A stretch of 64,000 nucleotides of DNA, taken from NCBI GenBank assembly GCA_938029215.1, contig CALHFG010000051.1, positions 36,541 through 100,540 of the forward strand, read 5' to 3'. The DNA comes from an uncultured Acidimicrobiales bacterium. Lineage in GTDB: Bacteria > Actinomycetota > Acidimicrobiia > Acidimicrobiales > SZUA-35. A program made the position numbers and the translations under genes. This document shows positions 1 to 64,000 of this stretch, one piece after another. Positions within the stretch are counted from its first letter, which is position 1, and every line of letters starts with the position of its first letter. Below the pieces are notes generated by a model, which was not told where the DNA came from, ran no database searches, and saw only the letters and a program-made list of their open reading frames with translations.

Positions 1-1575
1 GGGCTGGGGTGCCTGCTGAATGGGCTGGGGAGCTGGCTGCTGGAACGCCTGCGGAATCGGTTGTTCAAACGCTTGCGGAGCCGGCTGCGGTGCCGGCGCC
101 TGCTGTGGAGCGGGCTGAAACGCCTGAGGAACCGGGTTCTGGGGCTGGAAGGCCGCCGGAGCCTGCTGCGGTGCTGGCGCCTGCTGCGGTGCAGGCTCCT
201 GGCGTGCGGGCGGCTGATGAGTCGGTGCGGGCGCAGCCTCGAACGGCATAGCTGCAGGTGCCTGCTGAAGCGGGCTGGCCTGGGGAGCCGATTGGGGCTC
301 GGGCATGAACGCCGCAGGTGCGGCTTGAGGAGCGGGAGTCGCCACCGGAGCCGGAGCATCGGCAAAGGGGTTGCCCATTTGCTGAGGCGGAGCACCGAGT
401 GGGTTCTGTTGTGGGACTGCCGACGGATCCGGAGCTCCGCCCGGCATCGACTGGAAGGCGGCCGGCACGTTCGCGGCGGCACCACTGGAAAGCGCTCCAC
501 CCGGGATACGAACCGATGCGGTTGTTCCTCCGCCCTCGGTATGGCTGAGGTGCACCTCAACGCCGAGACGCTGAGCGAGCCGACCGATCACCTGGAAACC
601 AAGCGAGCGAGTGAGCGCCAGGCCGAGTTCGGGCGGGTTGACAATGGTGTCGTTAGCTACTGCCATCTGCTCGGCGCTCATACCAATGCCATGGTCTTGA
701 ACGAGAATCTCGTAGAAGCCGTTGACATCGAAGCTGCCGCTCACCGACACCGGAGCGTCCGGTGGCGAGAACTGCGTGGCATTTTCGAGGAGTTCAGACA
801 TGAGGTGAGCGACATCCACGGCGCCCTGAGGCCCGATATGGGCGGTCTTTACCTCGCCCATGTTTACGTGCTGATAGTCCTCGATCTCGCTCATGGCGAC
901 GCGGATTACGTCAGCAAGTACAACCGGGCCACCACGACGGCGGCTGGGCTCGGCACCGGCGAGAACAAGCAAGCTCTCGGCGTTGCGACGCATGCGAGTG
1001 GCAAGGTGGTCGAGGCGGAAGAGGCTCTCGAGGCGGTCGGGGTCTTCTTCGGTGCTTTCGAGGCCATCGATGTTCTCGATCTGACGATCGAGGAGACTCT
1101 GGTTGCGGCGGGCGAGGTTCACCACCAGTTCGCTGATGCCCTCCTTCACCACTCGCTGCTGCTCGTTGGCCACCACGACGGCCCGGTCCTGCAAGCTGTT
1201 CAGCGCTCCACCCAGTTGGGCGAGTTCGGTCTGACCGCTCACGGCGAGAGGCTCGAACTGAGGCATGGAGACCCCAGGGTTCGACAGCGATTCGATCAGC
1301 AGCGGAAGTCGGACATCAGCCAGCTCTCGGGCTGCATCCGATACCTCACCGATCGGACCAAGGATGCGCTTGCCAATAACGAGCACCATCCCCACGCTCA
1401 GGAGCATTCCGGCGATCGCAACGACCCCCAGAGTCAACGCATCCCTCTTAAGTTCTTCTGCGGAACCGTCTAGTAGCGCAGAAGAGAGCCCGAATGCGGC
1501 GATGAACGCCAGCAACAGGACTGGGGGGATGACGATCAGCGCCAATAGGTTTCTTAGATTGAGTTTCTTCGACAT
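1..1575 (-). CDS. Conservon-type (CvnA-like) sensor histidine kinase, 3' end cut by window
   Basis: The ORF track misses this gene because it runs open through the left edge; reverse translation from ATG at 1575 gives 525 codons without a stop. Two membrane helices lie near residues 9-31 and 46-67 with a very short external loop between them. A signalling helix and dimerisation region follow, containing 'NLARRNQSLLDRQ' and 'FRLDHLATRMRRNAESL', the hallmark of the actinobacterial CvnA kinases. Next comes an ATPase domain with 'ELLENATQFSPP' and 'VQDHGIGMS'. From about residue 375 the protein turns into a Pro/Gln/Ala-rich tail of at least 150 residues. In other actinobacteria such kinases head cvnABCD operons with a roadblock protein, a DUF742 protein and a small GTPase; those would lie left of the window. 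GAGAGG just upstream serves as a ribosome site. Family assignment is firm; signal and partners are unknown. Confidence 0.9.
   Translation of the reverse strand, partial: MSKKLNLRNLLALIVIPPVLLLAFIAAFGLSSALLDGSAEELKRDALTLGVVAIAGMLLSVGMVLVIGKRILGPIGEVSDAARELADVRLPLLIESLSNPGVSMPQFEPLAVSGQTELAQLGGALNSLQDRAVVVANEQQRVVKEGISELVVNLARRNQSLLDRQIENIDGLESTEEDPDRLESLFRLDHLATRMRRNAESLLVLAGAEPSRRRGGPVVLADVIRVAMSEIEDYQHVNMGEVKTAHIGPQGAVDVAHLMSELLENATQFSPPDAPVSVSGSFDVNGFYEILVQDHGIGMSAEQMAVANDTIVNPPELGLALTRSLGFQVIGRLAQRLGVEVHLSHTEGGGTTASVRIPGGALSSGAAANVPAAFQSMPGGAPDPSAVPQQNPLGAPPQQMGNPFADAPAPVATPAPQAAPAAFMPEPQSAPQASPLQQAPAAMPFEAAPAPTHQPPARQEPAPQQAPAPQQAPAAFQPQNPVPQAFQPAPQQAPAPQPAPQAFEQPIPQAFQQPAPQPIQQAPQP
161..196. 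repeat. 18-bp tandem duplication in Pro/Gln/Ala-rich tail
   Basis: Two adjacent 18-base units (161-178 and 179-196) differ at one position and start GCCTGCTGCGGTGC. They encode the QQAPAP-type repeats of the kinase tail. Codon-multiple units keep frame, so this is a likely site of length variation. Confidence 0.75.
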
Positions 1576-1783
1576 GGGCCTCTCACACTTTGGGTGTCTC
1601 GTTATCAGTCGGCGCCCAGCACAGTTCCTTTAGAAAATCGGTCGATATGCGACATCTCTCAGTCACCGGTGTCGTCGCGCGTTGCTGCGAAACGTGCTCA
1701 CCCGACACTGGCGATCGCGCCACCCAACGTCGGGTCGGCCAACCTTGAGTGCTCAGGTGAACCGCCTCGCCCCTGATCTGAGG

Positions 1784-1795
1784 TAGTTTTTACCG
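1784..1795 (+). promoter_or_regulatory. Leaderless-type -10 box of DUF4388-like gene
   Basis: TAGTTT at 1784-1789 is followed by exactly six bases and then GTG at 1796. The TANNNT-N6-RTG layout predicts transcription starting at the start codon and supports GTG 1796 over ATG 1799. Confidence 0.55.
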
Positions 1796-2494
1796 GTGAT
1801 GCCCGACTCTCCGATTACTGAAGGCTCTCTGGCCGACCAATCCATGGGTGATGTACTCCTTCGCCTCGCCGAAGCGCGTGCTACCGGCGCACTCCGGCTC
1901 CGCAACGGAGGCGCAGTTTGGCTTTCTGACGGACGGATCTACCTAGCTCAGTCGGCCCAGGGGCCACGAATCGCCGATGTGCTTTTTGGAGCCAACGTCG
2001 GGACGCTCGGCGACATCAATTCCGCTCTCAATGGTGCTGGTGCCAGCTCAGCCCTCGAAACACTACTCAGTCGTCATCCGGATCGGGCCCCGGTATTGGA
2101 GCGCTCGATTCACGAGGCGAACCTCACCGCAATGTTCGAGCTCCTGGTTCCGAGCGACGAGCACTACTCCTTCGACGACGGGGCGACCCACCGGTTGGGG
2201 GCCACGTTCTCCGAGCCTGCAGCCGGTCTGGTTGATCAGGCCAATCGACGGTTGGAGATCTGGAAGCAGATCGCGCAACGAATTCCCAACACCAGCGTGC
2301 GGTTTGGCCTCAACAGCGACCTTCCCGGTGACGAGCAGGTCATCTCCAACGACGAGTGGCGGTACCTCTCTATGCTCGATGGCCGGAACTCTGTGGCCGA
2401 CGTCATTTCAGCTACTGGTGACAGTGCGTTTCGGGTGTGTTCGGGCCTGTATCGGCTCCTCCTTGAAGACCTGATTCACGAAATCGACGAATAG
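1796..2494 (+). CDS. DUF4388-like protein
   Basis: A 232-residue cytosolic protein. The first ~80 residues ('GSLADQSMGDVLLRLAEARATG', then 'GAVWLSDGRIYLAQSA') match the layout of DUF4388 domains found in two-component and gliding or development proteins, where a beta-rich module is often attached to receivers. The C-terminal part (from ~170, 'DEWRYLSMLDGRNSVADVI') resembles the winged-helix-like tail seen in many DUF4388 proteins. There is no receiver domain. It is divergent from the conservon-type kinase and is followed 53 bp later by a helix-turn-helix gene, so a role in the same signalling output is plausible but only inferred. Confidence 0.7.
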   Translation: MMPDSPITEGSLADQSMGDVLLRLAEARATGALRLRNGGAVWLSDGRIYLAQSAQGPRIADVLFGANVGTLGDINSALNGAGASSALETLLSRHPDRAPVLERSIHEANLTAMFELLVPSDEHYSFDDGATHRLGATFSEPAAGLVDQANRRLEIWKQIAQRIPNTSVRFGLNSDLPGDEQVISNDEWRYLSMLDGRNSVADVISATGDSAFRVCSGLYRLLLEDLIHEIDE

Positions 2495-2547
2495 CCTGCT
2501 TGTAGAAGCAATTAAAGTTTCCATCGAAACGTCCGAAGAGGACAGCG

Positions 2548-3084
2548 ATGGATGAGACAACAGGCCAAGAAGTCCCCACAGGACTCGCGCTGGAGAAGGC
2601 GCGGCGTCAGGTTGGGTTCTCAACCGAGGATGCGGCCCAGCATCTCGGCATCTCGCTGAACGCACTCGGCGATTTCGAGTCTGGACTTCGAACGCCGAAC
2701 GATGAACTCATCGCCGCAATGTCTCGGCTATACGGCGTTGAGCCCGGGCGGTTCGCTAGCCGTCCGTGGGTCCCCCGGGTCCCTGCTCGATACGACGCCA
2801 ACGAGGGCGTCCTGTGGATGGGTTGGACGGCCATACACGTCCGCCAAGGCGACAATGAACAGATTGTCTGCGCCATCGCCGCCACGCTTAGAACGCTACG
2901 ATCGCTCACCGATTCGAGCCCGGTCCACCTGCGCCCGTCAGAACTCCCCCTGCTTGCGAGACTGTTTGATCTCGCCGATCCCGATCTTGAGAACATCATG
3001 ATGAGACATCTCAATATCTCGCCCACCGATGCGCTGGGCCTGATTAACGAGATGGTCGTCTACTCGGCCACCACTGCCCACTAA
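2548..3084 (+). CDS. XRE-family helix-turn-helix protein
   Basis: A 178-residue protein. Residues ~14-66 form an XRE/Cro-type HTH ('LEKARRQVGFSTEDAAQHLGI' region through 'PNDELIAAMSRLYGV'). The remaining ~110 residues are a helical domain I do not recognise ('GWTAIHVRQGDNEQIVCAIA'). A good ribosome site (AAGAGGACAGCG-ATG) contrasts with the leaderless neighbour. It probably regulates transcription; target and ligand are unknown. It lies between the DUF4388-like gene and the convergent gltD. Confidence 0.75.
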   Translation: MDETTGQEVPTGLALEKARRQVGFSTEDAAQHLGISLNALGDFESGLRTPNDELIAAMSRLYGVEPGRFASRPWVPRVPARYDANEGVLWMGWTAIHVRQGDNEQIVCAIAATLRTLRSLTDSSPVHLRPSELPLLARLFDLADPDLENIMMRHLNISPTDALGLINEMVVYSATTAH

Positions 3085-3114
3085 GCGCATTTGGCTTGCA
3101 TCGCTGCGGCCCGG

Positions 3115-4593
3115 CTAGACGAGGGGCCGGTCGGTGGGTCGAACCGGTGACGGCAACAGCGTGTCGCCCATCAAATCCTTGTCGATCGCCGCGGCACACG
3201 AACGACCCTCGGCAATTGCCCACACGATGAGGCTTTGTCCTCGTCCCATGTCCCCGCAGGCGTAGACGCCTTCCACGCTGGTTGCCCAGTCGGCTGAGCG
3301 GACAACATTGCCTCGTCCGTCGAGTTCGACGCCCAACTCATCGAGCAGCCCACCCTTTTCAGGGCCTGTAAAGCCCATTGCCAGTAAGACCAGGTCGGCG
3401 TCCAATTCAAACTCACTGTCGGGGACCGGTTCGAAACTTGGCCGCCCGTCGACGACAACGGACCGCACTTCGTTCCCCTTCAGCTTCTTGACAACGCCGC
3501 CCTGACCAACGAACTCGGTGGTGTTCACCGAGTACATGCGCTCGCCGCCTTCTTCATGGGCCGAGGTGACCTTATAGACCAGTGGAAATGTAGGCCACGG
3601 CGTGTGGTCAGCCCGGGTTTCGGGCGGGCGGGGCATGATTTCGAACTGGCGAACCGACGCAGCTCCCTGCCGGTGGGCGGTTCCAAGACAATCGGCGCCG
3701 GTGTCGCCACCACCGATGATGATCACGTGCTTGCCTTCAGCCGAGATCGTAGTTTCTGGCATGTCGCCGTGTTGCACACGATTCGAAGGCGGGAGGTACT
3801 CCATCGCCTGATAAATGCCTTCCAGTTCCCGGCCAGGAACGGGCAGATCACGCCATTGTGTGGCACCGCCCGAGAGCACAACTGCGTCGAACTCATCGCG
3901 CAGCTCGCCGACATCAACCGATGTTGCTGCTCCGGCGGGTCCGCCAACGTTTGCGTTGACCCGGAACTCGGTACCTTCGGCACGCATCTGATCGAGGCGT
4001 CGGTCGATGACCCACTTCTCCATCTTGAATTCGGGAATGCCGTAGCGCAGCAATCCACCGATGCGATCGGCTCGTTCGAAGACAACAACTCGGTGGCCAG
4101 CTCTGGTGAGCTGCTGAGCGATCGCGAGCCCGGCCGGACCGGAGCCAACGACCGCCACTGCCTTGCCGGTCACCTTCGATGGCAGCACGGGCAAGACCCA
4201 TCCTTCTTCGAACGCGCGCTCAATAATCGTGACTTCAACGGTCTTGATGGCTACTGGATCTTCGCTGATTCCAACGACGCACGCGCCCTCGCACGGCGCC
4301 GGACACAGTCGGCCGGTGAACTCAGGAAAGTTGTTGGTGGCATGAAGGCGCTCGATCGCCTCCTTCCACTGGTCCTTGTACACAAGGTCGTTCCAGTCCG
4401 GGATGAGGTTGCCTAGCGGACAGCCGTTATTGCAGAACGGGATGCCACAGTCCATGCATCTGGCGGCCTGGCGGTTGAGCTCATCTGCGGGAAACGGTTC
4501 GTACACCTCTTTCCAGTCCTTGAGCCGCACCGGCACCGGACGATGGCTAGGGGTTACTCGCTCGTGTGTCAGAAATCCTCGTGGGTCACCCAT
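3115..4593 (-). CDS. gltD: Glutamate synthase (NADPH) small subunit
   Basis: A 492-residue protein, the normal size for GltD. It takes electrons from NADPH through FAD and hands them to the large subunit for conversion of 2-oxoglutarate plus glutamine to two glutamates. The N-terminal cysteine cluster region '[17 protein letters not shown]' is present. It is followed by an FAD Rossmann motif '[14 protein letters not shown]' (~residue 147) and an NADPH-binding motif '[14 protein letters not shown]'. The C-terminal '[19 protein letters not shown]' is the conserved FAD contact. ATG at 4593 overlaps the gltB stop by 8 bases, so the pair is translationally coupled in the order gltB-gltD. Confidence 0.97.
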
Positions 4594-7500
4594 TGCTCGC
4601 TCCCATCACAGCGGCGACCGGATCGGTTCCGGCGGCCTCGGCTTCGCTCATTGCGGTCAACACTCGCTTGTAGTCGCGGGGCATGACCTTTACGAATCGC
4701 TCAGCGTCTCGCTCCCACGCCGCCAGGATTCGTTCCGCAACCGTCGACTCGGTTTCATCGAAGTGCATCTGTACATAGGTCTTGAGCTCTGCCTTGTCAT
4801 CTGCACTGAGTGCTTCGAGGTCAACCATTTCGCGGTTGACACGATGCTCGAACGTGCCGTCTTCATCGAACACATAGGCGACTCCGCCACTCATTCCGGC
4901 TGCGAAGTTACGACCGGTTCGACCCAGGATGACTGCTCGACCGCCGGTCATGTACTCACATCCGTGATCTCCAACGCCCTCCACCACGGCGGTTGCGCCG
5001 CTATTGCGAACACAGAACCGTTCGCCAACGACACCGCGCAAGAACACCTGTCCTTGGGTCGCCCCGTAAAGGATCACGTTGCCTGCGATCACGTTCTGCT
5101 CGGCGGCGAACGGAGAGTCGAGAGGTGGTCGAACAACGATCCGGCCGCCGCTGAGTCCTTTGCCTACATAGTCGTTCGCATCACCGGTCAGGCGAAGCGT
5201 CACCCCAGAGGGTACGAATGCGCCAAGGCTCTGGCCGGCAGATCCAGCCAGTGCGATCTGGATGGTGTCGGTAGGCAAGCCGGCACCACCGTGGACCTTG
5301 GTGATCTCGTGGCCGAGCATCGTTCCCACGGTCCGGTTTTCGTTGCTCACCGTATAGCTCAGCGACACCGGTGTGCCGTCGGTAATGGCCGCCGCAGCGT
5401 CAGCTATCAGCGTGTTGTCCAATGCTCGTTCGAGACCATGGTCCTGGGAGACCGCATTGATTCTCGATGCCTTCTCATCGATGTCGGGCACATGCAGAAT
5501 GGGCGAGAGGTCCAGCCCCGATGCCTTCCAGTGGTCAATTGCCTTGGCGGTATCGAGCACTTCAGCTTGACCGATCGCTTCCTCCAAGGTGCGGAAACCA
5601 AGCTCGGCGAGAATCTCCCGAACCTCCTCTGCGATGTATTCGAAGAAGGTCTCAACAAATTCGGGTTTACCGCTGAATTTGGCTCGAAGCTCGGGGTTCT
5701 GGGTTGCCACACCAACCGGGCAGGTGTCGAGATGACAGACGCGCATCATGATGCAGCCGCTGACCACGAGCGGTGCGGTTGCGAAACCGAACTCTTCACC
5801 ACCGAGCAATGCGGCGATGACTACATCTCGACCCGTCTTGATTTGGCCGTCGACTTGAACAACGATCCGGTCGCGAAGATCATTCAGAAGCAGCGTCTGC
5901 TGTGCCTCAGCCAGACCGAGCTCCCAGGGGCCACCAGCGTGTTTCAATGAGGTAAGCGGTGAGGCTCCCGTGCCGCCATCGTGCCCCGAGATCAGGACGA
6001 CGTCGGCCTTCGCCTTCGAGACGCCCGCAGCCACGGTTCCGACGCCTACCTCGGCGACCAGCTTCACATGGACTCGAGCTTCGGGGTTGGCGTTCTTCAG
6101 ATCGTGGATTAGCTGTGCGAGATCCTCGATGCTGTAGATGTCGTGATGAGGAGGGGGTGAGATGAGTCCGACGCCGGGGGTGGAGTGTCGGGTCTTGGCG
6201 ATCCAAGGCCACACCTTGGGTCCTGGCAGCTGGCCACCTTCGCCGGGCTTGGCTCCCTGAGCCATCTTGATCTGAATGTCGTCGGCGTTGGTGAGGTATT
6301 CGGCGGTAACGCCAAACCGTCCGGAGGCAACCTGCTTAATTGACGATCGGCGCAGATCCCCGTTCTCGTCGGGAACCCAACGCTCGGGATCTTCGCCTCC
6401 CTCACCAGTGTTCGACTTGCCCCCGATGCGATTCATTGCGATCGCCAACGTTTCGTGGGCCTCTGCGCTAATGCTGCCATAGCTCATGGCTCCGGTGGCA
6501 AACCGCTTCACGATCTCACTAACCGGCTCGACCTCGTCGATGGAAACCGAGGGTCGGTTCGAGTTGAACCGGAACAGGCCACGAAGTGTGGCCAACTGCT
6601 CCGCTTGTGAGTCAACCAGCGAGGTGTATTCCTTGAATACCTCGTAGCGCTTGGTTCGCGTGGAGTGCTGCAGCTTGAAGACCGTCTCCGGGTTGAACAG
6701 GTGATACTCACCTTCGCGGCGCCACTTGTATTCACCGCCAAGCTCTAGCTCGCGATGCGCCAACATCTCCGGGCGGTCTGGGAACGCAACGTTGTGCCGC
6801 TGAGCACATTCTTGTGCGATCTCGGCAAGACCGATGCCGCCCAATTTCGATGTGGCGCCGGTGAAGTACTTGTCGACGACTTCCTGGCTGAGACCGACGG
6901 CCTCGAAGATCTGGGCGCCGGTGTAGGAGGCGACGGTCGAGATGCCCATCTTGGACATCACCTTGATGATCCCCTTCGTGGCCGCACTGACATAGTTCGA
7001 TGGGGCTTCGACGGAGTCGGCCGCAAGCTCGCCCGAGCGAATCCGATCCTCCAGCGTCTCCATGATGAGTGAGGGACAGATTGCGTTTGCCCCAAAGCCC
7101 AAGAGAAGAGCCATGTGGTGTACTTCCCGCACGTCGGCGCCGTCGACGATGATGCCCAGCTTGGTTCGGGCCTTCAATCGGACGAGATGGTGGTGCACCG
7201 CAGCCGCCGCGAGGAGGGACGGCACGGGAGCCCGATCGGCGGTGGCTCCACGGTTACTGATGATGAGGATTCCTGCGTCGTCCTCGGCTGCCTCCGCAGC
7301 TTCATCTTGGATTCGGTCGAGTGCCTTTTGTAGGCCGGCTTCGCCCTCGTGCACGTTGTAGAGGGCGCTCACCTTGACGGACGCAAACTGTTCGAATGCA
7401 CCGTCGCTGTTGGCATGCTCGATTCGGCTGAGCTCATCGGCGGTAATTACAGGACGATCCAAACGGATCTGTTGGCACCAGTCGGGGCCGGGGCTCAGAA

Positions 7501-9124
7501 TGTTGCTTTGCGGACCGAGACGGACCTCAGACGCAGTTACGAGTTCTTCCCGGATGGCATCGAGCGGCGGGTTGGTGACCTGTGCAAAGAGCTGACTGAA
7601 GTAGTCGAACAGCATGCGGGGGCGCTGTGAAAGCACGGCGATGGGTGTATCGGTACCCATCGATCCAATGTTCTCCTTGCCCGAAATCGCCATGGGTGCC
7701 ACAAGAAGGCTGAGTTCCTCCTCGGTGAAGCCGTTGGCCTTCTGCTCTGCCAACAAACTGTCGGGCATTGGGATGACGCGCTCGTGAGCCGGGAGGCTGC
7801 TGAGCTCGGTGAGACCCTCAAGCCACTCGGCGTAGGGGTGCTCGGCCGCGAGGCTCGACATGATCTCGTCGTCGCCAACGATTCGACCTTCTGCGGTATT
7901 GACGAGGAACATCTTTCCCGGCTCCAGGCGGCCCTTCTGCACGACCTCGGCACTGGGAACGTCGATGACTCCCACCTCCGAAGCCATCGCTACAAGCCCC
8001 CCAGAAGTCACCCAGTAGCGCGAGGGGCGAAGCCCGTTGCGGTCCAAGACCGCTCCGACCATCTCACCATCGGTGAAGGTGACCGACGCAGGACCGTCCC
8101 ATGCCTCCATGCCGGATGCGTAGAAGTCATAGAACGCCCGGATGTCGGCCGGCATGTTTTCGTTTCGTTCCCACGCCTCGGGCATGAGCATCAACATGGC
8201 GTGGTGGATCGGATAGCCACCGAGATGCAGCAGCTCAAGCGCCTCATCGAGGCTGGCCGTGTCGGACGCGTCGGGAGTGCAAATGGGGAAGATGTGGTCG
8301 AGCTTGGAGCCCCAGAAATCTGTTTCCAGCAGGCCTTCGCGGGCTCGCATCCAGTTGCGGTTTCCCATCACCGTGTTGATCTCGCCGTTATGAGCGATGA
8401 AGCGATAGGGGTGAGCCAGCGGCCAGGCAGGAAACGTGTTGGTTGAAAAGCGGCTGTGAACCAGCGCGATCGCGCTTTCCATTCGCTCGTCTGCCAGCTC
8501 GGGGAAGAAGCTCATGAGCTGAGGCGTGGTGAGCATTCCCTTGTAGACGATGGTTCTGCTCGACAGGCTGGCGAAGTAGAGCTCGGCGCCGGTCTTGTCC
8601 GGCACCTCATGCTCGATCCGCTTGCGCGCCATGTAGACCTGGCGATCCAGATGTAGGCCCTGGCGGTCGAGCTCGGAGCGAACAAAAACCTGTTCAAAAC
8701 GAGGCAGCAATTCCTTAGCTTGATCTCCGAGGTCGCCAACCTCGATAGGAACCGGTCGGAAGGCCATGGTCTCCAGACCCTGTTCGGCGAAGATGCGGAC
8801 CATCGCCTCGCGAGCCTTCAATGCCAGGTCTTCATCCAACGGCATGAACGCAATGCCGGTTGCATAGCTTCCGACCGGCGGTAGATCGGGCAAAAGGCTG
8901 CGGTAATAGCCGTCAGGAATTTGAAGAAGAATGCCGGCGCCGTCGCCGGTGGTTGGTTCGGCATTCGTCGCACCGCGGTGTTGTAGTTTGACCAATGCCG
9001 TAAGCGCACGGTCGACTACCTCCCGGCTCTGACGTCCGTGAAGGTCGGCGACAAATGCAACGCCGCATGCATCGTGCTCGTTGCGTGGGTCGTAGAGGCC
9101 CTGGGCCTCTGGAAAGTGAATCAT
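4586..9124 (-). CDS. gltB: Glutamate synthase large subunit
   Basis: 1512 residues from ATG 9124, chosen over the ORF-track start at 9229 because an AGGAG ribosome site sits six bases upstream and because Cys-20 ('HDACGVAF') then follows a normal short propeptide. Cleavage before this Cys would expose the N-terminal nucleophile of the class-II glutaminase domain. The central and FMN-binding synthase domains follow, with '[20 protein letters not shown]' and the 3Fe-4S motif '[15 protein letters not shown]'. The C-terminal GXGXG beta-helix region is present ('[15 protein letters not shown]'). It assimilates ammonia together with glutamine synthetase. The upstream 134-bp gap holds its promoter, with only a weak candidate (TTGGGT-16-TAGGCT). 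Confidence 0.97.
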
Positions 9125-9258
9125 GCTGGCTCCTGTAGCGAACAGTCGATGCCTAAGCTTCGAGAAGACGGGACGACGTTGGCCCGCACGGAGGAATCCA
9201 CAGCCTATCGAAATCTGACCAACACCCAACGATCGGGTGCCTGGTCAACGCAGTGGCG

Positions 9259-10542
9259 TCAGACCGTCCGCCAGACAGAAGCGAGGCAATTACGCAGGTA
9301 CGCAGCGTCGATCGCGCCAGTCGTCTCGCGTGCGGAGTGCATCGCCAACTGCGGTGCTCCAATATCGATGGTGCGGACACCCAACTGTGCCGATGTTGCG
9401 GGGCCAATGGTTGAGCCACAGGGAAGATCGTTGCGATGTATGTAGGTCTGCACGGGCACCCCGACCGCGGCACAAGCGGCACGAAAGGGCTGTTCACTCG
9501 CTGCATCCGAGGCATATCGCTGGTTTGCGTTCCGCTTCACAACGACCCCGGCGTTGATCGCGATGTGATGGTTGGGTTCGTGCTTGTCGACATAATTCGG
9601 GTGGGTCGCATGCGCACAATCGGCCGACACCACGTAACTACGGGTCAACGCTTCGAGGTAGTCGGTTCGACCAAGGCCGGCGGCGGTAGCGATACGTTCC
9701 ATCAGCGAACTCAGGTTGGACCCGGCTGCACCCGTCGCCGATTCTGACCCCACTTCCTCGTGATCGAAGAGAGCGAGAACCTGGATCGCTCCGGGAGCTG
9801 CTGTCTCCAAAGTCAAGCTCGTCAGGGCGTCGAGCGCTGCGAAACAGCTCAGCTGATTGTCGACCCGAGCGGACGCGATGAGATCAGAATCCAGTCCAAC
9901 GATCGCCGGGGGCTGGGTGTCAAAGACCATCACATCCCAAGCAAGAATGTCGTCCTCGGAGGCGCCGGTCTGAGTTGCGAGGTAGGACCGGAACGTCGCT
10001 TCCGTGTTCGAGGTAGCCCAGAGAGGGTTGATGTGCGTCTGCGGATCGAGCTTGAGCCCCTTATCTCTGATCTCACGATCGAGGTGGATGGCAAGTTGTG
10101 GAATGCGAAGGATTGGCCGATCGTCGAGGAAGAGGACGGTCGAGCCGTCGGCAAGGGAAACTCTCCCGGCTAGCCCGAGATCGCGATCGAGCCAACTATT
10201 CAGCAACACGCCGCCGTACACCTCGACCCCTAACTGGGCCCACGAAGCATTCTCAAGGTCGGCGTTGGCCCGCACACGCAGGTTGGGCGAATCGGTATGC
10301 GCTCCGACGACGGTGAAACGGTCAGGTTTTGCCGGAACCATCCATGCGATGATCGATCCTCCATCGACGCGGAAGTAGCGCCCGGGTCCCTTCGGCAACG
10401 ACTGTGTCCGATCGACGGACACAAACCCGGCCTCATCCAGTCGACGAGCCGACTCTGAAACGCAGTGGTACGGGGTCGGGCTGGACTCGATCGAAGCCAA
10501 CAGTTGCTGTACGTATGCGGAATCCACCTGCTCGCGAGTCAT
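9259..10542 (-). CDS. apeB: M18 family aminopeptidase
   Basis: A 427-residue metallo-aminopeptidase of the M18 (aspartyl aminopeptidase-like) family, which uses two metal ions to remove N-terminal residues, usually as a large cytosolic oligomer. Metal-binding and catalytic motifs are visible: 'VGAHTDSPNLRVR', 'LFDHEEVGSESATGA' and 'SADCAHATHP'. The closing 'GAPQLAMHSARE' supplies the last metal-ligand histidine. Length and ends match the family. The start is fixed by a leaderless-type -10 six bases upstream. No operon partner is seen; the next gene upstream on the same strand is a hypothetical that ends 17 bases before this start. Confidence 0.93.
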   Translation of the reverse strand: MTREQVDSAYVQQLLASIESSPTPYHCVSESARRLDEAGFVSVDRTQSLPKGPGRYFRVDGGSIIAWMVPAKPDRFTVVGAHTDSPNLRVRANADLENASWAQLGVEVYGGVLLNSWLDRDLGLAGRVSLADGSTVLFLDDRPILRIPQLAIHLDREIRDKGLKLDPQTHINPLWATSNTEATFRSYLATQTGASEDDILAWDVMVFDTQPPAIVGLDSDLIASARVDNQLSCFAALDALTSLTLETAAPGAIQVLALFDHEEVGSESATGAAGSNLSSLMERIATAAGLGRTDYLEALTRSYVVSADCAHATHPNYVDKHEPNHHIAINAGVVVKRNANQRYASDAASEQPFRAACAAVGVPVQTYIHRNDLPCGSTIGPATSAQLGVRTIDIGAPQLAMHSARETTGAIDAAYLRNCLASVWRTV

Positions 10543-10554
10543 GACCGAAGACTA
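10543..10554 (-). promoter_or_regulatory. Leaderless-type -10 box of M18 aminopeptidase
   Basis: On the minus strand TAGTCT (10554-10549) is followed by six bases and ATG at 10542. No Shine-Dalgarno sequence is present, consistent with a leaderless mRNA. Confidence 0.55.
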
Positions 10555-10559
10555 CTCAG

Positions 10560-11207
10560 TTAGCGACCGGGAAGGTTCAGTGCCTCGATCGCATCATGAG
10601 CGGCCCGGAAGAATCGGCGAGGATGACGCTTGGACTCAAGAGTCACTTCAAACGCCGAGAACGAACTGTTGAACCGAAGCACGCGGGCCGACACCCTCAC
10701 GGGCACGGTCGGTCGGAGCCGAAACGCTCCGATCAGCTGACCCGTCGCAAACAACTCGAGCTCAGATCCGACCCGCCGTTGTTCGAAGTGTTCGAGCGCC
10801 AGCGCAGCGGACGCACGACTCGACCGAAGTCCCTGGACCAGTTCCGACGGCGACACGCTGAACAACCGGATGGTCCGGGAGCCCTTTCCTGGCCGGCCCG
10901 ACGTGCCCGATCCCCACAATTGCACGTTGGACTGAACACCGGGCTGAACACCGGGCGCCATGGGGCGGGCCCGGCTTGTCCGTGGGCGTGTTTGGCCTTG
11001 CATCTCGGGATCGGTGTCCTCGTGCGCCACCCGATACAAGTCGTCAGCGCTCAGCATGCGTTCGGACTCGTCGAGAATGATGGGTACATCGGGCTCAATG
11101 AGTTCAAGCACGGTTGGTTCCGCTGGTCCGACCGCCTCCGACTTCACCGGAAGCGGCCGAAAGAAATCCGCTCGCATGGTCACGTTATGGCGCGTGCGCA
11201 CACTCAT
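10560..11207 (-). CDS. Hypothetical protein
   Basis: 215 residues from ATG 11207; ATG 11177 is an alternative, and the ORF-track start at 11282 (TTG) gives an implausible Cys-rich leader. Not recognised as a family. The first ~100 residues are acidic then Pro/Arg-rich and probably disordered. The C-terminal ~80 residues look folded ('ELELFATGQLIGAFRLRP' and 'FEVTLESKRHPRRFFRAAH'), a beta-rich module ending in a helix. It diverges from hppA across a 186-bp gap and precedes the M18 aminopeptidase. No membrane segment. Confidence 0.6.
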   Translation of the reverse strand: MSVRTRHNVTMRADFFRPLPVKSEAVGPAEPTVLELIEPDVPIILDESERMLSADDLYRVAHEDTDPEMQGQTRPRTSRARPMAPGVQPGVQSNVQLWGSGTSGRPGKGSRTIRLFSVSPSELVQGLRSSRASAALALEHFEQRRVGSELELFATGQLIGAFRLRPTVPVRVSARVLRFNSSFSAFEVTLESKRHPRRFFRAAHDAIEALNLPGR

Positions 11208-11393
11208 TCCGTCACAAGACTGACACGTTTCGGGCCCCAACCACCTATTCCGCTGCTGAACAGGGCCTTTACATTTCTGCAACGGACCCTAGGGGTATCG
11301 ACCCTTGGTGATTCCGCGTAGGGCAAACTAGCCTCGCTCGGTCGCTGGGTGTACGCGCCCGCGCAAATCATGCCCACTAGCAGGAGCTTTTCC

Positions 11394-13520
<2,127 letters not shown>

Positions 13521-13536
13521 CCGCTTCCGCTCCGAA

Positions 13537-13572
13537 GGGCCCGACTCTCAGGAGTCGGGTCCTTTGAGTTTT
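13537..13572 (+). terminator. Rho-independent terminator of hppA
   Basis: Perfect 8-bp stem CCCGACTC/GAGTCGGG around a TCAG loop (13540-13559), extended by one G-T and two G-C pairs, followed by TTTGAGTTTT. It lies 17 bases after the hppA stop. Confidence 0.85.
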
Positions 13573-13593
13573 ATGGACCCTCGCGTGGCTGGG

Positions 13594-13605
13594 TACGATC
13601 GTCGG
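13594..13605 (+). promoter_or_regulatory. Leaderless-type -10 box of dehydrogenase-like gene
   Basis: TACGAT (13594-13599), six bases, then ATG at 13606. This moves the start 42 bases downstream of the ORF-track start, clear of the hppA terminator. Confidence 0.55.
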
Positions 13606-14514
13606 ATGGCACTACAAAAGCTCACCTCCACCGACGCATTCGTAGTGACTGACATTCCGGATGCTCCGGCAACGGGTGTTGTCCGGATGGGCAAGAAGAT
13701 TCTGCAGTCCAGTGCCAAGGATCTGGCCCGCTCCGCGACGTACTCGTTCGCCGCGTTTGGCTTACAACGGGGTGGCGCTTCGGCCGGCATCAACGCGATC
13801 GAGGAAGCGATCCCCGATGCAATCGCCAACTTTGTTGCTGAGGCGGGTGATATCGGAGGGCTGGATCTCTCCCCCGGCAAGGGCGTGTCCATCGATCAGC
13901 TCGGCCAGCTCCTCGAGTCCCAACATACGCTGGCCGGATCGCGGGCACTTACGGTGACTGGGGTCGTCGCAGCTGCAAAATGGGCCGCCGGCGGGAGTCT
14001 TGCAGGGAAGTCCGCAGTCGTAGAAGGTCAGGGAAGCAACCCAATGGCCGACCTCGTGGCCGCCGGAATGAGCGACGCTGGCGCCGATGTCCTCACGCCC
14101 CTGCCCGACGCCAAGCCATGGATGGTATGGGGTTCCGAGGTCGATCTCTTGCTCACAGGGACCAAACCTGGAACGCTGAACCACAAGGGCGCCGAGAGCG
14201 TCAAAGCGTCGGCGGTGATCCCTTGGGGGCCGATTCCGGTGACCACCAAGGCCTACCTCACTCTCGAACGTGCGGGCATCACGGTGCTCCCCGACTTCGT
14301 GGCAGCTTCCGGCGGCCTGGTAGCGCCCTACTTCGAGAGCGCGTCAACCGACGCTGCCGAACTGGGTGTTGAAGCGGCGAAGCGAATCTCAACGGTTCTC
14401 GATGACTGCGCCCAGCACGGAGACGGCGTGTTGATGGGCGCGTGCGTCAGAGCCGAGACATTCCTTGAAAGCTGGACCGACTGGTCTCCGTTTGGCCGGC
14501 CGCTCGCGGCCTGA
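13606..14514 (+). CDS. Divergent Glu/Leu/Phe/Val dehydrogenase-like protein
   Basis: 302 residues from ATG 13606. The fold is suggested by the C-terminal half: a Rossmann-like 'GKSAVVEGQGSNP' and then 'AGITVLPDFVAASGGLVAPYF', close to the 'G..v.PDflANaGGvv.syfE' signature of amino-acid dehydrogenases. The N-terminal half resembles the substrate domain ('ATYSFAAFGLQRGGASAG') but the usual catalytic lysines of the family, in 'mTyKnA' and 'GGgKg', are replaced by Ser/Ala. It may be a non-catalytic relative or use different chemistry. It converges on the metallopeptidase gene with a 10-bp gap. Confidence 0.7.
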   Translation: MALQKLTSTDAFVVTDIPDAPATGVVRMGKKILQSSAKDLARSATYSFAAFGLQRGGASAGINAIEEAIPDAIANFVAEAGDIGGLDLSPGKGVSIDQLGQLLESQHTLAGSRALTVTGVVAAAKWAAGGSLAGKSAVVEGQGSNPMADLVAAGMSDAGADVLTPLPDAKPWMVWGSEVDLLLTGTKPGTLNHKGAESVKASAVIPWGPIPVTTKAYLTLERAGITVLPDFVAASGGLVAPYFESASTDAAELGVEAAKRISTVLDDCAQHGDGVLMGACVRAETFLESWTDWSPFGRPLAA

Positions 14515-14524
14515 GGCCTGACTG

Positions 14525-15520
14525 TTAGGGCTGGGCGATACTGAAGGTGTCACAACCGTCAGGGTTACCGTCACCTAGCCCCTTCTTGAACCAGTTGATT
14601 CGCTGCTGAGACGTGCCATGGGTGAACGTGTGAGGGTCCACGTACCCCTGACGACTTTGAATCGAGTCGTCGCCGACCGCGGAGGCTGCGTTGATCGCCT
14701 CTTCTAGATCGCCCGGGTCGAGGGTGAATTTGCCGGAACTACCATCGCTGCTGCGTTGGTTCGCGTAGTGCGCCCACACGCCCGCGAAACAGTCGGCCTG
14801 CAGCTCTTGGCGGACCGAGAGCTCATTCCTCGCGTTGGGGTTCTGTGACTGGGCTTGGCGGACCTGGTTGCTGATCCCAGTGATCGACTGAATGTGGTGG
14901 CCGACCTCGTGGGCAATGATGTAAGCCTGAGCAAAGTCGCCGGCCGCCCCGAGGCTGCGCTGAAGGCCTTCCATAGCTCCGATGTCGATGTACACCTTCT
15001 GATCTTGAGGGGCTCCGCAATAGAAGGGTCCAGCGGCAGCACGACCGATACCGCAGCCGTCGGTGCGGGTTTCGCCCTCATAGAGCACCAGCTTGGTTGC
15101 GGTGTACTGCACGCCGGCGTTTTCGAACAGCTGAGACCAAACTTCTTGGGTATCGATGATGAGAGCGGTGAGGCAGTCATCGACATCGACATCGCAGCTC
15201 ACGATGTCGCTACTGGAAGATGCGGCGTCGTCACCACCAAGCGACGGGGCTTCAACGTTGAACGCTCCGCCGCCCGTGTTTGCAGGAGCGGTGTTCACGG
15301 TGGTGTCGCCGCCTCCGAGGTTCACGCCAAAGAGCAGTCCGATGATCGCGATGATGATTGCGCCCAGGCCACCGCCGGCCTTGGCCCCACGAGGCATGCC
15401 TCCGCCGGTGGTCATGCCGCCACGGCCAAAGGTAGTTCCTCGCCCGCTGCGACTCGATCCGCGACGATCGTCTACGTACTGAGCCCCTTTTTCTGCTTGC
15501 TTCCTTGAAAACCTGGCCAT
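14525..15520 (-). CDS. Neutral zinc metallopeptidase (YpfJ/KPN_02809 family)
   Basis: 331 residues. The Arg/Gly-rich N-terminus precedes one membrane helix near residues 52-70 ('GGLGAIIIAIIGLLFGVNLG'), so the peptidase domain should face the outside. The zinc motif HEVGHH lies in 'AHEVGHHIQSITGIS', and the family block 'LQADCFAGVWAHYAN' supplies the third ligand region. The C-terminal 'DPHTFTHGTSQQRINWF' is also typical of the family. Substrates are not established. An excellent ribosome site (AAGGAGGGCGCAAG-ATG) fixes the start. Confidence 0.92.
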   Translation of the reverse strand: MARFSRKQAEKGAQYVDDRRGSSRSGRGTTFGRGGMTTGGGMPRGAKAGGGLGAIIIAIIGLLFGVNLGGGDTTVNTAPANTGGGAFNVEAPSLGGDDAASSSSDIVSCDVDVDDCLTALIIDTQEVWSQLFENAGVQYTATKLVLYEGETRTDGCGIGRAAAGPFYCGAPQDQKVYIDIGAMEGLQRSLGAAGDFAQAYIIAHEVGHHIQSITGISNQVRQAQSQNPNARNELSVRQELQADCFAGVWAHYANQRSSDGSSGKFTLDPGDLEEAINAASAVGDDSIQSRQGYVDPHTFTHGTSQQRINWFKKGLGDGNPDGCDTFSIAQP

Positions 15521-15639
15521 CTTGCGCCCTCCTTCGGCGTATCTATCCTACTCAAATCCGCCGGTCAGACGGTTCGCAGCCGAAAGAGGACCCTATTTGG
15601 GCAGGTGTCCAGGCAAGAACCCAGCCAGAAACGACCCGT

Positions 15640-16530
15640 TCAGAGGGCCACCGCAATGCTGGCCGCCACGGATGCGTTCGACTCCGCAAGCGCAAGGTTG
15701 GTGGCGATGCTTGCGCCGTCGGTGAGTCGGGAGATCTCTGCCAACACCAGAGGCGTGATCGCAGGCCCAGTGACGTTTTGGTCCGAGGCCGCCCCCAGCG
15801 CGGAGTCCACTGCCTCTTCGAGCACGTCAGACTCGATAGCAGCATCTTCGGGGACTGGATTGACGACCAGCACCCCGCCGCCCCCAAGATCCCAGTGGGC
15901 TCGGGCAATAGCCGCAATTTCTTCGGCCGAATCGACCCGGTGTGGCACCGGTAACCCGGAAGATCTGGCATAGAAAGCCGGGAACTCATCGGTTTGGAAA
16001 CCGAGAACAGGGACCGAGCTCGTTTCTAGAAACTCCAAGGTGCGAGCAAGATCGAGGAACACCTTGGCACCCGACGCGACCGTGATGACCTGATGCACCG
16101 ACAACGCCTTGAGATCAGCGCTCACGTCCATCGATTCGCCGACGTCTCTATGGACACCGCCGAGGCCCCCGGTGGCGAACACGCGCAGCCGAGCTGCCGC
16201 GGCTAGTGCGACCGAGGCCGAAACGGTAGTCGCCCCATAGCTCCAGCCCTGGGCGACGGCGACTGCGATATCACGTTCGGCTACTTTGCGCGCCGGGCCA
16301 CAGATTTGGTCATAGAACGCTTCTTCAACGCCAACGACGGCCGCACCGTTGAGCACAGCGGTGAGCGCGGGCTCAGCTCCCCCGGCCCGTATTGCGGCGT
16401 TGCACCGAGCGAGGGCCTCAGTATTGGCGGGGCTTGGAAGGCCCAAGTTCGAGAAGATGGTGGACTCCATCGCCACGGGCGAAGCCCCGGAAGCCATAGC
16501 ATCGGCCAGGCCCTCACCGATTTGGATCAA
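15640..16530 (-). CDS. psuG: Pseudouridine-5'-phosphate glycosidase
   Basis: 296 residues. PsuG cleaves the C-C glycosidic bond of pseudouridine 5'-phosphate to uracil and ribose 5-phosphate. Family blocks present: 'AMESTIFSNLGLP', 'GWSYGATTVSASVALAA', 'FATGGLGGVHR', 'DLKALSVHQVITVASGAK' and 'NLALAESNASVAASIA' near the C-terminus. The start is TTG, sharing bases with the stop of the upstream flavodoxin gene (TTGA overlap), so translation is coupled. The usual partner, the PfkB-type kinase PsuK, is not adjacent. Confidence 0.93.
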   Translation of the reverse strand: MIQIGEGLADAMASGASPVAMESTIFSNLGLPSPANTEALARCNAAIRAGGAEPALTAVLNGAAVVGVEEAFYDQICGPARKVAERDIAVAVAQGWSYGATTVSASVALAAAARLRVFATGGLGGVHRDVGESMDVSADLKALSVHQVITVASGAKVFLDLARTLEFLETSSVPVLGFQTDEFPAFYARSSGLPVPHRVDSAEEIAAIARAHWDLGGGGVLVVNPVPEDAAIESDVLEEAVDSALGAASDQNVTGPAITPLVLAEISRLTDGASIATNLALAESNASVAASIAVAL

Positions 16531-16967
16531 CGGGAGACCAAGGTCTGCACGTCGCCAGCGCCCATGAGCCGATCGACGAATTCTGAGGCACCGCCCACCA
16601 GATCGCTTCGCTTGATAGCTGCTCCACCGACGACATCGCCGCCGCGCCGCTCAACGATTGCCTGGAGCTTGTCGAGGACCTTGCCGGGATCGGTGGCATA
16701 GGTGCAGTAGACCGCGGTCTTCTTCCCGTCGATCACCGGCAGTTTCGCGACCTTCCAGGGACGTCCGGGGCGTTGACCAAAGAAGAACAAGCCGTCAACC
16801 CACGTTCCAACAACGACGAGATCGGAGTCGCTCAGCCACTGGAGATCGGCGCGGTCGATTGCGCAGGCCTTGGCGTCGACGCCTGAGGCGCGCAACTCTG
16901 CGGCAATAAGGTTTCCTGCGTCACGGGTGTTGCCGGTGACGGACTCGTACAGAACGGTGGCCTTCAT
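16527..16967 (-). CDS. Flavodoxin-fold protein
   Basis: 146 residues. It starts with the FMN phosphate-binding signature 'VLYESVTGNTRDAGNLIA' and keeps the flavodoxin beta-alpha pattern ('DSDLVVVGTWVDGLFFFG', then 'GKKTAVYCTYA'). Likely a small FMN electron carrier or a flavodoxin-like oxidoreductase subunit. It is the first gene of a two-gene operon with psuG, and its leaderless-type -10 overlaps that of the divergent mazG gene. The functional link to pseudouridine breakdown is unclear. Confidence 0.85.
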   Translation of the reverse strand: MKATVLYESVTGNTRDAGNLIAAELRASGVDAKACAIDRADLQWLSDSDLVVVGTWVDGLFFFGQRPGRPWKVAKLPVIDGKKTAVYCTYATDPGKVLDKLQAIVERRGGDVVGGAAIKRSDLVGGASEFVDRLMGAGDVQTLVSR

Positions 16968-16990
16968 GCCCCCAATAGTAGAGTCTCGCG
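16968..16990. promoter_or_regulatory. 23-bp divergent promoter region with overlapping -10 boxes
   Basis: The whole gap between two divergent ATGs. Plus strand: TAGAGT (16979-16984), six bases, ATG 16991 (mazG). Minus strand: TACTAT (16980-16975), seven bases, ATG 16967 (flavodoxin). The two hexamers share bases 16979-16980, and both transcripts would be leaderless. Confidence 0.6.
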
Positions 16991-17242
16991 ATGCAGATAG
17001 CCGAGTTCCAACAGCTTATGGATGACCTGTACGGCGAGGCTGACCGGGAGCGGGGAATTTCTGCAACGGTCGCGTGGCTGTGCGAGGAACTTGGTGAGCT
17101 CGCTCAAGCGGTGAGAAAAGGAACCGTCGACGACCAACTGCATGAGCTCGGCGACGTTTTGGCCTGGACCGCCTCGCTCGCCAACCAGCTCGATCTGTCA
17201 CTCACCGACGCCGCTCATCGGTACGTCACCGATCCGCCGTAA
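16991..17242 (+). CDS. MazG-like nucleotide pyrophosphohydrolase
   Basis: 83 residues. The Mg-binding pattern of all-alpha NTP pyrophosphatases is present: 'WLCEELGELAQAVRKG' (EExxE) and then 'HELGDVLAWTASLANQLD' (ExxD). Such enzymes convert noncanonical NTPs to NMP and PPi. It is slightly shorter than usual (~95-110), ending in 'RYVTDPP' and lacking the Cys-containing tail often seen after the 'RY' motif. First gene of a cluster with the selenoprotein (22-bp gap) and the SpoU methyltransferase. Confidence 0.85.
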   Translation: MQIAEFQQLMDDLYGEADRERGISATVAWLCEELGELAQAVRKGTVDDQLHELGDVLAWTASLANQLDLSLTDAAHRYVTDPP

Positions 17243-17252
17243 CCGCCCGCGA

Positions 17253-17264
17253 TAGGCTGTTCAG
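17253..17264 (+). promoter_or_regulatory. Leaderless-type -10 box of selenoprotein gene
   Basis: TAGGCT (17253-17258), six bases, ATG 17265. It supports the upstream ATG as the true start and therefore readthrough of the UGA codon. Confidence 0.55.
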
Positions 17265-17540
17265 ATGTCTTCCGAGCGATACCGAGTGTCAATTACCTAC
17301 TGCGTCCCTTGAGACTATTCGGGTCACGCCGTGAGCGCGACTGCAGACATTCTCTCCAACTACCAGCATGTGATCGACGATCTGTCTCTCAAGACCGGCG
17401 GAGCTGGCGTGTTCGATGTGACCGTGAACGATCAGCTGATCTATAGCAAAGACGAAACCGGCCGCCATGCCGAGCCCGGTGAGGTGCTGCGCCTCTTTCA
17501 AGGCGTGGTTGGGCCAGACGTGCCCCTCTACGGCACCTAA
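17265..17540 (+). CDS. SelW/SelT/SelH-like (Rdx family) selenoprotein with in-frame UGA
   Basis: The ORF track shows only 17331-17540, but the frame is open from ATG 17265 to TAA 17540 except for one TGA at codon 16 (17310-17312). Reading it as selenocysteine gives 91 residues with the redox motif 'YCVPU' (CxxU) exactly where Rdx proteins carry CxxC or CxxU. The rest of the family signature follows: 'GAGVFDVTVNDQLIYSKDE' and 'TGRHAEPGEVL'. The protein has a thioredoxin-like fold and presumably does thiol/selenol redox work in the cytosol. A SECIS-like hairpin follows the UGA. The product should require SelA, SelB, SelC and SelD, none of which is in this window. The alternative, a nonsense mutation of CxxC, is unlikely given the intact downstream frame and the position of the UGA. 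Confidence 0.88.
17321..17344 (+). promoter_or_regulatory. Candidate bacterial SECIS hairpin
   Basis: Hand fold: GTCACGC (17323-17329) pairs with GCGCGAC (17335-17341) with one A-C mismatch. The apical loop is CGUGA (17330-17334), with G in second position followed by U. A G-U pair and a possible G-C pair extend the base. The loop begins 17 bases after the UGA, within the spacing reported for bacterial SECIS elements (about 16-37). Not checked by folding software. Confidence 0.5.
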
Positions 17541-17572
17541 GTTGTCGTTGGCTCATCGGGAAGTCGATCCTC

Positions 17573-18400
17573 TTGTTTGAACACTGGGTTCGGATAGATG
17601 ACCCTCAGGATCCGCGGATCGCAGTCTTCCAGGGGCTCCGGGATCACCAGCTCCGTCAGCTGCGAGAGGCCGACGGCGGCGACATGGAAGGGGTCTTTGT
17701 AGGCGAAGGCGATCTGGTGGTTGAGCGCGCCCTCGAGGCGGGCTATCAGCTCCACTCGATTCTTGTCGACGGGGCCCGCACGAAACCGATTCCAGATCGG
17801 ATCGAACAAGACGCTCCGCCCATCTATGCCGCGGCACCAAACGTTCTGCAACACATCACCGGCTATCACCTCCATCGAGGCCTATTGGCGTGCTTTCGAC
17901 GCCGGCCCCTGATGTCAGCCGACGATGTTCTTGCAGGCGCCGCAACGCTGATCGTCCTCGAGGGCATCAACAACCCCACCAATCTCGGCGTCATCCTCCG
18001 GTGTGGCGTAGCGCTAGGTGTGGATGCATTCGTGATGGACAACACCTGCAGCGATCCTCTGTACCGACGAGCCGGAAGGGTCAGCATGGGCGAGGCCTAT
18101 CGACTCCCGTACGCTCGATTGGGCAGTTTTCCCGAAGATCTGGAGCAGATCCATGCCGCCGGTTTCACCACGCTGGCACTAACGCCGGGCGGCGAGGTGG
18201 ACATTGGCGAGCTGTCCTTTGCGCCAGATCAGAAGGTTGCGCTCGTGCTCGGAAGCGAGGGCCCCGGGTTAGGTGACGGGACGATCGCCGCCTGTTCCAT
18301 CCGAACTCGAATCCCCATGAGCGGCGCCGTCGACAGTCTCAACGTTGGGTCCGCTGCCTCCGTTGCCTTCTACGCCATCCAGCAAAGTCGCAAACGCTAG
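17573..18400 (+). CDS. SpoU/TrmH-family RNA 2'-O-methyltransferase
   Basis: 275 residues. The N-terminal substrate-binding domain ('GVFVGEGDLVVERAL', residues ~40-54) precedes a SPOUT knot domain. All three signature motifs are present: 'LEGINNPTNLGVILR', 'LVLGSEGPGL' and 'IPMSGAVDSLNVGSAASVA'. It should methylate a ribose in tRNA or rRNA using S-adenosylmethionine; which site is unknown. The only start that keeps the substrate domain is TTG 17573, with GGGAAG nine bases upstream. It follows the selenoprotein by 32 bp. Its last 132 bp overlap the 3' end of the opposite-strand PNPOx-like gene. Confidence 0.92.
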   Translation: MFEHWVRIDDPQDPRIAVFQGLRDHQLRQLREADGGDMEGVFVGEGDLVVERALEAGYQLHSILVDGARTKPIPDRIEQDAPPIYAAAPNVLQHITGYHLHRGLLACFRRRPLMSADDVLAGAATLIVLEGINNPTNLGVILRCGVALGVDAFVMDNTCSDPLYRRAGRVSMGEAYRLPYARLGSFPEDLEQIHAAGFTTLALTPGGEVDIGELSFAPDQKVALVLGSEGPGLGDGTIAACSIRTRIPMSGAVDSLNVGSAASVAFYAIQQSRKR

Positions 18401-19168
18401 GTCAGGGCCCTCTCGCCCTGGCACCGCTCGGGATGTCTCAACAAACCGAACTTGACCGGGCCCGGCTTGGGGCGATGATCGCGCGGCTCGAAGTAGTGCG
18501 CCGAGCGCGGCATGTAGTTCACCAGCGGAGTCGAGGCGTTCGGGAAACGGCACCCGGGCTCGGCTGCGACGGCCGGGCTCGTCGACCACAGCCACGATCC
18601 CATAGCGATCGATGTGCACCAGCTCACTGGATCGAGCCAACCAGCGACCGCCGAGAGACCGGAAGATGAGCAGCAGCTCGTCGTCCAACCGTTCGCCGAC
18701 GTCCGCAATGTCGTCTGCGGTCAAGTCAGCCAGGGGGTCAGGTTCAGCTCCGAAGAGATCTTCAGGACGGAGCCAGTGTTCATCGTTCTCATGATCGGTC
18801 CAGCGGACCCGCTCGACCGACATGCGGAACCAGCTGAAATCGAGCGATTCGACCTGCTGAGTCAAGGTGGGGTGTAAGGCAACAAACCGTGGTTGAAGCT
18901 CCAGTTGCTGAAGCCCAGGCACGTCCAATAGCTCTCCCTGCAGCAAGAGCTGCCCCGCCACGCTCATTGCCGCTCTCCGGTCACGTCGGGCCCGAACGGT
19001 GTGAGTCGTAAGATTCGAAAGAACGGTCACAGGCTGGCCAGAGCCATCATCGACGATCGGGACGGGAGCTACTACCGGGCGGCCGTCGGTGTCAACGGTG
19101 GCAAGGCTCGCGGTCGAAGCGACCGAAACGACGCTTCGAGCCTGTTCGGCGAGAGTTGGAGTGAGCAC
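18269..19168 (-). CDS. PNPOx-like flavin-binding split-barrel protein (HugZ-like)
   Basis: 299 residues from GTG 19168. Residues ~8-120 look like a pyridoxamine-phosphate-oxidase-type split barrel ('ASLATVDTDGRPVVAPVPI' and 'SNLTTHTVRARRDRRAAMSV'). The following part, with 'HIDRYGIVAVVDEPG' and 'RVPFPERLDSAGELHAALG', resembles the DUF2470 domain that follows such barrels in heme-utilisation proteins. The last ~45 residues are Gly/Ser/Asp-rich and are encoded opposite the methyltransferase C-terminus, so the tail is probably disordered. FMN or heme as ligand is family knowledge, not seen here. Confidence 0.8.
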   Translation of the reverse strand: MLTPTLAEQARSVVSVASTASLATVDTDGRPVVAPVPIVDDGSGQPVTVLSNLTTHTVRARRDRRAAMSVAGQLLLQGELLDVPGLQQLELQPRFVALHPTLTQQVESLDFSWFRMSVERVRWTDHENDEHWLRPEDLFGAEPDPLADLTADDIADVGERLDDELLLIFRSLGGRWLARSSELVHIDRYGIVAVVDEPGRRSRARVPFPERLDSAGELHAALGALLRAARSSPQAGPGQVRFVETSRAVPGREGPDLAFATLLDGVEGNGGSGPNVETVDGAAHGDSSSDGTGGDRPVT

Positions 19169-19266
19169 AGTGGTGTATCGGGCGTTGCCGAGTACACCTT
19201 GATGTGAGCCGATCCCCGTTGGGTGAACCCATGCGCGTATTACAACCAGATGACATCGGCGACGAT

Positions 19267-19278
19267 TAGGCTACAAGG
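19267..19278 (+). promoter_or_regulatory. Leaderless-type -10 box of SRPBCC-galM-xylB operon
   Basis: TAGGCT (19267-19272), six bases, GTG 19279. The same hexamer is used before the selenoprotein. Confidence 0.55.
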
Positions 19279-19770
19279 GTGCGATTCAATGATGAGCCCA
19301 GCACCGAAGTAACCCTTACGATGCGAGCGTCGATCGACGCCATCTGGCAGGCATGTGTAGACCCAAAGCTTCCGGTTGAAAACAGTCCCGAGCTCATTCA
19401 AGCCGCGTGGGATCCCGATGGTCCTCCTCCCGGCATCGGGGCCCGCCTGCTAGGAACCAATCGTATGGGAGACCGTGAGTGGTCGACCGTCTCGAATGTG
19501 GTCGAGTGGACCCCGCCGATGGCGTGGAGCTATGTGGTTGGCGACACCGAGGAGCCGACGAGTCAGTGGCGATACCAGCTCGAAGACCACGGAGATGGAA
19601 CGGTCACCGTCTCCCAGAGTGTTCGCCTGGGGCCGGGGCCATCTGGGCTCACCGCGGCAATTCAGCGCAAGCCTGAGCTCGAAGAACAAATAATCGCCGG
19701 TCGATTGGACTTCATGGCCCAAGCCATGCGCGCCAACCTCGAAACGATCGAGGCGAGGGCGGCCTTTTGA
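19279..19770 (+). CDS. SRPBCC (polyketide cyclase/START-like) family protein
   Basis: 163 residues. Opens with 'VTLTMRASIDAIWQACVDP', the usual first strand and helix of the SRPBCC ligand-binding fold, and keeps the beta pattern ('REWSTVSNVVEWTPPMAWSY') and the long C-terminal helix. Binds a hydrophobic ligand in other members; no ligand can be named. It overlaps the next gene by four bases (TTGA), so it sits at the head of the sugar operon, although its link to sugar metabolism is not obvious. Confidence 0.8.
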   Translation: MRFNDEPSTEVTLTMRASIDAIWQACVDPKLPVENSPELIQAAWDPDGPPPGIGARLLGTNRMGDREWSTVSNVVEWTPPMAWSYVVGDTEEPTSQWRYQLEDHGDGTVTVSQSVRLGPGPSGLTAAIQRKPELEEQIIAGRLDFMAQAMRANLETIEARAAF

Positions 19771-20570
19771 GCCCATCGTTCGCGTTCGACCCCATCAACG
19801 GGGGTCGGCTTTCGTCGTTGAACATACGAGGCTTGGAGACCATCTATAACAACTCGAACGAACCAGCGACCTCGTGGGGTGCGTATCCAATGCTGCCCTA
19901 TGCCGGCCGGGTCCATGAGGGTCGCTTCGAATTTGAGGGCTCGGAATACCAGCTTGAAATCAACCAAGACGAACACGCAATGCACGGCGTTGCCTTCACC
20001 TCGCCCTGGCGTTCTGCAGCACCCGACCACATCGAGCTGGAGTTCGACGAACGCTGGCCGCTGGGTGGCACTGCATCCCAGACCGCAGTGATCTCCGGCG
20101 ACGACACCAACGGACGGCTAACACTGGAGATAACCGTCACGGCGACGCACTCGGCAATGCCCGTCATGATCGGGTGGCATCCGTGGTTCAACCGTCAACT
20201 ACGACCAGACGGACCGCCGGCACTGCTCGAACTTGGCAACTTCGACGCGGTCGAGATGTATGAGATCGGCGAGAACATGATCCCGACCGGTGCCACCATC
20301 TCGCCACCTAACCCGGGCCCCTGGGACCACCCGTTTCGCTCGGTGGAACAACCAATCGGTCTCACATGGGGATCTGACCTCCGGCTGTCGCTGCGATCCA
20401 CCTGTGATCACTGGGTCATCTATGACCGTCCCGACCATGCACTCTGTGTTGAACCACAAAGCGGTCCACCCGACATTTTCAACAGTGATCGGTTCGACCT
20501 CGATCCCACCGTCCTGCAGCCGGGCGACAACTTGACCCATACGTTCACCATCGATTGGGAGACCTCATGA
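19767..20570 (+). CDS. Aldose 1-epimerase family protein
   Basis: 267 residues from TTG 19767, coupled to the preceding stop. Galactose-mutarotase fold; such enzymes interconvert alpha and beta anomers of aldoses. Visible family features are 'NQDEHAMHGVAF' (first catalytic His), 'MIGWHPWFNR' (second His) and 'ALCVEPQSGPPD', whose Glu is the expected base. The very next gene is a xylulokinase (ATGA overlap), so xylose or another aldose entering the pentose phosphate pathway is the likely substrate. Confidence 0.9.
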   Translation: MSPSFAFDPINGGRLSSLNIRGLETIYNNSNEPATSWGAYPMLPYAGRVHEGRFEFEGSEYQLEINQDEHAMHGVAFTSPWRSAAPDHIELEFDERWPLGGTASQTAVISGDDTNGRLTLEITVTATHSAMPVMIGWHPWFNRQLRPDGPPALLELGNFDAVEMYEIGENMIPTGATISPPNPGPWDHPFRSVEQPIGLTWGSDLRLSLRSTCDHWVIYDRPDHALCVEPQSGPPDIFNSDRFDLDPTVLQPGDNLTHTFTIDWETS

Positions 20571-22009
20571 GCCGCTACGTGCTCGGTGTAGATTCAAGCA
20601 CCGGTTCTACCAAGGTTGAAGTCATCGACCTGGAGTCGGGCAAGCTGGTGGGGCACGCAAGTGCTGGACATCCTCCGACCACGCCACCGGTAAGCGAACA
20701 ACACCCCGACGCCTGGTGGACCGCTCTCACCGCTTGCTTGGGTGAGGTCGCAGAGCATCTTCCATTCGTCGACGCAATGGCGATTTCGGGCCAACAACAC
20801 GGGATGGTCTTGCTCGACGGCAACGATCACCCGGTGCGGCCCGCCAAGTTGTGGAACGACACCACCTCAGCAGCCCAGAGTCAAACGATGGTCGAGGAGG
20901 TCGGCGCCACGACGTGGGCTGAACAGGTCGGTTCGATCCCGGGGCCGTCCTTCACCGTGACCAAGTTGGCCTGGATGGCTCAGAACGAGCCCGAAATACT
21001 GGCGCAGGCGCAGAAGATCGGGCTTCCACACGACTTTCTCAATCTGCAGCTCACAGGAAACTGGGTGACTGACCGCGGCGACGCCTCCGGGACTGGCTAC
21101 TGGTCCCCAGCGAGCGAGGTCTATGTGGCCGAGGCGATCGAGCGCGCCGGTGGGAGCCTCGAGAAACTTGAGCTCCCACGAGTCGCCCAGCCGTTCGAAT
21201 CGATCGGCACGATCACCAACGCCGCGCTGGTCGAGTTGGGCCTCTCCCCCACAGCCATCGTTGCACCCGGAAGCGGCGACAATATGGGTGCAGCCCTCGG
21301 CCTCGGACTCATTCCCGGCGACGTCGTAGTTTCACTCGGTACCTCGGGGACTGCATACGCCGTCTCCAACGTGCCAACGAACGATGCCCGCGGTTTGGTT
21401 GCGGGCTTTGCCGACGCCACAGGCAACTTCCTTCCGTTGGTCTGCACGCTCAACGCCACCAAGGTGACCGAGTCGATCCGAAAGCTGCTCAACGTTGACT
21501 ACGACGAGTTTGATGAGCTCGCCCTCGCCGCGCCCCAGGGTGCCAACGGCGTCACGCTTGTGCCCTATTTCGACGGTGAGCGCACACCGAATCTCCCTGA
21601 CGCAACCGGCTCACTGGTCGGCTTGCGAACCTCGGTAGAACGATCCGATATCGCCCGAGCTGCGTTCGAAGGTGTGGCCTGTGGCTTGCTCGATGGCGTC
21701 GATGCGCTCGTCGATAGTGGTGTCGTTGCTGACGGTCGATTCTTCTTGATAGGCGGCGGATCACGGTCTCAAGCATTTCGGGAAGTCTTCGCCTCGCTAT
21801 CGGGCCGAGACATAACCATCCCAATCAATGACGAAACGGTGGCTCGCGGGGCTGCGGTGCAAGCGGCCTGTGCCCTCACCGGTGATGTCCCGTCGGTGAT
21901 ATCAGACCGATGGAACCTCTCGGCCGGCACGGTGATTCAGCCATCCGGGGCTGAGGGTCAAAGCGCCGATGACGTGCGGAGCCGATACCGGCTGGCAGCA
22001 GCTTCCTAG
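20567..22009 (+). CDS. xylB: Xylulokinase (FGGY family)
   Basis: 480 residues from ATG 20567, which overlaps the upstream stop (ATGA). Phosphorylates D-xylulose to xylulose 5-phosphate with ATP. The N-terminal phosphate loop 'GVDSSTGSTKVE', the xylulokinase-type 'AISGQQHGMV', 'GLPHDFLNLQLTGNW' and the ATP-side 'VVSLGTSGTAYAV' and 'FFLIGGGSRSQAFREV' are in the expected order, and length is typical. No xylose isomerase or transporter is next to it, so substrate supply must come from elsewhere. Confidence 0.94.
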   Translation: MSRYVLGVDSSTGSTKVEVIDLESGKLVGHASAGHPPTTPPVSEQHPDAWWTALTACLGEVAEHLPFVDAMAISGQQHGMVLLDGNDHPVRPAKLWNDTTSAAQSQTMVEEVGATTWAEQVGSIPGPSFTVTKLAWMAQNEPEILAQAQKIGLPHDFLNLQLTGNWVTDRGDASGTGYWSPASEVYVAEAIERAGGSLEKLELPRVAQPFESIGTITNAALVELGLSPTAIVAPGSGDNMGAALGLGLIPGDVVVSLGTSGTAYAVSNVPTNDARGLVAGFADATGNFLPLVCTLNATKVTESIRKLLNVDYDEFDELALAAPQGANGVTLVPYFDGERTPNLPDATGSLVGLRTSVERSDIARAAFEGVACGLLDGVDALVDSGVVADGRFFLIGGGSRSQAFREVFASLSGRDITIPINDETVARGAAVQAACALTGDVPSVISDRWNLSAGTVIQPSGAEGQSADDVRSRYRLAAAS

Positions 22010-22025
22010 TCTCCCGAAGGTCCCG

Positions 22026-22598
22026 ATGTCTGCCACCTCCGATACCGAAGTATCAACCCGCCGGATCAATGCTGCGTCCAAGCTGCTCGTGGATCCGGCT
22101 TCGGCCGAGCGAGTGCTCACCAAGTTGGACGATGCCGAACTGGCAAATGTGATCGAGCTGTCGATGCAAATCCAGAGCGAACGAGCCGTCGCGCGTGGTG
22201 ATCTCGACGAGCTCATCGCGGTCGGTTTCGAAGAAGCGTTCGGTGGCGATGGTCTGGGGTCTGACCCCTATTTGGTGGGAAACGTGGTGGTGTGCCCCGG
22301 CGGTCTCATTTGGACCTCCAAGACCAGTCATACGTGTCGTTTCGTTAGTGTCAACAACACCTGGGTATGGGACTCGATCGAGCTCATTCGAGAAGACAAG
22401 CGCAGCTCGCCTGGCAGCCGCGATGGCTTCCGTGCGGTGGCGCTCATACCGGCTGCGACGGGAACCGAGCTCGACGTGGTGTCAGGCAAGGCACGCTCCG
22501 GGGGTCATCAGGTGACCCGGGTTGTGTCTTACCGGATCGATCGCGACGGACTCACCCAGGTCAGCCAGCGAAACGTAGCCCCGGCGGGCATGAAGTAG
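22026..22598 (+). CDS. Hypothetical protein
   Basis: 190 residues from ATG 22026 (GAAGG lies nine bases upstream; the ORF-track start at 21969 overlaps xylB). Not recognised. A helical N-terminus ('AERVLTKLDDAELANVIEL') precedes a beta-rich domain with 'NVVVCPGGLIWTSKTSHTC' and 'FVSVNNTWVWDSIELI'. Cytosolic, no motif for catalysis. It lies 16 bp after xylB, probably on the same transcript, and ends convergent with the kinase-like gene. Confidence 0.65.
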   Translation: MSATSDTEVSTRRINAASKLLVDPASAERVLTKLDDAELANVIELSMQIQSERAVARGDLDELIAVGFEEAFGGDGLGSDPYLVGNVVVCPGGLIWTSKTSHTCRFVSVNNTWVWDSIELIREDKRSSPGSRDGFRAVALIPAATGTELDVVSGKARSGGHQVTRVVSYRIDRDGLTQVSQRNVAPAGMK

Positions 22599-22601
22599 CG
22601 A

Positions 22602-23657
22602 TCAGCGCAGCGAGGTGGTTCGTCCGCCGCTGGCTTTGTGTGGTGTGCGAATCCGACGAGTTGCTACCCGTCGATCGCTCAAGTCAATCTCGAGGTCACG
22701 CAGATCGACCTCGATTCGAACGCCTCGACCGGGTTCGCCGGTCAGCGTGACCGATCCGTCATGCACCTCCGCAACCCGACGCATGATCTGCATCCCATCG
22801 GATCGCGTGCCGTTCGGACGTAAGCCGGTTTTCCACGCTCGCTCCAGCAGATCGGTTCTGCAACCCTCGCCGTCGTCAGCCACAATCAAACGACCACCGC
22901 CGGTTGAGACCGTGAACTCCGATGCCCGGCCGTGAACCTCTGCGTTTCGAGCGGCATTCTTTATAAACACTCGCCACAGGTCTACGTCGCCAAAGATCTC
23001 GTCGTCCCGGTCCACGACCACGGTGGCCTCGGCTGGCAACGGGGCAACATCGGATGCCCGAAACGCACCGATTCGATCGGTGCGATTCGTCGTACCCAGC
23101 CGTGATATGGCGGCGAGGTTTCGCTGGCCCTCTTCGACGTATCCGATGCGGGCGTTAAGGTCGGCTGCGACCTCGGCGCCTAGCGGTCCATCAGATGCCT
23201 CGTCCACTGCGGCTCGCACCGCCGCACCGAGCCCAGCGATTTCCTGGGCCAGTTGGTTTTGCGTGCCTGTCAAAATCATGCCGAGCCGACCAACCTTGCT
23301 CGCGCTCTGCTCTTGTTGAGCGGTGGCAACGTGGACCGCGTGCTGAATCGAGAGGTGGCGTTCTCGATCAAGCTGACGCTCCGACTGAAGGTCGCTCAAC
23401 ATCGCCAAGGTCGGTTGAGCCACGATCATCCAGAAAATGATCATCGTTACAAAGACTGCGACCATGGCAACGCCAGCGATCCGAACCTGACTGTCCATGG
23501 TTCCGGCAATGAAGACTGCCACCGCGGTTGCCACAGCCATAAGAAAGAAGCCTGTGACGAGATGAGGGGTGGAGACGACGGTATTGAGACGGCCGGTGTC
23601 GGCGAGCTCCTGCGCCGGGCGCGGGTCGGAAACCGATTCGATGTACTTACGCGTCAT
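22602..23657 (-). CDS. Orphan membrane histidine-kinase-like protein
   Basis: 351 residues from ATG 23657, nine bases after GGGAGAGAGG; the ORF-track start at 23690 has no such site. Two adjacent membrane helices (~residues 35-80) are followed by a coiled-coil region ('SERQLDRERHLSIQHAVHV') and a degenerate GHKL-type ATPase domain: N-box 'LWRVFIKNAARNAEVHG', 'VADDGEGC' and 'GEPGRGVRIEV'. The phospho-acceptor His is not certain; His in 'RERHLSIQHAV' is the only candidate. No response regulator is adjacent. It may sense membrane state or act as a phosphatase/scaffold. Confidence 0.75.
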   Translation of the reverse strand: MTRKYIESVSDPRPAQELADTGRLNTVVSTPHLVTGFFLMAVATAVAVFIAGTMDSQVRIAGVAMVAVFVTMIIFWMIVAQPTLAMLSDLQSERQLDRERHLSIQHAVHVATAQQEQSASKVGRLGMILTGTQNQLAQEIAGLGAAVRAAVDEASDGPLGAEVAADLNARIGYVEEGQRNLAAISRLGTTNRTDRIGAFRASDVAPLPAEATVVVDRDDEIFGDVDLWRVFIKNAARNAEVHGRASEFTVSTGGGRLIVADDGEGCRTDLLERAWKTGLRPNGTRSDGMQIMRRVAEVHDGSVTLTGEPGRGVRIEVDLRDLEIDLSDRRVATRRIRTPHKASGGRTTSLR

Positions 23658-23783
23658 TTCTTCGAACCTCTCTCCCGACTGCTCACGCACAGGGGTCGGC
23701 CGACCACGCTAGTCAACGCAAAAAGGGAGAGCACCTCGCATTGTCAGGACTCTCTCAGAACTCCAGAGAGCGCGACGGAAGAC

Positions 23784-23942
23784 CTATCCGGAATGTCCGC
23801 CGTAGTTCGTACCGCCAACACCGAAGTAGAAGACTGCGATAACCACGAGCAGGGCGACGAGCGTGAGAGCGAGCCATTGCTGGTTCGGTGTCATGAACCC
23901 GGAGTTCTTGGCTGTGGTCTTGGCATTCTTGGTCTTGGGCAT
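23784..23942 (-). CDS. Small single-pass membrane protein
   Basis: 52 residues from ATG 23942, with a convincing ribosome site (AAAGGA, six bases upstream); the ORF-track start at 23981 is too early. A Lys-rich cytosolic N-terminus ('MPKTKNAKTTAKNSG') precedes one membrane helix ('WLALTLVALLVVIAVFYFGV') and a short Gly-rich tail. No function can be assigned. It stands alone between the kinase-like gene and the divergent methyltransferase. Confidence 0.7.
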   Translation of the reverse strand: MPKTKNAKTTAKNSGFMTPNQQWLALTLVALLVVIAVFYFGVGGTNYGGHSG

Positions 23943-24012
23943 CGTGGTCCTTTCGCCTGTGGCGTGGGCCCAACAGTACATCGGGGCCCACTATCGGATT
24001 GGAACCGGTGAG

Positions 24013-24041
24013 TTCACCGGAAACTTCCCGTGGTCTATACT
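24013..24041 (+). promoter_or_regulatory. Sigma70-type promoter with overlapping palindrome, upstream of methyltransferase
   Basis: TTCACC (24013-24018) and TATACT (24036-24041) are separated by 17 bases. The inverted repeat CCGGTG-AGTT-CACCGG (24005-24020) covers the -35 box and could be an operator. A ~140-base leader would precede ATG 24187; I could not match it to a known riboswitch. Confidence 0.45.
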
Positions 24042-24186
24042 CTCATACTGTCGGCGGGTCAGGTAGTTGCTTGATCCATCGGTGGTGTCAACACCGATTA
24101 TCGCCATCCCATAACTTTTGCGCCCGACCGGGCGCATGCTCGTCCGGCTGCGGCCGACCGGCATCTCAACAAAGTTGGTGATAGGC

Positions 24187-25209
24187 ATGCCTCAAATTAC
24201 GAATACATCCTCAACGTTCCGGGATCTCCTTGCGATGGGGCGACCGGTTCTCGCAGACGGTGGAATGGGAACGTCACTGTTTGCGCTCGGACTGATGTCA
24301 GGCGACTCCCCAGAACGTTGGAACCTGATCGAGCCCGAACGCGTCCGCGCGGTGCATGAGGGATACATCGCGGCCGGGTCCGATGTTGTACTCACGAACT
24401 CCTTTGGGGGTAATTCGTACCGCCTCAAACTTCACGCGCTTGAGGGGGACGTGTTCGAGTTGAACCGGGCTGCAGCCGGCCTCGCCCGCGAGGCCGCGGA
24501 CCAGGTCGAGCGGCCGGTCGCCGTAGCGGGCTCGATGGGCCCTACTGGCGAGCTGCTGCAGCCCATGGGCGAGCTGACCAGCGAAGGTTGTGCGGCTGCC
24601 TACGCCGACCAGGCCAAAGGTCTCGAAGCAGGCGGGGTCGATGTATTTTGGCTCGAGACGCTTAGCGACCTGGGCGAAGTCGAAGCCGCGGTCCGCGGCG
24701 TTCGGTCGGTCAGCACATTGCCGATCGTGGTCACCATGAGCTTCGATACCAACGGGCGAACCATGATGGGCCTGACGGCAACCGACATGGCCGACGCTCT
24801 GGTGGCGCTCCAAGTCGACGCGTTCGGTGCAAACTGTGGCAATAACTTGGCCGACACCGAGGCTGCGGTTGCTCAAATGCGGCAGGCGGCGCCAGACGCA
24901 ACGATTATCTGCAAAGCCAACGCCGGAATTCCCCAGTGGAAAGGCGAAGGCCTCGAATACAGCGGCTCGCCCGAGGTAATGGCGGCCCACGCCCACCGAC
25001 TCCAAGCCATCGGTGTTCGAATCATCGGCGGCTGTTGTGGCTCCGCCAGTGAACATCTGGCCCACATGCGTCGCGTGATCGACGGGGACCTCGAAGCTCC
25101 TGACCTGCCGGCGCCCTCCGGTGACCCTGCCGGTGAAAGCCCCGCTTCAGCCGAGGCAACCAGTCCACAACGCACGCGCCGCGGTCGACGACGGGCCCCT
25201 AAGACCTAG
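24187..25209 (+). CDS. Homocysteine S-methyltransferase family protein
   Basis: 340 residues from ATG 24187. TIM-barrel methyltransferase like the first domain of MetH and BHMT, moving a methyl group to homocysteine to form methionine. The barrel starts with 'VLADGGMGTSLFALGL'. The three zinc-binding cysteines are visible in 'FGANCGNN' and 'IIGGCCGSASEHL'. There is no folate or cobalamin domain, so the methyl donor is open (betaine, S-methylmethionine or a separate corrinoid protein). The last ~45 residues are a disordered Arg/Ala/Pro tail. The stop shares the bases CTAG with the stop of the convergent OmpA-like gene. Confidence 0.9.
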   Translation: MPQITNTSSTFRDLLAMGRPVLADGGMGTSLFALGLMSGDSPERWNLIEPERVRAVHEGYIAAGSDVVLTNSFGGNSYRLKLHALEGDVFELNRAAAGLAREAADQVERPVAVAGSMGPTGELLQPMGELTSEGCAAAYADQAKGLEAGGVDVFWLETLSDLGEVEAAVRGVRSVSTLPIVVTMSFDTNGRTMMGLTATDMADALVALQVDAFGANCGNNLADTEAAVAQMRQAAPDATIICKANAGIPQWKGEGLEYSGSPEVMAAHAHRLQAIGVRIIGGCCGSASEHLAHMRRVIDGDLEAPDLPAPSGDPAGESPASAEATSPQRTRRGRRRAPKT

Positions 25210-26138
25210 CCCAAAATGCCGGTCACGATGAACTCGGCTCGACGATTTGCTTGTTTGCCTTCCGCAGTCCCGTTGTCGCCAACCGGCTCAGACTCGCCGC
25301 GCCCCTCGGCAACGATGCGAGTCCCGTTGACGCCCTGATCGATCCAGTACTGACGCACGGTGTCCGCCCGAGCCTGTGACAGCCGAAGATTCAGGCCCGC
25401 ACTGCCAGCGGAATCTGTGTGAGCGACCACGGTGATCGAAACCGCATCGTTTACGCTCAGCAGCTTGGTGCCGAGGTCAAGCAGCGGCACAAACGCAGGA
25501 TTAATGTCGACGCCCCCGGTGGGAAAGAGCACCGTGTCGGACACATACAGCGGAGCGCTGTCGACCGGAGCGGCCGACTCGTCGACTTGGTACTGGTTGA
25601 TGACGTTCTCATCGCCAACAACGACGCCAGCCAGTCGGGCGATCTCGGCGCCGAATTCTTCTGACGGCACCCGGCCCCGGAGATAAAGAATGCCTGCCTC
25701 CAGCACCGCATGTCGCACCGTGCCGGTGTTGCGAAGCGGCGGGCCGGCCAGCACGGCAGGGGCCGCTGCAGTTGTGGTTGCTGTTGGAGCGGCCGTTGTC
25801 GGAGGCTGTGTTGTTGTTGGCGCGGTTGTTGTTGGCGCGGCCGTCGTTGGCGCGGCCGTTGTGGGGGACGTGGTTGGTGGAACCGTGGTTGGCGCCGCAG
25901 TCGTGGTGGTCTCAGACAACACTCCGACCTCGGGTGCGGTGATGCTGCTATCGGATGATCTCTGGCCAGCAGCGAAGCCGATGGCACCGACCGACAACAG
26001 CGCGACGCCGCCGATCAGGGCGATCGGGAGGGCACGACCATTCTTTTCTGGCGGTTTCTGCAGCGGCGGGACCGGCGCAGGTGTTGGTCCGGCTGCACTC
26101 GTCGACGGTGGGATGATGATGCGTGGCGGCTGGTCCAT
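25206..26138 (-). CDS. OmpA/MotB C-terminal domain protein with Thr/Pro linker
   Basis: 310 residues. Order: Pro-rich cytosolic N-terminus (1-35), one membrane helix (~37-58, 'LPIALIGGVALLSVGAIGFA'), a ~60-residue Thr/Ala/Pro linker that should cross the cell wall, a small BON-like segment ('AVLEAGILYLRGRVPSEEF') and an OmpA-like domain. The latter has 'VVAHTDSAGSAGLNLRLSQ' and 'GRGESEPVGDNGTAEGKQAN', with Asp and Arg positions that bind peptidoglycan in other members. It probably tethers membrane to wall. ATG 26138 has CAGACT six bases further up, a near miss to the leaderless pattern. Confidence 0.88.
   Translation of the reverse strand: MDQPPRIIIPPSTSAAGPTPAPVPPLQKPPEKNGRALPIALIGGVALLSVGAIGFAAGQRSSDSSITAPEVGVLSETTTTAAPTTVPPTTSPTTAAPTTAAPTTTAPTTTQPPTTAAPTATTTAAAPAVLAGPPLRNTGTVRHAVLEAGILYLRGRVPSEEFGAEIARLAGVVVGDENVINQYQVDESAAPVDSAPLYVSDTVLFPTGGVDINPAFVPLLDLGTKLLSVNDAVSITVVAHTDSAGSAGLNLRLSQARADTVRQYWIDQGVNGTRIVAEGRGESEPVGDNGTAEGKQANRRAEFIVTGILG
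25810..25869. repeat. 15-bp minisatellite encoding the Thr/Pro linker
   Basis: Two identical 15-base units (GTTGTTGTTGGCGCG at 25810-25824 and 25825-25839), a third differing by three bases, and a fourth degraded copy. Each encodes an APTTx unit on the minus strand, so copy changes would alter linker length without breaking frame. Confidence 0.8.
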
Positions 26139-26214
26139 CCGACCAGTCTGTTGTAGGCCTCCGTGCCCGTCACGAGAGGCGGGAACCTTTGCATATTGGA
26201 CCCAGCAGAACGAC

Positions 26215-27612
26215 CTATGTGTTGGAGGTCATCGCCAGTGGAACTACCCACTCGGCGAACTGCTCTTCGGTGACGTGACCAAGCTCAATCGCAGCCGCTT
26301 TGAGCGTCATCCCGTTCTTGTGAGCGTGTTTGGCGATGGCCGCCGCATTGTCGTACCCGATGTGCTTGTTGAGGGCTGTCACCTGCATGAGATTCGAGTC
26401 AAGGTTGGTGGTGATCTTGTCGGTGTTGGCCTCGATGCCCACCGCACAGTTGTCGTTGAACGCGACGCAGGTATCGCCCAGCAAACGGATACTTTCGATC
26501 ACGTTGTGCACCATCACCGGCTTGAATACGTTCAGCTGAAAGTTGCCTTGAGAACCGGCAAAGGCGACGGCGGTGTCGTTTCCAAATACCTGCGCCGCCA
26601 CCATGGTCATCGCTTCGCACTGGGTGGGGTTCACCTTGCCTGGCATGATGCTCGAGCCGGGCTCGTTCTCCGGGATCGTGATTTCGCCAATTCCATTCCG
26701 GGGTCCGCTTGCCAACCAGCGAACGTCGTTGGCCATCTTCAACAATGCACCGGACAAGGTACGCAGCGCCGCCGAACACGTCACCAAGGCGTCGTGGGCC
26801 GACAGCGCAGCGAACTTGTTCTCTGCGGACCGGAACGGATGGCCGGTTCGCTCGGCCAGAATCGCAGCTACACGATCCCCGAATTCGGGGTGAGCGTTCA
26901 GGCCGGTGCCCACCGCGGTCCCGCCGATCGCCAGGTCCATGAGACCGGCTGTCGCGGCCCGAACACCCTCGACCGCTTGATCAATCTGCGCAACCCAGGC
27001 TCCAATCTCCTGCCCGAGCGTGATCGGCGTGGCGTCCTGGAGATGGGTCCGACCAACCTTCACAACATCGGAGTACTGCTCGGCCTTCGCCGCCAGTGTG
27101 TCACGCAGGGCTTTGACCTTCGGGTACAGCTCGCGATCCATCTCCAGCACCGTGGCGACGTACATGGCGGTCGGAAAGGTGTCGTTGCTGCTCTGCCCCC
27201 GGTTGACATGGTCGTTGGGATGGACGGGGCTCTTGCTACCCATCTCTCCGTCTGCCATCTGAATAGCTCGGTTAGAGATCACCTCGTTGGAGTTCATGTT
27301 CGACTGGGTGCCCGAGCCCGTCTGAAACACGACGAGCGGGAAGTGATCGTCTAGGTCGCCAGCAGCCACCTCGTTGGCCGCGGCCACGACCAGATCCGCG
27401 ATGTCCGTCGGAAGCTGACCAAGCTCACCGTTGGCTTGAGCCGCTGCGGACTTGAGAAGACCGAGACCCTCAATGATGGCGCGACCCCAGATGAATCGAT
27501 CGCGACCGATGGGGAAATTCTCGATACTCCGCTGAGTTTGAGCTCCCCAGTAGCGGTCGGACGCGACCTCGATCTCGCCCATGGAATCGGTCTCAATTCG
27601 TACAGCAGACAT
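26215..27612 (-). CDS. fumC: Fumarate hydratase class II
   Basis: 465 residues from ATG 27612, eight bases after AGGAT. The ORF-track start 27714 would add 34 unrelated residues. Interconverts fumarate and malate in the TCA cycle as a homotetramer. The superfamily signature '[16 protein letters not shown]' is intact, as are '[13 protein letters not shown]', '[16 protein letters not shown]' and '[13 protein letters not shown]'. Iron-free class by family. It diverges from korAB over 166 bp, so both TCA-cycle functions could share control. Confidence 0.95.
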
Positions 27613-27766
27613 GACTCTGATCCTAGGAGAACCGGCGACGAACGACAGTTTCGGTCGACCGATTCGATCCTTCGCCGTGGTGCCGTCACAACCGACTGGC
27701 ATCTCGCTCATCACAGCTGCAACGCCCTGCTTGGACGTGTGGTTACACGCTTTGGCGCCAGCCTGT

Positions 27767-27778
27767 TACCTTTGTCAC
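27767..27778 (+). promoter_or_regulatory. Leaderless-type -10 box of korAB
   Basis: TACCTT (27767-27772), six bases, GTG 27779. It fixes the korA start 198 bases downstream of the ORF-track start, which would run into fumC. Confidence 0.6.
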
Positions 27779-29656
27779 GTGACCTCTACGGAAGACCGTG
27801 TCGGGCCGGAGAATCTTGATCGCGTAGTGATCAGATTCGCGGGAGATTCAGGCGATGGAATGCAGCTCACCGGCGATCGTTTCACGTCTACTAGCGCTCT
27901 GGTTGGCAATGACATAGCCACACTTCCAGAGTTTCCTGCCGAGATTCGGGCGCCGCAAGGCACCCTCGCCGGCGTGTCTGCTTTTCAAGTACACATCTCC
28001 GATCACGACATTCACACCCCTGGCGACATCTCCGACGTTCTGGTGGCCATGAACCCGGCGGCGTTGAAGAGCCAGTTGATTCGTTTGAAGGGGGGCGGGA
28101 CCATCCTCCTCAACTCCGATGCGTTCGATGAGCGGAACCTCGAAAAGTGCGGATATGAGGCAGACCCGAGACTGGACGGTTCCCTCGATGGGTACACCGT
28201 TCACGAGATAGCGATGAACAAGCTCACGGTCGAGGCGACCGCAGACCTCGACGTAAAGAAACGGGATGCGGAACGCTCCAAGAATTTCTTTGCCCTCGGT
28301 GTCGTCAGTTGGATGTACACCCGACCGCTTGAACCCACAATCGAATGGGTGGAGTCCAAGTTTGCCTCCCGCCCTGCTGTGGTATCGGCCAACGTCTCGG
28401 CGCTTAAGGCCGGTCACGCCTACGGCGAGACCACCGAGATGTTCGCCAATCAGTACGTGGTCGAAGCCGCGCCAGCCAAGCCGGGCACCTACACCAACAT
28501 CACAGGAAACACCGCTACCGCATGGGGAATGATCGCCGCTGGGCAGTTAAGCGGCTTACCGGTCTTCCTCGGTTCGTACCCGATCACGCCAGCCTCCGAC
28601 ATCTTGCACGAACTCAGCCGGCACAAAAACTTTGGGGTAAAGACATTCCAAGCCGAGGACGAGATTGCGGGCGCGGGTGCTGCGCTCGGGGCCGCCTTCG
28701 GCGGCGCTTTGGCATTCACTACGACTTCAGGCCCCGGAATCGCACTGAAGGGCGAGACGATCGGCCTTGCCCTCAGCATGGAGTTGCCGCTGGTCATCAT
28801 CGACGTTCAGCGAGGTGGCCCCTCAACGGGTCTTCCGACCAAAACCGAAGCCAGCGACCTAATGATGGCGATGTATGGAAGGCACGGTGAATCACCGATG
28901 CCTGTCGTGGCGGCCAACAGCCCATCGGACTGTTTCTTTGCCGCCATCGAGGCATGCCGTCTCGCCTTGAAGTACCGGACCCCGGTGATGCTCCTCACCG
29001 ATGGGTACCTGGCCACCGGAGCCGAGCCCTGGCGTCTGCCCGATGTCGCCGACCTGCCCGATATCAGCGTTGAGTTCACCACCGCACCCAACGCAACCGA
29101 TGACGAAGGAAACCCCACCTTCCTGTCGTTCATGCGAGACGAGGATACCCTCGCCCGACCCTGGGCTATCCCAGGAACACCGGGCTTGGAGCACCGCCTC
29201 GGCGGACTGGAAAAGGCCGACGGCACCGGAAACGTGAGCTATGACCCCGGCAATCACGAGCTGATGACCCAGCTTCGCGAGGCCAAAGTCAACGGCATCG
29301 CCGCCGACATTCCACTCGTTGAAGTAGACGGTGATGGCGACGGCGACGTGCTGCTTGTCGGCTGGGGCGGCACACTCGGTTCCATCACCTCGGCCGTCAA
29401 CCGCATGAGGGATGAGGGCATGAAGGTGGATCGAATTCATCTCACCCACATCCACCCGTTTGCGGCCAACCTTGGCGACATCTTGCGCTCGTATCGCCGT
29501 GTCCTGGTTCCAGAACTCAACCGGGGCCAACTCGTCCGACTCCTCCGGGCTGAGTTCCTGGTGGATGCAACTCCACTGTCGAAAGTTCAAGGACTCCCCT
29601 TCACTGGTGAGGAAATCGTAAATGCGACCAAGGCACTTTTGGAGGTAACAGCATGA
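27779..29656 (+). CDS. korA: 2-oxoacid:ferredoxin oxidoreductase alpha/gamma subunit (2-oxoglutarate type)
   Basis: 625 residues. Fused gamma-alpha subunit like KorA of actinobacteria. The gamma part starts 'VIRFAGDSGDGMQLTGDRF' and continues with 'EFPAEIRAPQGTLAGVSAF'. The alpha part carries the pyrimidine-binding fold ('FLGSYPITPASDILHELS', 'QAEDEIAGAGAALGAAFGG', 'TTSGPGIALKGETIGLAL') and 'RGGPSTGLPTKTEASDL'. With KorB it converts 2-oxoglutarate and CoA to succinyl-CoA, CO2 and reduced ferredoxin, an oxygen-tolerant alternative to the 2-oxoglutarate dehydrogenase complex in mycobacteria. Substrate specificity is inferred from family resemblance. Overlaps korB by four bases (ATGA). Confidence 0.93.
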   Translation: MTSTEDRVGPENLDRVVIRFAGDSGDGMQLTGDRFTSTSALVGNDIATLPEFPAEIRAPQGTLAGVSAFQVHISDHDIHTPGDISDVLVAMNPAALKSQLIRLKGGGTILLNSDAFDERNLEKCGYEADPRLDGSLDGYTVHEIAMNKLTVEATADLDVKKRDAERSKNFFALGVVSWMYTRPLEPTIEWVESKFASRPAVVSANVSALKAGHAYGETTEMFANQYVVEAAPAKPGTYTNITGNTATAWGMIAAGQLSGLPVFLGSYPITPASDILHELSRHKNFGVKTFQAEDEIAGAGAALGAAFGGALAFTTTSGPGIALKGETIGLALSMELPLVIIDVQRGGPSTGLPTKTEASDLMMAMYGRHGESPMPVVAANSPSDCFFAAIEACRLALKYRTPVMLLTDGYLATGAEPWRLPDVADLPDISVEFTTAPNATDDEGNPTFLSFMRDEDTLARPWAIPGTPGLEHRLGGLEKADGTGNVSYDPGNHELMTQLREAKVNGIAADIPLVEVDGDGDGDVLLVGWGGTLGSITSAVNRMRDEGMKVDRIHLTHIHPFAANLGDILRSYRRVLVPELNRGQLVRLLRAEFLVDATPLSKVQGLPFTGEEIVNATKALLEVTA

Positions 29657-30681
29657 CCGAAGTAGCAGTCGACCTCACCAAGCGCCCCTCGTGGACCAGC
29701 GACCAGGATGTTCGTTGGTGCCCGGGCTGTGGCGACTACGGCATCCTGGCCGCGATGCAATTCATGCACGCAGAGCTTGCCGAAGACCCCGCCACCTTGG
29801 TCAAGCCTGAAGACACCGTGTTCGTTAGCGGCATCGGGTGCGCAGCGCGCTTCCCGTACTACATGGACACCTACGGGATGCATACGATCCATGGCCGTTC
29901 GCCTGCAATTGCCACCGGGCTCGCACTGGCCCGGCCTGATCTCAACGTGTGGGTTGTCGGCGGCGACGGCGACATGCTCAGCATCGGTGGAAACCACCTC
30001 ATTCACGCTTTGCGACGAAACGTCAACCTTACGATTCTGCTCTTTAACAACCAGATCTATGGACTAACCAAGGGCCAGTACTCCCCCACCTCCGAGGTGG
30101 GCAAGGTCACCAAATCCACTCCAGCCGGTTCGATCGATCCGCCGTTCAACCCAATCAGCCTCGCCGTGGGCGCCCGAGCTACCTTCGTCGCCCGGACCCA
30201 TGATCTGGATCGCAAGCACATGATCGACGTGTTCAAGCAAGCCCACGCTCACAAGGGCGCGTCATTGGTGGAGATCTACCAGAACTGCAATGTCTTCAAC
30301 GACGGAGCCTTCGATGCGATCACCAAGCGGGCTGCACGCGACGAAATGATGATCAACCTCGTCGACGGCGAACCGATTCGCTTTGGCGCTGAGAACGACA
30401 AAGGCGTCGTGATCACGAACGGGCGAGCCGAAGTCGTGAAGGTTGACGATGTGGGCGTGGACGCTCTTGTCGTCCACCGAAACGACGCCGATCCATCGGT
30501 TTCCTTTGCCTTGGCTGAACTGGCCAACGACCGCCAGAGCCCCACACCCTTCGGTGTATTTCGAGCCGTCGACGCCCCCGAATACACCGAGGCGATGGAC
30601 TCCCAACTCGCGGCAGCGCAAGCCAACGGACCAGGCGATCTCCATGACCTTCTTACCAGCGGCGCAACCTGGACGGTGTGA
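29653..30681 (+). CDS. korB: 2-oxoacid:ferredoxin oxidoreductase beta subunit
   Basis: 342 residues, thiamine-diphosphate-binding subunit. 'RWCPGCGDYGILAAMQ' opens the protein, and 'SGIGCAARFPYYMDTYGMHT' with 'HGRSPAIATGLALARPDLNV' follows. The TPP/Mg motif runs 'VVGGDGDMLSIGGNHLIH' through 'LLFNNQIYGLTKGQYSPT'. Cysteines in CPGC and GIGC plus a later Cys ('IYQNCNVFNDG') match the single 4Fe-4S cluster of two-subunit enzymes. Translationally coupled to korA. Confidence 0.94.
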   Translation: MTEVAVDLTKRPSWTSDQDVRWCPGCGDYGILAAMQFMHAELAEDPATLVKPEDTVFVSGIGCAARFPYYMDTYGMHTIHGRSPAIATGLALARPDLNVWVVGGDGDMLSIGGNHLIHALRRNVNLTILLFNNQIYGLTKGQYSPTSEVGKVTKSTPAGSIDPPFNPISLAVGARATFVARTHDLDRKHMIDVFKQAHAHKGASLVEIYQNCNVFNDGAFDAITKRAARDEMMINLVDGEPIRFGAENDKGVVITNGRAEVVKVDDVGVDALVVHRNDADPSVSFALAELANDRQSPTPFGVFRAVDAPEYTEAMDSQLAAAQANGPGDLHDLLTSGATWTV

Positions 30682-30707
30682 AAGCAGACGATCTTGCGTC
30701 GCATCCA

Positions 30708-30719
30708 TAGACTGCGTCG
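30708..30719 (+). promoter_or_regulatory. Leaderless-type -10 box of phosphodiesterase gene
   Basis: TAGACT (30708-30713), six bases, GTG 30720. It lies 26 bp after the korB stop, so this gene has its own predicted promoter. Confidence 0.55.
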
Positions 30720-31940
30720 GTGTCTGATGGACGTATCAACTTCACTACGTTGGCCGATGTCCTCGACGCGCTGATCGACTCGATCGAACTGGCTGCACAA
30801 CCTAAACGAACTCAACGGACGGTTCGCAACCTTGTGTTTCAGAGTCGTGCGCTACGAAGTGTTGGGGGTCTTGACTCCGGCTCCTATGCCCGACCCGATT
30901 GGGCGTTGGGAATGCAAGCAACCATTGGGGTTCCGCTGATGACCAACACGCTCCTGCAACGCTCGGCCATCACTGTCCGTCAAGCCGAAGAGTGCGAGCG
31001 ACAAGCCCACAACTTGGCCAGCCAGCTCAATGCGATAGCCGAAGGTCGGTTGATCGAAGCTAGTTTCGGGCCCATGGGATTGAACATTCAAGGTCATCGG
31101 GGATCACGTGGGCTTCGCCCGGAGAGCACACTGCCTGCGTTTGAAGTAGCGCTCGATCTGATGGTGACGACGCTCGAACTCGACCTTCATCTCACCTCCG
31201 ATGATCAGGTGGTGATCTGGCACGACGAAGAACTGTGGGCCGAGAAATGCTCCGTCGCTCCCGATGCCCCAAGCAGCTTCAGTCTTCCCGTCGCAATGCG
31301 GACGCTGGCCGTGCCTGACTTCGACCACTTCATCTGCGACAAGAACCCCGACCAGGACCGATTCCCGGAACAGTCGACCGAACCCACCGCTCTCGCCGGG
31401 AATGAGTTTCGAGTGGTCCCTCTTTCTCGCCTGTTCGAGTTCGTGAAGCAGTACGAGGCGTCGCCCTTAAAGACCGATGCCCAACGGCGCGCCGCAGCAA
31501 AAGTGCAGTTCAACATCGAAACCAAACGTGTTGAGGCACATCCGGAGTACATCGGCGATGACTTCGACGGGGTCACCGTGGGTACATTCGAGCGAGTCCT
31601 CATCGAAACGATCGATGCCGCCGGGATGATGGATCGATCAACCATTCAGAGCTTTGACTTTCGCTCATTGCGGGCGATTCACGCCAGCCGGCCAGATATC
31701 AAGTTGTCCGCGTTGTCTGAGTTCGTACCCGACTTCGCTTCGATCGTCGCTGATGGCGCCGCCATCTGGTCGCCCTACTACCTCCTCGTGACCAACGAGA
31801 ACGTGAACGCGGCTCACGATCACGGCTTGGAGGTTCTGCCGTGGACGGTGAACGAGATCGAAGCTATGCAGTCCTTGATCGACATGGGCGTTGACGGATT
31901 CATCACCGACCGGCCCGACCTCGGTATGCGGTTCGTATAG
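30720..31940 (+). CDS. Glycerophosphodiester phosphodiesterase-family protein with N-terminal extension
   Basis: 406 residues. The GDPD TIM barrel occupies residues ~120-406: 'GHRGSRGLRPESTLPAFEVA' with the catalytic His and Arg, 'LELDLHLTSDDQVVIWHDE' with the Glu/Asp/His set, and the closing 'LPWTVNEIEAMQSLIDMGVD' plus 'GFITDRP'. Such enzymes release glycerol 3-phosphate from glycerophosphodiesters. There is no signal peptide, so a cytosolic role is expected. The ~120-residue N-terminal region is helical ('FTTLADVLDALIDSIELAA') and is not part of standard GDPD; I do not recognise it. Confidence 0.88.
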   Translation: MSDGRINFTTLADVLDALIDSIELAAQPKRTQRTVRNLVFQSRALRSVGGLDSGSYARPDWALGMQATIGVPLMTNTLLQRSAITVRQAEECERQAHNLASQLNAIAEGRLIEASFGPMGLNIQGHRGSRGLRPESTLPAFEVALDLMVTTLELDLHLTSDDQVVIWHDEELWAEKCSVAPDAPSSFSLPVAMRTLAVPDFDHFICDKNPDQDRFPEQSTEPTALAGNEFRVVPLSRLFEFVKQYEASPLKTDAQRRAAAKVQFNIETKRVEAHPEYIGDDFDGVTVGTFERVLIETIDAAGMMDRSTIQSFDFRSLRAIHASRPDIKLSALSEFVPDFASIVADGAAIWSPYYLLVTNENVNAAHDHGLEVLPWTVNEIEAMQSLIDMGVDGFITDRPDLGMRFV

Positions 31941-31950
31941 ATCGACCGAG

Positions 31951-32262
31951 CTACAGCTCGTCCTGATCGATCATGTCGCCGGCGGCCGCGATGGCGCCGC
32001 CAATCGCTACCGCCCGCATGGTGACGGCCTCAAAGTAGTGCTGCGCTTGTTGCTCGTGACCCGGCAATGGGGGCCGACCGAGCGAGTTGATGACCGATGC
32101 CGGCACGTCGGTGATACGGGCCTTCCGCGGAGGCTCTGGCAACCGGGTTTCATCGCCCCAGAACGCTCGGTTCTGCTTGGCTTTGCTCTTGCGGTTGCGT
32201 GCTCGCTTCCGTTTGGCTGCCTTGGATGAGTTGTTGTTCGCCGGCTTTTGTTGTTGCGCCAT
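31951..32262 (-). CDS. Small basic hypothetical protein linked to SNF2 helicase
   Basis: 103 residues. The first ~32 residues are almost entirely Lys/Arg/Asn/Gln ('SSKAAKRKRARNRKSKAKQN'), suggesting nucleic-acid contact, followed by 'RAFWGDETRLPEPPRKA' and a helical C-terminus. Its ATG overlaps the stop of the upstream SNF2 helicase by one base, so it is co-translated with it. Not recognised as a family. Confidence 0.75.
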   Translation of the reverse strand: MAQQQKPANNNSSKAAKRKRARNRKSKAKQNRAFWGDETRLPEPPRKARITDVPASVINSLGRPPLPGHEQQAQHYFEAVTMRAVAIGGAIAAAGDMIDQDEL

Positions 32263-35200
32263 CAGGCCACCGCCTCGGTCGTCGTGTCGTCCGCTTCATC
32301 GACGGTGAGTAGCGCCTCGGGGTCGATTCCCAGCACCGCCTGCAGCTGTTCGGTGTCCAGATCGCCCACGCTGGAGCTTTTGGGGAGCACAAGATCGGCT
32401 ATCTGACGCTTTCCGGCTACGACTTCTTCGACCCGCTCATCGATCGTGCCCGGACAGACCAAACGATGGCAGATGACCGTGTTCTTCTGACCGATACGCC
32501 AGACCCGATCCCGAGCCTGGTCCTCAACCGCGGGGTTCCACCAGCGGTCATACAGCACCACGTGCGACGCCGCCGTCAGATTCAATCCGGTTCCGCCAGC
32601 CTTGAGCGAAAGGACCATAGCTCCGGCCCCTTCTGCCTTCTGGAACTCATCGACGAGTTTGTCTCGAGCGGCACGACCAAGACCGCCGTGATAACAAGAA
32701 ATAGGAACGCCCATGCGCTCGGTCAGATGTTCCGCAAGCGTCTCGCCCCATGATGCAAAGTGGGTGAAGATTAGGATCTTTTCTCCGTTGATAAAGACGC
32801 TGTCCAGAATTTCTTCGAGACGGTTGAGTTTGCCCGACCGGCCGGCGATCGGGCCATCGTCGTCCTTGTTGAAGTTGGCTGGATGGTTGCAGATCTGCTT
32901 CAGGCGGGTGATCGCCGCCAACACCGCACCCTTCTTCTTGGGTGAATCGTCATCGGTAGTTTCTTTGATGAGCGTGTCCAGAGTGGCCTGATAGAGCCCC
33001 ACCTGTTCCGGTGTCATCGCGCAGTGGTCGAGCTCATCGATGCGGTCCGGCAGTTCTGCTGCAATCGCTGGTTCAGCCTTTGTCCGTCGGAATACCAGAA
33101 GGCCGTTCAGAGCTTTCAGCACTCCTTCGGCGTTCTCTCGTGTCGCCATCGAGCCGTTCTTGTTGGCAGACACATTAGCCACGAAGGAATTACGGCTCCC
33201 CATGAGACCCGGGTTGGCCCAGTCGAGAATCGCCCAGAGATCCCCGGGCCCATTCTCGATCGGCGTGCCGGTGAGAGCCAGCTTTGACCGAGCATTAAGC
33301 CGACGCAGCGTTTGTGCGGTCTCACTAGCGGGGTTCTTGATGGCCTGTGCCTCGTCGAGCACAACGTTGTTCCACGTGAGGTCTTCAAGTTTCGCCATGT
33401 CGCGAATCGCGGTGCCGTAGGTGGTGATCACGAGGTCCACTTTGCGGATCGCCTGCGCGATACCGACACCGCTGGCTCGGTTCGGGCCGTGATGGACAAG
33501 CACCTTGACCCCAGGAACGAACTTGCGGGCTTCGGAGGCCCAGTTACCAACAACCGCCGGCGGGGCGATCACTAACGCGGGCCCATTGGCCGCAGTTTGC
33601 GCGATGTGGGCGAGCATCGTCGGCGTCTTGCCGAGTCCCATGTCGAGTGCCAAACAGCCCCCGAGTCCTGCCGATTCCAAGAAGCCGAGCCATGCCAGGG
33701 CGTCAGCTTGGTAGCTGCGAAGTTCGCCTTCGAAGCCTTCGGGCGAGGTAGGCAGGTCGGTGGGCAGGTTCTGTGCACTGCGGATGAGATCGACAGCCCA
33801 ACCCGAACCAGCAATCGACACTCCGCCCGCGAGAGGCGACCCCTCGAGTCCCAGGGCATGTCGCAGCATGTCGGCGCCACTGAGAGACTTTTGGTCCTCA
33901 CGATCCGCCAGAGCCTTGGCAGCCTGGGCCAGATCGGCCTTGTCTAGTTCGACCCATTGGCCCTGGCTCTGCACCAAGGGACGAGCTTCGCGAGCAAGCC
34001 GAGCGATATCGGCGGCGGATAGTTCGACGCCGTCGAAAACTGCCGACCAGCGAACATTGGCCAACTGCTGGGCCCCTACGACGGGATCGTTGCCCTCTTC
34101 GGAGGTAAGCCTGAGGGAGGCGGTTGCCTTCTTGCGAGAAAGGTTCGGAACCCGAACGTCGTAGCCGTTGGCCAGCATCACGTCGCCGACCTTTGTCATG
34201 AAGGTCCAGGCTTCGTCCTGGGACAGCATGACCTCTCCCCTGCGTCTGCTGCCGGGTCGAAGCAGCACGTCGTAGAGCCGTTCAAGACGTACGAGGTGAT
34301 CCCGGATGCGCTTGGAACGCACGGAAGAGGATGTGACCATGACCTGCTCGACGGGATCGAGCGACTTCTTGTCTCCCTGAGCGAGCACACGGAGGTGCCA
34401 CGCTCCGCTCTGGTCTGGTTCGTTCAGCTCGACAACCAACGGATGCTTTGTTGCCTGGGTAACAGCTCCGGTCCACTGATCGAGGCGTCGAGCAAGGTCG
34501 GACCCCAACCGAGTCGGGGCCGCGAACGCTTCGCCGTCCAGACGAGCAAGAACCGCCTCAATCATGTCTGACCGATTGCTCAGCGCAGGGGGTGGTGCCG
34601 GCACCTCGAGGCTCCGGGCCGAGGTGGTAACGATCGTGTTGGTCAGGTCGGCCAGAACTGCATCGGTGAAAGCTCGCGAGTCACGTTTGGTCTCAAAGAC
34701 CGATGCCGAACCGGGACATGACTCGGCGAGGAGTCTGATGGACTCGGGCGGAACGAGCGCGGGCTTCCAACCCACTTGGTACAGCGTGTGATTCTGTGCA
34801 GGCTTTTCTGCAGTGGATCCCCTGGGGGCTTTAGAAATCGTCGGAACGATTCGGCCTTGGGTGACGGTGCGAACCGCCGTGGATGCCACCAGCCCAAACC
34901 AGGTAGCGCTGACGCCGATCTCTTCGATATCTCTCGTGCCGGCCAGCGACACAAGCCAACCAAGCGCCTGATCCAGCGGCGCCTGCAACGATGGAACGTC
35001 GGTGCCGTCTGGCAGTTTGACACCGTCGTGATCGCTCCACTTCAACACCGAACCGGCTGCGGTCAACGCATCGGCAACCTCTTCGCGGGTCCCATGTTCG
35101 GCATTCCAGCCGCCGAGCCAGGCAACCACCCGTCCCGGCATCCAGGACAGCTGCAAGCTCGCCACCGCTTCACCCGGAGCTGGCGCAGCCTTGCGGCCAC

Positions 35201-35525
35201 CTTGCCGCGGTGGACCGACAAGCTCGGTGAGAACGGCATCGATGCGATCGGCCTCGGCGGCCAAATCGTCCAGAACCAAGAACTTGGTGGGACGAGGCAT
35301 GAAACGCTTGGTGTCCTCGATCGCAAACTCGACATCGTCGAGCATCCGCACCAGACCGTTCACCCAGTGCGGCCGATGCTCGGTGAGAACGGCCAGCTCC
35401 TCTGGTGTCGCCAGCCCGTCAAGATGGTGCTGAATCAGACGCGAGAAATGACGAGGCGGGGGCGCGACTGTCTGCACCTGGGCCGGGCTATTTTGTGCCT
35501 GGAGACGATCCTGCGGGGACGTCAT
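32262..35525 (-). CDS. SNF2/HelZ-like DEAD/DEAH-box helicase
   Basis: 1087 residues from ATG 35525; the ORF-track start (35654, TTG) adds an unlikely leader, but neither has a good ribosome site. The N-terminal ~560 residues form the SNF2-associated region of the HelZ type ('LARLIQ'-like helices, then 'ARPLVQSQGQWVELDKADL'). The motor follows: Walker A 'ALDMGLGKTPTML' (~residue 628), Walker B-like 'NVVLDEAQAIKNP' (~725), 'ALTGTPIENGPGDLW', and the C-terminal lobe with 'SLKAGGTGLNLTAASHVV' and 'ARDRVWRIGQ'. It moves along double-stranded DNA by family knowledge; role in repair, transcription recycling or defence is open. Closest remembered relative is mycobacterial HelZ. Confidence 0.93.
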   Translation of the reverse strand: MTSPQDRLQAQNSPAQVQTVAPPPRHFSRLIQHHLDGLATPEELAVLTEHRPHWVNGLVRMLDDVEFAIEDTKRFMPRPTKFLVLDDLAAEADRIDAVLTELVGPPRQGGRKAAPAPGEAVASLQLSWMPGRVVAWLGGWNAEHGTREEVADALTAAGSVLKWSDHDGVKLPDGTDVPSLQAPLDQALGWLVSLAGTRDIEEIGVSATWFGLVASTAVRTVTQGRIVPTISKAPRGSTAEKPAQNHTLYQVGWKPALVPPESIRLLAESCPGSASVFETKRDSRAFTDAVLADLTNTIVTTSARSLEVPAPPPALSNRSDMIEAVLARLDGEAFAAPTRLGSDLARRLDQWTGAVTQATKHPLVVELNEPDQSGAWHLRVLAQGDKKSLDPVEQVMVTSSSVRSKRIRDHLVRLERLYDVLLRPGSRRRGEVMLSQDEAWTFMTKVGDVMLANGYDVRVPNLSRKKATASLRLTSEEGNDPVVGAQQLANVRWSAVFDGVELSAADIARLAREARPLVQSQGQWVELDKADLAQAAKALADREDQKSLSGADMLRHALGLEGSPLAGGVSIAGSGWAVDLIRSAQNLPTDLPTSPEGFEGELRSYQADALAWLGFLESAGLGGCLALDMGLGKTPTMLAHIAQTAANGPALVIAPPAVVGNWASEARKFVPGVKVLVHHGPNRASGVGIAQAIRKVDLVITTYGTAIRDMAKLEDLTWNNVVLDEAQAIKNPASETAQTLRRLNARSKLALTGTPIENGPGDLWAILDWANPGLMGSRNSFVANVSANKNGSMATRENAEGVLKALNGLLVFRRTKAEPAIAAELPDRIDELDHCAMTPEQVGLYQATLDTLIKETTDDDSPKKKGAVLAAITRLKQICNHPANFNKDDDGPIAGRSGKLNRLEEILDSVFINGEKILIFTHFASWGETLAEHLTERMGVPISCYHGGLGRAARDKLVDEFQKAEGAGAMVLSLKAGGTGLNLTAASHVVLYDRWWNPAVEDQARDRVWRIGQKNTVICHRLVCPGTIDERVEEVVAGKRQIADLVLPKSSSVGDLDTEQLQAVLGIDPEALLTVDEADDTTTEAVA

Positions 35526-35560
35526 GGACTCTAAAAGGGCGATGGAAGGCTCCCTAGATT

Positions 35561-35578
35561 GATTTCCTGGAGGAAATC
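35561..35578. promoter_or_regulatory. Perfect inverted repeat in SNF2 leader
   Basis: GATTTCC-TGGA-GGAAATC, 7-bp arms, 36 bases upstream of ATG 35525. It is rather AT-rich for this genome and could be an operator or an mRNA hairpin. No T-run follows on either strand, so it is not a terminator. Confidence 0.4.
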
Positions 35579-35775
35579 CAGCGGTAGGTCTATCTGCAGC
35601 AACGAACAGCGGTGAACCACAAGGTTCAAGGCCATCAACAGTGGCCAAAGCCAACGATGCCGCATCCGGTTAGCTCTCTATCGGACCGCCTGCGGTGCTG
35701 ATTGAGGCCTCTCGGCTATGAACTCCAGCATATCTCAAGGGAGCGCCCTTCCGACGGACCCTGGAGGCAGGCCCG

Positions 35776-38337
35776 TTATGGAAGCGTGATCCCCGTAACC
35801 GAAGTTATTGGCCCACGAACGCCGTTGGCGTCGACCGCCCGAACCGCCAGCTCATACGACGTGCTGGGTTCCAAATCAGCAAACACATGCCAACGGTTGT
35901 TGTCGGTGGCAACGACCGCTCCGTCGAGCAACATCTCGTGGGTCGCGGCCCCCTCCACGGTGGCGTAGTTGATCACCATCAGTCGGCGTTCGGTGCGGGT
36001 GATGTTCACAAAGGCGGGCGCAGCTTGCGTACCACCCAGGGTGGTGGTTGTCGCCGGGTCGGTCTCGGGTCCGGACTGGCCGTTGCCGGCCACCGCCCTC
36101 ACGGTGTGGGTATAGGTTGTCCCCTCGGCAAGACCGGAGTCGACGAACCAGCCACTGGAAGAGGTGCCTACAACGACACCGTCTCGCAGTATCTGGTGGG
36201 TTTCCGCACCTTGGATCGTCCCGAAGTTCAAGACCACCAGCCGTTTCTCGATCCGGGTGACATTGAGGAATTCTGGAGTCCCGATGGAGCTACCCGGCGT
36301 GGTGGTTTCAACGGTGAGACTCTCATCCCCTGGTACGCCGCGAGCGTCGACCGCTCGAACCGAATAGGTGTAGGTCGTCCCTTCGACGACGTCTGAATCG
36401 ACATACCAGCGGTCGTTGTCGGTGCCGATGACCACGTCGTCGCGAAGAATCTGATAACTCTCGGCGCCGTCGACAAGTCCGTAGTTCAGGACGACCAGCT
36501 TCTTTTCGGTTCGCGTAACCCTCAGCGACGGAGCCGGCAATGTGGGGGCGGCTCCAATCTGTTCGAAAATCTCGATCGAGTCAGCGGTGAGTTGACGGTT
36601 TGAACCAGGAAGCTGGTAGCGGACGAACCTTCCGGTGCGGTAGACGTCGACGTCGGTCCATCGCCCGATGGCGCCTACGTCAATTGTGCCAACGCCAGGC
36701 TGGGTTCTGGTCGCCGCAGGGTCGGTAGAGGAAAAGGGCTGATCAGAAACGAAGAGCGACCCGTTCGAGAGTCCGTTGATATTGCCGTCACCGCGTTCAA
36801 ACAGCCGCACCTGACCAATCTGCTGGACCGAACCCAGATCGATTTCAAGCCAGGGGTCGTCCTCGACCTGCGTCTCGGCGAAGAACGTGCGGACTCCATC
36901 GTGGCGGGTGCGACCGGCCAGATGAAGATCGACCGCGTAGGAGCCGTCAAGGTTGTCTCGAACCGATGACATTGTGACCGGCCGTCCGAGCGACAGCAAC
37001 GGACCTTTCTCTGGCTGTTCGACGACATCGAAAACCGCAAACCCGCCCGCCCAGCGAGACCCGGCTCTCGTGATGTCGCCACCCAGCCAGAGTCGGCCAT
37101 TTTCGGAGCCATGAATGGCCCAAATGCCCGACTGCATGCCGAGGTCCATCAGGTAGCCAGGAATCTCCTCACCGGAATCAGCATCGAAGGCAGCCGACCA
37201 AACCACATGGGTTTGAGAGGGGTCGGTCAACGCGCTCTGGTTCGCCGCCTGCCAGGCGGTGTTGTTGAACGGAACAACCTCGGTTGAAAACGCTTGATTG
37301 GCCCAGAAATGGCCGCCGGTGTAGAGACGGTTACCAATGACCTCGGTGGCCTGGTAGTCGCCGCCACCGTAGGAGGCGAGGTAGTAGCCAACTCGGCTGA
37401 GATCGCTCGCATTGAGGATCTCCAAAAGGTGAGACTCCCGGGCCACATAGACCTTGTCGCCGTGCACCGCAATATCGAACGGGTTCTGTTTGCAGCAGTT
37501 CGGCATTCCCACCGGAGTCCCTTGATTCACCCCCGGAACCAGTTCGCCGGTGAACCCATCCAGCGCGCCGAACCATTTATGCGGCTCGCCGTTGAGCACT
37601 TCGAAGAAGCCACCCACATACAACCGGTCGCCGCTGGGCGATGCCTCGATGGTCCAAACCCGCGCGCCAGATGCTGCGCCTCCAAAGGCCGTGTCGTGCG
37701 CTCCGGTCGAGAGATCGAGCTTTGCTAAACGAAGCGCCCGGTCGCTATCGGCGAAATCGAAATTGCCTCCCGCGTAGAGAGAATCATTGGCGATGTCCAT
37801 ATCCATCACCACGGGAACCCCGGTAGAAAAGCTGAGGTTTGCCGTGAAGCCTGCGACGACGCTTCCGGTCGACGGGTCAAGGGCGGCAAGAGGACCCGTG
37901 GCAACACCATTGATAGAGGTGAACTCTCCTCCGACAAACAGACGGGACCCGTCGGTCTCCAGAGCGAACACCGCACCGTCGAGTTGCGGGCTGAATGAGG
38001 GGATCCACTCGCCGGTTGCACTATCGAAAGCGGCCAGGTACGCCTGATCATGTAGCGGTGAATTGACGAACTGGCGAACGTGCCCAAAGCGGCCGGCCAC
38101 ATAGACCACACCATCAACTTCGGCGAAGTCCCATACCAGGCTGCGCAACTCGACGGTCGGTGAGGGAAGCAGCGTCGTGACGCCCCAGCTTGGTGATGGC
38201 TCTGGCGAGACTTCGAACCCCGCAGGCACGTTGCCAACCGTTGGTGCCTGCGCCACGACTGCTGCCGGTGTAGCAAACGAAAGCGTCGCTGCAAGCAACC
38301 CAATACATGTCAAGCCAATGAACCGCCCAGTTCTCAT
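35776..38337 (-). CDS. Secreted propeller / discoidin-like / three FN3-like repeat protein
   Basis: 853 residues from ATG 38337 (leaderless-type -10 seven bases upstream; the ORF-track start at 38526 is inside the PH-domain gene). A signal peptide ('FIGLTCIGLLAATLSFATPA', cleavage after AQA) is followed by delta-60/kelch-like propeller repeats ('LFVGGEFTSINGVATGPLAA', 'LYVGGFFEVLNG'), residues ~50-390. A discoidin-like (F5/8 C) region comes next ('DDPWLEIDLGSVQQIGQVRL'), then three FN3-like repeats of ~95 residues, each with 'TR.E..LVV.N' and 'Y..RAVDA.G'. No wall anchor or catalytic motif is seen. It probably binds carbohydrate or surfaces outside the cell. Confidence 0.85.
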   Translation of the reverse strand: MRTGRFIGLTCIGLLAATLSFATPAAVVAQAPTVGNVPAGFEVSPEPSPSWGVTTLLPSPTVELRSLVWDFAEVDGVVYVAGRFGHVRQFVNSPLHDQAYLAAFDSATGEWIPSFSPQLDGAVFALETDGSRLFVGGEFTSINGVATGPLAALDPSTGSVVAGFTANLSFSTGVPVVMDMDIANDSLYAGGNFDFADSDRALRLAKLDLSTGAHDTAFGGAASGARVWTIEASPSGDRLYVGGFFEVLNGEPHKWFGALDGFTGELVPGVNQGTPVGMPNCCKQNPFDIAVHGDKVYVARESHLLEILNASDLSRVGYYLASYGGGDYQATEVIGNRLYTGGHFWANQAFSTEVVPFNNTAWQAANQSALTDPSQTHVVWSAAFDADSGEEIPGYLMDLGMQSGIWAIHGSENGRLWLGGDITRAGSRWAGGFAVFDVVEQPEKGPLLSLGRPVTMSSVRDNLDGSYAVDLHLAGRTRHDGVRTFFAETQVEDDPWLEIDLGSVQQIGQVRLFERGDGNINGLSNGSLFVSDQPFSSTDPAATRTQPGVGTIDVGAIGRWTDVDVYRTGRFVRYQLPGSNRQLTADSIEIFEQIGAAPTLPAPSLRVTRTEKKLVVLNYGLVDGAESYQILRDDVVIGTDNDRWYVDSDVVEGTTYTYSVRAVDARGVPGDESLTVETTTPGSSIGTPEFLNVTRIEKRLVVLNFGTIQGAETHQILRDGVVVGTSSSGWFVDSGLAEGTTYTHTVRAVAGNGQSGPETDPATTTTLGGTQAAPAFVNITRTERRLMVINYATVEGAATHEMLLDGAVVATDNNRWHVFADLEPSTSYELAVRAVDANGVRGPITSVTGITLP

Positions 38338-38350
38338 AGTTTTCACCGTA
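38338..38350 (-). promoter_or_regulatory. Leaderless-type -10 box of secreted propeller protein
   Basis: On the minus strand TACGGT (38350-38345), seven bases, ATG 38337. Confidence 0.5.
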
Positions 38351-38386
38351 GTTGGCGTTGGCTCCAAAGTGGCAGTCAGAACCGGC

Positions 38387-38842
38387 CTATGAATTCCGAG
38401 CGATCGCCGAGATTTGCTGCATCGCTTGCTGAGAGCTCTTCGGGACGGTGTATTCCACACCGTCGACCTGCCAGTCGGTCGTAACGAGCGTGTCTCGTTT
38501 GATCTCCACCGTCGTTCCGGGTCCAAGGCGACGCAGGATCGATTTGCCCACGTGCCGTACCCGCCCGCCTTCTATGAGCACCAGTCCCTCGCTGGTGGCC
38601 GCAAGGACCCGGTAGAGCGTCGTGGCGGTCAGTGCGATCGATGCGCCGGCAACGCCGATGACGATTCGGTTCAGCCAGTCCTCGAATCCAGCGACGATGG
38701 CGATTCCGGTAAGCGCGATGAATGCGGCCAGAGAATACATGTATCCCAGTCGATGTCGCTGCCACATGAAAGCAGCCCCATACAGCTGTTCGCCGGGACC
38801 AAGAAGTCGTTGGACCGATCGGAGGAGGACGTTGTAGCGCAT
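38387..38842 (-). CDS. Membrane-associated bacterial PH-domain protein
   Basis: 151 residues. Two membrane helices ('RLGYMYSLAAFIALTGIAIV' and 'IVIGVAGASIALTATTLYRV', residues ~31-80) precede a bacterial PH-like domain ('LIEGGRVRHVGKSILRRLG', 'TTVEIKRDTLVTTDWQVDG'). Function unknown; related proteins sit in actinobacterial membranes. It lies just after the dctP terminator and 49 bp before the secreted propeller gene. Confidence 0.7.
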   Translation of the reverse strand: MRYNVLLRSVQRLLGPGEQLYGAAFMWQRHRLGYMYSLAAFIALTGIAIVAGFEDWLNRIVIGVAGASIALTATTLYRVLAATSEGLVLIEGGRVRHVGKSILRRLGPGTTVEIKRDTLVTTDWQVDGVEYTVPKSSQQAMQQISAIARNS

Positions 38843-38857
38843 GGAACGTTTCTGGAG

Positions 38858-38907
38858 AAAAAGGGAGAAGGGTCCGTTCGCTCTGCCTGTGCAGAACGAA
38901 CGGACCC
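38858..38907 (-). terminator. Strong two-tier terminator of the dctQMP operon
   Basis: GGGTCCGTTCG (38870-38880) pairs perfectly with CGAACGGACCC (38897-38907). Inside, TCTGC-CTGT-GCAGA forms a second stem separated by a C/A mismatch. On the minus strand a TTCTCCCTTTTTC run follows. It begins 12 bases past the dctP stop. Confidence 0.9.
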
Positions 38908-38918
38908 TCGGTTAACGT

Positions 38919-40148
38919 TTACAGGTTTGCTGACTTAAGCATCGATGTCTCTGCGAGGCCATGCCACTCTTGGACCGCATCTCGGTACTCGCGCCAGGGT
39001 CCGAGGATGCTGGCAAAGATCGGATTGCTGCTCGCAATGTTGTCGAGCACCGACTCGGTCTCTTCCTTGAACGCCGACATCAGTTCGGGGCTGAACTCAC
39101 GAATCTCGGCGAACTCCTTCACCTTCTGAAGATCGCGTGGGTTGAGGACGTCGTACTTCGCCATCGTTCGAACGTTGGCGGTAGCGGCAGCGTTCTCGAC
39201 CGCAGCTTTGTAGACCTCGGGGAGGTCGTTCCACTGGGACAGGGGAAGCTGCACTTCGAGGGAGGGACCGGGTTCCCACCAGCCTGGGTGGTAGTAGAAG
39301 AGGTCGCTTCCGAGCTGATCAAGACCCAGGATCAGGTCGTCGGTCGGGCCGACGAACTCGGCTGCATCAATGGCGCCGGTCTGAATCGACGGCAAGATGT
39401 CGCCGCCGGCGAGGGAGACCTGCTCGCCACCGAGGTTATTGAGTACCTGGCCGGCAATACCGGGAATACGCATGGTGAGACCCTGGATGTCGGCGACGCT
39501 TTCGATCTCCTTGGAGAACCAGCCACCCATCTGCACGCCCGTGTTGCCCGCCGGGAACTGAATCAGACCGAACTCACTGGCGTAGAAGTCTCGCATGAGT
39601 TCGAGGCCGCCACCTTCGTAGAGCCACCCATTTTGCTGCCGGGAGGTCAAGCCGAACGGGACCGCAGTTCCGAACTGCGTCGCCGGGTTGATTCCTGTGT
39701 AGTAGTAGGAAGCGGTGTGGCCCGCTCCGGCACCACCGTCACGAACGGTGGGAAGCACTTCGAGTCCACCCACGATCTCGCCAGCGGGACGAGCGTTGAT
39801 CTTGAAACGCCCGCCGGTGAGTCGGGCCACTTCGTCGGCGAAGATCTGGGCCGCACCAAAGATGGTGACGAGGCCGGTCGGCCACGATGTAGCCATCTCG
39901 AGCTCGATCTCGGGTAGATCAGAGTCTTGAACGAGCTCTACGGTTTCTTCGTCGGAATCGGTGCCTTCGGCTGGTGTGCCATCCTCGTTGCCATCGAGGC
40001 GCTCTTCCAGCGACTCGGGGGCACTGCTAGAACAGGCTGCCAGGACGGCCGAACTGGCCGCCAGGCCGGCAACGCCGACACCCGCTTTGCCAAGGAAGGA
40101 ACGGCGACTAATCCCCGCTTCCTCGGCTTCAATCTGTACTTCTTCCAT
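38919..40148 (-). CDS. dctP: TRAP transporter substrate-binding lipoprotein (DctP family)
   Basis: 409 residues. A twin-arginine signal ('SRRSFLGKAGVGVAGLAASS') runs into a lipobox ('VLAACSSS'), so the protein is exported folded and anchored by lipid at Cys ~39, as expected in a monoderm. An acidic linker and the DctP fold follow ('ATSWPTGLVTIFGAAQIFAD', 'MRIPGIAGQVLNNLGGEQVS', 'GAIDAAEFVGPTDDLILGL'), with the usual Arg in 'MRIPG' for a carboxylate. The 'YYHPGWWEPG' block suggests the 2-oxoacid/mannitol-type subfamily. Last gene of dctQ-dctM-dctP. Confidence 0.93.
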   Translation of the reverse strand: MEEVQIEAEEAGISRRSFLGKAGVGVAGLAASSAVLAACSSSAPESLEERLDGNEDGTPAEGTDSDEETVELVQDSDLPEIELEMATSWPTGLVTIFGAAQIFADEVARLTGGRFKINARPAGEIVGGLEVLPTVRDGGAGAGHTASYYYTGINPATQFGTAVPFGLTSRQQNGWLYEGGGLELMRDFYASEFGLIQFPAGNTGVQMGGWFSKEIESVADIQGLTMRIPGIAGQVLNNLGGEQVSLAGGDILPSIQTGAIDAAEFVGPTDDLILGLDQLGSDLFYYHPGWWEPGPSLEVQLPLSQWNDLPEVYKAAVENAAATANVRTMAKYDVLNPRDLQKVKEFAEIREFSPELMSAFKEETESVLDNIASSNPIFASILGPWREYRDAVQEWHGLAETSMLKSANL

Positions 40149-40205
40149 TTGCCTCTCCTTGGTTAGTTGGAATCGCTAGTAACAATAGTTGCTTCGGCAG
40201 CACAC

Positions 40206-41780
40206 CTAAGACGGTGCGCTCACGAACAGGTCGAATGAGAATCGGGTGATCCCGGGGAAGGCACCGAGAATGATCAAGGCGATGCCCTGCAGCACCATGA
40301 ACGGGATCGCTCCCTTGTGAATGTCCGCGGTCTTTACCTCGGGCGGCGCCACGCTCTGCAAATAGAAGAGCGAGAACCCGACCGGCGGTGAGATAAACGC
40401 CATGTTGAGGTTGACGGCCATAAGGACGGTGAACCAGATCTTGTCCACCTCAGAGAACCCGAGTTCTTGCATGGCCGGCACGAAGATGGGAACGACGATG
40501 AACGTAATCTCGAGGAATTCCAGGTTGATGCCCAGAATAAACACCGCGATCATCGCCACGATGACGAAGCCGGTCTTGCCGCCACCGATTGCGGTAAGCC
40601 ACTCGGAGGTTTTGTCCGAGCCGCCGAGCTCGCGGAATACGAGGCTGAAGAAGCTGGAGGCGAAAACCAGCGTGATCACCAGGATTGTGATGTTGCCGGT
40701 ACTGCGGCCGGCCTCCCGGAAAGCCGTAGGGGTAAGGCGCCAGGTGGGCTCGATGTGATCACCACCGTCGGCGTGCAGAACTCGATCGAAGTAGTAGTTC
40801 AGTCCACCCAGGAGGAGCGCGCCGAGAACACCGATCGAACCAGCCTCCGACGGCGTAGCGATACCACGGAAGATGGCAGCGAGTACGCCCAAGATCAACA
40901 GGACGGTGGGCACGATGGAAACCACGACTTCGGCCGCCAACATCGAGCCGAGCTGCAGAATGGCCATGATGATGACAAACCCGAGCAGAGCCACGATCAG
41001 GCCGGCGTTCAGATTGCTGAGCGATAGCACCACGACGAAGAGCAGCGCAGCAAGGATTGCTGCGATCGTGACCGCATGAGCGGTCGTTACCTTGCCATTG
41101 AGTGTCCGATCCTCCTTGGGCATCGCAGGACCAACGTCGGGCTTGATCGCCGAGATCCCCAACGCGTAGAGAACATAGAGCCCCGAGAGCAGGAGTCCAG
41201 GAATGAGCGCACCCGCAAAAAGGCCGATGATGCCGACGCCCACCTGCTGGGCGAGCAGGATCAACACAAGGCTCGGCGGGAGCAACTGTGCGAGCGTTCC
41301 CGAAGCCGTGATGGCACCGGTCGCGAGCTTGTGGTCATAGCCAAGCTTCACCATGGCGGGGAGTGAGAGCAGGCCCATCACAATCACGGTTGCAGCCACA
41401 ACGCCAGTGGCGGCGGCAAGCAAGGTTCCAACGACGATCACCGCTGCGGCAACGCCGCCCCGTAGGGGCCCCATGAGCATGCCGATGGCACGCAACAGCC
41501 GTTCCGCGAGCCCGGATCTTTCCAAGATCGCCCCCATCAAAACGAACAGCGGCACCGCCAGCAACACGGTGTTGCCGGATCGCCCCAGGTTGTTCGACCA
41601 CAGCTGAGGAAGGCTGTTCATCGATGGAGGATTGAACACATCGAACAGGTCGCCCAGAAAAGTGAACAGCACGGCTGTCGAGGCGAACGAAAACGCCACG
41701 TTGTAGCCGGTGAGGATCATCGCCATGAAGACGACGAACATGATCATGGCGAAGAACTCGCCTAGGTCCATACCAAGCAC
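40206..41780 (-). CDS. dctM: TRAP transporter large permease (DctM)
   Basis: 524 residues, about 13-14 membrane helices. It imports the DctP-bound solute with Na+. Typical segments: 'AVPLFVLMGAILERSGLAER' near residue 80, 'GVVAATVIVMGLLSLPAMVK', 'ASGTLAQLLPPSLVLILLAQ' and 'IFRGIATPSEAGSIGVLGAL'. It is longer than usual (~430) because of an insert with soluble stretches around residues 330-350. Start is GTG 41780 (GGGGG upstream) or ATG 41771; both follow dctQ by a few bases. Confidence 0.93.
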   Translation of the reverse strand: MLGMDLGEFFAMIMFVVFMAMILTGYNVAFSFASTAVLFTFLGDLFDVFNPPSMNSLPQLWSNNLGRSGNTVLLAVPLFVLMGAILERSGLAERLLRAIGMLMGPLRGGVAAAVIVVGTLLAAATGVVAATVIVMGLLSLPAMVKLGYDHKLATGAITASGTLAQLLPPSLVLILLAQQVGVGIIGLFAGALIPGLLLSGLYVLYALGISAIKPDVGPAMPKEDRTLNGKVTTAHAVTIAAILAALLFVVVLSLSNLNAGLIVALLGFVIIMAILQLGSMLAAEVVVSIVPTVLLILGVLAAIFRGIATPSEAGSIGVLGALLLGGLNYYFDRVLHADGGDHIEPTWRLTPTAFREAGRSTGNITILVITLVFASSFFSLVFRELGGSDKTSEWLTAIGGGKTGFVIVAMIAVFILGINLEFLEITFIVVPIFVPAMQELGFSEVDKIWFTVLMAVNLNMAFISPPVGFSLFYLQSVAPPEVKTADIHKGAIPFMVLQGIALIILGAFPGITRFSFDLFVSAPS

Positions 41781-41789
41781 TACAGCCCC

Positions 41790-42830
41790 CTACTCGACCC
41801 GAATCGGAGCGTCTTGCTCCGGTACCTGGCCGAGGTCCTCACGATCGATCAAGGTGAACCCGTGCTTGATGGCATCGGCCACGATTTGAAGAAAGAACAG
41901 GCAGACAGCAACGAAGATCATGGCCTGAATCGGCCCGGTCGGTAGCTGACCGGCATCACCCTGCTGCTCCCAGGTCTCCCACACGCGCCAGCCCGACGGC
42001 CATTGGCCGTCGATCGGATTCTCGGGAGTCGGGTTGAAGTTTCGCTTCCAGCCGAGCGACACCTTGGCATAGGGCTGGAAGATTCGCAGTGCCACGATGA
42101 GGAACGGAATGAACAGCGTCACGTGGAGGCTGAAGTCGAGTAGCGCCTTCTTCTTGTTGGAGAACTCCGCCCACCAGAAGTCGATCCGCGGGTTGATGCC
42201 TTCGCGCACCCCATACCCAATGCCGACCAAACCAATGAGTGCGAACACCTGCCATGACATGGCGCTCACCTGCGAAATGATCAGATCACGCTCAACGAAG
42301 CGAGCGATGTACCGGCTGAGCGAGCTGTACAAAGCCAGGAGAAACACCGACCAGGTGAGTACCCATACCGGACCCATCAGGATCGATCCCACGAGCGTGG
42401 CGAACCCGAAGCCGGCGGTGATACCGATCTCGATGTCGTAGGCCAGGGTGAACCCAATTGCAGAGGCTATGAACGTGACGAGGGATGCAATGGCGCCCGG
42501 CACTACAGAGACACCGATTCCGCTGATCGCGAACTCGGCCAGCATTTCAATTGCCGCTCGGATGGCGTCGAGGACGGCGAACTGAGTGGAGACCGCCACG
42601 ATGGCAGCGAGGCCTACCCAGTGCCACCAGGCAAAGTTGCCGATAAGTAGATCGGTTCCAACGATCGAAAAGAGTACGCCGAGCACGATGATGGCCAAGG
42701 CGACGACACCCAGCGGGTGAATCTTGCCCCAGATACTGTCGAGCCCTTCGGTGACTCGGGGTCGCTTCTCAGTCGAGGCGGTGATGCTTTCCAGAACCTC
42801 TTCGACATCGACTGGGTTTGTCAGTCCCAT
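41790..42830 (-). CDS. dctQ: TRAP transporter small permease (DctQ), enlarged
   Basis: 346 residues, roughly twice the common DctQ size. The C-terminal half carries the DctQ features ('WWAEFSNKKKALLDFSLHV', 'LFIPFLIVALRIFQPYAKV'), whereas the N-terminal ~190 residues add four to five extra membrane helices ('LGVVALAIIVLGVLFSIVG', 'VLTWSVFLLALYSSLSRYI'). Perfect ribosome site (AGGAGG, six bases before ATG 42830). First gene of the operon; an inverted-repeat operator candidate lies upstream. Confidence 0.85.
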   Translation of the reverse strand: MGLTNPVDVEEVLESITASTEKRPRVTEGLDSIWGKIHPLGVVALAIIVLGVLFSIVGTDLLIGNFAWWHWVGLAAIVAVSTQFAVLDAIRAAIEMLAEFAISGIGVSVVPGAIASLVTFIASAIGFTLAYDIEIGITAGFGFATLVGSILMGPVWVLTWSVFLLALYSSLSRYIARFVERDLIISQVSAMSWQVFALIGLVGIGYGVREGINPRIDFWWAEFSNKKKALLDFSLHVTLFIPFLIVALRIFQPYAKVSLGWKRNFNPTPENPIDGQWPSGWRVWETWEQQGDAGQLPTGPIQAMIFVAVCLFFLQIVADAIKHGFTLIDREDLGQVPEQDAPIRVE

Positions 42831-42880
42831 CGAGCCTCCTGTTCAGTTATCGCAGCGCTGGTTTGCACATGTCCCCCTGC

Positions 42881-42895
42881 TCACAAAACTTGTGA
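42881..42895. promoter_or_regulatory. Candidate operator upstream of dctQMP
   Basis: Perfect inverted repeat TCACAA-AAC-TTGTGA, 51 bases before the dctQ start. On the minus strand it lies just downstream of a possible -10 (TACTGT), a typical repressor position. The recognising regulator is not in the window. Confidence 0.5.
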
Positions 42896-42990
42896 CCGTG
42901 GGCACAGTACCCCGAGAGCGGGAGCCGATGAAAGTTCTCTGGTTGTCGATTCGATGAAAAGACTTCTCGGGCTTTGGACGGCACCCGCCC

Positions 42991-44634
42991 CTAGCGATGA
43001 ACGGCAGAATTCTGCGGTGAGCGGTCGGGGAGGTGCATTCGGGCCATCTTGAGATCCACCCCGGCGGGTGGATTGCGGTCCCAGAGCGATACCGCCACAT
43101 TGACGGCGAATGCCAACGGCACCGACCACGCCGCAGGGGTGGAAAGCAGGGCAAACGCCCATCCGTCTCCGGCCAAGCCGGCCATCGTGGCAAATATTGC
43201 AGCTGCGGAACTCCCGCCTCCCGCCACAAGGCCGGCGATTGCCCCCCTTCGGGTGACGCCAGGCCACCAAATCCCAAGCACGAGCAAGGGACAGAACGAA
43301 GATGCGGCGATCGCGAACGCCCAACCCACCAGGATCGAGATATCGAAGGGCTCAGCCAAAAGTCCGAGCGCAGCGGCCACCGCCGCACCACCCCACGTGG
43401 CCCGCCGGAACTCCGGCACTCCACCGCCCGCCAGATCGTGACTTATCGCCCCGGCGACTGCGATAAGTAGGCCCGAGGAGGTGCTCAACAGGGCTGCTAC
43501 TGCTCCCGCGGCAATGATCGCGAGCAAGATGTCACCACCGACTCCGGTGGTGAACGCCGCTACGACTTGCAGCAGCACGCTGTCGGTTTCTGCGGTACTC
43601 AACAGCTCGGGGGCCGAGGTTCGCGCAACCGCACCAAAGAACGGCAGGATCGCGTAGTAGGGACCCAGGAGAGCCAGAACCCACACCGTGGTTCTTCGGG
43701 CCGTTCGGCCGTCGGGGTTGGTGTAGAACCGCACCAGAACATGGGGCAGTCCCATAACACCGAGAAGCGTTGCCATAAGCACCGAGTACGCAAAGTAGCG
43801 CGGGTGCCCGCCGGCGAGATCCTTGTTCGCAAACGGCCGCAACCACTCGTCTCCGGTAAGCGGTCGGATTGACTCCTCGTGAGGAACCTCGGTCCCGGCT
43901 TCGTAGACAACCGTCTCACCGGCTGCAATCTCGACCCTTTCCCCATCCACGTCGAGGACGACCGCCGACTCGTAGGTCACTGCCGTTTCGGTTGCGAAAA
44001 CAGGTGGACTTTCGCCGGCGATCGTAGTGTCTCCTCCTCGCCACAGCTGAAAGATCACCAACGCGGGCACCAGGACTCCGAACATGACAATGAAGTACTG
44101 GAATCCCTGGACAAAGGTGATGCTGCGCATGCCGCCAGCGGTGAGATTGGCGGCCACCACGACAGCAAGCAACACCACACCAACCCAATAGGGCGTTCCG
44201 ATCAGCCGCCGCAGGATGATGCCGGCGCCTTTCATCTGCGGAAGCAAATACAGCCAGCTGATCACCAGCACAAACCCGGCCGAGATCCACCGGAGGGCCG
44301 GCGCGTCAAATCGACCCTCGGCGAACTCGGGGATCGTATAGCTGCCAAACCGGCGCAGCGGGGCGGCTACGAACAACAGCAAGAGCAGATAACCAGCGGT
44401 CCACCCCGCCGGAAGCCACAAAATGTCGAACCCAAAGATCAGCACCAGTCCCGCGAGCCCCAAAAACGAGCCGGCGCTCATGTACTCCCCGCAAATTGCG
44501 AAGGCGTTCCAGGCGGGGTGAACCGCCCGAGAGGCAACAAAGAAGTTTGACGTTGTCTTGGCGTAGCGAATTCCAAACGTCCCTACCAGAAGCGTCGCCG
44601 CGGTCACGAATGCCACGAGTCCTATAGCGATCAC
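42991..44634 (-). CDS. Sodium/solute symporter family transporter (ActP/MctC-like)
   Basis: 547 residues from GTG 44634, which overlaps the upstream stop (GTGA); the ORF-track start 44658 lies inside that gene. SSS family with ~13 helices: 'TTSNFFVASRAVHPAWNAFA', 'GEYMSAGSFLGLAGLVLIFG', 'FGSYTIPEFAEGRFDAPALR' and 'TAGGMRSITFVQGFQYFIV'. ActP/MctC-type relatives import acetate, pyruvate or other monocarboxylates with a cation. A soluble insert of ~60 residues sits near residue 220. The upstream DUF485-like and LytS/LytTR genes are the expected partners. Confidence 0.92.
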   Translation of the reverse strand: MIAIGLVAFVTAATLLVGTFGIRYAKTTSNFFVASRAVHPAWNAFAICGEYMSAGSFLGLAGLVLIFGFDILWLPAGWTAGYLLLLLFVAAPLRRFGSYTIPEFAEGRFDAPALRWISAGFVLVISWLYLLPQMKGAGIILRRLIGTPYWVGVVLLAVVVAANLTAGGMRSITFVQGFQYFIVMFGVLVPALVIFQLWRGGDTTIAGESPPVFATETAVTYESAVVLDVDGERVEIAAGETVVYEAGTEVPHEESIRPLTGDEWLRPFANKDLAGGHPRYFAYSVLMATLLGVMGLPHVLVRFYTNPDGRTARRTTVWVLALLGPYYAILPFFGAVARTSAPELLSTAETDSVLLQVVAAFTTGVGGDILLAIIAAGAVAALLSTSSGLLIAVAGAISHDLAGGGVPEFRRATWGGAAVAAALGLLAEPFDISILVGWAFAIAASSFCPLLVLGIWWPGVTRRGAIAGLVAGGGSSAAAIFATMAGLAGDGWAFALLSTPAAWSVPLAFAVNVAVSLWDRNPPAGVDLKMARMHLPDRSPQNSAVHR

Positions 44635-45017
44635 GGCTCGGCACTTTCTCTCGCCCATTCGTCGTCAACGGCGTTGGCTGCTCGTTCATGCCGCCATCCC
44701 ATGACGACCAGGATCAAATAGAGACCGAGCCCGGCGGCGAGCCAGTGAAGCGGAGGGAGACCCGACACGCGTACCGACCCAAGGCCAGGCCGCGCAATCA
44801 GTGCGGTCGGGAGCCCAAAGACAACGATCACCAAGACAACCATCGTCCTCAACGCCAGACGGCGCTGACGAGCTACGAGTGCAGCTACCGACTCCTCGTC
44901 GACAAGGAACCCGCGGGTGCGTCGGCCCAACGTGGCGCGCCGACCGTGCTGTCGCGCTGCTGCGGTTCGAGGGTGCAGGACGATTCGTCGCTCAGGCGTT
45001 GTTCCGTCTTCGGTCAT
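44631..45017 (-). CDS. DUF485/DUF4212-like small membrane partner of the symporter
   Basis: 128 residues. Basic N-terminus, then 'DEESVAALVARQRRLALRTM' and two membrane helices ('VVLVIVVFGLPTALIARPGL' and 'PLHWLAAGLGLYLILVVMGW'). Position and topology match the small YjcH-like proteins encoded directly before ActP symporters. Overlaps the symporter by four bases and follows the response regulator by five. Confidence 0.82.
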   Translation of the reverse strand: MTEDGTTPERRIVLHPRTAAARQHGRRATLGRRTRGFLVDEESVAALVARQRRLALRTMVVLVIVVFGLPTALIARPGLGSVRVSGLPPLHWLAAGLGLYLILVVMGWRHERAANAVDDEWARESAEP

Positions 45018-45022
45018 AGCAC

Positions 45023-45748
45023 CTACAGAGCGGCCAACGCCGACCGCAACGGACGCAAGAACCGCCGCGAAACCGGCACCGAAACGTCGCCGACCGTTGC
45101 GGTCGTCCGTCCGTCAGTGCTCACCAGCTCGCTAATTCGGGCGGCGCGCACCAGGTACCCCCGATGGGTGCGAACGAACCCATCGGAGCCCCACTGGGTT
45201 TCCAGTTCCGACAAGGTCTGTCGGATCAAGTGTGAACCATCTGCGGTGTGAAGACGCACGTAGTCACCCGTCGCCTCTACGATGTCGATCTCGCTGAACT
45301 CGACGAAGTACGTACGGTCCCCCTTGCGACACTCGATGCGCTGGCCGGACGACTTTGGCGGGAGTTCCGCAGTATCGTTCTTTCGATCGCATATGCGACG
45401 TAAGGCCTCTGCCAACCGTTCGCCATCCACCGGCTTGAGCAGATAGTCGATGACCTCAAGCTCGAATGCCTCGAGCGCATGACTTTCGTGAGCGGTCACG
45501 AACGCAACCAGCGGCGGGTTCTTGAACTTTCTCAGCGTACGGACCAGGTCCAACCCACTGAGGCCTGGCATCTGAATATCTACAAGCAATGCATCGATGT
45601 CTTCGTCCTCGGCCAGAATCCGGAGCGCATCGGACCCGGACCTGGCGGTGATCACCTCGCCGACCGACGGTGAACGGTGCAGCATGAACTCCAGGTCATC
45701 GAGCACCGCAGCCTCGTCGTCCACCGCCAGCACCTTCAAGCTCCCCAT
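45023..45748 (-). CDS. LytTR-family response regulator
   Basis: 241 residues. Receiver domain at 1-120: acidic pair in 'VLAVDDEAAVLDDLE', phospho-acceptor Asp in 'LLVDIQMPGLSGLDLV', Thr in 'VAFVTAHES' and Lys in 'DYLLKPVDG'. LytTR DNA-binding domain from ~136: 'IDIVEATGDYVRLHTADGS' and 'FVRTHRGYLVRAARISEL'. Encoded 22 bp after its kinase and 5 bp before the symporter partner, so it likely activates this operon in response to a substrate. Confidence 0.93.
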   Translation of the reverse strand: MGSLKVLAVDDEAAVLDDLEFMLHRSPSVGEVITARSGSDALRILAEDEDIDALLVDIQMPGLSGLDLVRTLRKFKNPPLVAFVTAHESHALEAFELEVIDYLLKPVDGERLAEALRRICDRKNDTAELPPKSSGQRIECRKGDRTYFVEFSEIDIVEATGDYVRLHTADGSHLIRQTLSELETQWGSDGFVRTHRGYLVRAARISELVSTDGRTTATVGDVSVPVSRRFLRPLRSALAAL

Positions 45749-45770
45749 CGCATCCTCCCCACCGTTCTAC

Positions 45771-46868
45771 CTACCTGCGATCCCGAACGTACTTCGGTAT
45801 CTGCATCGTGACACACGTGCCAGCACCGCTCGCGGTGCTGATCACGAGCCCGTACTCAGCACCGAAGGTCGTCCGCAGTCGCTCATCGACGGCAAGCACC
45901 CCAACGTGCGGCGTGGAGCCCCTACCTTCGAGCGCTGCAGCCAGCACTTCCGGATCGATGCCGACCCCGTCGTCTTCCACCACCACCTGCGCCTCAGCGC
46001 CTTGATCTACGACGGAGATCTTCAGTAACCCACGCCCCTCGCGATGTTCCAGTCCATGGCGGATGGCGTTCTCAACAATTGGTTGGATTGTCAAAAACGG
46101 GAGCTGCACGCCCAGGACTTCTGGAGCGACCCGTAGAGACGTTTCGAATCTGTCACCAAACCGTGCCTGTTCGAGCTCAAGATAGATTTCCACCAGCTGA
46201 AGCTCATCGGAAATGTTCGACAGCTCACCCCGCGTCCGGAACGTTGCCCGCAGAAACTCGGCAAAAGTGCCGAGCAACGCGCGGGCCCGGTCGGGATCGC
46301 GATGCACAAAGCCCGCGATGGCGGTGAGCGAGTTGTGTACGAAGTGCGGAGAGATCTGTGCCCGCAGGGCTACCAGCTCGGCCTGCGCTGCCGCGGTTCG
46401 AGACTGCTCAAGATCAGCCAGTGCGAGTTGTGAAGAAACGATTCCAGCGAACTGAGTCAACTCTGCCAGCGGCGGCCGAACCTCCGGCGAGGTAACCACA
46501 TGAATCGCCCCCAACGGCACGTCATCGAAGTGAAAGACCGCAACCGCAATGTCGGTCGACCCTTCTCCGGAAGCGACTTGATACACCGTGGGCTTTTCGA
46601 AGCGATGACGATCGATCACGGTTGCCGTTTGCTCTTCTATTGCAGGGTGCGGTAGTTCATCCCCAACGCCAGCCAAGACCTTCTCCGTGTCGGTCACCAC
46701 GACTCGAGGAAGCCCGAGGACCGCTGCGGCCGTCGATGCGACCGAGTGAGCACTTTGCCGACCAAACCCCGACTGCAGCTCGCCCGAAAGCTGATTGATC
46801 GCAGCTAGAAGATCAGCCGTTCCCAGCTGCGGCAACGTCCCCGATTGTTTCCGCATGCGTCGAAGCAC
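45771..46868 (-). CDS. LytS-type sensor histidine kinase with GAF-like domain
   Basis: 365 residues from GTG 46868, fixed by a leaderless-type -10 (ATG 46856 is the alternative). No membrane helix. Residues ~40-150 look GAF-like ('VASTAAAVLGLPRVVVTDT'). The LytS kinase core follows: 'LRAQISPHFVHNSLTAIAGF' with the phospho-acceptor His, 'LQPIVENAIRHGLEH'-type N-box ('TIQPIVENAIRHGLEH') and 'VVEDDGVGIDPE'. A cytosolic sensor coupled to a symporter could measure uptake flux or an intracellular acid. Confidence 0.92.
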   Translation of the reverse strand: MLRRMRKQSGTLPQLGTADLLAAINQLSGELQSGFGRQSAHSVASTAAAVLGLPRVVVTDTEKVLAGVGDELPHPAIEEQTATVIDRHRFEKPTVYQVASGEGSTDIAVAVFHFDDVPLGAIHVVTSPEVRPPLAELTQFAGIVSSQLALADLEQSRTAAAQAELVALRAQISPHFVHNSLTAIAGFVHRDPDRARALLGTFAEFLRATFRTRGELSNISDELQLVEIYLELEQARFGDRFETSLRVAPEVLGVQLPFLTIQPIVENAIRHGLEHREGRGLLKISVVDQGAEAQVVVEDDGVGIDPEVLAAALEGRGSTPHVGVLAVDERLRTTFGAEYGLVISTASGAGTCVTMQIPKYVRDRR

Positions 46869-46880
46869 CCTCCCACACTA
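46869..46880 (-). promoter_or_regulatory. Leaderless-type -10 box of kinase-regulator-symporter operon
   Basis: On the minus strand TAGTGT (46880-46875), six bases (GGGAGG), GTG 46868. Confidence 0.5.
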
Positions 46881-46946
46881 TGGCCTCAACGCTTTGGCCC
46901 GAACGGTCAGCGTTTAGTTTTGAGCCATGGATGTCGATAGATCAAC

Positions 46947-47771
46947 GTGGCCGTGGTAACCCCCCGAGCGGGCGAAGAGCATCGGATCCGGAACCGGAAC
47001 CCGAAGATCAAGTTCTCTGAGGACTATCCCCTTCAATGGCACCGAACGATCCCAGAGTTTGCGTGCGCGTGTAATGCCGTATCGTTGCTGATGCCCCACG
47101 TTGAGCCCTTCGTTGTTCGTTCCGTAGAACGGGTGGCCGACCGTCTGGACGACGATGTTCGGCCCGCAGCGCTGGCCTTTGCCCGCCAGGAACGTCAGCA
47201 TCATTCTCAGCATCGCCGTTTCAACGACCGTGTGTACGCCGCTCACCCGGGTCTGGCCTGGATCGACCGACTGATGGCGGCAACGTTCCGGGTGCTGGAT
47301 CGTCGCAGCGATGAGTTTGGCGTTGCCTTCTCAGCTGGCGCCGAAACCATCGCCTACGCCGGGGCACGCTGGACCGACGACCGAATCGGCCTTCTGTTCG
47401 ATGATGCCGAGCCAACCGCCCGTCGCCTGTTCCTGTGGCATTTGGCCGAGGAAGTAGAACACAAAGGCGCCGCCCATGATGTGTGGGAGTCGTTCTCGGG
47501 CAATCGCTTCAAGTACGTACTCGGCACAATGACAAGCGTTCTGGTCCTTGCGTTCTTTGCGTTCATCGGCACGCTGGGTCTGCTATGGACCCAACGCAAA
47601 CTGTTCTCGCCTCGAGCGCACATGAACCTCTTTATCTGGAGCTGTACCTACATCTTTGAGTTCATGCCGCTGGCAGTGATCTCCGCATTACCGGGACACC
47701 ACCCCAACGATCTCACCGATCCGGTGTATCTACCGACCTGGCTCAAGATCGAAGTTGATCACGAGCTGTAG
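46947..47771 (+). CDS. PF10118-like predicted metal-dependent hydrolase
   Basis: 274 residues from GTG 46947 (GTG 46953 possible). The family layout is clear: 'AALAFARQERQHHSQHRRFN' near residue 80 and 'LFLWHLAEEVEHKGAAHDVW' near 170 give a Glu/His-rich di-metal-like site reminiscent of ferritin-like folds. One or two membrane helices follow ('VLVLAFFAFIGTLGLLW'). Conserved C-terminal 'LPGHHPNDLTDP'. The reaction is not established for the family. Confidence 0.85.
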   Translation: MAVVTPRAGEEHRIRNRNPKIKFSEDYPLQWHRTIPEFACACNAVSLLMPHVEPFVVRSVERVADRLDDDVRPAALAFARQERQHHSQHRRFNDRVYAAHPGLAWIDRLMAATFRVLDRRSDEFGVAFSAGAETIAYAGARWTDDRIGLLFDDAEPTARRLFLWHLAEEVEHKGAAHDVWESFSGNRFKYVLGTMTSVLVLAFFAFIGTLGLLWTQRKLFSPRAHMNLFIWSCTYIFEFMPLAVISALPGHHPNDLTDPVYLPTWLKIEVDHEL

Positions 47772-47815
47772 TCTGCCCGGCGGACTACCTGACCTGCAGC
47801 GCCGGTTACATCAGC

Positions 47816-47998
47816 GTGATCAAAGACCTACTTCTTCCTGAGACCGATCGAGCCGTGCTCATACAGCTCATCGTGACAGTGGTTGCCCTGGTTTTGGTGA
47901 CGGTTGCGACCCGCAAGACGATCAAAGAGGTCAGGCTTCTTATCTGGGGCATGTTTCTGATGGTGTTTGCGTGGTTTGCCCTTCGGGCACTGCACTAG
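47816..47998 (+). CDS. Small two-helix membrane protein
   Basis: 60 residues from GTG 47816. Short acidic head, then two hydrophobic segments ('LIQLIVTVVALVLVTVATR' and 'LLIWGMFLMVFAWFALRAL') separated by a basic loop. Codon use looks like the neighbours. Stop codon shares CTAG with the convergent DedA gene. Function unknown. Confidence 0.6.
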   Translation: MIKDLLLPETDRAVLIQLIVTVVALVLVTVATRKTIKEVRLLIWGMFLMVFAWFALRALH

Positions 47999-48636
47999 CC
48001 TGCCGCACCCGCGCCTGCGCTTCGTTTTCGCTGCCACCGAACCAATTCGATCAGACCGGTGATCGCCAGAGCACTGGTGAACGCAGCCGCAAACGCGATG
48101 GTTTCGCCGTTAGGGCGCTCTTCGAGCCAGTCGCCGAACAGGAAACCCAGACCACCGGCATAGCTCGCCCAGATAAACCCGGCGAGAACGTCCCATCGTA
48201 GGAACCAGCCCGTGTACGGCTGTCTGGTTGCCCCACACGCAAGCGTCAAGAGCGTCCTGCCACCAGGAATGAAACGGGCAGTGATCAGTAGGAGGCCGCC
48301 TCGTTCGCGGATCTGGCGCGAGGTCTTTTCAATGCTTGCAGCTCGCTTGGCGAAGAAGCCGGGAAACCGCGTGGAGCCGAACCGTCCGAGGCTGTAGCTC
48401 ACCGTGTCACCGGCCATTGCTCCCAAGGCGCCGGCGAGTACGACCAGCAGGATGTTTAAGTCCCCGGCTCCGGCAGACACTCCGCCGATGATCACGGTGG
48501 TCTCACCCGGCACGACCGGGAAGAATCCGTCGATCATGGCGATGGAGAAGATCAACAGGTAGAACCACGGGCTATCGGCGAAGGACTCAGACCATTCGAA
48601 AACCGATTGAAGCGATTCCCACAGACCCGACAACAC
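47995..48636 (-). CDS. DedA-family membrane protein
   Basis: 213 residues from GTG 48636 (leaderless-type -10). DedA/VTT fold: 'IDGFFPVVPGETTVIIGG' with the re-entrant Pro/Glu region, 'GALGAMAGDTVSYSLGR' and 'GGLLLITARFIPGGRTLLTL'. Four to five membrane helices. Family members flip or transport undecaprenyl phosphate or other phospholipids and support proton-motive-force homeostasis; the substrate here is unknown. Confidence 0.92.
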   Translation of the reverse strand: MLSGLWESLQSVFEWSESFADSPWFYLLIFSIAMIDGFFPVVPGETTVIIGGVSAGAGDLNILLVVLAGALGAMAGDTVSYSLGRFGSTRFPGFFAKRAASIEKTSRQIRERGGLLLITARFIPGGRTLLTLACGATRQPYTGWFLRWDVLAGFIWASYAGGLGFLFGDWLEERPNGETIAFAAAFTSALAITGLIELVRWQRKRSAGAGAAG

Positions 48637-48648
48637 CCAGTAATCCTA
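48637..48648 (-). promoter_or_regulatory. Leaderless-type -10 box of DedA gene
   Basis: On the minus strand TAGGAT (48648-48643), six bases, GTG 48636. It lies between the P450 stop (48655) and DedA, so DedA need not depend on P450 transcription. Confidence 0.5.
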
Positions 48649-48654
48649 CGGCGC

Positions 48655-49812
48655 TCAGAAGGTGCAGGTGACCTTGGCAGGCTTTCGAAAAATCAGGCCC
48701 TGAGGATCACCGGAGCGTTCTGCGTCAAAGGTCAGTTTGGGGAAGAGATCTAGCACGGCGTTGACTGCCGACTGCGTCTCGGCCCGCGCCAGGTGGAGCC
48801 CGACGCATCGATGAGGTCCCTCAACGAAGGTAATGTGTTGTTGATGATTCGGTCGGAGAAGGTCGAATCGATCGGGATCAGGGAAGACCGCAGGGTCTCG
48901 GTTGGCGCCGAGCAGTGACAGCGTCACCAGATCGCCCTTCGGAATCGTTACGTCGCCGAGCTGTACCTCCTGGGTGGCGTATCGATCGACGACGGCGGCT
49001 GCAGGCTCAAGCCTGAGCGACTCTTGCACGGCCGCTGCTACCAGCGAGCGATCGGCCCGGACCGATGCCATGGCCGCAGGGTTTGTGAGGAGGTGCCACA
49101 GAACATTGGCCGTCATGCCCTCCGATGTCTCGATCGCGCCGAACATCACCACCGCGGTCGCCGGAGTGACTTCGTCGGGGCGCAGCACACCGCGATCATG
49201 AATCGTTTGCACGAGCGACGCATGACCTGCGTCGGCGAGGGTGTTACGAACCCGCTCCCGGATAGCTTCCACCGCTGACTGGCCCTCGGCCGACACCGGC
49301 ATACCGGTGGCCATGCCCACGATGGCGTTCGTGATGTGTTTGTACCACCCGAGCACGTCGCGGGCGGCGACGTCCTTCAGGCCGAGAAAATGCACGATCG
49401 TCGTAACCGCTAACGGCCCAGCCAACGCGGAACGCAACTCGATCTCTCCGCCGGACTCAAACGGCTGCAGGAGCCGCCTCGCCTCTTCATTCAACCAGTC
49501 CTCGAAGCCGTCGCGTACCGCCTTCGGACGGAAGAACTCGGCGAACGCAGCCCGATGGCGGGTGTGTTCGGGGCCGTCCATGTTGAGCATGGAGTCACCG
49601 ATGACTTTTGCCGTCGTAAACCGGGGGTCATCAACGGTAAATCGGTCAGCGTCTTTCATCGCCTCGATCGCCTGATCGCGCCCGGTCACAAGCCAGCCGT
49701 TGAGTGCCGGAATCCACGAGACCGGCTCGTACTGCTGTAACTCGGCAAGGAGCGGATACGGGTTGGTCTCAAGCGCTTGCGCCGTAACCGTGGCCCCGAT
49801 CGGAAACTCCAT
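48655..49812 (-). CDS. Cytochrome P450
   Basis: 385 residues, normal for a soluble bacterial P450. Heme-binding loop 'FVEGPHRCVGLHLARAE' (Cys ligand ~residue 338), ExxR in 'VQESLRLEPAAA', and an I-helix with the acid/alcohol pair in 'VMFGAIETSEGMTAN'. 'HTRHRAAFAEFF' is the C-helix region. Substrate unknown; no ferredoxin or reductase is adjacent. It follows the EssC-like ATPase by 47 bp on the same strand. Confidence 0.95.
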   Translation of the reverse strand: MEFPIGATVTAQALETNPYPLLAELQQYEPVSWIPALNGWLVTGRDQAIEAMKDADRFTVDDPRFTTAKVIGDSMLNMDGPEHTRHRAAFAEFFRPKAVRDGFEDWLNEEARRLLQPFESGGEIELRSALAGPLAVTTIVHFLGLKDVAARDVLGWYKHITNAIVGMATGMPVSAEGQSAVEAIRERVRNTLADAGHASLVQTIHDRGVLRPDEVTPATAVVMFGAIETSEGMTANVLWHLLTNPAAMASVRADRSLVAAAVQESLRLEPAAAVVDRYATQEVQLGDVTIPKGDLVTLSLLGANRDPAVFPDPDRFDLLRPNHQQHITFVEGPHRCVGLHLARAETQSAVNAVLDLFPKLTFDAERSGDPQGLIFRKPAKVTCTF

Positions 49813-49859
49813 TCTTGACTAACCCTTCTTGCCAAGGATCTGTTCCACAGGACTATGGG

Positions 49860-52800
49860 CTAGGTCGTCGCAGCCTGAATCGCCATCATGTTCCCGTTGA
49901 TCACCATGATCCCCTGCCCCTTCTTTAGGTCCGCCACCAATTTGGCTGGAAACATCACCTTCAGTGCGTCGCCGTCGGTCGCGAGCGGCTGCAGAACGAG
50001 CCCAACCGGACTGGAACGAAACACACTTGTCCATTCCATTAGCGCCTTGGTGTCGCTCGGCTTCATCGCTGCCAACATCCATTGACCTTTGCCGGTCGTG
50101 GCAGCGAAAGCTTTCAATTGCTCGGCCAAGCCGATGTCGACGCGGGCGGCGTCGTCGACGACAACCAGCGACGCGCCGGCCAGCAGGTCCTCATCGATGA
50201 GTTCGCTCGGTTGAATCAGCGTTGTGCCTCCCACGACGGCGAGAGATGATTCCGGGTCCGCCACAACAACGATCGGGCCGGAAAGGTCGGCGGCCACGGC
50301 CTGCGTCGTTAGCTGGACCAGAACTGAGGTGCGCCCCGTGCCAGGACTTCCCAAGACGACGGCTCGATCATCGATCGACAACACCGCGGTTTCTACGTCG
50401 CGAATACGCACGCCGATCGGAAGCTCTAGTCGGCTCCCTTGCCTGCTGGCATGCACGTCGAGATCTGCAGAGCGGGTCTGGCTCTCAAGCCGCCTGACCC
50501 GTCGTGGTGGTCGGACCACAGGCGCCTCGAGGCGATCGACAATCGACGCGACCTCAGCCATGCCGATCGAGGCTGCAATGCCATCGAGCCCGGTTTCTAC
50601 TTCGAGAATCATTCGTCCGGACAGGACCGGAACGTCACGCTGTCTTAGGCCAAAGCTTACGACTGCAGCCGGATCGGTCAGCCGGTGGAGAAATTTCAGT
50701 TTCGCCTGGCTGGTAACCCGGCTCGGCAGCTGGCGCTCCGTGCTCGCGCTGGCGACGATGGAGAGGCCGAGCGTCGCAGCTTCTCGCAGGAGGGCTCCCA
50801 GGCGCGACAGCGTCGCGTGATCCCCTGCCTCGTTGAGACGTTCATAAAGCGACCCCATACCTTCAACCACGACCAGAAGTGTGGGGAGGTCGGTCACGGA
50901 TCCGCCGCTTGCGCGGAGTGCCTTTCGCTCAGCCACCGAGTCGGCGAGTAGATCGAGAACCCTGGCGAGCAGATCGTCGTCGTCGTGGGTGATGTAGGCA
51001 CCGACCGCGGGTGCGTTGCGCAGGATCCGCAGCCCCGCGGCGCCCGAGTCGAGAAGGTAGATATGCAGGTCGTCGGCGGAGCATGCCCGCATCGCCTGGA
51101 CCGCAATCGTTCTCAGCGTGTCGGCGGTGTGGGCCGCGTCGGCACCAAACACAAAGGTGTTGGCGTTTCCAAGTGGAATGGTTAGCGCTTCGCGGCGTTG
51201 CTCGCCTGGCACGTCAAGAAGACCAGCGACAACACAATTTTCGTCGGCACCTATCGACAGAAGACCGTCGAGGCCGATGCTGGGCGGAAGTTCAGGCAGC
51301 CAGGGCTTTCGTGGCTCGGCCAACCCTGCCTTGTCATTGGCAAGAACGATCTCCTGAACCATGCGCTCCATATCTGTGGGTTGGTCCGACAGATCCTGCC
51401 GTTCGGCGGTAGGCGTTGGGCGCAGCAGATACTGCCAAGACGAGATACCGGTTGAAGCGACCGTGTCCGGAGTGACGCCTCCCGCATAGGCGGCCTGAAC
51501 GGGCACGATGTCGCCAGCGCCCATACGTACAAACCCTCTACCCATGTCCGATCGACGCAACCGTGCTGCGTCGTTGGTGCCGAGAACGTCTTGGGAATCT
51601 GCATCATCTTGCACCCGCAAACTGATGCGTAGGTTGGTGTTGCTCTTGATCTTTGCATCCACAACACCAGCGGGACGCTGGGTTGCCAACACCATGTGAA
51701 TCCCAAGTGATCGGCCACGCTGGGCGATGTCGACCAGGGCATCCAGAAACTCTGGCAACTCTGCCGCCAGGGTGGCGAACTCGTCCACCACGACCACGAG
51801 ACGAGGCATGACGCCGCCGCCGGATCGATAACCACCGAGATCGTGTGCTCCTGCATCTCGGAACGTGATCTCCCGAAATCGGAGCTCAGCCTGGAGCGAA
51901 CGAAGCGCCCTAGCTCCCAGGTGACCGTCGAGATCGGTGACCATGGCGACCGCATGCGGCAACTCGGCGCACGCATCGAACGCTCCGCCACCCTTGTAGT
52001 CAACCAAAACGAAGTTGACGGTCCGAGGGCTGAACCGAGTTGCGAGAGACAACACGAACGATCGCAGGAACTCGCTCTTGCCTGCGCCAGTGGTGCCCGC
52101 CAACAAGGCGTGCGGACCGTCCTTGACCAGATCGGTTTCGAAGGGGCCGTGCGGCCCGACCCCCAAGGTCGCAATCGGGTTCGGGTCTGCGCCCGCCGTC
52201 TCCCAACGCTCCAGAACAGCGTCGGCCGAGATGGAGCCGGTAACCGAAGGCAGTGCCACGTGGGAAGGCAACTCGATGGACGTAGCCGACGCATCCGGGT
52301 CGGTGAGGCGGGCCAGCGATCGAGCGGTGGCAGTCGCGGTCGGAACATCCATCCCGACTGGCGTCACGTACTCGCTCGTCACTCCTGTGACCATGTCGGT
52401 GAAGGTCGCCGTACCATCGTCGTCGATACGGATGACCCAGTGACAGCTCGCGGGCAACTCGTCTTCGTGAACGGCAACCACGACACCACTGATTCCGTTG
52501 TTGGCGGCTAATGCTTGTCGCAGCGGTGACTCGCCGGAGCGAAGGAGGTCGACACCATCGATAAACAGCACGGAGACCGGGTGAGCCAAAGGTTCTAGAC
52601 CCGGGCGTGAAGGTACGTCGACGGTTTGCTTGGCGATGAGTTCGGCGACTTGGTCGTTGGTGCATGCCAGCCGATGCGGCGAACCGAGATGCGGAAGCCA
52701 CTTGGCCCAGTCCCAGTCATCCAGGATCTGGTCGGGGCCGACCAGTGCCATCGGAACGTCGGCGGGCCCGGACAGAACAGCGAGCCCGGCCATCACGGCT

Positions 52801-54011
52801 CTTGCCACGCCCAAGGCATCGGCACGGTCCCCAACGATTCCTAGCGATCCCAGGGCCAGGTTGACCGCGAGCGGAACAGAATCAAGATGGGCGATCGAGG
52901 CGACGAGATCGTCCACTTGCTCTGGGACCGGCGTGTCAAACCTCCACGCCCGCTCCCCGATAGCGATCGTGGCAACTGCGAAGTCATCGTGACCAGGGCG
53001 CCGCTCCCACAGTCTCGGATCGTGATGAAGCGCTCGAGGCACAAGCTCAGCCGGGCCAGGGTTCACGAGATTCTCGTGATCTACGACCGCTCGCCGAGCC
53101 TGGAGAATCTGGTGGAACGTGTCGGCACGGGCAACTTGCACCGCACGCTCGTACTCTCTGCCATGTTTGCCGGCTCGACGCTTGCCGTCATACCAGCGGG
53201 CAATCATGGCCAGCGGGCTCAAGGCGGCGAAGTACAACATGGTCGAACTGCCGATCGCCAGCGCCAAGATGGCAGCCCCGGGAATGGGAGCGAGCATCGC
53301 AATCCAACTCAGGGGCTGTACCTCCGGGGGAGGTTTGGGCATGGCAGGCGGCGTGTACGCATGGTCTGGGGACGGGCTGACAGATCGAGGGATGCGGTGC
53401 ACTGCGCCGTCGGCCGGGGGGCGCCGACGGAGCGGCGGAGCGAATGGCTCGAGCTTGAACCGTTCATCGCCGAGGTGCAAGACCGTCGTTGTGTGGCGAG
53501 GTCTCGCGACCGATGACGACAAGAGCTGACCATCGAGTACGACCGGCGTCGAACCGGGGGTCACAAGGATCTGGTCGGCCCGAATATCGAGAAGAACCCG
53601 CACAGCGCAGCCCGACAGGGCCCCCTGGGGGTGCCAGTCCGGTCCCCCATCGTCAAATTGAAACTGCCCGGCCGGCAAGTCTTGGCGGCGGCCGGCATGG
53701 GGGCCAGCGATACACGCCACGGTCAGAAGAGATTGATCGTCTGCGGCGAGGTCGGGCCGAACCCCATCCGCGGGGTTGGCTAGTACGGAGCCGTCGGCGA
53801 TCGAGGTCTCGGCCAGCATCGCAGAACCGGAAAATACCCGACCGTCGATGAGGAGGGGTCCGTAGGTGAACCCAGCGATCTCGGCGAGGTCCCCGACGAG
53901 CGCGGTCGTGCGGTCGCAGGCGACGGTGATGTCTCTGGTCGACGGCTCGCTCGACCTCGAGCCGAGCGCGACGGGACCCGTGAAGATTGCGACGCGCAAC
54001 AGATCGGTCAT
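49860..54011 (-). CDS. EssC/EccC-like FtsK/SpoIIIE ATPase of type VII secretion type
   Basis: 1383 residues. N-terminal ~210 residues are beta-rich and resemble the FHA-like head of EssC ('VRVLLDIRADQILVTPGST', 'TVLHLGDERFKLEPF'). Two membrane helices follow at ~235-280, then a cytosolic linker domain and three FtsK-like ATPase modules. The first is intact: Walker A 'LLAGTTGAGKSEFLRSFVLS' (~637), 'FVLVDYKGGGAFDACAELPH' and 'LVVVVDEFATLAAELPEF'. The second (~955, 'VFGADAAHTADTLRT') and third (~1220, 'LGSPGTGRTSVLVQ') lack the P-loop Lys, as in many EccC/EssC proteins. It should power export of WXG100-like substrates, but none is encoded here. Confidence 0.9.
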   Translation of the reverse strand: MTDLLRVAIFTGPVALGSRSSEPSTRDITVACDRTTALVGDLAEIAGFTYGPLLIDGRVFSGSAMLAETSIADGSVLANPADGVRPDLAADDQSLLTVACIAGPHAGRRQDLPAGQFQFDDGGPDWHPQGALSGCAVRVLLDIRADQILVTPGSTPVVLDGQLLSSSVARPRHTTTVLHLGDERFKLEPFAPPLRRRPPADGAVHRIPRSVSPSPDHAYTPPAMPKPPPEVQPLSWIAMLAPIPGAAILALAIGSSTMLYFAALSPLAMIARWYDGKRRAGKHGREYERAVQVARADTFHQILQARRAVVDHENLVNPGPAELVPRALHHDPRLWERRPGHDDFAVATIAIGERAWRFDTPVPEQVDDLVASIAHLDSVPLAVNLALGSLGIVGDRADALGVARAVMAGLAVLSGPADVPMALVGPDQILDDWDWAKWLPHLGSPHRLACTNDQVAELIAKQTVDVPSRPGLEPLAHPVSVLFIDGVDLLRSGESPLRQALAANNGISGVVVAVHEDELPASCHWVIRIDDDGTATFTDMVTGVTSEYVTPVGMDVPTATATARSLARLTDPDASATSIELPSHVALPSVTGSISADAVLERWETAGADPNPIATLGVGPHGPFETDLVKDGPHALLAGTTGAGKSEFLRSFVLSLATRFSPRTVNFVLVDYKGGGAFDACAELPHAVAMVTDLDGHLGARALRSLQAELRFREITFRDAGAHDLGGYRSGGGVMPRLVVVVDEFATLAAELPEFLDALVDIAQRGRSLGIHMVLATQRPAGVVDAKIKSNTNLRISLRVQDDADSQDVLGTNDAARLRRSDMGRGFVRMGAGDIVPVQAAYAGGVTPDTVASTGISSWQYLLRPTPTAERQDLSDQPTDMERMVQEIVLANDKAGLAEPRKPWLPELPPSIGLDGLLSIGADENCVVAGLLDVPGEQRREALTIPLGNANTFVFGADAAHTADTLRTIAVQAMRACSADDLHIYLLDSGAAGLRILRNAPAVGAYITHDDDDLLARVLDLLADSVAERKALRASGGSVTDLPTLLVVVEGMGSLYERLNEAGDHATLSRLGALLREAATLGLSIVASASTERQLPSRVTSQAKLKFLHRLTDPAAVVSFGLRQRDVPVLSGRMILEVETGLDGIAASIGMAEVASIVDRLEAPVVRPPRRVRRLESQTRSADLDVHASRQGSRLELPIGVRIRDVETAVLSIDDRAVVLGSPGTGRTSVLVQLTTQAVAADLSGPIVVVADPESSLAVVGGTTLIQPSELIDEDLLAGASLVVVDDAARVDIGLAEQLKAFAATTGKGQWMLAAMKPSDTKALMEWTSVFRSSPVGLVLQPLATDGDALKVMFPAKLVADLKKGQGIMVINGNMMAIQAATT

Positions 54012-54125
54012 AGCACTACCCGAAAGTACTGAGGCTTCTCGCCTGGTACCTGAGGCCCCCGCCTGCTCCTTTCCTAGGCCGACCTACCCACCTGGCGGCG
54101 CGGAAGGATGGGAGGCGCACCCGAG

Positions 54126-54138
54126 TACCTTGGTTCTC
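54126..54138 (+). promoter_or_regulatory. Leaderless-type -10 box of TPR protein
   Basis: TACCTT (54126-54131), seven bases, ATG 54139. The same hexamer occurs before korA. Confidence 0.5.
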
Positions 54139-55047
54139 ATGGCAGACCAGCGGATCGAGCGGGCAGAGCAGCTCGCCGCACTGGGTCGTCACAACGAGGT
54201 TCTCGAGATACTGGCTGACCCAGGCCTGGCCGAGGACCCCGATGCCAGCCGTATGCGAGTCTTCGCCCTGCTCAACACCGATCGACCGGCAGAGGCGCAC
54301 CGAGAAGCCGATCACCTGGTTGCCATCGACCCCGACTCCCCTCTCAGCTTCCTTGCTCGTTCATATAGCTGGGAGCGTTTGGAGAGGCCGTGGGAGTCGT
54401 TGCGAGACGCTCGTTCGGCGGTTAGCCGGGCTCCGCACGTTCCTCTTTTTCGCTCTCGTCTGGCCACGTGCTTGGCTCGTTCGGGTCAGCTTGACGAGGC
54501 CCACTCTGAAGTCGGCTGGGTGCTTAGTCAGGAACCCGACGATCCAGACCATTGGGTGCTGCTCGGCCGAGTCTATTACCACCTAAACCGCCTCGACGAG
54601 GCCGAGGGTGCAGTGCTGGAGGCGCTCCGCCTGGACGCGCAAAATACCGAAGCAAAACTGCTTCTCGCGGGCGTTCAGGCCGAGGGCAAGGGGCGAACCA
54701 ACGAGAGCATCGAAACCCTTATCGATGTTCTGCGGGCTAACCCTGCCGAGGCCAGTATTCGGCAGATGCTGCTGGATGTGGCGTTCCCTCGGCAGCTCCC
54801 TTGGGAGTTCTTGATCATTCTCATGGGTCTGGCCGTCATGCTTGGCGGCGTAGTCGCTGTTCCTCTAGCCCTCACCTATGGCGGCGTGGTCGCGTACCGG
54901 TACCGCAAACTGACACCACAGCTACGAGCGATGGTTTGGGCCGAGCCTACGACCCGGCGGCGAATGCAAGTTGCCATCGTCGTTTGGACCCTGGGTGTGG
55001 TGGGTACCTTTGCGGCTGGGCTCTACTTGGGCTTGCTGGCAAGGTAG
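54139..55047 (+). CDS. TPR-repeat membrane protein
   Basis: 302 residues from ATG 54139; the ORF-track start 53866 reads antisense to the EssC-like gene. Residues 1-~210 form about five TPR-type helix pairs ('SRLATCLARSGQLDEAHSEV', 'LLGRVYYHLNRLDEAEGAVL'). Two membrane helices follow (~220-245 'FLIILMGLAVMLGGVVAVPL' and ~280-300). The TPR part is predicted cytosolic. Divergent from the EssC-like gene and overlapping the AAA+ gene by 25 bp at the 3' end; a scaffold role in the same export machine is possible. Confidence 0.82.
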   Translation: MADQRIERAEQLAALGRHNEVLEILADPGLAEDPDASRMRVFALLNTDRPAEAHREADHLVAIDPDSPLSFLARSYSWERLERPWESLRDARSAVSRAPHVPLFRSRLATCLARSGQLDEAHSEVGWVLSQEPDDPDHWVLLGRVYYHLNRLDEAEGAVLEALRLDAQNTEAKLLLAGVQAEGKGRTNESIETLIDVLRANPAEASIRQMLLDVAFPRQLPWEFLIILMGLAVMLGGVVAVPLALTYGGVVAYRYRKLTPQLRAMVWAEPTTRRRMQVAIVVWTLGVVGTFAAGLYLGLLAR

Positions 55048-56291
55048 GCAGCCAATTCGTCATACTGACCATCGGCATTTGCGAAGGTCACGTAGTTCCT
55101 CGCGGTATCGAGCCAGGGGCCAACCGATGGGCGTAATGACTTGGCTGATTTCAGAAGCAGACGCTGGGTGACTGGCTCAAGCGTTCCGGTTTTCATGGCC
55201 TTCTGCATAGCGACCTCAACCGCGGTCTCACACACCAACCGCAGGTCTGCGCCACTGAAGCCTGCAGTTTTGGACGCCACCTCGGCGAGGTTGAGTTCCT
55301 CGGCGGGCCGATCTCTGAGGTGGTACTCCAGGATCGATGCGCGAGCTTGGGGGTCCGGTGGCAAAACAGCCACCGCTCGATCGAAACGTCCGGGACGCCT
55401 GAGGGCGGAGTCAACGTCCCACGGCGCATTAGTAGCGCCGATGAAATAGACGCCTTCGTTGCTGGTATCGACTCCATCCATCTCGCTCAGCAGCTGCGCC
55501 ACAACGTTCCGCATTCCCGACGAATTGTGAGAGCTTCGCTTCTGTCCGATCGCGTCTACCTCGTCGAAGAACAGCACGGTCGGCGACTTTTCTCTCGCGG
55601 CTTCAAACAGCTGATGCAATTGCTTTTCGCTGTTTCCGATCCACATGTCGAGCACATCGTGGAGGCCCAGGCTCATGAAGTTGGCATCCAGCTCACCGGC
55701 GATCGCCCGCGCCAGGAATGTTTTGCCGCACCCTGGGGGGCCATAGAGCAGCAATCCACCGCTTGCGGACAGTCCATAGGCAGCCTGGAATTCCGGGTTG
55801 CGGATAGGCCCAAAGAAGCTTCGTTCCAGCTGAGCCTTGACCGCCGACATTCCGCCTACGTCATCCAGACGAATGCGATTCTTCCGATCGTCTCTGATGG
55901 TGTCCATGAGAAACTCGTCGAACTCATCGAACTCGTCATACTTGGCATCATCTGGAGAGCCTTCCGCTGGCACCCGATCGAGCGCCGCGTCTTGGGGGTC
56001 AACGGCACTCTCTTCGACCGAGTCTGGCGCGAGCGCTGCCAGCAACGACTCCCATGCCTGGGTCCGAGGATCATCGGTGGCCGCCCCGCCTGCGGCGGCG
56101 ATTTGCAGCGCCTCCACGTTGGCAGGCTCTGCAGCCAACACGATTTCTGCTTCAACGAGAGCCTCCTGCGGCTGACCTTTCCGCAGGAATTCCTTCCCTA
56201 GGTGAATCCGCAAGGCGCGTGCGTCCTCTCCCGACTGGTCGACGAGGGCTCGTAGTGCTGCTTGTAGGGCATCGATCACGGGATCGGTCAT
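55023..56291 (-). CDS. AAA+ ATPase with TPR-like N-terminus
   Basis: 422 residues. Residues 1-~75 look TPR-like ('LGKEFLRKGQPQEALVEAEI'), followed by an acidic linker and one classical AAA module: Walker A 'LLYGPPGCGKTFLARAIA' (~185), Walker B 'TVLFFDEVDAIGQKR' (~243), sensor 'FIGATNAPWDVDSALRRPGR' with an Arg finger, and the lid ('TAGFSGADLRLVCETAVEV'). It belongs with the Cdc48/Vps4/FtsH-type AAA proteins rather than the CbxX type found in EccA. It probably remodels protein complexes in the cytosol. TPR plus AAA plus EssC-like ATPase side by side suggests one system, but that is inference. Confidence 0.9.
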   Translation of the reverse strand: MTDPVIDALQAALRALVDQSGEDARALRIHLGKEFLRKGQPQEALVEAEIVLAAEPANVEALQIAAAGGAATDDPRTQAWESLLAALAPDSVEESAVDPQDAALDRVPAEGSPDDAKYDEFDEFDEFLMDTIRDDRKNRIRLDDVGGMSAVKAQLERSFFGPIRNPEFQAAYGLSASGGLLLYGPPGCGKTFLARAIAGELDANFMSLGLHDVLDMWIGNSEKQLHQLFEAAREKSPTVLFFDEVDAIGQKRSSHNSSGMRNVVAQLLSEMDGVDTSNEGVYFIGATNAPWDVDSALRRPGRFDRAVAVLPPDPQARASILEYHLRDRPAEELNLAEVASKTAGFSGADLRLVCETAVEVAMQKAMKTGTLEPVTQRLLLKSAKSLRPSVGPWLDTARNYVTFANADGQYDELAAYLASKPK

Positions 56292-56359
56292 GGACGTATT
56301 GTCGCATCACTTGGGTGAGGTTCGTTCGAAATCACCCCGAACAGTCCTGCAATGGTCGG

Positions 56360-56371
56360 TAGATTGGTGCA
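56360..56371 (+). promoter_or_regulatory. Leaderless-type -10 box of hrpA
   Basis: TAGATT (56360-56365), six bases, GTG 56372. Confidence 0.55.
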
Positions 56372-59300
56372 GTGGCCGACGGAACCGGGATCAGCTATCC
56401 CGCCGAGCTCCCGATCACGGCGCACCGGGATGACATCATCGAGACCCTGAGGTCGTCACAGGTGATGATTATCGCTGGCGAAACCGGTTCTGGAAAGAGC
56501 ACCCAGCTGCCCAAGATGTGTCTTGAGCTGGTAAACGAATTGGGCATCGACGGATGGATCGGCCATACCCAACCGCGTCGAATCGCGGCACGCTCGGTCG
56601 CCGAGCGAGTGGCGGAAGAGTTGGGCTCAAGCATCGGCCAGACGGTTGGCTACACGGTGCGATTCAACGATCAGGTGAGTCGCCACACCCGCATTAAGCT
56701 CATGACCGACGGCATCCTGTTGGCCGAAATCCAACGAGACCCTGCGCTGAAGAAGTATTCGGTTCTCATCATCGACGAGGCCCATGAACGCAGCCTCAAC
56801 ATCGACTTCCTCCTTGGATATCTTCGTTCGCTGCTACCCCGCCGTCCAGATCTGCGGGTGATCATTACATCAGCCACCATCGACACCGAGCGCTTTGCCA
56901 AACACTTCGAGACTTCGGATGGACCGGCGCCGATCACGGAGGTGTCCGGACGTACCTATCCGGTTGAGATGCGTTACCGACCGCTCGACACCGATACCGA
57001 CCAAATCGACGGGATTGCCGAGGCGGTGCGCGAACTTAGCCGCGAAGGCGACGGCGACATTCTTGTGTTCTTGCCCGGAGAACGAGATATCCGTGACGCT
57101 GCTGATGCGCTGACCGATCTGAATTTGCGCTCGACCGAGATCGTTCCGCTCTATGCCCGTCTGTCTGCGGCAGAACAACACCGGATCTTCGCCAGCCACC
57201 GTGGCCGTCGGATCGTGTTGGCCACCAACATCGCCGAGACTTCCCTCACCGTGCCGGGCATTCGATACGTGATCGATCCGGGTGAGGTTCGGATCTCTCG
57301 GTACAACCAGCGCACGAAGGTCCAACGGCTCCCAATCGAACCGGTCAGTCAGGCATCTGCAAACCAGCGAGCCGGTCGTTGCGGCAGGCTCGGCCCGGGC
57401 ATCTGCATTCGGCTGTACTCCGAAGAAGACTTCGAATCCCGACCAGAGTTCACCGACCCCGAGATCACCCGGACCAACCTGGCATCGGTCATTCTGCAGA
57501 TGGCCTCGATCGGCCTCGCAAAAGACGGTCCCGGCGACATTGTTGACTTCCCTTTTGTGGAGAGTCCTGAAACCCGTAACATCACCGATGGCGTACGACT
57601 CTTGGAAGAGCTCGGCGCAGTCGATCTTCACCCTGATGCCCGCAACTGGATCACCCAGCTTGGTCGCCGTATCGCTCGCCTCCCTGTCGATCCTCGCATC
57701 GCTCGAATGGTGATTGCGGCCGATCAGCTGAACTGTCTCGACCCAGTGCTGGTGATTGCTTCAGCTCTCAGCATTCAAGATCCCCGCGAGGAGCCGAGCG
57801 ATAAAAGGGAACTCGCAAGAGAAAGCCATGCTCGCTTCCGTGACCCCAAAAGCGACATGCTTTCAGTCCTCCACCTCTGGGACTACGCGAACACCCAAAA
57901 GCGGGAACGTTCGTCGGGCGCGTTCAGAAGGATGTGCCGCAAGGAGTTCCTGAACCACAACCGTCTCCGCGAGTGGCAGGATCTCTACAGTCAGCTCAAG
58001 CGTGTTGCCAAAGACATCAAACTGGGCAAACCACTTCGGCGTCCGGCCGAAGACGTCGACGCCGACGCTGTTCACCGAGCTCTGCTCACCGGACTCCTCA
58101 GCCAGATTGGACTGAAGGACGAAGTAGACGTTGCCAAGAAGGCCCGAAAGGGAGCTGGTCCAAAACGTCCGGTCAGGCCACGGACCGAGTACATCGGTGC
58201 TCGAAACTCCCGTTTCGTCATCGCTCCGGGCTCGACGCTCACCAAGAACGGACCCCGCTGGGTTATGGCGGGTGAGCTGGTAGAAACCAACCGGCTCTAC
58301 GCCCGGATGGCGGCGCCGATCGATCCACGCTGGGTCGAAGACACCGCCGAACATCTCATGACCTACAGCTATGCCGAACCGGTGTGGCGGCCCGAGCGCG
58401 GCACCGCCACCGTGATCGAGCGGGCCAGTCTGTACGGGCTCCCGGTGGTCGCTGGGCGGACGATCAACCTTCACCGCGTAGACCCCGAGCTGGCCCGCGA
58501 GATCTTTATTCAGTCGGCGCTTGTCGACAGAGACTGGGAGACGCCAGCGGACTCTCGGCTGCATGCGTTCCTGGATCACAACGAGCGAGTTCTCGCCGAG
58601 GCGGCGCGCTGGGAAGCGAAGACACGAAACCGCAGCCTTGAGGTCGAGGTGGAGGCGGTAGCCACCCACTACGACCGACTGCTACCAGCGGAGATCGTGT
58701 CGGTTCGCCACTTCGAGAAGTGGTGGAAGAGGTTGGTGGACCAAACCCCTGATCGCCTGAACCTTTCGATCGACGATCTCCTGCCAGCCGGACTTCAAAC
58801 CACCGACTTCCCAGACCGCTGGCCCGGGACCGAAGCGGCACTTGGGTACACGTTCGAGCCGAACTCTGCCGTCGACGGAATCACCGTTTCGATCTCGGCC
58901 GCCGAACTGCGCTCGGGGACCTCGCAATACTCCTGGCTTGTTCCTGGGATGCGAGTCGAGCTGGTCACCGAACTGTTGCGAACGCTCCCCAAAGACACAC
59001 GGACCAGATTCTTACCGTTGCCAGACACCGCCGAACGGATCGTGAATGCACTCCCCGATTGGCCGATCGACGCCGACGTGGGTATCGCCCAAGCTGTCCG
59101 ACCTCACCTCGTGCTCAATGGGTTCCCCATTGAGCAAGGACTGCTGCGCCCCGATGACCTGCCGACTCATCTGCGGCCAATCTTCCAAGTGGTCGACGGT
59201 GAGGGAAGGATGCTGGCAGCCGGCCGAGATCTCTCCCGTTTGGGCGAACGGCTGGAAGGAAAGGTCCGTTCTCGGCTGGCCGCCGCGTCGCACCCAATGG

Positions 59301-60136
59301 AACGCGCAGGACTGACCGAATGGCCGGGCGGCACGATTCCTCAGACCGAAACCGCCCAGTACCTCGGGGCAACAATCACGGTCTACCCGGCCCTCGTAGA
59401 TCGAGGCGCCGCAGTGGACCTCGCCGTTCTTGCTACTCAAGCGGAACAAGACCAGGCCCACTGGGATGGCGTGCGGAGACTGGTGCGGTTCTCACTGAGT
59501 CGCCCGGTGCGAACAGTGGCTCAGACCCTGCGCGGCCAGGCTGCTTTGGCGCTCGCCGGGCTCGTGAACTCTCCGTCGTTGGAGCTGACGCAGGCGGGCA
59601 TGGTCGATGATCTCGTGAACGCCTCGATCGACTCGATCATGACGGCTGCTGGAGGAGCTCCATGGTCTGAAGCCGACATGAGAGCACTCGTTCGGTACGC
59701 AAACCTCAAATTCGAATCGGTGGTGTCTCAGTTCTCCGTGCCAGCAATCGAAGCCATCGTGGGAGCCCAAGCGGTGCTCGTTCAGCTGGAACGCCTGGCT
59801 CTGGGCCCGGTTGACTTGGCGTTGGCAGGGGCCGACGTGTTGGCAACCCTTCAGTCGTTGATATTCGACGGCTGCTTCACCGCCCAAGGCCTCGACCGAA
59901 CCGCGAACGTCGCTCGTTACGTGGCTGCGCTCGACTATCGCCTGACCCAACTTCCGGGCGATCGTGAGCGGGATCTGGTGAGCACCGCCGAGATCCAGCA
60001 GCTTCAACGCGCGGCCGCATCAACCACCCATCCGGACGTGCCGTGGATGCTACAGGAGTATCGGGTGTCCCTTTGGGCTCAGCACCTCGGCACGGACGGT
60101 CCGATCAGCTCGAAACGAATCCGAAAGCTGCTCTAG
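56372..60136 (+). CDS. hrpA: ATP-dependent RNA helicase HrpA
   Basis: 1254 residues, close to the usual ~1300. DEAH/RHA helicase: Walker A 'IIAGETGSGKSTQLPKMC' (~residue 35), DEAH in 'VLIIDEAHERSLNIDFLLGY' (~134), 'VIITSATIDTERF', 'LATNIAETSLTVPGIRYVID' and 'QRAGRCGRLGPGICIRLYSE'. The HA2/OB domains follow and the long HrpA-specific C-terminal region extends to the end. Acts on RNA; in E. coli it rescues stalled ribosomes. GTG start from a leaderless-type promoter. Confidence 0.96.
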   Translation: MADGTGISYPAELPITAHRDDIIETLRSSQVMIIAGETGSGKSTQLPKMCLELVNELGIDGWIGHTQPRRIAARSVAERVAEELGSSIGQTVGYTVRFNDQVSRHTRIKLMTDGILLAEIQRDPALKKYSVLIIDEAHERSLNIDFLLGYLRSLLPRRPDLRVIITSATIDTERFAKHFETSDGPAPITEVSGRTYPVEMRYRPLDTDTDQIDGIAEAVRELSREGDGDILVFLPGERDIRDAADALTDLNLRSTEIVPLYARLSAAEQHRIFASHRGRRIVLATNIAETSLTVPGIRYVIDPGEVRISRYNQRTKVQRLPIEPVSQASANQRAGRCGRLGPGICIRLYSEEDFESRPEFTDPEITRTNLASVILQMASIGLAKDGPGDIVDFPFVESPETRNITDGVRLLEELGAVDLHPDARNWITQLGRRIARLPVDPRIARMVIAADQLNCLDPVLVIASALSIQDPREEPSDKRELARESHARFRDPKSDMLSVLHLWDYANTQKRERSSGAFRRMCRKEFLNHNRLREWQDLYSQLKRVAKDIKLGKPLRRPAEDVDADAVHRALLTGLLSQIGLKDEVDVAKKARKGAGPKRPVRPRTEYIGARNSRFVIAPGSTLTKNGPRWVMAGELVETNRLYARMAAPIDPRWVEDTAEHLMTYSYAEPVWRPERGTATVIERASLYGLPVVAGRTINLHRVDPELAREIFIQSALVDRDWETPADSRLHAFLDHNERVLAEAARWEAKTRNRSLEVEVEAVATHYDRLLPAEIVSVRHFEKWWKRLVDQTPDRLNLSIDDLLPAGLQTTDFPDRWPGTEAALGYTFEPNSAVDGITVSISAAELRSGTSQYSWLVPGMRVELVTELLRTLPKDTRTRFLPLPDTAERIVNALPDWPIDADVGIAQAVRPHLVLNGFPIEQGLLRPDDLPTHLRPIFQVVDGEGRMLAAGRDLSRLGERLEGKVRSRLAAASHPMERAGLTEWPGGTIPQTETAQYLGATITVYPALVDRGAAVDLAVLATQAEQDQAHWDGVRRLVRFSLSRPVRTVAQTLRGQAALALAGLVNSPSLELTQAGMVDDLVNASIDSIMTAAGGAPWSEADMRALVRYANLKFESVVSQFSVPAIEAIVGAQAVLVQLERLALGPVDLALAGADVLATLQSLIFDGCFTAQGLDRTANVARYVAALDYRLTQLPGDRERDLVSTAEIQQLQRAAASTTHPDVPWMLQEYRVSLWAQHLGTDGPISSKRIRKLL

Positions 60137-60142
60137 GGATTC

Positions 60143-60490
60143 TTAGATCTGGTCACGGATCCAATTGAACGTGTCTTGTCCGTACAGGAACGATAGAACC
60201 CCAAACACGACGAACAAGACGATGCCGAACACAATCGCCTTCACGGGAATAGGGCCCTCGTCCGGGATGCCGGGCGTTCGAGCCCGAATCCACTTGACCA
60301 GTGGGTTATCGGGCTTAATGAGGTTCAGTCCCACGATGATGGTGAGCAATCCCTGGCCGGGAAGCACCAACATGGCGATGCCGGCAAGAACGAGCACCAC
60401 ACCGAGCGCGATGCGCAAGATGCGCTTGATGCCATGGACCTCTTCGCCCGGTTGGAGGCCAGGTTGCAGTTCGGAGTAGTCGAGGCTCAC
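60143..60490 (-). CDS. PGPGW-like transmembrane protein
   Basis: 115 residues from GTG 60490; the ORF-track start 60805 runs antisense-like through YggT and is rejected. Core 'ALGVVLVLAGIAMLVLPGQG' plus 'LLTIIVGLNLI' is the PGPGW pattern (here PGQG). A basic loop ('LVKWIRARTPGIPDEG') and a second helix ('VFGIVLFVVFGVLSFLYG') follow. Integral membrane, function unknown. Convergent with hrpA. Confidence 0.8.
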   Translation of the reverse strand: MSLDYSELQPGLQPGEEVHGIKRILRIALGVVLVLAGIAMLVLPGQGLLTIIVGLNLIKPDNPLVKWIRARTPGIPDEGPIPVKAIVFGIVLFVVFGVLSFLYGQDTFNWIRDQI

Positions 60491-60502
60491 AGAATCAATG
60501 TA
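60491..60502 (-). promoter_or_regulatory. Leaderless-type -10 box of PGPGW-like gene
   Basis: On the minus strand TACATT (60502-60497), six bases, GTG 60490; the wider CTATACATT is the best -10-like string in the gap. Confidence 0.55.
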
Positions 60503-60534
60503 TAGCAGCAGGCTCTCGGGAGGTTGTCTACCGA

Positions 60535-60786
60535 CTAGAGGCGGGCAACGATCGGAATCAGCACGATGTTGATTCCGAGGATGACCGCGAACACCGACAG
60601 ATCGAGTCCGCCCATTGGAGGCAAGACACGACGAATCGGGGCGAGAACCGGCTCGGTGATCCGATAGAGGCCGTCGACGATGGGTCGGGCTGGGGAATCC
60701 GGACCGACCCGGAACCAGCTCGAGAGAGCTCGAGCAATAAAGATGAACGAGGCGAGACGAAGCAGTGTTACAAGCAAGGAACCCAT
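60535..60786 (-). CDS. YggT family membrane protein
   Basis: 83 residues. Two helices ('LLVTLLRLASFIFIARALSS' and 'LSVFAVILGINIVLIPIVAR') flank the conserved YggT core 'RITEPVLAPIRRVLPPMGG'. GGAGG close to ATG 60786. It follows ppa by 24 bp and is probably cotranscribed. Implicated in osmotic or division-related functions elsewhere; not defined here. Confidence 0.9.
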   Translation of the reverse strand: MGSLLVTLLRLASFIFIARALSSWFRVGPDSPARPIVDGLYRITEPVLAPIRRVLPPMGGLDLSVFAVILGINIVLIPIVARL

Positions 60787-60810
60787 CAGACCTCCATTGT
60801 GTCACCGGAA

Positions 60811-61458
60811 TCAGTCGGTGACGCGTCGGTCCTGGGTGGAATCGTCGATGGCGAAGTTGTCGGTGTAGTCCGCCATGCTGGCCCCAACGACCTTTCGAGC
60901 GTGATCGAGGCCATAGGTTCCCACGACTTCGATGGGATTCGGATCCTGCCCATCGCGGAATTGCATCTTGTAGGTAGCGAAGTAGTGAACGATCCGCTCG
61001 ACCACGGTCTTGGGAAGGTGCTTGAGATCGGTCGCGTACTCGAACACCGGATCACTCTTCAAGACCGCGATGATCTTGTCGTCAGCTTCGCCGCCATCGA
61101 GGAGAGCGATCCCTCCAAGTACTCGGGTCGGGACCACAATCTCGGCACGATCGATTCGTTGCTGAGACAGAACGCAAATGTCCAACGGATCTTGATCGCC
61201 TTCCTCGGCCCGGGGCGTAAGTGCGGCCACCTTGTCTCCGCAGTAGGTACGGGGCACAAACCCATAGAGGGTTGGCGGTAGCGCAGACGATCCTTGCGGC
61301 CTATCGACCCGCAAGTAGCCGGTTCGCTTATCGATTTCATACTTCACCGCATCGAACGGTGTGATTTCGATGTAGGCATCGACCTCATCGGGCGGGGCGT
61401 CACCGGTGGACAGTCCATGCCAAGGGTGAGCCCGATACCTATCAAAACTGCGCGCCAT
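60811..61458 (-). CDS. ppa: Soluble family I inorganic pyrophosphatase
   Basis: 215 residues. Hydrolyses PPi to two phosphates with Mg2+. The catalytic signature 'EEGDQDPLDICVLS' has the metal-binding aspartates, and 'VKYEIDKRTGYLRVDR', 'YGFVPRTYCGD' and 'KHLPKTVVERIVHYFATYK' complete the family set. The genome thus has both a soluble and a membrane PPase (hppA) about 47 kb apart. Ribosome site GGGAGA lies just before ATG 61458. Divergent from the uridine kinase. Confidence 0.96.
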   Translation of the reverse strand: MARSFDRYRAHPWHGLSTGDAPPDEVDAYIEITPFDAVKYEIDKRTGYLRVDRPQGSSALPPTLYGFVPRTYCGDKVAALTPRAEEGDQDPLDICVLSQQRIDRAEIVVPTRVLGGIALLDGGEADDKIIAVLKSDPVFEYATDLKHLPKTVVERIVHYFATYKMQFRDGQDPNPIEVVGTYGLDHARKVVGASMADYTDNFAIDDSTQDRRVTD

Positions 61459-61552
61459 AGTCTCCCAGTGTGCCCTACGGGGCCAGCGTTCGAACAGCCT
61501 CGATTGGTGTACCTTCGGTCGCGGCGCTTCCAGTCCCTACACTCGAACAGCA

Positions 61553-62176
61553 ATGAGTTTCCTCGTAGCTGTATGTGGCGGTAGTTGTTCCGGGAAGAGC
61601 ACGCTCGCAACCCGTATGTTGCGCCTCCTGGGTCCCGAGACCGCCACGATGTTGGCGTTCGATTCCTACTATCGAGACCAGGCGTCATTGACCCCCGAGG
61701 AGCGAGCGGTGGTCAACTACGATCATCCCGACAGCCTCGATGTGGAGCTCTTCTCCGAACACCTTTCACTGCTCGCCGACGGGCAAGCTATCGACTGCCC
61801 GGTCTACGACTTCGCCACCCATACGCGCGTCGCCGAAACCCGACGCATCGAACCCGCCCCTGTGGTGGTGGTAGATGGGATCCTGATCTTGGCGGATGAT
61901 CGACTGGTACCACAATTCGACATGCGAATCTTCCGCCAATGCCCGGAAGAGGTTCGTCTCGACCGACGAATAGAGCGAGACATGCTGCACCGAGGCAGAA
62001 CAGAGGAGTCGGTTCGCACGCAGTTCGCAGCAACGGTGAAGCCGATGCATGACCGGTTCGTGCTTCCGTCGGCCGAACATGCCGACGTAATCTTTCAGCA
62101 CGACGCGATCGAGGTCGACGAAGCTGCCGACATTGTGGTCGACCGAATCAGGCGAGCCCTCCTAACCCAGTCGTGA
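61553..62176 (+). CDS. udk: Uridine kinase-like P-loop kinase
   Basis: 207 residues. Phosphorylates uridine/cytidine with NTP in pyrimidine salvage. Walker A 'AVCGGSCSGKSTLATRML' at the N-terminus, 'AFDSYYRDQASLTPEERA' and 'VNYDHPDSLDVELFSEHL' as in Udk, 'YDFATHTR' and 'VVVVDGILILADDRL' follow. A -10-like TACACT lies nine bases before ATG, so the leader is very short. Neighbouring psuG releases uracil rather than uridine, so no direct pathway link. Confidence 0.9.
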   Translation: MSFLVAVCGGSCSGKSTLATRMLRLLGPETATMLAFDSYYRDQASLTPEERAVVNYDHPDSLDVELFSEHLSLLADGQAIDCPVYDFATHTRVAETRRIEPAPVVVVDGILILADDRLVPQFDMRIFRQCPEEVRLDRRIERDMLHRGRTEESVRTQFAATVKPMHDRFVLPSAEHADVIFQHDAIEVDEAADIVVDRIRRALLTQS

Positions 62177-62204
62177 CACAACGGGGTCAGCCCCCATCGC
62201 CGCT

Positions 62205-63995
62205 CTAGATGCGGCCGGCGGCTTTGGCCGCCTCGGTTGCGGCTGTCAGTTGCCCCTCCACGATGTTCAGGCCGGCATCCCAGAAGCCGGGGTCGGCCAG
62301 GTCGCACTGCACGATCTGGCCAAGTTCCTCGGGAGACCTTGACCCGCCGGCGCGGAGCAGATCCAGATACGCCGGAACGAACGCATCGCCCACTTCGGCG
62401 TATCGGGCATACACGCTAAGAGCCAACAACTGACCGTAGGCGTAGGCATAGACATAGCCGGGCGTGCCCATGAAATGCGGGATGTAGCTCCACCAGTTGC
62501 GGTAGCCGTCGGTGATCTCAACCGACGGACCGAGGACGTCGGTTTGAGTTTCTGCCCAGACCTCACCGAAACGTTCAACCGACAGCTCGCCTTCGTCACG
62601 GCGGATGTTGTGACATCGGTCCTCGAACCGGTTCATCGCAACCTGCCGGAACACGGTGGCGATCGAATCCTCAAGACTGCTGGACAGCAGACTGAACCTC
62701 TCGGCCGGGTCATCGATCATGCTGAGCAGTCGGTTGTTGGTGACTGTCTCGCCAAACACCGATGCTGTTTCGGCGAGGGTGAGAGGCGTCGTCTGGTGGA
62801 AGATGCCCTGCTCTCGTGCGAGGTAGGCATGCACACCGTGACCCAGTTCGTGCGCCAGCGTCAGAACATCTCGGGTCCGGCCGGTCCAGTTGAGCAGCAG
62901 GTAGGGGTGATGACTCGGAACGGTGTACGCGCAGAACGCGCCGCCACGCTTCCCGGGCCGGGTGGGGGCGTCGATCCAGTTTTCGTCGAAGAACCGGTTC
63001 ACCACGCCGGCCAGTTCGCCCGAGAACGAGCCGTAGGCATCGGTGACGATGCCCTTCGCCTCGCTCCAGCCAATGGTCTCGTCGCTGTCTGCGACCGACG
63101 CGGCCCGGTCATAGTCGGCCAGTTTGTCCAGGCCGAGCACCTGAGCTTTCAATCCGTACCAGCGGTGAGGAATGTCGTACCGGCCAACCACCGCTTCGAT
63201 CAGCGCCTGGACCGATGCATCGGAGGCTTCATTGCTGAGGTTCCGACTGCTGATCCAACTGTCGAAGCCGCGCAGCTTGTCGTCGACCGACTTGTTGAGC
63301 AGCAGTGTGTTGTACACGAAGGCGCGTGTGCGAAGCCCCGGTTCAAGGCCGGCCGACACCGCTTCGGCTGACGCTTTGCGCACGTCCCGATCCGGGTGTT
63401 GCAGATTTGAAAGGCCGGCCTCTAGCGGGAGTGTCTCGCCGTCCATTTGGATCTCGATCGAGCTGGTGAGCTCTTCGAACAGCCGAACCCAGGCGGGGGC
63501 TCCGGTCACCGACGTAGCGTTCAGGACCGACTCGGCATCTTCGCTAAGGAGATGCGGCCGCATGTTGCGCATGTTCGACAAGTGATGGCTTACAAATGCG
63601 AGCGTTGGATCAGCAATGAGTGCATCGGCGGACTCGTCGGCAACCTGGGCCCATTCGAGGTCAACAAAGATCAGCCGACCGGTGATGTCGGTCGAGCGCT
63701 GCTGCATCTTTGCCATGGCGGCACCCAATGCGGGATCTTGGGTGTCGACGCTGAACTGGAGCATCACGTAGTGCCCAGCCCGGCTCGTGAGCTCGCTCAG
63801 CTTGGCCAGCCGAGTGAACATGTCGGCCAGTCCGGTCGCATCCAGCTCGGACACCCGTCCTTTGAAGGTTTGCTCCACCTCGGCTGCGAGCGCCTCGGCC
63901 TGGTCGAGAAGCACGTCGGCGCTTTCCGCACCATCGAGCAGCTCCTCGAGGTCCCAAGCAACGTCGGCGGCGGTGAGATCAGAATCGGTAGTCAC
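62205..63995 (-). CDS. pepF: M3-family oligoendopeptidase (PepF-like)
   Basis: 596 residues from GTG 63995, five bases from the window edge, so an upstream start cannot be excluded. Zinc site 'LTLAHELGHGVHAYLARE' (HELGH, ~residue 378) with the third ligand Glu in 'LTLAETASVFGE'. The helical N-terminal domain and the C-terminal 'PGYVYAYAYGQLLALSVYAR' are typical of M3B enzymes. Cytosolic degradation of short peptides is expected. Confidence 0.94.
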   Translation of the reverse strand: MTTDSDLTAADVAWDLEELLDGAESADVLLDQAEALAAEVEQTFKGRVSELDATGLADMFTRLAKLSELTSRAGHYVMLQFSVDTQDPALGAAMAKMQQRSTDITGRLIFVDLEWAQVADESADALIADPTLAFVSHHLSNMRNMRPHLLSEDAESVLNATSVTGAPAWVRLFEELTSSIEIQMDGETLPLEAGLSNLQHPDRDVRKASAEAVSAGLEPGLRTRAFVYNTLLLNKSVDDKLRGFDSWISSRNLSNEASDASVQALIEAVVGRYDIPHRWYGLKAQVLGLDKLADYDRAASVADSDETIGWSEAKGIVTDAYGSFSGELAGVVNRFFDENWIDAPTRPGKRGGAFCAYTVPSHHPYLLLNWTGRTRDVLTLAHELGHGVHAYLAREQGIFHQTTPLTLAETASVFGETVTNNRLLSMIDDPAERFSLLSSSLEDSIATVFRQVAMNRFEDRCHNIRRDEGELSVERFGEVWAETQTDVLGPSVEITDGYRNWWSYIPHFMGTPGYVYAYAYGQLLALSVYARYAEVGDAFVPAYLDLLRAGGSRSPEELGQIVQCDLADPGFWDAGLNIVEGQLTAATEAAKAAGRI

Positions 63996-64000
63996 CCCTC

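Follow-up and report, generated by a model that had tools for sequence, protein, structure and literature searches.

A predicted selenocysteine-containing SelW-like protein of an uncultured Acidimicrobiales bacterium

The selW-like gene and its fold

The window, a stretch of 64,000 nucleotides from an uncultured Acidimicrobiales bacterium, carries a short gene (Table 1) in which the start codon ATG (17265-17267), a TGA at codon 16 (17310-17312) and the terminator TAA (17538-17540) are read directly in the same frame. If the TGA is taken as selenocysteine (Sec), the product has 91 residues, with 75 codons after the UGA and the motif YCVPU at the redox site of the Rdx family. The initial annotation had described this frame, with a single TGA in place of the second redox residue of the CxxC/CxxU motif, and had stated that a standard ORF caller truncates the gene by starting after the UGA; every checkable detail of the frame is correct, and the mechanical caller indeed gives only the 69-residue ORF from GTG 17331, a false start inside the SECIS loop.

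Table 1. Features of the selW-like locus in the window
Feature	Position	Strand	Basis
-10-like element TAGGCT of a putative leaderless promoter	17253-17258	+	read directly; TANNNT conserved in homologues
selW-like gene (Rdx family), 91 aa, predicted Sec at residue 16	17265-17540, including TAA	+	read directly; domain match; conserved TGA; AlphaFold2 SelW fold
Redox motif Cys13-Val-Pro-Sec16 (TGC GTC CCT TGA)	17301-17312	+	Cys13 and position 16 invariant in the 52-sequence alignment
In-frame UGA, predicted to be read as selenocysteine	17310-17312	+	TGA in 104/104 loci of the order; Cys aligned in other Actinomycetota
Putative SECIS hairpin (arms 17322-17329 and 17335-17342, loop CGUGA 17330-17334)	17322-17342	+	fold, covariation, frozen synonymous codons
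Truncated ORF with GTG start, 69 aa, as called by a standard caller	17331-17540	+	mechanical ORF calling

The Rdx domain that the annotation had placed in the 75 codons downstream of the UGA is recognized by PF10262 (1.6e-16, residues 7-77; 60.7 bits against a cut-off of 22.6) and by TIGR02174, CXXU_selWTH (46.1 bits against a curated cut-off of 34.2). With a domain above the curated cut-off and a CxxC/CxxU motif that ends the first strand, the protein belongs to the Rdx/SelW-like family. The best NCBIfam match is the Campylobacter SelT/W/H model NF041051 (6.2e-19), but its 68 bits are below the 88-bit equivalog cut-off, and the protein is not a SelTWH_Campy member.

The AlphaFold2 model, built from 52 sequences, has a pLDDT of 95.9, and its best PDB matches in Foldseek are SelW-related proteins, including 2fa8 (E 2.8e-8), 2obk and 3dex. 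Cys13 and residue 16 follow the strand formed by residues 6-13 in the model. Both are invariant in the 52-sequence alignment, as are Tyr18, Gly48, Ser61, Lys62 and Glu73, among others. The Cys-type Rdx protein SAV_2001 of Streptomyces avermitilis (PDB 3dex) has the same fold, with a query TM score of 0.78-0.81 and 32-33% identity in its best Foldseek rows. The position of the CxxC/CxxU motif is common to the window protein and its Cys-type relatives in Actinomycetota; these relatives, such as SAV_2001, have Cys at the second redox position and no UGA, while the window protein is predicted to have Sec there.

The TAGGCT element ends exactly six bases 5′ of the ATG. Among homologues, a TANNNT motif that ends 4-9 nt before the ATG is found in 70 of 97, against 3.3 expected from shuffles, in agreement with the leaderless-type -10 proposed earlier. 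Since this element is conserved and Shine-Dalgarno-like motifs are only weakly enriched in the homologues (18 against 11 expected), a leaderless mRNA is probably the rule in the selW clade. The surroundings of the gene are less constant. A flavodoxin-like gene on the reverse strand (16527-16967) lies upstream of selW and is adjacent in 19 of 104 loci, and a TrmH/SpoU-like methyltransferase gene on the forward strand (17573-18400) lies downstream and is adjacent in 18 of 104; both are kept in the near family only. A short MazG-like ORF (16991-17242, forward strand) just 5′ of selW stands beside selW in one other locus, L051. Because no operon is conserved across the order, no function is drawn from these neighbours.

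Conservation of the UGA codon and the downstream hairpin

A homologue is present in 85 of the 298 genomes searched in the order Acidimicrobiales, and the in-frame TGA is found in all 85. At the level of loci, all 104 that were read carry TGA where the alignment places residue 16, and not one has a Cys codon there, even though the query had C at residue 16, so that the search favoured Cys forms. The 104 loci come from two collections, with some loci counted twice, and represent 100 distinct sequences around the UGA; single-contig genomes are among them. Such uniformity means that the placement of the TGA is not due to chance. Purifying selection acts on both sides of the UGA within the gene's own family (pN/pS 0.37 upstream and 0.41 downstream). 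As judged from this codon, the data show the SelW family to be strictly Sec-retaining across the order, a predicted Sec-only clade.

Cys in homologues at the position of a candidate Sec codon is the classical test for Sec. In the wider phylum, 56 of 397 genomes have a match and Sec forms predominate, but Cys forms occur in other lineages of Actinomycetota (L182, L183, L185, L186, L188-L190, L198 and L199), and the U of the window protein aligns with the Cys of these Rdx proteins, which answers the alignment check proposed in the initial annotation. With an in-frame UGA that is aligned with the Cys of homologues and kept across species, the gene has the features of a bacterial selenoprotein gene. 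TAG or TAA codons in four phylum hits were considered as alternative Sec codons and rejected, as they are ordinary terminators inside the profile tail.

The hairpin that follows the UGA has a stem of seven pairs with one A-C mismatch, a spacing of 17 nt from the UGA to the loop and a folding energy of -8.5 to -12.4 kcal/mol. The window sequence by itself is no more stable than its shuffles (-12.4 kcal/mol, z -0.40; z -0.59 in a separate test), so the assignment as a SECIS element rests on comparative evidence. The constraints given for bacterial SECIS elements (PMC13188914) are satisfied by 91 of 100 homologues. When the homologues are clustered at 80% identity, the 50 representatives have pairing in 84.7% of cells, against 78.9% after shuffling, and both partners are changed in 30 cells, where shuffles give 13.4. 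For covariation, the score of 0.332 (0.234 when shuffled) is not reached in any of 500 shuffles, and all slid registers score far below the true one. Among single pairs, the association of columns 17/29 (A2) alone is not significant in the 50 representatives (p 0.22), while the neighbouring pair, 16/30, does show a significant one (p 0.0004).

The codons in the hairpin are frozen as well: Ala is GCC in 47 of 48 cases, Val is GTG in 42 of 50 and Ser is AGC in 31 of 32, whereas further downstream in the same genes these codons make up 56%, 38% and 16%, respectively. Relative to codon-usage nulls, the folding energy is lowest along the gene exactly at the hairpin window (mean z -1.0). When synonymous codons are shuffled among sequences, most of the pairing remains (0.855 against 0.811 for six pairs), because there is little variation in pairing from sequence to sequence, and the tests relied on here are those of covariation and codon usage. 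Covariation and frozen codons together uphold the SECIS-like hairpin that had been noted after the UGA. In a divergent SelW branch (L107, L113, L115-L118, L120, L121, L123 and L124), the loop is GGUCU and the hairpin is shifted by about five bases; this loop presumably resembles that of E. coli fdhF.

Selenocysteine machinery and the reading of the UGA

The genome from which the window derives is a 3.94 Mb draft of 144 contigs, 94.6% complete, and its near relatives at the protein level are metagenome-assembled genomes of Acidimicrobiales. The four genes that the initial annotation had proposed to look for, selA, selB, selC (tRNA-Sec) and selD, are all present above their cut-offs and together constitute a bacterial selenoprotein machinery: selA directly precedes selB on contig C46, the tRNA-Sec has a UCA anticodon (TCA in DNA), and the selD domain lies within a 727-residue ORF. 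In this ORF (L019, 304-2487), SelD has Cys at its usual Sec/Cys site, and the N-terminal half, as judged by eye, appears to be a fused pyridine-nucleotide oxidoreductase-like domain. This arrangement agrees with the Ndh-SelD fusion described in ocean metagenomes (PMC2398784).

Across the order, selA is found in 83 of the 85 SelW-bearing genomes and in 96 of the 213 without SelW (Fisher 1.7e-20, a guide only, as the genomes are related); the two SelW-bearing genomes with no selA match are both fragmented, with 520 and 630 contigs. The source genome also contains at least seven further redox genes with in-frame TGA, at least eight with selW. In FdhA, a formate dehydrogenase alpha-type protein, the TGA coincides with the classical Sec site, CNRTUHAPSV (L174, 1741-1743, contig C26), and six peroxiredoxin/TlpA-like genes (L201, L203, L204, L205, L206 and L207) have it at redox sites with the motifs TPGU, DWUPYC, APWUPTC, IHULPC, ASWUGC and APWUPFU, the last of which is a UxxU form; a PF13462 profile search gave no match. 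With FdhA and these six genes, the source cell thus appears to be a rich user of Sec. The view that selenoproteins are sporadic in actinobacteria does not hold for this order, in which selA is above the cut-off in 175 of 298 genomes.

We conclude, with a probability of about 0.97, that the product of the gene is a SelW-like protein of the Rdx family with selenocysteine, as the initial annotation had proposed; the complete machinery, the invariant TGA, the co-occurrence with selA, the SECIS covariation and the alignment with Cys all support this reading. In a draft assembly of 144 contigs, a lone stop codon within a short frame is often an error, and the TGA could in principle be a sequencing error or the mark of a pseudogene, a decayed copy of a Cys-type SelW. 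However, the same codon is TGA in every homologous locus, single-contig genomes included, selection continues downstream of it and the SECIS covaries, so that this explanation, already refuted by the comparative data, has a negligible probability. It is likewise scarcely credible that the functional product is the ORF from GTG 17331, with the preceding region not translated as part of it. A standard caller does report this ORF, but it would be without the first strand and the entire redox motif; the codons before the UGA are under selection, with Cys13 invariant, the -10 element is positioned for the upstream ATG, and the GTG is part of the SECIS loop, where it is fixed for RNA reasons.

The identity of the inserted residue cannot be told from sequence alone, and the UGA might be passed without Sec, either by generic stop readthrough or by recoding of UGA, for example as Trp. 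The same machinery, selA co-occurrence and covarying SECIS, together with the Cys to which the codon aligns in other Actinomycetota, make this very unlikely, and since TGA is an ordinary terminator in many of the homologues, the code is not reassigned.

Under the Sec reading, transcription would most likely begin at the ATG of 17265 or right beside it, as suggested by the conserved -10 element, and give a leaderless mRNA. When the ribosome arrives at the UGA of codon 16, SelB-GTP, loaded with Sec-tRNA-Sec and anchored to the hairpin 17 nt downstream, would insert Sec, a step suggested by the gene set together with the covarying SECIS and the conserved frame. Without selenium, translation would stop after 15 residues. 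The full product is modelled as a thioredoxin-like Rdx fold in which the Cys13-x-x-Sec16 pair lies where the first strand ends. In Rdx/SelW proteins, such a Cys-Sec pair should reversibly form a selenenylsulfide and act in thiol-based redox chemistry. From its family and motif, the product is probably a thiol/selenol oxidoreductase with a selenenylsulfide in its catalytic cycle.

A probable UxxU form in a sister genus and the place of the family

In one sister genus, of which 22 genomes were searched and 20 have SelW, TGA occurs at both redox positions (YUVPU) in 16 of the 20 SelW-bearing genomes, while four have YCVPU. The YUVPU loci are L074, L087, L088, L092-L095, L127, L129, L131-L133, L135, L136, L138 and L141, and two of the 16 genomes are single-contig. 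In these genes selection maintains the leaderless start and the residues that precede the first UGA, with pN/pS 0.38 before it and 0.28 after. The two UGAs are 26 and 17 nt from the same SECIS loop, both within 16-37 nt, and a single origin is consistent with the tree (94% of bootstrap trees). There is good reason to believe that the first redox Cys was changed to Sec in this genus, apparently in a single gain, so that one SECIS on a leaderless mRNA would serve two UGAs nine bases apart and yield a diselenide (UxxU) Rdx protein.

Bacterial SelW-like Sec proteins, which the initial annotation had mentioned as known from marine bacteria, rank among the most common selenoproteins of marine environments (PMC1088965, PMC2398784). 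The kind is already known, and the gene in the window adds another member to it, similar to bacterial SELENOW-like selenoproteins in fold, in the CxxU motif and in the SECIS just after the UGA. It differs from them in its Acidimicrobiales host and its apparently leaderless mRNA, and in having a UxxU form in a sister genus. A 2026 review (PMC13188914) gives SELENOW-like proteins (PF10262) as CxxU with one Sec only and lists UxxU in other families only; the UxxU Rdx form, in the sister-genus loci outside the window, therefore looks new for the SELENOW-like family. Our literature search found no paper devoted to the selenoproteins of Acidimicrobiia.

ORF callers truncate the gene, with a naive start in the SECIS loop, so that annotations of Acidimicrobiales probably overlook SelW-like proteins or give them without the active site. 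The distribution of selA points to Acidimicrobiales as a selenium-using order. What the gene offers beyond the known kind is its place in a predicted order-wide Sec-only clade with a UxxU sister form. Sister species with CxxU and UxxU would provide a clean natural contrast for the effect of the second Sec and for the use of one SECIS by two nearby UGAs.

What the first reader, a model, noticed from the sequence alone, without database searches (positions are those of the whole stretch)
49860..56291. Compact type VII-like locus: EssC-like ATPase, TPR membrane protein and AAA+ ATPase
The 1383-residue FtsK/SpoIIIE protein has an FHA-like head, two helices and three ATPase modules, an EssC (Firmicutes-type) layout in an apparent actinobacterium. 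Modules two and three have lost the P-loop lysine. It is divergent from a TPR-membrane protein that overlaps a TPR-AAA+ ATPase of the Cdc48/Vps4 class, not the CbxX class of EccA. No WXG100, EccB/D/E or MycP gene is present, so this may be a reduced or different export system.
Basis: partly seen in the sequence, partly recalled or inferred. Interest (0 to 1): 0.58.

Follow-up and report, generated by a model that had tools for sequence, protein, structure and literature searches.

The report
Type VII secretion motor, partners elsewhere
The window holds the ATP-driven motor of a type VII protein-export system whose small WXG-type partner genes lie on another contig of the same genome; the two genes beside the motor form a separate, unrelated pair, so this is a scattered variant of a known machine rather than a new three-gene system.

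Summary
The 1383-aa EssC-like ATPase, TPR membrane protein and AAA+ ATPase are real and as described. The reading of them as one compact export system without WXG100 is not supported.

(1) The ATPase is a type VII motor of a kind common in this order (110 of 298 genomes). Relatives usually sit beside a WXG-type gene.

(2) The window's own genome encodes a stretched WXG protein (161 aa, invariant WTG) plus a 138-aa partner on another contig. Pfam WXG100 misses it. In a tree of 45 ATPases, one supported clade, which includes the window protein, consists entirely of genomes that carry this WXG family (16 of 16).

(3) The ATPase head is not just FHA. A ubiquitin-like domain (EsaB/YukD/EccD type) precedes a degenerate FHA, which may explain why no separate YukD gene was found.

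(4) AAA+ and TPR-membrane protein are adjacent in all 13 other genomes where both were located, but next to EssC only in the window's species and one congener.

No EccB, YukD/EccD or second EccC/EssC was found in the genome. Best reading: a genomically dispersed, order-level T7SS variant with the Ubl subunit fused to the motor. Not categorically new.

The parts
49860..54011 (-). EssC/EccC-type type VII secretion ATPase, 1383 aa
   Evidence: TIGR03928 EssC 442 bits over 268-1140, TIGR03924 EccCa 314 bits; PDB matches EccC-type 4nh0 (4e-62), YukB 9qks, EccC5; tree
53757..54011 (-). ubiquitin-like (EsaB/YukD/EccD-type) domain, residues 1-85 of the ATPase
   Evidence: head profile A4 positions 1-71 match ubiquitin (6l0l 1.1e-6), Ubl-only profile matches SAMP2 (8e-6); hhalign with EccD N-terminal domains of G033 P=5.8e-6, probability 85%; YukD Pfam weakly in 5 of 27 heads. 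The window protein alone matches no family.
53442..53729 (-). degenerate FHA domain, residues about 95-190
   Evidence: FHA in 22 of 27 aligned heads (best 6e-19) but not in the window protein alone; profile positions 80-180 match GarA-type FHA structures at about 1e-17 or better
53385..53399 (-). juxtamembrane HRIPR motif (residues 205-209), counterpart of FNRPPR in relatives and in true ESX EccC
   Evidence: alignments; L150 EccC begins MSTVVFNRPPR
53217..53315 (-). hydrophobic pair, probable two transmembrane helices (about residues 233-265)
   Evidence: hydropathy
52212..53174 (-). stalk and pre-ATPase (D0) domain, about residues 280-600
   Evidence: shared with EccC (8rin, 6lar, 6sgw stretches) and with the ATPase-less paralogue L003:1204-2511
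51477..52214 (-). D1 ATPase module (residues 600-845), the only one with intact Walker A and B
   Evidence: PF01580 4e-35; GTTGAGKSE/DEFA near-invariant in 51 relatives
49860..51312 (-). D2 and D3 modules (about residues 900-1383), degenerate P-loops (D2 none, D3 GTGRTS)
   Evidence: D2 loss is general in the window's clade, D3 Lys-to-Arg common in the order
54139..55047 (+). TPR protein with two C-terminal TM segments, 302 aa; neighbour, probably not part of the export system
   Evidence: TPR_19 3e-16; TM segments 220-253 and 276-300; paired with the AAA+ gene in relatives
55023..56291 (-). AAA+ ATPase, PAN/Cdc48/FtsH-like, 422 aa; neighbour, probably not part of the export system
   Evidence: PF00004 1.9e-43, AAA_lid_3; EccA 28 bits only; pore-loop-like MWIG; order distribution

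Best explanation
[quoted passage not shown] Its cognate substrate/co-secretion cassette, a stretched WXG protein (161 aa) and a 138-aa partner, sits on another contig of the same genome (G000 C57:12793-13700). Proposed mechanism: the motor assembles as a hexameric ring. Its fused ubiquitin-like domain takes the place of the separate EsaB/YukD subunit (or the EccD cytosolic domain) and its degenerate FHA acts as a docking surface. D1 is the sole ATP-hydrolysing module; D2 and D3 act as substrate-sensing pseudo-ATPases. The WXG pair is recognised and driven across the membrane. Shown here: domain anatomy, motif loss, presence of the WXG cassette, and its tracking with this EssC clade. Inferred from characterised EccC/EssC: hexamer, substrate recognition, export. 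The AAA+ and TPR-TM neighbours are a separate conserved module (most likely a membrane-tethered unfoldase pair) that happens to lie beside EssC in this species and one congener.
For: EssC/EccC homology along the membrane-D0-D1-D2 part of the protein. EssC at E<1e-60 in 110 of 298 genomes of the order; most of the 20 extra order loci fetched have a recognisable WXG-type small gene next to the ATPase. WXG164 profile finds the own-genome copy at E=2e-59 (the copy is itself in that profile) and at 1e-20 with the independent first profile A1. All 13 WXG164-positive genomes of the order sample carry EssC (Fisher p=1.7e-6, not corrected for kinship); in 8 of 13 the two are on one contig a few kb apart. 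The supported 16-row EssC clade (SH-aLRT 100) that includes the window consists of genomes that all have WXG164. The congener G011 lacks both EssC and WXG164. WXG164 aligns to the short WXG proteins beside other EssCs of the order, P=2e-7. Ubl head. No YukD or EccB in own genome. AAA+ and TPR-TM adjacent in 13 other genomes, EssC-linked in two.
Against: WXG164 is below the Pfam WXG100 cut-off (best 0.0021 among members; own copy 0.03), so its family membership rests on the profile comparison and the WTG motif. Secretion is untested. EssC and WXG164 are unlinked in the window's genus. The third cassette gene (about 620 aa) was not found in the own genome. AAA+ presence is itself enriched with EssC (12 of 15 versus 110 of 298, p=6e-4 uncorrected), so an accessory role cannot be excluded. 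The genome is 94.6% complete. The AF2 model of the head failed (pLDDT 30), and the Ubl assignment depends on relatives, since the window sequence alone matches nothing.
Confidence: 0.8

Rival explanations
1. One reading: EssC, TPR-TM and AAA+ form one compact, reduced type VII-like export system without WXG substrate.
For: Physical adjacency in the window genome and in G012.
Against: AAA+ orthologues in 15 of 298 order genomes, EssC in 110; where both occur they are on different contigs or megabases apart, except in G000 and G012. Congener G010 has EssC without the pair. A WXG cassette exists in the genome.
Confidence: 0.06
2. The AAA+/TPR-TM pair is an accessory of the type VII system, an analogue (not homologue) of EccA that unfolds or recycles WXG complexes at the membrane.
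For: 12 of 15 order genomes with the AAA+ gene also have EssC (p=6e-4, uncorrected); pore-loop-like MWIG and membrane-anchored partner; adjacency in two species.
Against: Only a minority of EssC genomes have the pair; three genomes have the AAA+ gene without a detected EssC; no linkage elsewhere; the enrichment may reflect genome size or kinship.
Confidence: 0.14
3. The FtsK-type protein is a DNA translocase (conjugation or segregation) rather than a protein exporter.
For: FtsK/SpoIIIE, TraB and HerA models score weakly on the shared motor core.
Against: EssC/EccC models score far higher along the specific D0-D1-D2 layout; relatives sit beside WXG genes; the genome has its own FtsK-like gene (C79).
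Confidence: 0.03
4. The locus is a decaying remnant of a type VII system.
For: D2/D3 P-loops lost; third cassette gene not found; genes scattered.
Against: Full-length ORF, D1 motifs intact, 43-56% identity kept along nearly the whole length in congeners; D2/D3 degeneration is general in relatives that have linked cassettes.
Confidence: 0.05

Closest known systems
T7SSb EssC/YukB (Bacillota)
   Same: Head with FHA, two TM segments, D0 and three FtsK modules; best NCBIfam model is EssC
   Different: Below the equivalog cut-off; one Ubl plus one degenerate FHA instead of the two FHA domains reported for EssC; separate YukD not found; D2/D3 degenerate
T7SSa/ESX EccC (mycobacteria and relatives; also G033 in this family)
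   Same: D0-D1-D2-D3 core, juxtamembrane NRPPR-type motif
   Different: EccB and EccD not found in own genome; in ESX the Ubl domain belongs to EccD; separate branch of the tree from G033 EccC
T7SSd (Actinomycetota: Olsenella, Bifidobacterium; PMC11217815)
   Same: FHA-headed motor plus WXG protein in an actinobacterium, with no separate ubiquitin-like gene reported
   Different: Different lineage; kinase TsdD and TsdH/TsdI not tested here; Ubl domain in the motor head not described in the passages of that paper I read
WXG100 proteins (PF06013, EsxA/YukE)
   Same: WxG motif, gene cassette with an EssC motor, profile similarity P=2e-7 to short WXG proteins of the order
   Different: 161-165 aa, consistent with a lengthened first helix; below the Pfam cut-off
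EccA (CbxX-class AAA+ of ESX)
   Same: Cytosolic AAA+ with a possible TPR-like N-terminus next to a type VII motor
   Different: Different AAA+ class (28 bits against a cut-off of 467)
PAN/Cdc48-class AAA+ unfoldases
   Same: AAA + AAA_lid_3, pore-loop-like MWIG, conserved P-loop and DE
   Different: Single AAA ring with N-terminal repeats; membrane anchor possibly supplied in trans by an adjacent TPR-TM gene

Membership tests
Type VII secretion, minimal definition (EccC/EssC ATPase plus WXG100-family protein) | Membrane-bound FtsK-type EccC/EssC ATPase | tested here: met
Type VII secretion, minimal definition (EccC/EssC ATPase plus WXG100-family protein) | WXG100-family partner in the genome | tested here: met
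   Divergent 161-aa WTG protein on C57; homology to short WXG proteins P=2e-7; not by the Pfam cut-off
Type VII secretion, minimal definition (EccC/EssC ATPase plus WXG100-family protein) | ATPase-dependent export of the WXG protein | not testable with these tools
   needs experiment
T7SSb | EssC above the TIGR03928 equivalog cut-off | tested here: not met
   442 bits versus 778
T7SSb | Separate YukD/EsaB | tested here: not met
   PF08817 absent in own genome
T7SSb | EssA, EssB, EsaA | not tested
T7SSa/ESX | EccB | tested here: not met
   PF05108 absent in own genome, present twice in G033
T7SSa/ESX | EccD (YukD domain fused to a multi-TM domain) | tested here: not met
T7SSa/ESX | EccA-class AAA+ | tested here: not met
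   P0003 28 bits against a cut-off of 467
T7SSa/ESX | EccE and MycP | not tested
T7SSd | FHA-headed TsdC and no separate Ubl gene | tested here: inconclusive
   FHA degenerate in the window protein and preceded by a Ubl domain; no YukD
T7SSd | Kinase TsdD, TsdH, TsdI | not tested
   no profiles at hand

The most novel reading that the evidence does not exclude
An undescribed, order-level type VII subtype: the EsaB/YukD-type ubiquitin-like subunit is fused to the motor's N-terminus ahead of an FHA domain, and in one clade the motor is paired with a lengthened WXG protein and a second small partner, with motor and cassette genes dispersed in the window's genus.
Probability: 0.5. Interest if true: 0.5.

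Novelty: new variant of a known kind. Interest (0 to 1): 0.4.

Why it matters
Type VII systems are usually recognised by compact gene clusters and the Pfam WXG100 model; both miss this one. The fused Ubl head offers a direct test of where the EsaB/EccD ubiquitin-like module sits on the motor, and a possible reason why some FHA-headed systems, such as T7SSd, appear to lack a separate ubiquitin-like subunit. It also adds an order in which I found no paper describing a type VII system (within the open-access library searched).

Tried and rejected
The three-gene system was rejected on relatives. A DNA-translocase reading was rejected. A first mafft run timed out. Papers with 'type VII secretion' and 'Acidimicrobiia': none in the library.

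Full report
What is there. The window encodes, on the minus strand at 49860-54011, a 1383-residue FtsK/SpoIIIE-family protein; on the plus strand at 54139-55047 a 302-residue TPR protein with two C-terminal hydrophobic segments; and on the minus strand at 55023-56291 a 422-residue AAA+ ATPase. The TPR and AAA+ genes overlap tail-to-tail by 25 nt, so the overlap does not imply an operon. The AAA+ protein belongs to the PAN/Cdc48/FtsH-like class (195-203 bits against those models) and not to EccA (28 bits, cut-off 467).

The ATPase is a type VII motor. NCBIfam EssC matches residues 268-1140 with 442 bits and EccCa residues 224-845 with 314 bits, both below the curated equivalog cut-offs; PDB matches are the EccC-type protein 4nh0, YukB and EccC5. 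In an alignment of 51 relatives the D1 Walker A (GTTGAGKSE) and Walker B (DEFA) are essentially invariant.

The head. The first 85 residues look ubiquitin-like and residues about 95-190 are a degenerate FHA. The window sequence alone matches no family, but a profile of 27 aligned heads matches GarA-type FHA structures over positions 80-180 (about 1e-17 or better) and ubiquitin over positions 1-71 (1e-6). FHA is detected in 22 of 27 heads and YukD, weakly, in 5. A profile of the Ubl part alone matches the archaeal ubiquitin-like SAMP2 (8e-6) and aligns by hhalign to the YukD domains of the two genuine EccD proteins in G033 (P=5.8e-6, probability 85%). No separate YukD/EccD gene is found in the own genome and only two of 39 family genomes give any match; EccB is found only in G033. 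In this group the Ubl module thus appears built into the motor. In ESX it is fused to the multi-TM EccD, and Iyer et al. [quoted passage not shown] A juxtamembrane HRIPR motif corresponds to FNRPPR in relatives and at the start of a G033 EccC.

The missing WXG partner is not missing. Pfam WXG100 finds nothing in the genome. In family relatives the homologous motor often sits beside WXG-type proteins, some of them about 160 residues long. A profile of these found a homologue in the window's own genome on contig C57 (E=1e-20 with the first profile, which did not contain it; 2e-59 with the improved profile, which does), followed directly by a 138-residue partner (L075:9794-10279 and 10285-10701). 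The 13 aligned WXG164 proteins share an invariant WTG and align by profile to the short WXG proteins next to other EssCs of the order with P=2e-7, consistent with a WXG100 whose first helix is lengthened. In an order sample of 298 genomes, EssC (E<1e-60) occurs in 110 and WXG164 in 13. All 13 have EssC; one of them, G036, has its EssC split into two matches just below the cut-off, visible in L082. The two genes are on one contig a few kb apart in 8 of 13. A maximum-likelihood tree of 45 motors contains a 16-row clade (SH-aLRT 100) that includes the window protein and whose genomes all carry WXG164; outside it only G228, from another clade of the same larger group, has a weak match among genomes searched with the improved profile. 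The congener G011 lacks both genes. Contig ends of G005 and G035 carry the two halves of a third cassette gene (about 620 aa), one beside WXG164 and one beside EssC, suggesting that cassette and motor are contiguous there too; that third gene was not found in the own genome.

The neighbours are another module. AAA+ orthologues (E<1e-60) occur in 15 of 298 order genomes and, where EssC is also present, lie on other contigs than EssC or megabases away in every case but the window's genome; in the family, G012 has the same EssC-TPR-AAA+ arrangement. AAA+ and TPR-TM are adjacent in G001, G003, G004, G037, G141, G306, G128, G305, G064, G177, G070, G119 and G174. In congener G010 the motor lies directly beside the HrpA-type helicase gene without the pair. 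Twelve of the 15 AAA+ genomes also have EssC (p=6e-4, uncorrected for kinship or genome size), so an accessory role is possible but not shown.

Mechanism. By analogy with characterised EccC/EssC: hexameric motor, D1 hydrolyses ATP, the pseudo-ATPase modules sense the WXG pair, the Ubl/FHA head docks other subunits. These steps are inferred. The domain composition, motif losses, existence of the cassette and its association with this EssC clade are computed here.

Known or new. It meets the minimal type VII definition (EccC/EssC plus a WXG-family protein) with the caveat that WXG164 is below the Pfam cut-off. It fails tested features of T7SSa and T7SSb. T7SSd is the nearest described actinobacterial alternative (PMC11217815) but its kinase and TsdH/TsdI were not tested. 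I file it as a new variant of a known kind.

Noticed in passing
L003:1204-2511 (-) = G000 C14:31684-32991; counterparts in L089-L094: A 435-aa paralogue of the EssC N-terminal half (FHA-like plus pre-ATPase D0 domain) with no TM and no ATPase modules, in nearly all genomes of the family, including several that lack EssC (e.g. G011, G016, G038). In the order sample it is found only in this family at E<1e-30. Often in a conserved neighbourhood with a Tag-like DNA glycosylase, a small lipoprotein and an FrhB-like protein. Function unknown; a possible docking or regulatory derivative of a type VII motor.
   Followed up: partly
L085, L086, L087, L088, L152-L160; window 54139-56291: Conserved two-gene module of a Cdc48/PAN-class AAA+ (pore-loop-like MWIG, conserved C-terminal ARNxxxFxNxDGxYDEL-like motif) and a TPR protein with TM segments, across the order: possibly a membrane-tethered unfoldase.
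   Followed up: partly
L046:4871-6739, L049:5646-7514, L080:10681-12561; L148:6177-8783: About 620-aa third gene of the WXG164 cassette (EF-hand-like stretch in L046). Residues 8-140 of its profile match the N-terminus of an 868-aa protein in G012 (E about 1e-7), which could be a shared targeting domain of exported proteins.
   Followed up: partly
L149 and L150 (G033 C90, C99): Two genuine ESX (T7SSa) loci with EccB, EccD and EccC in a genome of the same family that otherwise lacks them.
   Followed up: no
L051:7606-17398: In G002 an EssC locus carries a Ser/Thr kinase, a PP2C-type phosphatase and an FHA protein (read from sequence), like the kinase-regulated T7SS variants described in PMC11217815.
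   Followed up: no
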